Origin: Candidatus Bathyarchaeota archaeon
GTDB lineage: Archaea > Thermoproteota > Bathyarchaeia > 40CM-2-53-6
Assembly (NCBI GenBank): GCA_005888755.1
Contig: VBBQ01000037.1
Coordinates: forward strand, 56,784 to 79,853
Reading direction: 5' to 3'
Length of the DNA stretch: 23,070 nt
The stretch's first letter is position 1. Each line of letters begins with the position of its first letter. Made by a program: the position numbers and the translations under genes. Below are positions 1-23,070 of this stretch, piece after piece. Below the pieces are notes generated by a model. That model had not been told where the DNA came from, did not search any database, and saw only the letters and a list, made by a program, of their open reading frames with translations.

Positions 1-1
1 T

Positions 2-244
2 GTTGTTACACCAACGTCGGGGATCGATCACTCTCCGAAGGCTGAACGTGCCTTTCTCGTTGGTCCCATTATGTTGACCGGAATCGTCGCAACAATTGTC
101 TCGAGAATCTCAAACTGGCTTGTCCAACTTGTCACGTCAAAGAACATGAGAGAGACTGGGGAAATACCGGAAAGAGAAAACGCCCCTGGCGGGCTCTTAG
201 ATGCGAATAAGCAGAGACGGACGAGGAGAGACTCGGCTAACTGA
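2..244 (+). CDS. C-terminal end of a membrane protein (5' partial)
   Basis: An open frame enters from the left edge and runs 80 codons to TGA at 242-244. Residues about 18-46 are hydrophobic (the run FLVGPIMLTGIVATIVSRIS lies inside) and would make one transmembrane helix, followed by a charged tail rich in Arg, Lys and Glu. The gene's start lies outside the window, so the family cannot be named. Its last 44 nt overlap the first codons of the recombinase ORF in another frame, so either the two are translationally coupled or one boundary is wrong. The open length, the helix and the basic residues after it are the only evidence that it is real. Confidence 0.4.
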   Translation, partial: VVTPTSGIDHSPKAERAFLVGPIMLTGIVATIVSRISNWLVQLVTSKNMRETGEIPERENAPGGLLDANKQRRTRRDSAN

Positions 245-809
245 TGTTCAGAAGAATCGCATAATCGAGTTAGCCCAGGCAGTTCCTAGAGATCACCTAC
301 TCTTGGGACTCCAGCTCGAGCGGGGATGGCGCATCGGGAGCATAGTGGGTTGCCATAACAAGGTAACCTACACGAGAAAGAGGACAAGGGAAAAGGTCGT
401 TTGCGTTGTGGATCTTCCGGGAATACGGAAAGAGGACGTAGGCAGGGAAACGATAATGATTCACTTCAAAGGAGGAAAGACGGAGCCAGATTATCCTGGG
501 AAGAAATGGCTTAGACTTGCTCAGAGCTTAGCATCAAAGGTTCAGAAGGGCGAGAGAATCATTTCTCTTACAGAACAGCATGGAACAAACATCTTGCGAA
601 AGTATGCCAGGCTCGCTGGTGTTCCTGACTGGGACCGTCTGCATAACCACCGTCAACGGGCCTATTTCGGGACATACTGGGCCAGAAAGACTGGTAGGGA
701 CCCTTGGAAGGTTCAGAGCCTTATGGGACACAAAGACTTGAGGGCAACAGCCGTGTATGTTGAAGAGCTCTCCCTGGAAGAGAAGAAACAGCTCCTAGAC
801 GAGTCCTAG
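201..809 (+). CDS. Tyrosine recombinase/integrase, catalytic domain only
   Basis: The 202-residue protein matches the catalytic domain of tyrosine recombinases, which cut and rejoin DNA through a phosphotyrosine intermediate. The conserved residues can be followed in order: Arg44 in GWRIGS, a Lys near 90-93 in IHFKGGK, HxxR as H150-R153, His177 in LMGHKDL, and the nucleophile Tyr186 in TAVYVEE. The usual N-terminal SAM-like core-binding domain is absent. An in-frame TAG lies directly before the ATG, so the frame cannot extend upstream. It is therefore either a naturally short recombinase or the remnant of a longer one. Archaeal integrases of this family commonly use tRNA genes as att sites, and a tRNA gene lies 1.76 kb downstream, but nothing here proves that this enzyme acts on it. 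Confidence 0.8.
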   Translation: MRISRDGRGETRLTDVQKNRIIELAQAVPRDHLLLGLQLERGWRIGSIVGCHNKVTYTRKRTREKVVCVVDLPGIRKEDVGRETIMIHFKGGKTEPDYPGKKWLRLAQSLASKVQKGERIISLTEQHGTNILRKYARLAGVPDWDRLHNHRQRAYFGTYWARKTGRDPWKVQSLMGHKDLRATAVYVEELSLEEKKQLLDES

Positions 810-1041
810 ACAACGTCAAAGATCCCGTGATTCGGAAAGAACTCACGGAGTCTCAATAACAAATCGAAAAATCTAGAAACTTGTCCTTCGACGGAAGTTA
901 CGCAAGGATTTAGGAGGACAAGTAAGGCGCGATTCATTGAAGAATTTACGTTAGAAATTTTCAACCAACAATCCATCTTTTTCTCTCAGTTTACAGATTG
1001 TTCTTCAACCATAAGGATTAAACGAGAGATGAAATTGCCGG

Positions 1042-1443
1042 TTGTCGGACGTGAAATACCTGCCGAGAAGAGCTGTTCGAAGACCGGCCAAGCAAAAGAC
1101 AACAGTCCTGTTCAAGGCTGGGAACCTGCCCAGCACTCCTGAAGAACTGTTCCGACGGGTCTTCTGGAAGAGCGACTTTCTAGCGGGCGAGGCCCACAAC
1201 TTCTGGAAGGAAGTCAAGAAGGCAGAACCAAGTGGTCTACCAATTCAGGCATGGAAGGACTGGATCTCGAAACGTGGGATGAGCGTTGGACAATTCTACA
1301 ACATGATACATGGACTCGTTGGAGCGGGATTCATAGAGAAGCGCGATTCCAAATGGCATATGAGTGAGGGTTTCATGCAGGAACTGGAACAGATGATGAA
1401 AGTATATTCTACAGAAAGTGGCTATGAACCTAAAATGAAATAG
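1042..1443 (+). CDS. Small winged-helix-like protein of unknown role
   Basis: The 133-residue protein opens with a TTG codon; the next in-frame stop upstream is only four codons away at 1030-1032. An ATG at 1029 lies in a different frame that closes after 37 codons. The N-terminal 40 residues are basic (RRAVRRPAKQK). The central and C-terminal part is helical, and the stretch from about residue 75 to 110 (SVGQFYNMIHGLVGAGFIEK, then a short strand around KWHMSE) resembles a helix-turn-helix plus wing in which a recognition helix is followed by 'G.IEK.d..w.l'. That suggests DNA binding but not a target. It converges with coaD, leaving 47 nt between the two stop codons. I do not recognise a named family. 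Confidence 0.7.
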   Translation: MSDVKYLPRRAVRRPAKQKTTVLFKAGNLPSTPEELFRRVFWKSDFLAGEAHNFWKEVKKAEPSGLPIQAWKDWISKRGMSVGQFYNMIHGLVGAGFIEKRDSKWHMSEGFMQELEQMMKVYSTESGYEPKMK

Positions 1444-1490
1444 TCATCCAAAAAACTGGATCATTGGCATACATCCAATAAATTGAAGCC

Positions 1491-1982
1491 CTAATGGCGG
1501 GCTTTCAAAAGTCGTCCTTGAAGATCAATTTCTCCATTCCTGACCCTAGTGGTTGAGATTGGTTTTCCGTCAGCAGCCCTGAACAAATCGACGACGTACA
1601 GATCCACAAGCGGAAGGTGATTCTGTCTTCTGAGACGGTTCAACCGACGACCACTTGCAAGAGTACCCTTACTGACAATTAGCGCTTCCAGCTTCTCGCG
1701 CCTAGCAGCTGGTCCATAAGGCTCGCGAAGCATAGCTATTCTTACCCGCGACGACCAGCGCCGAGTCTTGAGAAACCTGCGCAGTTCACGAACCCGATTT
1801 GAAAATGGGCGAACTTGGTGTTTCTTATGGAGGGTCGCGACAAGTTGGTCGCTCGTGACTCCGATCAAAACTGTGTCTCCAAGTTTGAAAGCCTCAGAGA
1901 GCAAATGTCGGTGGCCGGCGTGTAAGACGTCGAAAGTTCCTCCGAGAGCCACAAGTTTGTATCGGCGGGCTGATCGGGACAA
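1491..1982 (-). CDS. coaD: Phosphopantetheine adenylyltransferase (archaeal type)
   Basis: The enzyme transfers AMP from ATP to 4'-phosphopantetheine, giving dephospho-CoA, the penultimate step of CoA synthesis in the cytosol. The 163-residue protein has the nucleotidyltransferase signature GGTFDVLHAGH (HxGH at 21-24), the following IGVTSDQL segment, and the C-terminal ISTTRVRNGEID motif (the ISxTxxR-like nucleotide-binding element) typical of the archaeal/eukaryotic PPAT group. Length is normal for that group. The frame starts at TTG 1982; a GTG at residue 11 is an alternative but would leave almost nothing before the Rossmann strand. A TATA-like CTTTATCC at 2011-2018 on the minus strand predicts transcription starting about 8 nt before the TTG, which supports the longer start. 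Confidence 0.93.
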   Translation of the reverse strand: MSRSARRYKLVALGGTFDVLHAGHRHLLSEAFKLGDTVLIGVTSDQLVATLHKKHQVRPFSNRVRELRRFLKTRRWSSRVRIAMLREPYGPAARREKLEALIVSKGTLASGRRLNRLRRQNHLPLVDLYVVDLFRAADGKPISTTRVRNGEIDLQGRLLKARH

Positions 1983-1984
1983 GT

Positions 1985-2018
1985 CGCGCCTTCTGGGCGC
2001 GGGATTTTAAGGATAAAG
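1985..2018 (-). promoter_or_regulatory. coaD promoter with GC palindrome at the start site
   Basis: On the minus strand a TATA-like box (CTTTATCC, 2018-2011) is followed by a perfect 6-bp inverted repeat, CGCGCC-N5-GGCGCG (2001-1985), that ends 2 nt before the TTG start of coaD. It overlaps the expected transcription start, so it could be an operator or an RNA hairpin at the very 5' end of the message. Which of these applies cannot be told from sequence. Confidence 0.4.
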
Positions 2019-2567
2019 CTTGGGCTGCCATAGCGAATTCCTTCGGTTTTCTGGACAGCAGTGCGAAAACGACCCGCCACGTCTTCGTCAGATGTGTGCT
2101 CCACGCTCGGGGTCACGAGATGAAGTCGCTAAGACCCCCGTTTTTCTTGAAGCATTTCGTGTCTGGCGGCGATAACGGATGAGACAGAACGATCAAACCA
2201 CGATCCGGGCTTTTGTCGATTCGGAATTATCCGGATTTACAGCACAAATTATCCCGCGTCCTAGACGTGCATGTTCAGATCGTGAATCAGGGCTGAAAAT
2301 AGCCGATTCGGTCGCGAGCCGTGCCTACACCTATGCCGCATCAGAGATCTCAGGCAAACCTGCGAAAGGATCAGACGGGTGCCCTCCTTACCACGATCAT
2401 TCAACGAGCTTCGCAATGGCGACGGTTCAACATCCCCCTTACGGCAATGTAGTGTCCATACTAGCCATGCGAGCGCGACCTGATCAATCGAACGACTCCT
2501 GGATTCTCGCTCTATCCGGTTCGACGAAACCTATTATGGCTAGCCAATGAACAACCAAGAACTTCGT
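2019..2567. other. Intergenic region without a supported gene
   Basis: About 550 nt lie between the coaD promoter and the tRNA. A 123-codon open frame on the plus strand (2179-2550) begins with ATG but has no recognisable domain, hydrophobic pattern, or promoter and ribosome site, and its composition looks like translated noncoding DNA. I treat it as probably spurious. No repeats or RNA folds stood out. Confidence 0.5.
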
Positions 2568-2597
2568 AGCCCGGTGGTGTAGTGGTCTAGCATAGCA

Positions 2598-2636
2598 TGG
2601 GCGTTTCGGGCCAGAAACACGGAAGCGTCCCTAGTC
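2598..2636 (+). other. tRNA-Gln intron 1 (noncanonical site, about 29/30)
   Basis: This 39-nt insert splits the 5' strand of the anticodon stem: exon 1 ends GCA and exon 2 begins GG, which together pair with CCTGC. Inside it GTTTC (2602-2606) and GAAAC (2613-2617) form a hairpin, and GGG near the 5' end can pair with CCC near the 3' end. A short TAG/CTA helix can sit between two bulges, a relaxed form of the splicing motif. The exact ends may be off by a base or two. Confidence 0.6.
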
Positions 2637-2644
2637 GGCTCTGG

Positions 2645-2671
2645 ATCCCCTCAAAAAGAGGGGTTGGAGCA
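2645..2671 (+). other. tRNA-Gln intron 2 (canonical 37/38 site)
   Basis: The 27-nt intron forms a hairpin CCCCTC-AAAAA-GAGGGG. The exon bases CTCT (tRNA positions 32-35) pair with GGAG in the intron to give the 4-bp central helix. The bulges are GG^A on the 5' side and CA^A on the 3' side, each cut after its second base, with the GG/CC anticodon-stem pairs as outer helix. This is close to a textbook bulge-helix-bulge substrate, apart from a few extra unpaired bases next to the inner hairpin. Confidence 0.8.
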
Positions 2672-2799
2672 ACCTGCTGACGGGAGTTCGAATCTCCCCC
2701 GGGCTACCAAGGCCTTGTTCGAATATGAAAAATGGGGGGATGAAACCCTTGGGGAATCGAATTCACGTTTCTTGCAAACTGTCTTGTTTGGTCTGCGGA

Positions 2800-5700
2800 C
2801 TAGCTTGGTTTCCAGGCTAGGCCTCTGAGGCTGGTTGATGTATTGTTTGTGAGTGTAGACAACACCCCGCCCGTGTATGTCAGGCTGGAACCGCTTCCAC
2901 CTGAGATGTAGGCTGTCGTTCCAAGCCAGCTTATCGAGTACAGGTTGCTCGCGACAGGATTTGCGACACGGGTCAGCACGTTGCCATCGTAGGTGAGGAC
3001 TAGGCCGGAGTCTCCTACGAGCAGAGCAGAGGTGCCTGACGGAATCCATGAGATGGAGTGGATAACGATCGTAGAGCTGTAGAGACCGGTGGTGTTGAGG
3101 GTCTGAACGCTTGTTCCATCATAGCGCACGATGACACCGTTCCCACCTGCCACCAACGCGTACTGCCCGTTTGGACTCCAACCTGCAGAGTAGAGGTACT
3201 CCGTGGTGCCAGACGATATCTTTGTGATTTGTCCGTTCGGCTGGTAGAGCAACATGGTACCAGAGGATCCAACCATCAATGCCTGGGTCCCCGCGGGGTT
3301 CCAGCTTATCGACCGTATTGAGTTGGTGAACGGGTTTTGGAGCCTGGTCATAGAGGCTCCATCATACTTGAACAGAACACCTCCTGAGCCAGCGATCATT
3401 GCGTAAGACCCGTCCGGCTTCCAAGCCAACGCGTACAGGTTGGTAGTTACCCCTGTGGGTATCGTTGAGAGTTGAGAGCCATCGTACTTCAAAACCACGC
3501 CCGAGTCGCCCACTATTAGCGCGTAGGATCCATTAGGGTTCCAGGCCACTTGTCTGAGCGGAGTCGTCACAGGCTGAGCTATCAGGGTGAAGACACCGCG
3601 CTGATAGCTGAAAACCTTACCATCATTTGAGATGGCAAGAGCATTGGGGGCCAGCGAAGCAACCGTGACCACCTTCGACACAACGATAGTCCTGCTCGCT
3701 GAGTCTTGAGTCGTCAGTGTTACCGTGTACGACCCACCGGTTGAATAGGTGTGGGTGGCAGAGCTGCCTGTTGTCGAACCTCCATCGCCAAAAGTCCAGC
3801 TGAAACTGTAAGGCGGACTCCCTCCTGAAGCGAATGCGGTAAAGTTAGCCGGGCGACCGGCGGTAACCGGGTTAGAGGCTGTGAATGACGCTGCGAGCGA
3901 GGCGACCGTAATGGTCAGGGATATGCTCGTCGAATGGCTGACGCCATCGCTGTCTGCCGTGATTGTTACGTTCGTAGTCCCGAGAGTGGCGGTGACAGTG
4001 GCAGAAAAGGACACGGAAACGAAGCAACCCGGAGTTCCTTGTACATCCCCAAGGAATGGGCATGGATTACGTGTGAAAGAGGCGGTGACTCCACTGGGAA
4101 GGCCAGACGCTGTGAAGGTAATGAAACCATACGAAGGAGCATTCACTAACCACGCGGCTATCCAAGAGGACGGGCTGGTGCCACCCTGAGCCATGGAAAG
4201 GCTGCTAGGCGAAGGCGTGTCCAGGCTGAAGTCGAAGCCAACGGGGGGATTGGTCTGAACTGGGTAGGGCTTCATCAACGGGTAACGGTCCAGACCGAAA
4301 GGTGTGTCTCCAATACCGTCTGGGCCTGTGCACACCTCCTGCTGCGGTCCCCCGCAATTGTCTGTAGCGTTATAGTTCCACCAGAAATTGCCCCCGCTGG
4401 GGTAGCCGTCGTCCCATGAGTCATAGCTACCCTTGTAATCCATTCCTTGGTAAGCTCCTCCTGCAAAATCGCCTCCTCCGAGGAAGTTGTTGTGGTAGAC
4501 TAGCATGTTGCTTGAGATATAGAACTGAATTCCATTACCTGCGGTAATGTTATTGCCGGTAACTGTCACATGGTCAGAGTTGAAGGCTAGAACGCCGAAC
4601 CGGCTTATGTTTGACAGGGTATCATTGACGATTGTTGCTCCGTGGACGTTTGATAGAACGATCCCTTCAATCACGCCGCTGATCTGGAGGTTGCTGGCCT
4701 GAAAGTTCGTGCAGTTGACCACTATTAGTTGTCCGACAGGAATCCCGTTGATACTCGTTCCAGAGCATCCCTCGAAGTAATAGATTGGTTTGCCATTGAC
4801 CAGGTTGTCCGTTGTAATTGTATTGGAGCTGAGTTGAGCAAGGCCGTAGACCATTGTGTTGGAGGGGCAACAGTCAGCTATGGTGGGTGGATGGAGGTCG
4901 ATGCCCTGCCCGGAGAAAATATTGCCGGATATGGTGGTCTGGGTAACATTTGCGCCATCGTTAATCTCGATGCCCCTATCTGATCCAGGTCCGAACTGAT
5001 TATTCTCTATTAGCGCCCCTACCGTTGAGGCCGCTCCATAGCCCTCCAGAAATAGCCCGTAGACCCCATCTTGGACGAACTTGTTTCCAGAAACGACCAT
5101 GCCGGTGGTCCCGAAGGATTCCATTCCATTGACACATGGGGACAGTGAATTTCCAGAGACAACTATGCTGGTGGAAGAATGAATGCTCATACACGGGCCT
5201 GCAACTTGCGTTTCCCCTCCACCCCCCGATGAGATGTAGATGGGTTGAACCGAGAGATTGTTCCCTGACAATGTGACATACTTAGAGCCTTCAACGGTGA
5301 TGCCGGAGCGGCCGTCGCTTAGAGTCGAGTTCTCAACCCGACCGTTTGCAACGTTGTAAAGATAGACGTCGGCATCGTAATAGCTGAAGGTATTGATGCT
5401 GCCGCTACTGTGGACGCGGACGTTCCGGATTACGAAATTGGCGTCAGTGTTTTCCACAAAAACCCCGGAACCACCGCAACCCGCCCCTGGTTGGCAGAGG
5501 TCGATGTCCCAATTTGATATGACATAGGGGTCCGACGCTGTGCCCGACCCACTTCTAACACCATTGGCATATGTGAAGCCTGAGTTTCCATCGATAAATA
5601 TGGGAGCGTGGGAGTTGGAGGTGGCAGGCGGGCCGAGAGTAAGTACGAGCTGTGGTGGGTTGGCTCCTTCCTTCGACGAGTAGTACGCCCCGTCACCACT

Positions 5701-6141
5701 AGGCGACGAAACCCGAAGGCTGACAATTGAATCGCCGGGGACTATTGAGGTCAGGTCGACCTCGAACCATTTCCCAGTTGACACGCTTCCGAGGGACGCG
5801 ATCGTCTTCGGGCCGGCCGCTGGAGCATTATTCCACGTCACAATTCCCTCCGACCAGTTACTGGCTGTTGTGTGGAAGTCTCCTCCCCGGTCAGAAGAGT
5901 CTACCTGGAACAAGCGCAGCGTTGCGCTAGTCACCTGGCACGAGCCTACTCCCGTTACAGAGAACCTTAGGAGAAAATCTCTGACAGGGCTTGCGTCGGC
6001 GACCAGGGTCGTACCGGTTCCGAGATTGGTCGTAGGCATATCCGCCCTGATGGTCGCGTCGTCCGTGGGGCGAAAGACCAACGTCGTCGAGCAATCAGTA
6101 GCTCTCACAGAAGCAAACAAGGAGACAACTGAGAGTATCAA
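2800..6141 (-). CDS. Large secreted mosaic protein: DNRLRE, beta-helix, PKD, propeller
   Basis: The 1113-residue exported protein reads, in order: the end of a signal peptide (…ASVRA then TDC), a DNRLRE-type beta-sandwich (about 16-165), a long NosD-like right-handed beta-helix with repeated V-x-x-N/G-N turns (about 175-590) that closes with the typical DGIGDTPFGLDRYPLM, an Ig-like domain (about 640-750), a PKD domain (about 755-835, SWTFGDGG and HTYSTGGSYTVTL), and six or so ~43-residue repeats of the form 'AW.P.G..AL..G..G....YDG' that should close into a beta-propeller. No C-terminal anchor is seen. It is rich in N-x-S/T sequons. Such modules bind or cleave carbohydrate or mediate adhesion; the substrate is unknown. 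TTG 6141 is the first standard start, but the open frame upstream carries the rest of the signal peptide (see findings), so the true start is probably earlier. Confidence 0.85.
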   Translation of the reverse strand: MILSVVSLFASVRATDCSTTLVFRPTDDATIRADMPTTNLGTGTTLVADASPVRDFLLRFSVTGVGSCQVTSATLRLFQVDSSDRGGDFHTTASNWSEGIVTWNNAPAAGPKTIASLGSVSTGKWFEVDLTSIVPGDSIVSLRVSSPSGDGAYYSSKEGANPPQLVLTLGPPATSNSHAPIFIDGNSGFTYANGVRSGSGTASDPYVISNWDIDLCQPGAGCGGSGVFVENTDANFVIRNVRVHSSGSINTFSYYDADVYLYNVANGRVENSTLSDGRSGITVEGSKYVTLSGNNLSVQPIYISSGGGGETQVAGPCMSIHSSTSIVVSGNSLSPCVNGMESFGTTGMVVSGNKFVQDGVYGLFLEGYGAASTVGALIENNQFGPGSDRGIEINDGANVTQTTISGNIFSGQGIDLHPPTIADCCPSNTMVYGLAQLSSNTITTDNLVNGKPIYYFEGCSGTSINGIPVGQLIVVNCTNFQASNLQISGVIEGIVLSNVHGATIVNDTLSNISRFGVLAFNSDHVTVTGNNITAGNGIQFYISSNMLVYHNNFLGGGDFAGGAYQGMDYKGSYDSWDDGYPSGGNFWWNYNATDNCGGPQQEVCTGPDGIGDTPFGLDRYPLMKPYPVQTNPPVGFDFSLDTPSPSSLSMAQGGTSPSSWIAAWLVNAPSYGFITFTASGLPSGVTASFTRNPCPFLGDVQGTPGCFVSVSFSATVTATLGTTNVTITADSDGVSHSTSISLTITVASLAASFTASNPVTAGRPANFTAFASGGSPPYSFSWTFGDGGSTTGSSATHTYSTGGSYTVTLTTQDSASRTIVVSKVVTVASLAPNALAISNDGKVFSYQRGVFTLIAQPVTTPLRQVAWNPNGSYALIVGDSGVVLKYDGSQLSTIPTGVTTNLYALAWKPDGSYAMIAGSGGVLFKYDGASMTRLQNPFTNSIRSISWNPAGTQALMVGSSGTMLLYQPNGQITKISSGTTEYLYSAGWSPNGQYALVAGGNGVIVRYDGTSVQTLNTTGLYSSTIVIHSISWIPSGTSALLVGDSGLVLTYDGNVLTRVANPVASNLYSISWLGTTAYISGGSGSSLTYTGGVLSTLTNNTSTSLRGLAWKPS

Positions 6142-6234
6142 TAGACAGGCTACTAGCAGAGCTGACGGCTTCAGAGGTAAGAGATACTGGTGAATATGAA
6201 TACTTCCTACGACAAATGGGTAGAGAAATTATCA

Positions 6235-6246
6235 TGAATAAAAAGT
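6235..6246 (-). promoter_or_regulatory. Possible TATA element of the large mosaic protein gene
   Basis: On the minus strand AACTTTTTATTC is an AT-rich TATA-like stretch about 60-70 nt upstream of the CTG at 6174, where the intact signal peptide would begin. Weak match; it is the best candidate between 6142 and 6300. Confidence 0.25.
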
Positions 6247-6462
6247 TACCTCGAGAGAGTATCCGTTGATATCCAAAGATAACCAGGCCCAGCCCCCGCC
6301 CTTATAAAACCTCAGCCAATGAGCTGCTCCCTCAAAGTGATTGAAAATAAGACCAGAATTTTCAATGTTCGCGGCACGAACCCTGGGCCGTGATGGGTAG
6401 TCCCCCTAGAAGGCTCCAAACATGTTGTGGAAAGCGAGGGTTGACTCTTCTATCGAGTTTAG

Positions 6463-6537
6463 AAAAGAAAAAGGGGGAGTTTCGAAATCCGTGGTATAAA
6501 GTCAGTGGCCAGCCACGCATGTCCCCCGGGCTACCAC
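6463..6537 (-). repeat. Composite repeat B: tRNA-Gln 3'-end copy plus GGCCAGCCA unit
   Basis: The plus strand carries GGCCAGCCAC (6507-6516), 5 nt, then TCCCCCGGGCTACCAC (6522-6537). The latter repeats the last 15 nt of the tRNA-Gln gene. The same 10+5+16 arrangement recurs at 10982-11012. To the left is GGTATAAAGTC (6493-6503), found again inverted at 9232-9242, and then an A-rich tract that reads as T-rich (6472-6463) on the minus strand. GTGGTA (6491-6496) and TACCAC (6532-6537) form a 6-bp inverted repeat round the unit. There is no matching 5' acceptor strand, so this is not a tRNA gene. Confidence 0.8.
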
Positions 6538-6811
6538 AGTCCGGCCTCGAATATACCCGATCCCACGGTAATTCCGAGGTGTGCGGCCAAGAATCTTGTC
6601 ACCTAGTACTGGCACTGGAAGGAATCTCCTACCCGAGCCTAGCCGAGACCCAGTCGACCATTCACCATTAGATATTGAAGACCAGAAGCTGGCTGTGAAA
6701 TGGAATCATTCTCGATCCTTGGAAGATTCGCAGAGAAACTTGAGGACCCGAGGCTAACAGCCAAACTCTCGCTCGTCGACATATCGGCCCGTGTAATATT
6801 TTGCCGGGATT

Positions 6812-8119
6812 CTATGTCGATACTATTTCGATGCTCTCCGGACCATCTGTCGGACCGGACGGTTTTCTAGCTCGTCTTAACCCATTGAAAGCGACCAGTA
6901 ACGCCAACCCGCCTGTGAACACGGCCGTGTAGAGGATCCATGATGGCACCGGAATCGGATTCATGGAGGCTGTTCCCTTGCCCAGATACGCCACGTATGT
7001 AGGATCGTGCAGTATTGCTGTCCCGGACCAAGTAGGATAGTTCATCCTGTAGAGAAACTTGGTCGCAGTGTAGTTGATGTTCGAGGTTGAAGGAAGTCCC
7101 GCGATATCCGGAAGCTCGCCCCTCACAAAGTCTTGGACTCTGAGGAGTGGATCGAAGAATTGGCCTTGCAAGGCGTTCGTAGGAATTGAACCGACAGGTG
7201 AAGCAAGGTACACTGCTGGGTGCGTCGTTGGAGAACTTGTCTGTAGCGTGTAGTTGTCTTTGAACTGAAACTCGTAAGCGAGGATGTTGTCCACATTGAC
7301 CTGTGCAGCAGTGAAAGTCGACGCAACGGGACTCGATTGAGAATCATAGGGCGATCCACCCGTGACAATGGTCAACTGTCTAGATGCGACAGTTGATGTT
7401 GCGTAAAGCAATGAGAGGCTCAGGTCTTGTAGGCTGGGAGTCGGTGGTGTGAAAGAGGACAGCGTTATGCCGCCGATCTGAAAACTTGTCTTCAGAAATG
7501 TCCTGTTCCCTTTGATTGAGTAGTCATAGAACATAGACACGTGATCGACAAGCGCGTTCGCCGCGCTTGCTCCGCCTCCATAACCGTATCCTGGTGGCGT
7601 TGCCTTGATGAGAAAGGCCTGGATCGAGCCGTACGTGACACCCCATTGATAATGTGGAACTCCATCGACGATCGTCTTGTTCACGGCGTCAGTCGTGAAG
7701 GTTTGGGATGCGTTCATTATCAGAGTGTACTTGAGTTCGGTCGTAGGGATACTGTAGTCAGCGTCAAGGTAGCCATTGTGGTTCGTATCGTTATACACCT
7801 CTATAGCCAGCAATGAGTTCCCCACAAAGACCCTCTGGCCTGTGGGTGAATTGTACGCTTGCCCGACGAAGGTAAAGATCGGGTTCTGGTTCAGAAAATG
7901 TAACGCGAAGAATACCGTGCGAGTATTGTTGACGTTAACCCAAGAGTACCACAATCTCAGGTTCCCCCCACCATAGTATGGCACCTGGAGGTCTCCGCTT
8001 GCATACTCCTGCGATATCGGAATCGTTGACGACTGTGCCCGAACAGAAAAGGGCAACTGGAAGAACGCCGCAGAAAACACGATCGCTGCGAGAAACACAG
8101 CCAAGAATATTCGTTTCAA
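6812..8119 (-). CDS. Surface protein anchored by a C-terminal TM helix
   Basis: The 435-residue protein starts at TTG (residues MKRIFLAVFL) with a clear signal peptide, predicted cut after A28 (SVRA, then QSS). A beta-rich ectodomain with several N-x-S/T sequons follows, then one transmembrane helix at about 394-412 (WILYTAVFTGGLALLVAFN) with Arg/Lys after it. It should therefore be an extracellular protein tethered to the membrane with a ~20-residue cytoplasmic tail. Residues about 110-122 (NDTNHNGYLDADY) look like a Ca-binding DxNxNG loop. I do not recognise the family. The start is supported by GGGGA 7-10 nt upstream and a TATA box near 8160. The gene directly upstream encodes a membrane-bound wHTH regulator on the same strand. 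Confidence 0.85.
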   Translation of the reverse strand: MKRIFLAVFLAAIVFSAAFFQLPFSVRAQSSTIPISQEYASGDLQVPYYGGGNLRLWYSWVNVNNTRTVFFALHFLNQNPIFTFVGQAYNSPTGQRVFVGNSLLAIEVYNDTNHNGYLDADYSIPTTELKYTLIMNASQTFTTDAVNKTIVDGVPHYQWGVTYGSIQAFLIKATPPGYGYGGGASAANALVDHVSMFYDYSIKGNRTFLKTSFQIGGITLSSFTPPTPSLQDLSLSLLYATSTVASRQLTIVTGGSPYDSQSSPVASTFTAAQVNVDNILAYEFQFKDNYTLQTSSPTTHPAVYLASPVGSIPTNALQGQFFDPLLRVQDFVRGELPDIAGLPSTSNINYTATKFLYRMNYPTWSGTAILHDPTYVAYLGKGTASMNPIPVPSWILYTAVFTGGLALLVAFNGLRRARKPSGPTDGPESIEIVST

Positions 8120-8150
8120 CTACATCGTCCCCAGAATATTATTGCTCTTT

Positions 8151-8175
8151 CTTCGATATAGTTCGATGCTGTCGA
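8151..8175 (-). promoter_or_regulatory. Promoter of the anchored surface protein with TCGA repeats
   Basis: On the minus strand TCGAACTATATCGA holds the TATA box (about 8157-8162), roughly 40 nt before the TTG start. TCGA tetramers start at 8153, 8163 and 8172, close to one helical turn apart. TCGAACTATA recurs exactly at the promoter of the adjacent regulator. Confidence 0.55.
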
Positions 8176-8212
8176 AATATTGTTGAAAAGTCTTGAACAA
8201 TGAATCCTCATT

Positions 8213-8677
8213 TCAATCCCCTGAGAACCTTGGCTTGTCCTTCCAATCACGGCAGGACTCGAACCAGAACACGCCGGCGGACACCGTGTTTAGCAGTAGC
8301 GCGATGATCGTGAAGGGAGAAGAAAGAAAATCTCTCAGCAGACTGAGATAAAGGATCGAGGCAATCGTCATCACTATCGCGTAGAAAACGTGGCGTGGCA
8401 CGAAGATGTTTCTAATAAGAACATAGTTTCGCACGAGACCGACCCGGACCCGTGTCTTGACCCGATAGTTCCCTATCGGATCCTTCGAGATCAATCCAGC
8501 AGACTCAAGCTTCTGCAAGTGAAACAGTGCCGAGCTTGGACTTGCGAAGCCCATCGCGTGCTGAACCTCGCGGAGCCGGACCTCGTCTCCAGCGTGGGAC
8601 TGTATGTAAACGTAGATGAGCATCGCGGTCTCTGAGAGCTTCAAGCCAGCCCTTTCTCGAACTAGTGACTCGATCAC
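8213..8677 (-). CDS. Membrane-tethered winged-helix transcription regulator
   Basis: Residues about 12-75 form a winged HTH of the archaeal MarR/ArsR-like kind: LSETAMLIYVYIQSH, then VRLREVQHAMGFASPSSALF and HLQKLESAGLISKD, ending in a basic wing. Two hydrophobic helices follow (about 96-114 and 120-140). The DNA-binding domain thus sits in the cytoplasm on a two-helix membrane hairpin with a 14-residue charged tail. GTG 8677 is the only usual start in the frame and lies about 27 nt from a TATA box, so the message is nearly leaderless. The gene ends 93 nt before the surface-protein gene on the same strand. Its promoter shares sequence with that gene's promoter, so autoregulation plus control of the neighbour is likely (inference). 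Confidence 0.82.
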   Translation of the reverse strand: MIESLVRERAGLKLSETAMLIYVYIQSHAGDEVRLREVQHAMGFASPSSALFHLQKLESAGLISKDPIGNYRVKTRVRVGLVRNYVLIRNIFVPRHVFYAIVMTIASILYLSLLRDFLSSPFTIIALLLNTVSAGVFWFESCRDWKDKPRFSGD

Positions 8678-8703
8678 ACGGTGGTATGATAGCTGATCGG
8701 TCG

Positions 8704-8745
8704 CTTATAGTTCGACACCATAGAACCCCCATTCGATAGACTCGA
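8704..8745 (-). promoter_or_regulatory. Promoter of the membrane-bound regulator with TCGA repeats
   Basis: Minus-strand TCGAACTATAAG holds the TATA box (8710-8704), spaced for initiation just before GTG 8677. TCGA tetramers start at 8712, 8733 and 8742; the last two have the same 9-nt spacing as 8163/8172 in the neighbour's promoter. On the plus strand CTTATAG is also TATA-like and could serve the divergent small gene. Confidence 0.5.
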
Positions 8746-8806
8746 AATCGCGTCTGACGAAAACAATCCAAGGGCGAAGCGTGACGATGACGACACGCGC
8801 CAGATT

Positions 8807-9133
8807 GTGAAAGACGCTCTGTATGGCCATCAGGGAAAACCCTGCGGCCAAGTCCATCCTGGCATGAGCGACGACGACTTTGCAGACCGGAGAGAAGCCG
8901 AAGAAGAGGAAGAGAAGCGCATCGCGGGAACGAAACTTCTAGGCCCCACTCCCGAAGTTCAGATCCTGGGGCCGGACTCGGCAAGGGCAAGTGTCAACAC
9001 GATACCAATCGAAGACCTACGGAAGACATTAGACACGGCCGAAACGCTGCGACAGCTCACCGTCGGCAGAGTCCGATCTGAGATTACAGCACGATGGAAG
9101 AAGACGCCCAAATCCAAAGGTCAGGTCCCTTAG
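8807..9133 (+). CDS. Small acidic protein of unknown function
   Basis: The 108-residue frame begins at GTG 8807 and is divergent from the wHTH regulator. It is very polar, with an acidic run EAEEEEEKR near residue 32 and an amphipathic C-terminal half (IEDLRKTLDTAETLRQLTVG) that could form a helix or coiled coil, then a basic tail. The frame is open for 32 more codons upstream, to 8711, and those codons read just as protein-like (acidic, DDDDTRQIV) but contain no ATG, GTG or TTG. The true start may therefore be an unusual codon, or a start may have been lost. I do not recognise a family. The competing minus-strand frame is Arg/Ser/Pro-rich and looks like a shadow. Confidence 0.45.
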   Translation: MKDALYGHQGKPCGQVHPGMSDDDFADRREAEEEEEKRIAGTKLLGPTPEVQILGPDSARASVNTIPIEDLRKTLDTAETLRQLTVGRVRSEITARWKKTPKSKGQVP

Positions 9134-9196
9134 CCATGTCGGGTTTGCCCGGTCCGGCCCATTTTCCCTGGTTCAATTGGTATTTTCGAATTCTAC

Positions 9197-9262
9197 TTCG
9201 AATCTCCCCCCGGCTACCATTGGCTGGCCGCGACTTTATACCGATTGCATTATGTCCTTTTT
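9197..9262 (+). repeat. Composite repeat C: 23-nt tRNA-Gln 3'-end copy plus inverted unit
   Basis: Positions 9197-9219 match the last 23 nt of the tRNA-Gln gene (T-loop TTCGAAT to CCA, 2687-2709) with one substitution (G2701 to C9211). Directly after come TTGGCTGGCC and GACTTTATACC (9220-9242), the reverse complement of the GGTATAAAGTC…GGCCAGCCA block of repeat B, then a T5 tract (9258-9262). Here the tRNA end and the second unit are on the same strand; in copies B and D they are on opposite strands. Confidence 0.85.
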
Positions 9263-9499
9263 CACAGCGTCCTTCAGGGCAGCTGTTATCAGTAGCGTGT
9301 TGTGCTCGTTCCCTTTAATCGGTGAGGCATAGGTCCTTTGGGGATATGCTTGGGCCTCGGTCGTAGGAATGCGGTCCGGGTCTAGTCCCCAGGCTCTGGC
9401 GACTTGTTTGAGCATCCCGATTTTGGAAATCTGAGTCTTAGGTCTCATGCCGAGTCTGCTAGCTGTGTAGATGCCTCGGAGGAATTCTGGTCTTTTCAT
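9236..9499 (-). CDS. Small conserved-looking protein, unknown function
   Basis: The 87-residue frame starts at ATG (MKRPEFLRGIYTASRLG) and is basic and helical: a first helix about 1-15, a second at SKIGMLKQVARAWGLDPDRI, and a C-terminal helix LLITAALKDAVKKDIM. The balanced composition and ATG start suggest a real gene. No catalytic motif or metal site is visible. Its stop codon lies inside composite repeat C, so the repeat forms its 3' end. It is possibly a fragment of a larger protein; I cannot name it. Confidence 0.5.
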   Translation of the reverse strand: MKRPEFLRGIYTASRLGMRPKTQISKIGMLKQVARAWGLDPDRIPTTEAQAYPQRTYASPIKGNEHNTLLITAALKDAVKKDIMQSV

Positions 9500-9725
9500 C
9501 TGGATGTCATGGCATGTGTCGACATCTTTACCGCTCGGAAAATGTTTTAAGCAACATACTATGCCAATCGTAAGATTTAGTATCCTTCACGGTGTTATCT
9601 GATAACAGTAAGAGTTCTAGAAGAACTCATCAATTGAAGTGCGCATGTGACTTCACAAGATTGCTGGTAGTTGGTACCAAGAAACAGGGGGGTTTAGATC
9701 TTCTAAGTTCGGAATCGGGCAGGGG

Positions 9726-10637
9726 TTAGCTGACGGTTACCTGTATTGTCACGGAGTGAGATATCGTTCCGCTTGATCCCGTTACTGTTACAGTGTACGC
9801 TCTAATTGGCGTAGAATGAAGCGCTGAGACTGTCAACGATGAAGTCCCAACCGTATTGCTAGCGCTGAGCGTGACACTTGTGGGGTTCAGCGTAGCCGAT
9901 GGGCCATGTTTTATGACAGGAGAGACGACGGCCAAAAGACTTACGGACCCAGTGAACCCGCCCGTGCCGGTTACCAAGATGGTAACAGATCCGGAGGATC
10001 CTCTCTTGAGCGACAGCGATGATGAGCTCGCAGTCAAGATGAAGCCTGCTGCAGTCGTAAATGTAGCTCCTTGAACTGTTTCAGGGTCGACCGTCCCCGC
10101 GTTTACAACCTGAACGCATGTAGTGGTACCTGCCACACTGCTATTGCTGCAACCAGAGGGATACGCGATTGGAGTGTCCGTCGTTGATCCAACAATATTG
10201 TATCTAATGCTGAACAGTAGCCCAGTTGTAGGGCTGGGCGTCATGAACCCCAACACGACCTGGACAAGCCGGGCCACCCCGGTAGAGGTGTTTGTGGAGT
10301 TCATTTGTGTAAAGGTAATTTGACCTGCGAAGACATTCCCGGCTGAGCTTATGCTAACTGGACTGAGTACCTGGGGATCAGCCTGAACACTTATGTCGAA
10401 ACCGTTTAAGGAATCCGAGCCTTGGATAACAACGTTCACTACTATTTGATTGCCCACAGATCCGCCGAAGGTTGGCGCAGACGATGGGCAGGAAGTCGTG
10501 ATTGCAGAGAGGCAGACTATTCCTGTGAATTGAGCGTGTGCGGATCGAGGCATAGCTGGCAGGAAGCTCAGCGATGCGATCACTAGTCCAAAGAGTACTA
10601 CGCTGACGGAGAGTTTCTTTCTATTTGATCGCTCCAA
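9726..10637 (-). CDS. Secreted cohesin-like plus Ig-like protein
   Basis: The 303-residue protein has a signal peptide with a basic start (MERSNRKKLS), a hydrophobic core and a predicted cut after A35 (SAHA, then QF). Residues about 38-190 resemble a cohesin/CBM2-like beta-sandwich (VGNQIVVNVVIQGSDSLNGF with a following 'fdisv..dp.vl' strand), ending with 'vVNAGTVDPE'. Residues about 200-303 form an Ig-like domain (FTGSVSLLAVVSP, then TPIRAYTVTVTGSSG), the same type as in the 1113-residue neighbour. No anchor is seen, so it is probably released or held by other surface proteins. TTG 10637 is the start: a CTTATATG box at 10676-10669 places the transcription start within about 10 nt of it. Confidence 0.83.
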   Translation of the reverse strand: MERSNRKKLSVSVVLFGLVIASLSFLPAMPRSAHAQFTGIVCLSAITTSCPSSAPTFGGSVGNQIVVNVVIQGSDSLNGFDISVQADPQVLSPVSISSAGNVFAGQITFTQMNSTNTSTGVARLVQVVLGFMTPSPTTGLLFSIRYNIVGSTTDTPIAYPSGCSNSSVAGTTTCVQVVNAGTVDPETVQGATFTTAAGFILTASSSSLSLKRGSSGSVTILVTGTGGFTGSVSLLAVVSPVIKHGPSATLNPTSVTLSASNTVGTSSLTVSALHSTPIRAYTVTVTGSSGTISHSVTIQVTVS

Positions 10638-10668
10638 GATATTTTCTGGCTCTGGTGCGGGGGTTGGG

Positions 10669-10676
10669 CATATAAG
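10669..10676 (-). promoter_or_regulatory. TATA box of the cohesin-like gene
   Basis: Minus-strand CTTATATG, a strong archaeal TATA box, centred about 35 nt before the TTG start. It predicts an almost leaderless transcript and so decides the start codon. Confidence 0.6.
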
Positions 10677-11054
10677 TTATTCTATTTGATTGGTAATGGA
10701 AGTCGCCTGTAGATAGCCGTGTATCGTGCCGGCAATCGAGGGTTGCTGACAACTTCCTCTCGAAAATGCCTCTAGGAAAAGAAGGGGTAGCAGCCGTCCT
10801 GGCCCACTAGGCTATCCTGTTGAATCCAGGCGGATTCGAACCCCGAGGATCATAGTTCTTCAAGTGGGAGTCAACATGGGGCGAGTCATTTAGCAATTTT
10901 TCTTCCTACCTTACTTTTAGTCCATCAGTACTTGAAGGAATTTGGAAAAAAAAGGGTCGTATACAAAGCGGTGAATTCCGCGGCCAGCCACTGGTCTCCC
11001 CCGGGCTACCACGAGGGATCGGATAAGTCGCATCGTTTCCGGTCAAGCCGAGAT
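10677..11054. other. Intergenic region with a T-arm-like scrap and repeat D
   Basis: Near 10826-10842 the minus strand reads GGGGTTCGAATCC, which looks like a tRNA T arm, but the flanking stem bases mismatch and no acceptor partner exists. Composite repeat D fills 10946-11012. No open frame in the gap is convincing. Confidence 0.45.
10946..11012 (-). repeat. Composite repeat D: tRNA-Gln 3'-end copy plus GGCCAGCCA unit
   Basis: The plus strand has GGCCAGCCAC (10982-10991), 5 nt, then TCCCCCGGGCTACCAC (10997-11012). Positions 10995-11011 (TCTCCCCCGGGCTACCA) match the tRNA-Gln 3' end exactly over 17 nt. To the left are GCGG-N6-CCGC (a hairpin), GTATACAAAG, and eight A's (10946-10953) that read as a T8 tract on the minus strand, 43-109 nt past the rhomboid stop codon. 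Same organisation as repeat B. Confidence 0.8.
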
Positions 11055-11660
11055 TTAGAAGTTTTTCAGCTCGGAGCTCCAGAACCTTCGAAGAAGGAGC
11101 CCGGTGATCAGGCCTCCGATGTGTGCGAAGAAACCTCCGCCGGCGAAGAGGTCCAAACCAGCGATGAATATAATCAGTATGACACCTCGTGGTCCTGTTG
11201 CAGCCCCCATGATGCCATAGACCGCCCCTGAGGCGCCTACTCCACAGCTCCATGTTAAGGGGTTCATGTTAGGGACACCGGTGAGAAAGAAGCCTGTTAG
11301 ATCCGCTCCAACAAAGGTTAGGTTGCCTGCAACGCCTGTGAGAAAAAACGTTGCAACCCAACGAGTCTTAGTGACCTGTTCCTCCAGGATAAACCCGAAT
11401 ATCAACAGAAATAGAACATTACTAGAGATGTGAATGATACCTGCGTGCAGAAAGATAGACGTAACCAGCGTCCAAGGATAGATGGGCAGAGGGCCATCAC
11501 ATTGCACCAGCGCCAAAGGAAGGAGAGGGTTGACAAGATCCCCTCCAAGTACTGCAATAGCCATGTAGACAGCGATGAGTACGAGGGAGAAGACAAGCGT
11601 CGGAGAAGTCAGGTATGGGTTTGACGATCTCTCCCCCGACTCCTGAAAGTCTTCTTGCAC
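11055..11660 (-). CDS. Rhomboid family intramembrane serine protease
   Basis: This 201-residue protein has six hydrophobic helices and the rhomboid catalytic pair: Ser144 in GASGAVYG (helix 4) and His180 in AHIGGLITG (helix 6). The HISSN motif (77-81) in helix 2 supplies the conserved His and Asn near the active site. Rhomboids cleave substrates within or just outside the membrane and release their ectodomains. The basic six-helix form is complete. GTG 11660 is fixed as the start because an in-frame TGA lies just upstream and a TATA box sits about 26 nt before it (leaderless). A substrate among the nearby C-terminally anchored surface proteins is possible but unproven. Confidence 0.92.
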   Translation of the reverse strand: MQEDFQESGERSSNPYLTSPTLVFSLVLIAVYMAIAVLGGDLVNPLLPLALVQCDGPLPIYPWTLVTSIFLHAGIIHISSNVLFLLIFGFILEEQVTKTRWVATFFLTGVAGNLTFVGADLTGFFLTGVPNMNPLTWSCGVGASGAVYGIMGAATGPRGVILIIFIAGLDLFAGGGFFAHIGGLITGLLLRRFWSSELKNF

Positions 11661-11682
11661 AAGGCACGCCCATGCTCGCCAT

Positions 11683-11689
11683 CATATAA
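11683..11689 (-). promoter_or_regulatory. TATA box of the rhomboid gene
   Basis: Minus-strand TTATATG about 26 nt upstream of GTG 11660, as expected for a leaderless archaeal transcript. Confidence 0.6.
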
Positions 11690-11803
11690 CTTGCAAGCAA
11701 TAAGCGGACAGAACCCTTCGGCCTTTCCCCTCGCCGAGCCCAAATTCGAGCGTCAGAGTCAATCTGAGCGAAGAACGATTCCTACTAGGATGGTCCTGCG
11801 AGT

Positions 11804-12298
11804 CTAGTTGGAAAGAAGCCGCGTGCTTGATCCCCGCCTTCTGTGACGAATCCATAGAGCACCTAGGAGGGCGGCCAATGCAATTATTCCCAATTGAGCC
11901 TGGTTGGTGAAAATCGACTGAATGCCAGATTTCTGAATAATCCCGCTCAATGATGCCAAATCAAACGGCTTCGAGAATGAACTGTACAGCCATACTACTG
12001 TGAGCCCGGTTAGAAGCATGAAGGCGAATGCAAGGTGTCCAAAACTTCTTTTCTTGGCCACTTCGGAGGGGAACGCAGGTTCAGGATTGAACCCCTGAAA
12101 CCGGATGAGCTCTTCTGTGCCCGCAATCTCCTCAAGTCTCAGCGAATCGTTTTCCCCGAGTTTTTGCTTGAGTTCGGCCTGCCTAGTCAGACTATCAAGA
12201 ATGTCGTCAGTAGTAACCCTGTCCTTCTTCTGTCTCGTCACTGGACCAGAGAACCCGAATCGATGACGTGCCCTGGGAGATCTAGAATCCGAACCCAA
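11804..12298 (-). CDS. Two-TM membrane protein of unknown function
   Basis: The 164-residue protein starts at TTG. It has a long polar, charged N-terminal domain (about 1-85) containing a probable helix (TTDDILDSLTRQAELKQKLG) and then two membrane helices, about 87-108 (LAFAFMLLTGLTVVWLYSSF) and 135-150 (LGIIALAALLGALWI), with RHRRRG after the second. The basic flanks place both termini in the cytoplasm. No family recognised. It lies between the rhomboid gene and the divergent TFB gene, but shared control is not evident. Confidence 0.7.
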   Translation of the reverse strand: MGSDSRSPRARHRFGFSGPVTRQKKDRVTTDDILDSLTRQAELKQKLGENDSLRLEEIAGTEELIRFQGFNPEPAFPSEVAKKRSFGHLAFAFMLLTGLTVVWLYSSFSKPFDLASLSGIIQKSGIQSIFTNQAQLGIIALAALLGALWIRHRRRGSSTRLLSN

Positions 12299-12450
12299 CC
12301 TTGTCTTCCCACGATACTAGTGGGCTAATCGCGAATTTGAGGATGAGAGTACTCGTCAACGCTGGATTAAGGACTGGCTCCATCCTCCCTGTCCTAGCCC
12401 AGAAAGTCGGGTCAGGAATCCCGACGCCGGGCGTGCGGAACCCGACCTAG

Positions 12451-12478
12451 CCTATATACTTGTCGAAACACTTATATG
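12451..12478 (+). promoter_or_regulatory. TFB gene promoter (two TATA-like boxes)
   Basis: CCTATATAC (12451-12459) and CTTATATG (12471-12478). The second is preceded by the purine-rich BRE-like GAAACA. Initiation from the second would give a leader of about 95 nt, unusually long beside the leaderless genes nearby. Just before the ATG the leader ends in GGGAAAAACCC, a possible small hairpin. Confidence 0.55.
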
Positions 12479-12593
12479 CAAAATCGAACGCGTCGCTCTC
12501 GCTTTCCGAGCTTGGACTCTCTTAAAGCCCCCTCTGAAGCCGGTCCGGAAAGCGGAGACGCAAACCTTCCTTCGGAAACCCAGGGAAAAACCC

Positions 12594-13526
12594 ATGAGCA
12601 CGCCCGCGCCCGGCGCACATCAGCCTAAAGTTCATGTCTGTCCCGAATGCGGAAGTCTCAACCTCATAGAGGACTTCGACCAAGGAGAGACTATCTGCCA
12701 AGACTGTGGCCTGGTCCTTTCCCAGAACCTAATGAGTCGCGGACCCGAATGGAGAGCATTCACGAAAGAGGAAAGGGATGAGAGGGGCAGGGTCGGTATA
12801 CCAACTTCCTTCTCTATCCACGACAAGGGGCTCTCTACAGTTATCGACCGAGTCAACAGGGACGCCTTCGGGAGACAGCTACCCTTCGAGACAAGGATGG
12901 AAATGCTCCGTCTCCGAAAATGGCAGATCCGGACCCGCGTTCACTCCTCATCAGACCGTAACCTTGCCCAGGCAATGGCCGAGCTGGACCGTTTGACCGA
13001 TAGACTGCACGTGCCAGCTAACGTAAAGGAAGACTCGGCCGTCGTATATCGAAAGGCACTGGATAGCGGACTGGTGAGAGGACGCTCGATTGCCGCAATA
13101 GCAGCCGCAGCCCTCTACGCGGCATGCAGATCCAGCGAAACGCCAAGAACCCTCAAGGAAGTCGCCTCGGCAAGTCGAATCAAAAAGAAGGACGTTGCGC
13201 GTTGCTACCGCCTCCTCCTGAGAGAGCTAGAGATGGCAATGCCTGTCGAAGACCCGGTCCGCTGCATATCGAAAATCGCCAGCCGCGCCGAAATCACGAT
13301 ACAGACCCAGCAATCGGCCATTCAAGTATTGAAAGACGCGAGAAGTAAGGGAGTCGTAGCCGGCAAAGACCCGATGGGTCTCGCCGCAGCAGCACTTTAT
13401 GTCGCCTGCGTTCTTCAAGGAGAAAAGAAGACTCAGAAGGAGATCGCGGAGATTGCAAATGTCACAGAGGTTACTGTCCGGAACAGGTACAAGGGTCTGA
13501 AAGACGCCCTCGGCCTGACGACCTGA
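12594..13526 (+). CDS. tfb: Transcription initiation factor B (TFB)
   Basis: TFB bridges TBP on the TATA/BRE element and RNA polymerase and sets the start site. The 310-residue protein is full length. It has an N-terminal zinc ribbon with C16, C19, C35 and C38, the B-reader/linker region (GPEWRAFTKEERDERGRVG, with the usual S/T-rich 'PTSFSIHDKGLSTVI'), and two cyclin-like repeats (about 117-200 and 212-305). The second contains the DNA-contacting helix-turn-helix TQKEIAEIANVTEVTVRNRY. ATG 12594 is a natural start, with no upstream alternative needed. Whether it is the only TFB of the genome cannot be seen here. Confidence 0.97.
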   Translation: MSTPAPGAHQPKVHVCPECGSLNLIEDFDQGETICQDCGLVLSQNLMSRGPEWRAFTKEERDERGRVGIPTSFSIHDKGLSTVIDRVNRDAFGRQLPFETRMEMLRLRKWQIRTRVHSSSDRNLAQAMAELDRLTDRLHVPANVKEDSAVVYRKALDSGLVRGRSIAAIAAAALYAACRSSETPRTLKEVASASRIKKKDVARCYRLLLRELEMAMPVEDPVRCISKIASRAEITIQTQQSAIQVLKDARSKGVVAGKDPMGLAAAALYVACVLQGEKKTQKEIAEIANVTEVTVRNRYKGLKDALGLTT

Positions 13527-13534
13527 CTGAGATG

Positions 13535-13783
13535 CTAACGAAGATACTGTCGCATGCTCTGAATGTTATTGAACACCGTGCTCCACTGGGGTGACGGATT
13601 CGGCTTCGTCGTGCTATACCCAGTCATGGAGATAGAGAACTTCACCCTCGGATCCCTAGAGTAGTAATAGATAATGTCCAACTTTCGCTTGGGATTCGCA
13701 TTGTAGAGACTCCTCTTCAAAGCGTTGAACAAGTATTTGTTGAAGAACTCCAACTCAATCGAGACGGTTATCCGCTCACTCAA
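13535..13783 (-). CDS. Pcc1-like small protein (possible KEOPS subunit)
   Basis: The 82-residue protein has a beta-alpha-beta-beta-alpha pattern: strand RITVSIELEF, helix NKYLFNALKRSLYN, strands KLDIIYYYS and VKFSISMTG, and C-terminal helix TVFNNIQSMRQYLR. That order and length match Pcc1, the dimerising subunit of the KEOPS complex that makes t6A in ANN-decoding tRNAs. The final 'n.....R.YL' helix is also similar. Sequence identity to the family cannot be judged by eye, so the assignment is tentative. The start is TTG 13783. The gene is convergent with tfb (8 nt apart), with a TATA element and a perfect palindrome upstream. Confidence 0.5.
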   Translation of the reverse strand: MSERITVSIELEFFNKYLFNALKRSLYNANPKRKLDIIYYYSRDPRVKFSISMTGYSTTKPNPSPQWSTVFNNIQSMRQYLR

Positions 13784-13810
13784 TCGAGAACCTTCTTGCT
13801 CGCCTTATCC

Positions 13811-13830
13811 GTATATACTAGGTATACCTA
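13811..13830 (-). promoter_or_regulatory. Promoter with perfect palindrome upstream of TATA
   Basis: On the minus strand the 12-nt palindrome TAGGTATACCTA (13830-13819) is followed immediately by a TATATAC box (about 13817-13811), some 30 nt before the TTG of the Pcc1-like gene. The palindrome occupies the BRE position and could be an operator. Confidence 0.45.
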
Positions 13831-14037
13831 TTTATCGATAGCCCCTGAAGCCGATAAAATCCTCCACGAGTCCCCTAGAAAGCGCTGGAAACCCGCGGCA
13901 ATCCAAAGAAACTTGGAGCGGTAGGCGGCTCCAAAACTCAGTACTGGTATTTGTGGGTGTTAATCGTTCCTTTCCTTCCTTTCCGAAGTTACAATCCAGA
14001 TTTTACCGCTGGACCCATAGTACGTCCTAGAAGTCAT
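13831..14037 (+). other. Noncoding stretch with a 7-bp hairpin
   Basis: Between the Pcc1-like promoter and the small membrane ORF, TTGGAGC (13913-13919) and GCTCCAA (13928-13934) form a perfect 7-bp stem with an 8-nt loop. A CTATTTAT box near 13828 on the plus strand could start a transcript, and a pyrimidine-rich tract (13967-13983) follows. It may be a small RNA, but no known class fits. Confidence 0.3.
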
Positions 14038-14121
14038 TTGACCGAAAAGACGACCTTAATTCTCGCCCTTGGAACGGCCTGGCTATTCTGGTTTCTCTTC
14101 TTCCTCTATCTAGGCGTATGA
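14038..14121 (+). CDS. Possible 27-residue single-helix membrane protein
   Basis: TTG at 14038 opens 27 codons: a short polar start (TEKT) and then a continuous hydrophobic helix (LILALGTAWLFWFLFFLYLG), ending at TGA 14119-14121. It would span the membrane once. The composition is unlike random translation of the flanking DNA, which is not T-rich in this phase. No family is known to me, the start codon is weak, and no ribosome site is seen. It lies about 90 nt upstream of the aIF1 gene. Confidence 0.35.
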   Translation: MTEKTTLILALGTAWLFWFLFFLYLGV

Positions 14122-14142
14122 TTCACAGCCTCTGAGGGCACG

Positions 14143-14150
14143 CTTAAATA
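14143..14150 (+). promoter_or_regulatory. TATA box of the aIF1 gene
   Basis: CTTAAATA about 60 nt before the ATG. The implied leader of roughly 35 nt contains AAGGGAG (from about 14186), a weak ribosome-binding sequence. Confidence 0.45.
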
Positions 14151-14207
14151 CGCAAGTCGAACCTGTATGGTTCGTGGACGATTACAAGGGAGCATTGGGC
14201 TTCTAGA

Positions 14208-14516
14208 ATGGCCGACGTGTGCTCTACCTGCGGCCTTCCCAAAGACCTGTGCGTCTGCGGCACCATCAGCATGGAGCAGCAGACCGTAAAAGTGCGCATG
14301 GAAATGCGCAAATGGGGCAAACCTGCCACCATAGTTGAAGGAATAGACGGAAAAAGCGTGGACCTTCCAGATCTGGCAACAAAACTGAAAACATATTGCG
14401 CCTGCGGAGGAACCTCGAAGAACAACGCCATCATCCTACAAGGAGACCATCGCGACAAAGTGAAAAAAGTCCTAGTCGGATACGGCTTCCCGGAAGCCAG
14501 CATCGAACTTCACTAG
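14208..14516 (+). CDS. Translation initiation factor aIF1 (SUI1 family)
   Basis: aIF1 binds the small ribosomal subunit near the P site and enforces correct start-codon choice. The 102-residue protein has a Cys cluster at the N-terminus (C5, C8, C15, C17; CSTCGLPKDLCVCG), as in archaeal aIF1. The SUI1 fold follows from about 25 to the end: VRMEMRKWGKPATIVEGI, then KTYCACGGTSKNNAIILQGDH, where C-A-C-GG with the following basic residues is the conserved functional loop, and closing VLVGYGFPEASIELH. Length is normal. A zinc-ribbon gene follows 14 nt later, so the two may be co-transcribed. Confidence 0.93.
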   Translation: MADVCSTCGLPKDLCVCGTISMEQQTVKVRMEMRKWGKPATIVEGIDGKSVDLPDLATKLKTYCACGGTSKNNAIILQGDHRDKVKKVLVGYGFPEASIELH

Positions 14517-14530
14517 GACCCCTGAAAATC

Positions 14531-14728
14531 GTGTCCACTCTGAAGGAAATCCTTGGCTCATTTCGGAGAGGCCCAGTCGGATTCCGAACATGTCCCATAT
14601 GCGGTTCTTCCGTCGTAAGATCTCGAACTCCACTGGAGGGGTGGATACTGCCCGTAAAGTATGTCTGCAAGAACTGCGGGTACGAAGGGTTCGTCGCCTT
14701 GGAAGAAGAGCGAGAGGCCAAACCTTAG
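14531..14728 (+). CDS. Small zinc-ribbon protein
   Basis: A longer open frame covers this gene, but the part before GTG 14531 is only the shadow of aIF1 in another phase. From that GTG the 65-residue product is coherent: C21-P-I-C24-G and C46-K-N-C49-G form a two-knuckle zinc ribbon, with a helix before and an acidic tail (ALEEEREAKP) after. Such ribbons are found in transcription and translation accessory factors. Its position directly after aIF1 suggests a role in gene expression, but the function is unknown. Confidence 0.7.
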   Translation: MSTLKEILGSFRRGPVGFRTCPICGSSVVRSRTPLEGWILPVKYVCKNCGYEGFVALEEEREAKP

Positions 14729-14741
14729 AACGTTCAAGTTT

Positions 14742-15819
14742 TCAAGACACCGTAAGGATCCTTATCATTTCTGATTCGAAAACCTGAGGACGGAACTGCC
14801 TCGCCCTGACAGACGCGGCTGCGGAAAGCTCTCGCCGAAGACTATCATTTTCAGCGAGCATAACAATCTGTCTTGCCGCCACGGACAAATTACTCCATCG
14901 GAAACCCACGTCACTAGTCACGATCTCCCTAGGTCCACCGCTGTCGTGAACAATGGGAACGCATCCAGCAGCCATAGCTTCAACAATCGTTATTCCAAAA
15001 TGCTCGTTTTGAGCACAGTGAACATACGCCATAGCTCGACCGAGAACGTCCCTCACCTTTCTCAACGGTGAAAGAACAAACGACACATTTTCCGGCGCGC
15101 TCGTCTTAAGCTGGTCATAGTAAGCTGAGGTCTCATCTGATAGACTTCCTATGGCAACAAATCTTGTCTTAGGAACGATTCGAGCCAACTCAACAAACAA
15201 ATGAAATCTCTTTTCTGGAACAATCCTACCGATCGTCACTACCATGTTTTCTCTTGACTTCACATTGGTGAACTCAGAAAAGTCCTCGACCGGACAAGGA
15301 GGGTATACAGTCTTCGAATCGCGTTCCCACTTCTTCGCTACGAATCCTCGTGTAAAGTCTGAGACGCTCAGCAGGATTCCCACTCGGCGAACGCGATTCC
15401 GGTAATATGTGCTCGCCGGCCGATAGTACAAGCGCCACACCGGAGATGAGCCTGTTTGCAAATGAGAGAAATATTCTGGAAAATAACAATACTGGATGAC
15501 TGGAGCCTGTGTTGAAGGGACGTATCCAATATCTTGTGTGCTAAGCACAATGTCAAAAGAATCTCGCGAGACGGCTTTACGGATCTGAAGCCAGTGATAG
15601 ACCAGCCTCTGATAAAGGAGAAAGCGAGGGCCAGGGATGGGCTTGAAGGCCGGGTAGTAGAAGCGGTCTACCTTGTCGAAGACCCCGGGGCAACCGTAAA
15701 AGTCCTCGAAACTCGTCTCATCAAACTCTTCGCTGAGAAGAGAAACCTCGTGACCGGCTGTAGTGGCCGCGAGGATCGAATGAATTGCAACTCTCTCGGT
15801 GAATGAGGAGGACTTTCAT
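14742..15819 (-). CDS. Family 4 glycosyltransferase, frameshifted near its N-terminus
   Basis: The intact part, from GTG 15548 down to 14742, encodes the C-terminal GT-B domain of a nucleotide-sugar glycosyltransferase. It contains VVTIGRIVPEKRF (start of the domain), CAQNEHFGITIVEAMAAGCV (the E-x7-E donor site) and VPIVHDSGGPREIV. The homologous frame stays open upstream to 15797 (ERVAIHSILAATTAGHEVSL and more, typical of the acceptor domain) but has no start codon. ATG 15819 gives a perfect family beginning, MKVLLIH, in another phase; it joins the rest only by skipping one base after CAC (15801-15799). The glycine-rich loop expected between MKVLLIH and ERV is missing, so a deletion of 3n+2 nt (about 26 nt) is likelier than a simple base error. 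The enzyme is probably inactive unless this is an assembly fault. It lies 33 nt after the epimerase, last in the cluster. Confidence 0.82.
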
Positions 15820-15852
15820 GGACTAACCGGAGAGCAGAAGTCAGAGCGCTGT

Positions 15853-16812
15853 TTAACCGTTCTTTGAATTCCACATCTTGACTGTGAGCTTTAGTCCCTC
15901 TTGAAGAGTGTGCGATGGCTTCCAATTCAATTCTTTCGATATTTTCGAGTTGTCCAGCACTAGATATTGCGGGTCTTGCGACTTCGGCCGTTGAGGGTAC
16001 CCTGGTGGATAGGATCCGAAGACGATCTTTCCCGTGTACCCTGTCATTTGCGTCAACATCTTTGCCAGCTCAGAGTTCGTAACGGGATTGCCGGGTGAAA
16101 CATTGTAGACTTGACCTACCGCTTGGGTCGATTTGGCAGCAAGGACGTAGGCGCTGACATGGTCTTCTGCAAACATGTAGTCTCGGATGGAGTCAGGAGC
16201 TCCAACATAGCAGGTTTCTCCCGCAAGCATTTTGGATATGAGGTATTCTGTGTAAAATCCTCCTTCGCCGGTTCTTCCATAGCTGTTGATCGGTCGAAGC
16301 ACAGTCCCTTTTAGGTGGTACACTCTGTCTGCCATCTGGACGTACTGATCAGCGGCTGATTTTGTGACAGCGTAGGGGGAAGCTGGATTTAGCAACGCGT
16401 CTTCTGCAATGGGTTTGTTCCCATTTTGCCATCCGTATACCTCGGCGGTAGATGCCGCGATCAGTCGTGCGTTAGGTGCTGCTCCTAAAATTGCATGAAC
16501 GAGGTTCACTGTCCCTTCGAAATTTGTAGCAATGTACGGGTAGGGATCGTCAAAGGACAACCTCACCGGAGTCAGCGCTCCCAGATGAAAAATTATCTCG
16601 GGTTCTGAAGCTTCGACAGCTGACAGAACGGAGTGGAATGTTCCAAGGTCTCCCTCTATGAGACGCACTTGGGAAATTACTTCTTCAATTCGACTTAGTT
16701 CTCTTTCAGATGTATGCCGGACTAGACCATGAACGTTGTAGCCATCCTTAACTAGGCGAGAAGCTAATCTTGAACCTATGAACCCAGTTATTCCTGTTAC
16801 GAGGACATTCAT
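15853..16812 (-). CDS. NAD(P)-dependent sugar-nucleotide epimerase/dehydratase
   Basis: This is an extended short-chain dehydrogenase of 319 residues. The NAD(P) site is VTGITGFIGSRL (about 5-16), a Thr/Ser sits in AASTAEVYG, and the catalytic YxxxK is YAVTK with SPYA before it. The sugar-binding part follows (RPINSYGRTGEGGFYTEYLI, then RDYMFAEDHVSAY). The layout is closest to GDP-mannose 4,6-dehydratase, GDP-4-keto-6-deoxymannose reductase and related enzymes. The exact substrate cannot be told, because plain UDP-glucose epimerases share these motifs. It overlaps the nucleotidyltransferase by 4 nt (ATGA), so the two are translationally coupled and probably consecutive steps. Confidence 0.88.
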   Translation of the reverse strand: MNVLVTGITGFIGSRLASRLVKDGYNVHGLVRHTSERELSRIEEVISQVRLIEGDLGTFHSVLSAVEASEPEIIFHLGALTPVRLSFDDPYPYIATNFEGTVNLVHAILGAAPNARLIAASTAEVYGWQNGNKPIAEDALLNPASPYAVTKSAADQYVQMADRVYHLKGTVLRPINSYGRTGEGGFYTEYLISKMLAGETCYVGAPDSIRDYMFAEDHVSAYVLAAKSTQAVGQVYNVSPGNPVTNSELAKMLTQMTGYTGKIVFGSYPPGYPQRPKSQDPQYLVLDNSKISKELNWKPSHTLQEGLKLTVKMWNSKNG

Positions 16813-17516
16813 TTTGGCCTCAGTTCCTTCAGCGATTCATCAGCTTCCTCAAGCTCTCTCAACGAGTTCACGGTGATGAAGTACCCGCGGTGCTTGAAGG
16901 CTTTTAGCTTATTCATCCTCGCCAACTTGGGGAAGGTTGCTCTTTCTACGTCGCCTCTTTTGGGGAGGTAGCTTAGCACTTTCCGGTCGAAGACGTAGAC
17001 TCCCATCGAAATGAAGACATCATTTAGAATTGGTTTCTCGACGAAGCCTTCACAAAATCCCTTCTGGTTGATCTCGACCAGGCCAAAAGGCAGCCTTGGA
17101 TGCACGACCGCGATTGATGCTAAGCAGCCATTTCCCTGATGGGTGTTGTAGATCCTGTCAAGTCTGAGGTCCGTTATTTGGTCTCCGTTGAGCGCGAAAA
17201 ACGAAGGGGAATCCACATAACGGGAAATCGCAAGACGAAATCCTTCGCTTGTCCCGCCTTCCACGGTGTGAGCACTGTACCGTATATCTACTCCAAACTT
17301 TCCCCCGTTTCCGAAGTAGCGCATTATTTTTTCTTTCAAATAGGCTACTCCTATCACCAAGTCTGTTACTCTGTTTTGCTGGAGCCATTCAACAACCCAT
17401 TCGAGGAGAGGTTTCCCGCCGACTTTAACCAATCCCTTTGGAATATCATGGGTAATAGGCCTTAATCGGAGGCCTTCTCCACCTGAGAGGATTACGGCAG
17501 TCTTAGGAGCTCTCAT
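16809..17516 (-). CDS. Sugar-1-phosphate nucleotidyltransferase
   Basis: The protein condenses an NTP with a hexose 1-phosphate to make an NDP-sugar. The signature is AVILSGGEGLRLRPITHDIPKG (GGxGxRLxPxT…PK), followed by VGGKPLLEWVVEWL, the metal-binding ALNGDQ, and the sugar-site GFVEKP. At about 235 residues it has the core catalytic domain but no C-terminal left-handed beta-helix, as in short mannose-1-phosphate guanylyltransferases and glucose-1-phosphate thymidylyltransferases. Which base and sugar it uses is not decidable by eye. The frame can begin at TTG 17528, but ATG 17516, four codons later, lies right before the conserved strand and is preferred. Transcribed with the epimerase downstream. 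Confidence 0.9.
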   Translation of the reverse strand: MRAPKTAVILSGGEGLRLRPITHDIPKGLVKVGGKPLLEWVVEWLQQNRVTDLVIGVAYLKEKIMRYFGNGGKFGVDIRYSAHTVEGGTSEGFRLAISRYVDSPSFFALNGDQITDLRLDRIYNTHQGNGCLASIAVVHPRLPFGLVEINQKGFCEGFVEKPILNDVFISMGVYVFDRKVLSYLPKRGDVERATFPKLARMNKLKAFKHRGYFITVNSLRELEEADESLKELRPK

Positions 17517-17673
17517 TCGACTTACCAACGATCCTTCGTTTCAGATAGGAGCCGGGTGCTCGGTTCAGCAGCCTTGCACGCGCTCGGTTTGCCCTGAATA
17601 GGTAAGGTTTCGCTAGCGGGGACAATTTTGGACCTCAACCGCAGAATATTTGACCACATATTTCACTTGAGAC

Positions 17674-18606
17674 TCAGAAAGAGCTTGCCAGAAACCTCAA
17701 CCATTGGATCGTTGGAGGCAATCCCTCAGAAAGCCGATACTTGGGACGAAAGCGGATCTTCATCCGAGCCGCCGAGATATTGGCTTGACTGTGTCTAACC
17801 TCCCCGACTCGAGGAGGAGCATGGATGGGTCGGAGCTTCTTCAAACCGAAAAGCTGGAGAACCCCTTGTGCAAGAGACGTGATGCTGGTTGCTCTTCCGG
17901 TCCCGATGTTCAATATTGTCCCACCAGGGACTCGCTGTGTCAATGCGGCGAGGGTTGCTCCTATCACGTCTCTGATGAAGATGAAGTCTCTCGTTTGCCT
18001 GCCATCACCGAAAATTATCGGAGGTTTCCCATGTATGGCTTCCCTGACAAAACTGGTAATGACTCCTGCATAACGGTCAGATTGTCCTGGGCCATAGACA
18101 TTGAAGTACCTAAGAATAACGGTAGGAATGTCGTACAAACTCGCGTAGACCCTACAATAGTACTCGGAGGCGAGCTTGGAGGAGGCGTAAGGCGAGGCAG
18201 GTGCTGGGATGTCAGTCTCTCGACAGCTCGATTTCTTGTCGCCGTAGATCGCGGCTGTGGATGCGAATACGAATCGCTCACTGTCTATCTTCCGAGCGAA
18301 ATCAAGCATTCGACAAGTTGCCTCTATGTTTGCTCGGACGGTAAGTAGAGGTCGTCGGACAGATTCCTGAACCGAAGTGTTCGCGGCCAAATGCACTACT
18401 TTCGTGCCCGGTTTGCTTCGCAATCGTGAATTGGTACCGTTCACATCGCCTTGATAATACATCAGGCTCCTGGAGCGGGGGAGAATCTTTGGCCTCGGGA
18501 TCTTGTCTAAGGCCTCGACCTCAAATCCCTCTCGGAGAAGTTCAGTAACCAAGTGTTTCCCGATGAATCCTCCTCCCCCCGTGACTAACACCGATCCACT
18601 GGTCAA
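17674..18606 (-). CDS. NAD-dependent epimerase/dehydratase (UDP-glucose 4-epimerase-like)
   Basis: The 310-residue extended SDR has VLVTGGGGFIGKHLV (NAD-binding GGxGxxG), HLAANTSVQESV (typical of UDP-glucose 4-epimerase and UDP-glucuronate decarboxylase relatives), FASTAAIYGD, the catalytic Y-x3-K in SPYASSKLASEYY, and the classic RYFNVYGPGQ followed by FGDGRQTRDFIFIRDV. These motifs fit the GalE-like group well; the exact sugar remains open. The start is TTG 18606, overlapping the TGA of the GT2 gene by 4 nt (TTGA), so the pair is coupled. It is separated from the nucleotidyltransferase by about 150 nt, which holds no gene that I can see. Confidence 0.9.
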   Translation of the reverse strand: MTSGSVLVTGGGGFIGKHLVTELLREGFEVEALDKIPRPKILPRSRSLMYYQGDVNGTNSRLRSKPGTKVVHLAANTSVQESVRRPLLTVRANIEATCRMLDFARKIDSERFVFASTAAIYGDKKSSCRETDIPAPASPYASSKLASEYYCRVYASLYDIPTVILRYFNVYGPGQSDRYAGVITSFVREAIHGKPPIIFGDGRQTRDFIFIRDVIGATLAALTQRVPGGTILNIGTGRATSITSLAQGVLQLFGLKKLRPIHAPPRVGEVRHSQANISAARMKIRFRPKYRLSEGLPPTIQWLRFLASSF

Positions 18607-19400
18607 GTCTTCCTCCTCCTCTCCAAATGATCCCCTCGACGCGGTTTGTCCTTGCCTATCTGGGTCTTGAGATAACCGTACACGACGAATGGGCGAAGCC
18701 TCAGGATCGAGTGAAGGAGAGTCCGTAATAGGGAGACTCCGAGTTGGCTTCGAGCTTCACCCGCTTTGATCTGGTAGAACACAGACCGCGCGAGACTCAT
18801 CTTGCGGAGATGCAGTGCGACGAGACTCGTGTCCATCTTCACCTTCTCTCCGTGTTTCTTGAGTCGGATGTCAAGATCGGTATCGGGAGCTATGACGTCG
18901 CGAAACCCTGCGACTTCGGCTAGCGCTCTCATTGAGATGCTCCTAGCGCCTCCGCGGGCTTCTCGACCAAGTGGTGCAAACAAATAGCTTCTTTCCCAGA
19001 AAGAAACAAAATAATTCATCAATCCCTGGCTCGGATCGGTCCGGACTAGGGCGGACACGGAGGCCCATTCCGCGCAAGAAGCGGACGTTTTCTCTAAGAA
19101 TGAAGTCGGCACGAGTATGTCTGCGTCAACAATCGCAAGAACCTCCCCGACAGCATTCTTTCTTCCAATTTCCAGACTCTCAGCATAGCTATTCTTCCAT
19201 AGCTTTTTCCGTTTCTCTATGACAATCGAATTCTTTGGAAGAATGCCCTTGGACACAGCAACGGTATCGTCAGTGCATCTGTCTGCGACAAGGATGATTC
19301 GTGCGGGTGGAATGGATTGTCGTAGAATTCCTTCGAGCGATTTTCGAACATAGGCCTCCTCGTTGTGGGCGCAGATCAGTACCGTCACATCGACGGGCAA
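18603..19400 (-). CDS. Family 2 glycosyltransferase
   Basis: The GT-A fold is clear in the 265-residue protein: DVTVLICAHNEEAYVRKSLEG (nucleotide-binding strand and helix), ILVADRCTDDT, the metal-binding D92-A-D94 in AIVDADILVP, and TDLDIRLKKHG in the place of the acceptor/ED motif. No transmembrane helices follow, so it should act at the cytoplasmic membrane face on lipid-linked or protein acceptors. A basic tail (GDHLERRRKT) may touch the membrane. The start is TTG 19400 or the GTG four codons later. It lies 8 nt downstream of a membrane-protein gene and overlaps the epimerase, so all three probably share a transcript. Confidence 0.88.
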   Translation of the reverse strand: MPVDVTVLICAHNEEAYVRKSLEGILRQSIPPARIILVADRCTDDTVAVSKGILPKNSIVIEKRKKLWKNSYAESLEIGRKNAVGEVLAIVDADILVPTSFLEKTSASCAEWASVSALVRTDPSQGLMNYFVSFWERSYLFAPLGREARGGARSISMRALAEVAGFRDVIAPDTDLDIRLKKHGEKVKMDTSLVALHLRKMSLARSVFYQIKAGEARSQLGVSLLRTLLHSILRLRPFVVYGYLKTQIGKDKPRRGDHLERRRKT

Positions 19401-19407
19401 AAGGAAA

Positions 19408-19887
19408 CTACTCGATGTTCACCGCAAGCAAATACACTACGGCGGCAACAACGAAGAAGAAGGAAAGGGGCACGTACCAAAGCAGGAGGCCCCCTGTCAC
19501 CAATACGATGAGTGCTCCGAGATCCGCCTTATCTTTCCTTTTAGACAAGTCTATGTTCCATATTCCCAAAGAATAGAGGCTCATTGCTAGGACACCTAGC
19601 ACGGCTGCAACGTTGAAGAAGAGTACGGGAAAAATCGAGCCACCAATGGGCTTGTCGTTGGGAATGGTGGGAGCAATGTTCACTAAAGGCCCGAGCAAGA
19701 AACGGAGACCGAAAACCTCTCCGAGGCCGAAAACAGCCCAGGCTAAAGGAAGTAGAAGGAGCCGTTTCTCCAAGAGTTCTCTCGAACGTCCGCTGACCGA
19801 TATTTCATATAAACGTTCGGAGCGACCACGGGTCGAACGAAATTGAATCTCAGACGATTTAGATACTTGATCTTTTGAAGCTAGCAA
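19408..19887 (-). CDS. Multi-pass membrane protein at the head of the glycan cluster
   Basis: The 159-residue protein has a basic polar N-terminus (about 40 residues) and then four probable helices: LLLLPLAWAVFGLGEVFGL, IFPVLFFNVAAVLGVLAMSL, ALIVLVTGGLLLWYV, and LSFFFVVAAVVYLLAV with only three residues after it. No catalytic signature is visible. TTG 19887 is fixed by an in-frame TAG just upstream. As first gene of the run with GT2 and the epimerase, it could help with lipid-carrier handling or membrane placement of the enzymes, but that is inference from position alone. Confidence 0.7.
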   Translation of the reverse strand: MLASKDQVSKSSEIQFRSTRGRSERLYEISVSGRSRELLEKRLLLLPLAWAVFGLGEVFGLRFLLGPLVNIAPTIPNDKPIGGSIFPVLFFNVAAVLGVLAMSLYSLGIWNIDLSKRKDKADLGALIVLVTGGLLLWYVPLSFFFVVAAVVYLLAVNIE

Positions 19888-20437
19888 GCACTATTTTCGA
19901 ATAGGATATGGAACCTACGTGGCGTTTCAACTAGACTTTGTCAGCACCATGATCGTGACATATGAGCTCGCCTTCAAAGATGTCCCCTAAATTCACCATT
20001 ATTTTCCTCACGTGTACATCTTCCGAATTATCACACCATTAATAATGGGTCCCATTAGTGTCTACGCCGGACTCTTCCATCTGAAACGGACGGGAGCATA
20101 TTCCACGGAGCCTTCGGTATCGACTGAATCCACCCCGTATGTCTTTTAGCCGTCCCCAGGCAAAAACGCGAGGTTTTCCTCCCCTTGATGATGCTCACAG
20201 CAAAGGGGCTTGCAAAGATAATAGAATAACAACACGCGACCGATTTGGAGTTCTAGAACGAACAAACGAATTGTTGGCCGGTGCCTCAGTTGGTTTGCCG
20301 AAGGATAGACCAATTGCCTTCGTGATCGCACATCAATGAATGAGGGCAAACAAAGTGAGCAGAAACCATCAAGTGTACACTATCTAGTAACAAAGGGATA
20401 ATTAGCAGTCCGAACGGGAGCGGACAACTGGAAGCAG
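19888..20437. other. 550-nt divergent intergenic region with a palindrome
   Basis: This lies between the glycan cluster (minus) and the Cys-cluster/TrmB pair (plus). TAATGGG-T-CCCATTA (20043-20057) is a 7-bp-arm inverted repeat suited to a dimeric regulator. Two overlapping open frames of about 66 codons (20139-20339 plus, 20146-20349 minus) look like chance frames. No RNA gene recognised. Confidence 0.45.
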
Positions 20438-20701
20438 ATGAGCGAAGACCTTCCTCAAGCAAAGTATGTTGTGGAAGTCAGTGTTCCCGAAAAAAGCCCC
20501 GCAACGCCGAAGCAGTACGTTCAAGATTTGAAGGGGGTCGTCGGTGGCAAACAGTTGGCCAGGATGAAGAGGGAGGCAGTGGACTGTCCAGTGCTCGCAA
20601 AGACCGTCTCTTTCGCGCAGTGCTTCGCGTGTCCAAACTTTATTCGGCGTGTGAAGGGGAAGGTGGACTGTAGAGGTTTTCCTCTTACCACTTCCGCTTA
20701 A
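20438..20701 (+). CDS. Small four-cysteine protein, unknown function
   Basis: The 87-residue protein begins at ATG with GGAAG 4-8 nt before it. The second half has C50-x11-C62-x2-C65-x12-C78 (DCPVLAK, FAQCFACPNFIRR, VDCRGF), suggesting a zinc or iron-sulfur site beside a basic patch (FIRRVKGK). The compact 'C.aCpnfiRrvkg.v.C.g' stretch looks like a conserved core; the N-terminal 45 residues look linker-like. The TrmB-like gene follows after 36 nt on the same strand, so they may be co-transcribed. I cannot name the family. Confidence 0.75.
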   Translation: MSEDLPQAKYVVEVSVPEKSPATPKQYVQDLKGVVGGKQLARMKREAVDCPVLAKTVSFAQCFACPNFIRRVKGKVDCRGFPLTTSA

Positions 20702-20737
20702 GAGTCTTCGATTTCATGGGCAAAGGCGTCTTACGGA

Positions 20738-21535
20738 TTGAATGAGGAAGCCCAGAAGCTGATGGAAGAGCTCGGTTTCTCGAGAGAAGGCTGCTCAATC
20801 TACTTCTCGCTCCTGGAAAAGCCATCCGGCGAAACCATCGAGCAGATATTGGCTCATTCAAGTTTTTCATCGCGAGAAGCTGAGAGAGCTGTGAAAGAGC
20901 TTGTTGAGAAAGGCATTGTGCGCGTTAGCAGCAACAAGCTCGAAGCGTCCGAGCCCAAGCTGTTCGTCGCAAGGATTCAGGATGTGAAACGTACAGAGAT
21001 GTCAAGAGATCTCGATTCGCTCAACGCAAAGAGCACACGATTGTTGTCCCTTCTAGAGCCACAGTATTGGGAGTTGCGACTAGGGGTCAAACCGGAAGAT
21101 CTTCTGGAACCCTTGTCCACGCTTGAAGAGATGGAGGTTCGGACTGTAAGAGCGATCGCCAATGCTACAAGAAACGTCTCTATCTCAGCAGAGACTTTTA
21201 GCTGGTTCGGCAAAGTCAAGGAAGAACTCTATCGAGCGATTGAAAGAGGAGTCAAATTCAGGCTCCTCATGACAGCCAAGGATTCAGACGCAGAGTCTCG
21301 AGCCCGCGAAGCAAAAGGGTTGGGAATAGAGGTTCGACAACCCAGAGAAGACTGGTACCCTGTCAGAGGCACCTTGTCAGACGACAAAGAGCTGGTCTTC
21401 CTCATATGGGCCACGAACGAGAGAGACGGACGAAGACCCAAGTTCTTCCGGCCACATTTCACTAAGAATAACGGGATGATACGAGTCTTCGCCGATGCGT
21501 TCGACAAACGCTGGTCCGACTCAAGACCAATCTAG
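20738..21535 (+). CDS. TrmB-like transcription regulator
   Basis: TrmB proteins are archaeal regulators, typically of sugar uptake and metabolism genes. Residues about 5-75 form the wHTH (LGFSREGCSIYFSLLEKPSG, then AERAVKELVEKGIVRVSS, with the wing NKLEASEPKLF). A helical linker follows (about 80-110, SRDLDSLNAKSTRLLSLLEP), then a C-terminal PLD-like domain (about 130-260) with VSISAETFSWFGKVKEELYRA and KFRLLMTAKD, as in the TrmB middle domain. No PLD catalytic HKD motif is seen, as expected for a regulator. The start is TTG 20738; ATG at residue 9 is the alternative. Its place between the glycan cluster and the sugar-phosphate mutase makes those plausible targets, with no direct evidence. 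Confidence 0.82.
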   Translation: MNEEAQKLMEELGFSREGCSIYFSLLEKPSGETIEQILAHSSFSSREAERAVKELVEKGIVRVSSNKLEASEPKLFVARIQDVKRTEMSRDLDSLNAKSTRLLSLLEPQYWELRLGVKPEDLLEPLSTLEEMEVRTVRAIANATRNVSISAETFSWFGKVKEELYRAIERGVKFRLLMTAKDSDAESRAREAKGLGIEVRQPREDWYPVRGTLSDDKELVFLIWATNERDGRRPKFFRPHFTKNNGMIRVFADAFDKRWSDSRPI

Positions 21536-21824
21536 AACGTTACGACCAGTTTCCCCAGTTGCACTTTTCTGCACAGCTCCCTAGCCCGAGGTTCTCTCAT
21601 GATACGCAAAACCTCTAAAGAATACCCCACTTTTTTGGTCGGATAATTCGCTGTCCGGTATCGATTCCGGGCGATCCTGGCAGGTCAGAGCGCAATCCAG
21701 GCATAACTGAAAAGGCGAAAAGACGGGAAATCTAGGACCAATCACGAACAAATCCATGGCAAAATAGGCACCACTTTCCGGATTCATGATCAGGGCTGAA
21801 AAAGGGGGTGATTTTCGGTCAGAA

Positions 21825-23070
21825 TCATAGTCTTCTATCGCCCACGGCATTCAGGACTAATGGTCGAAACTCATCCAGTATCTCTTGGAGCCGGTTCTTA
21901 GTTTTCGCTTCTGCGTAGAGCCTGAGCAAAGGCTCAGTGCCACTAGCCCGAATGAGAACCCATCCTCGTCCTTCAAAGTCCACGCGTATGCCGTCTAGGG
22001 TGCTGGATATTCTACCTTTGAGCCTCGTCTTGAGAATATTCATTGCGTGACTCTTTGCTTCTTCTTTGCACGGGATTTTCTCTTTGACCATGTGAAACCT
22101 TGGAAGCCGATCCAATAGCTTGGAAAATGGTCTACGATTCCTGACTATGGCGTTCACAACGAGAACCGCTGCTATGGTTCCGTCTCTGACGGGATGGTGA
22201 GGAGCGTAGAAGATACCTCCGTTCTCCTCTCCTCCCAGCAATGCGCCTTCTTTTACGACTGTTCTAGACACCTCAATACTGCCCACCCTGGTGAGGACAA
22301 GTTTGCCTTTTCTTTTCTTAGCTATCTCCGACACTACCATCGAAGTGTTGATGGGCGTTACAATCTTTGCGCCAGGATGACTTCTTAGCAGTTCGTCTTC
22401 AACGAGTGCGAGAGTCCGATCCCCAGGTTGAACGGTTCCTGTCTCGTCGACAAAGATCGCTCTGTCGCCATCTCCATCGTGAGCGATTCCTAAATCGGCC
22501 TCTTCCTCCCTCACGATCTTCGAGAGGGCGCCTAGGTTTTCGGGCCGGGGCTCCGAATTCCGACCCGGGAACTCGCCGTCAATCGCATCATTAATACCAA
22601 TCACGCGCGTTCCTAGCTTTCTGAGCAGCTTGGGGGTCGTGAGCGCGGCGACGCCGTTTCCTGTATCGATAACTATCTTCAGATTCTGGGTTGCATCTCT
22701 CGCAAGGACTTGACTTTCCAGTTTCTCGAAATATGACTCTATTCGTCCCTCGTTGATAACTCGTCGACCCGGCTGGTAACTTGCCCCCCATCTATCGCGA
22801 TGGATTAACAGTTCCATTTTCTCCTCTTTCGCTCGGGGGATCTCGATCCCGTCAGAATCGACGACTTTGAATCCGTTATATTCAGGCGGGTTGTGACTCG
22901 CGGTGATCATTATCCCGGCGGAATATGGGGTGTTCTTCACCATGAACTCCAATGCGGGGGTCGTGATCAAACCACGATCATCGACATCGTTTCCTCGGGC
23001 GAGCAGGCCTGCAGCAACTCCTTCGAGAAGCATCGGACTATAAAGGCGCCCATCTCTACCGATCTGCACT
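21825..23070 (-). CDS. Phosphomannomutase/phosphoglucosamine mutase (5' partial)
   Basis: The alpha-D-phosphohexomutase interconverts hexose 6- and 1-phosphates. All four family elements visible here are intact: the phosphoserine loop TASHNP (S58 of the visible part), the metal loop DGDGDR (198-203), the sugar-specificity loop GEENGG (280-285), and the phosphate site RASGTEP (374-380). The frame is still open at the right edge and the visible residues begin inside domain 1 (IGRDGRLYSPML), so about 40 N-terminal residues lie outside the window. The sugar loop GEENGG is of the PMM/PGM and GlmM type and does not settle the substrate. Its product, a hexose 1-phosphate, would feed the nucleotidyltransferase of the cluster nearby. 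Confidence 0.93.
   Translation of the reverse strand, partial: VQIGRDGRLYSPMLLEGVAAGLLARGNDVDDRGLITTPALEFMVKNTPYSAGIMITASHNPPEYNGFKVVDSDGIEIPRAKEEKMELLIHRDRWGASYQPGRRVINEGRIESYFEKLESQVLARDATQNLKIVIDTGNGVAALTTPKLLRKLGTRVIGINDAIDGEFPGRNSEPRPENLGALSKIVREEEADLGIAHDGDGDRAIFVDETGTVQPGDRTLALVEDELLRSHPGAKIVTPINTSMVVSEIAKKRKGKLVLTRVGSIEVSRTVVKEGALLGGEENGGIFYAPHHPVRDGTIAAVLVVNAIVRNRRPFSKLLDRLPRFHMVKEKIPCKEEAKSHAMNILKTRLKGRISSTLDGIRVDFEGRGWVLIRASGTEPLLRLYAEAKTKNRLQEILDEFRPLVLNAVGDRRL

Follow-up and report, generated by a model that had tools for sequence, protein, structure and literature searches.

Tandem accretion of small integrase-less cassettes as the best reading of an exported-protein gene array at a tRNA-Gln gene in Bathyarchaeia

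Why would the 3' end of a tRNA gene recur three times downstream, always in the same orientation, between genes for exported proteins? The question is raised by a stretch of 23,070 nucleotides from the genome of a soil Candidatus Bathyarchaeota archaeon, the whole of which is called here the window. The gene concerned, tRNA-Gln(CUG) (2568-2709, plus strand), is interrupted by two introns (about 2598-2636 and 2646-2672), for which reason ARAGORN and Rfam missed it in the raw, unspliced window; once its exons (2568-2597, 2637-2645 and 2673-2709) are joined, ARAGORN identifies it as tRNA-Gln(ctg). The initial annotation placed copies of its end at 6522-6536 (15/15), 9197-9219 (22/23) and 10995-11011 (17/17), all on the plus strand and none with a 5' acceptor partner; the positions and the lack of a partner in all three are confirmed. 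How unusual is such a pattern? Allowing up to three mismatches, CTCCCCCGGGCTACCA has five matches in the window against 0.09 expected, a count that none of 100 shuffles reached; the fifth is antisense and falls on the pairing acceptor strand at the tRNA 5' end. Across all 2.01 Mb of the genome, eight sites match the 16-mer with at most two mismatches, compared with one for the reversed pattern: four belong to the array, two to other tRNA genes (tRNA-Gln(UUG) on contig C14 and one further tRNA), and two are orphan copies on C10. As a control, up to 15 kb downstream of 16 other tRNA genes was scanned, giving one copy (1 mismatch) at 2 of the 16 and at least two copies at none. The copies are attachment (att) cores, all on the plus strand: the tRNA 3' end itself (2694-2709) forms the left border of the array, two internal cores lie between cassettes 1 and 2 (6521-6536, 15/16) and between cassettes 2 and 3 (9204-9219, 15/16), and an exact core (10996-11011) forms the right border. 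The uneven length of the copies had been counted against an insertion origin; the lengths do vary, but this is explained by the element arms, which differ immediately outside the common core.

What does the site look like without an insert? In seven congener loci (G001, G006, G007, G010, G013:C24, G015 and G017) the tRNA ends ...GGGCTACCA and is followed directly by CG... and the rhomboid gene. That flank sits after the last core in the window (10996) and in the sister species G014 (locus L044, 14951), and therefore all DNA from the tRNA to the last core is insert, with an exact border. The chromosomal right flank, outside the array (11012-11660, minus strand), carries the rhomboid-family gene at 11055-11660 (Pfam); the closest named relatives of its product (77-97% identity) are from soil MAGs of Candidatus Bathyarchaeota or Crenarchaeota. 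G014, which at the protein level matches the window's genome at 97.5% (rhomboid) and 99% (TFB), has four modules against three here, with different cargo. Insertions or arms at the tRNA-Gln(CUG) site are also found in G005, G004 and one G013 contig, and the other tRNA-Gln(UUG) has arms or modules in many congeners; every genome compared is a MAG assembly. Of the checks proposed at the outset, comparison with loci lacking the modules reveals empty sites in the seven congeners and a precise insertion, and the genome search for the repeat yields few sites (8), mainly in the array or at tRNA genes. Two patterns had been named as contrary to insertion, copies spread genome-wide without presence or absence of the bracketed DNA and the same gene order in relatives lacking the repeats; the genomes compared display neither.

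What do the inserts carry? Cassette 1 (2710-6520, 3.8 kb) encodes a large exported protein with CBM96, beta-helix/NosD, PKD and propeller-like repeats (2800-6141, minus strand; Pfam). Cassette 2 (6537-9203, 2.7 kb), with type II arms at both ends, encodes an exported protein of 435 aa with a signal peptide (6812-8119, minus strand), for which Pfam gives no family above its cut-off, and a winged-helix-like regulator with C-terminal hydrophobic segments (8213-8677, minus strand; Pfam LexA_DNA_bind at its cut-off). Cassette 3 (9220-10995, 1.8 kb) has a type I arm on the left and a matching palindrome on the right (inverted repeat I10), and its cargo is an exported protein of 303 aa with a signal peptide (9726-10637, minus strand). 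Across the genus and G018, a genome from another genus of the family, cassettes span 0.36-10 kb (the smallest modules are 359 and 792 bp) and mostly hold one exported protein each, the kinds being NosD/beta-helix, CBM96, PKD with phosphoesterase, RHS repeats, matrixin-like with HINT, and unknowns; the more distant modules L064, L076 and L077 carry genes of other kinds. By a simple, crude signal-peptide rule, 9 of the 16 largest cassette ORFs have a signal-like N-terminus, compared with 11 of 97 in the flanks (Fisher p=1.6e-4). Cassette 1 and its relative in G001 go undetected by this rule: there, too, the frame starts hydrophobic, but no standard start codon is suitably placed. Neither capsid nor terminase genes, the mark of a tailed provirus inside the bracketed segments, gave a Pfam match among the cargo ORFs of the three modules (PHROGs covered some proteins only). 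No integrase gene was recognised in modules 1 and 2, and module 3 has a C-terminal remnant only.

How would such DNA be recognised by a recombinase? Recurrent arms of three types lie beside the cores in inverted orientation. In type I, GGTATAAAGTC is followed by the palindrome GTGGCCAGCCAC, 4 nt and the core, and the other side reads core-TTGGCTGGCCGC-GACTTTATACC; type II reads core ... TCGAATATACC, and type III core ... CTAGAAA ... CGGTAT. The right end of cassette 1 (6480-6520, plus strand) is a type I arm with the palindrome GTGGCCAGCCAC, and in some cassettes, including this one and L056, the arms are partly decayed or of mixed type. Close to the core, the arms tend to contain a 12-nt palindrome (4+4+4) that differs in sequence from arm to arm but stays self-complementary: of 252 pair cells, 150 are complementary, compared with 81 in shuffled arms (sd 6.5, maximum 104 in 2000 shuffles) and 56-85 when slid, an upper estimate, as the pair positions were picked by eye in the same arms and the arms are related by descent. 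The two ends of one cassette match better than random pairings (p=0.0004). The arms are not copied from the tRNA, and when sought away from tRNA-Gln, the outer portion of the type I arm turned up at two known sites only, so it is not a general genomic repeat. At an attP site, the crossover is flanked by inverted sites to which a tyrosine recombinase binds. Judging from sequence, the arm layout is that expected of such an attP, making the arms predicted binding sites that an integrase would occupy.

Which integrase could this be? Cassette 3 contains the C-terminal remnant of a tyrosine integrase (9236-9544, minus strand), about 100 aa that reach the core, with the upstream part absent. Its relatives have the motif DTYHDI, in which the Tyr is by position the likely nucleophile; here the motif reads DTCHDI, and the module 3 C-terminus is dead. 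Integrase tails adjoin tRNA-Gln in G000, G005 and G014; longer relatives end at other tRNA genes in G005, G010 and G017, as does a short tail in G007. Is this the debris of a split, SSV-type integrase? Only the C-terminal piece is seen beside the core, with no N-terminal part recognised, and the longer relatives, in which the whole gene ends at the tRNA, speak against it. An intact relative adjoins the tRNA-Gln 3' end in the IMG/VR contig 3300022223_000281, a tailed provirus at tRNA-Gln with a gene for a large terminase. Within the 21 family genomes no intact integrase was found at tRNA-Gln. The viral integrase relatives L231-L237 are mostly without a readable tRNA-Gln site, and L238 has the 16-mer with no integrase in view.

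Have the cassettes moved, and with what genes? Cassette 1 matches two contig ends of G018, at 94.4% over 2266 nt and 93.6% over 1429 nt; the matches touch the core on both sides, leaving about 115 nt of cassette between the two pieces. On the G018 contig with the larger piece, TFB is 75% identical and the neighbouring genes 65-75%. The cassette is thus 94% identical core to core while TFB is at 75%, and so it moved between genera as a unit, in a form without a recognised integrase gene. An 89% relative of cassette 1 lies at the other tRNA-Gln (UUG) in G001. The cassette 3 gene has an 85% nucleotide relative in G010, at a locus without a tRNA-Gln core; at the orthologous locus in the window's genome (C16) the gene is absent, and the spacer contains no clear leftover of it and no att-like sequence. 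A chromosomal gene may possibly have been captured into cassette 3 from a G010-like locus, the direction being unproven. In five genomes, homologues of the cassette 2 protein lie away from tRNA-Gln cores, and therefore some relatives are outside cassettes.

Taken with its inferred parts, we consider it very probable that the repeats are the att cores of three elements integrated successively at the 3' end of tRNA-Gln(CUG). The best reading of the array is one of tandemly accreted, integrase-less, att-bounded cassettes with mostly exported-protein cargo. That surface-protein cassettes inserted one after another, site-specifically, at a single tRNA, as the initial annotation had suggested, is backed by the empty sites with their precise insertion and by module turnover in the sister species, and further by the inverted arms, the integrase tails beside the cores and the cassette held in common, core to core, with another genus; all of these come from sequence comparison. 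Each integration would rebuild the tRNA and leave a core copy at the far end, and so offer a later element either the tRNA or an internal core as its entry site. The enzyme would be a tyrosine integrase like those that survive intact in elements of Bathyarchaeia and in the tailed provirus. The cassettes, having lost their integrase, would depend on one supplied in trans, or would move in cis as part of an accretion with an autonomous element; recombination by integrases from other elements is probable. The cassettes may still be mobile and excise today; no excised circle was seen in the MAG assemblies. The exported-protein genes would be retained for their usefulness at the cell surface, and the cassettes may thereby benefit the host.

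Could the array instead be made of pure relics, independent proviruses or plasmids that integrated in tandem at tRNA-Gln, had their own genes deleted and became fixed, with no further cassette mobility? The truncated integrase remnants, here with the Tyr of DTYHDI replaced, would fit, as would the want of an intact tRNA-Gln integrase in the family and the tiny size of some modules (359, 792 bp). Cassette 1 argues otherwise: with no recognised integrase, it is 94% identical core to core between genera, which implies that integrase-less cassettes did move, and its relative also sits at the other tRNA-Gln. We regard pure relics as possible but rather unlikely. Reaching further in the opposite direction, host exported-protein genes might be captured between palindromic arms, held in integrase-less arrays at tRNA-Gln and shuffled within and between genera by provirus integrases in trans, an integron-like archaeal system; this remains speculative, and we would not bet on it.

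Other origins of the repeats fare worse. In some modules terminal inverted repeats lie beside the direct repeat (I10 here), as they would if the copies were transposon target-site duplications, and segmental duplication of the tRNA end can also be imagined. Yet the target is always the tRNA-Gln 3' end and the repeat is identical to that end, no transposase was recognised in the modules or among the cassette proteins, integrase tails stand beside the cores, and the arms are not tRNA-derived; such an origin is very improbable. The tyrosine recombinase at 201-809 lies only 1.8 kb upstream of the tRNA and had been considered as the possible engine of the array, with the reservation, which stands, that it is outside the repeats. 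Seven congener loci have it at 86-97% identity whether the site beside it is empty or occupied, and it is absent from the matches of the array-associated integrase family; it is a conserved neighbour, and a driving role is still harder to credit. As for an RNA-level role, for example as 3' parts of tRNA genes that are split or trans-spliced, tRNA introns do occur in the lineage and a TATA-like sequence (GGTATAAAGTC, GTATACAAAGC) shortly precedes two copies. However, the tRNA-Gln gene is complete without the copies, these come and go with inserted DNA, and the TATA-like sequence belongs to the inverted arm and recurs on the opposite strand across the core, which makes this the least credible origin of all.

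Is the preferred reading, tandem accretion of att-bounded cassettes, new? Integrons keep arrays of promoter-poor or single-gene cassettes, recombined in trans by a tyrosine recombinase on palindromic sites. In contrast, the anchor here is a tRNA gene, double arms surround a tRNA-derived core and there is no attI/attC; no integron integrase with attI lies beside the array in the window, whose sole recombinase gene is the conserved neighbour. The tycheposons of Prochlorococcus are likewise tRNA-anchored, with tyrosine recombinases and niche cargo, but are bacterial and generally larger. CIMEs and tandem accretion have been described in streptococcal ICEs and IMEs (PMC5704250, citing Pavlovic 2004 and Bellanger 2011). 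Like the array, CIMEs are att-bounded islands that lack recombination genes and sit in tandem at a target gene's 3' end (PMC5704250); here, too, the cores and empty sites define attL/attR or internal att of one integration site, and integration and transfer genes are lost, with none recognised in modules 1 and 2 and the C-terminal remnant in module 3. The present cassettes differ in being archaeal, very small, mostly limited to one exported-protein gene and flanked by several inverted arm types, and no conjugative relative was seen. The Dehalococcoides ssrA islands share the downstream copies of an RNA-gene 3' end, strain-specific tandem islands and one dominant cargo class, reductive dehalogenases; a six-gene integration module is present in 16 of 31, so that about half lack it (PMC3146451). 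They differ in being bacterial, in their tmRNA target and in their recombinase, DsiB, which is related to SCCmec Ccr and is not a tyrosine integrase (PMC3146451). Integrated elements of Thaumarchaeota and other archaea also target tRNA 3' ends, with short att repeats (median 17 bp in Thaumarchaeota), tandem integration and reported integrase loss, but are mainly proviruses, conjugative or cryptic elements (PMC6563490, PMC8371274). By analogy, the mechanism would be the already known tandem accretion of CIME type, with the ssrA islands as a close parallel. What is new is that the cassettes are archaeal and small, carry exported-protein genes and have palindromic arms that vary; an archaeal array of such integrase-less cassettes at tRNA-Gln was not found in the open-access literature.

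What follows for these archaea? The array explains how exported proteins are exchanged across species and genera in an uncultured soil archaeal lineage, and its exact borders, the 16-nt core and its arms, are a handle for finding such cassettes in other genomes. Should recombination in trans prove true, archaea would have their own equivalent of integrons and CIMEs, and its connection with head-tailed proviruses could be tested; and should the integron-like reading hold, it would mean a fast exchange of cell-surface proteins.

How fixed is the arrangement around the target gene? The tRNA-Gln(CUG) gene itself (window 2568-2709) contains two introns, and it was detected neither by ARAGORN on the raw sequence nor by Rfam at gathering cut-offs. 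In the source genome (G000) and its sister species (G014), the stretch carrying this gene, the array of three tandem cassettes and the rhomboid-family gene (window 2010-12590) is inverted relative to the other congeners, and the adenylyltransferase and TFB flanks lie on exchanged sides. This swap was possibly produced by inverted recombination at a hot spot. A member of another genus of the family (G018; L047 2265-2477, L048 1445) has a relative of cassette 1 oriented opposite to the tRNA gene, together with two cores, the copies of the tRNA 3' end, which are about 200 bp apart and point in opposite directions. This is an inversion inside the array.

Occupancy also varies within a single bin. 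The bin of one congener (G013) holds two contigs (L049 and L050) with slightly differing tRNA-Gln(CUG) genes; an arm of an inserted element is present at one of them, while the other site is empty. This could be due to a mixed bin or to real strain variation. The cassette 3 gene is housed in another congener (G010) at an ordinary chromosomal locus (L173 7345-8522). The corresponding locus of G000 (C16:48700-52922) lacks it, and the spacer there measures about 117 nt, against about 1.36 kb in G010.

The viral contig L231 (IMGVR_UViG_3300035099_000682) encodes an integrase that shares 73% identity with its counterpart in L096, the viral contig with an intact relative of the array-associated integrase. 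In L231 the core-like CTCTCCCGGGCTACCA adjoins the end of the integrase, but it is oppositely oriented.

G000 contains a second cassette (L055, G000:C10:48526-51416), which carries a NosD-like cargo and, at one end or at both, arms of type III. An orphan tRNA-Gln core forms each border, and no tRNA gene was seen in the interval or immediately upstream of it. In G000, two further tRNA genes are each followed, about 0.9-1.4 kb downstream, by a single 3'-end copy with 1 mismatch (L201 969 on G000:C27 and L205 1474 on G000:C3); smaller insertions may therefore exist elsewhere.
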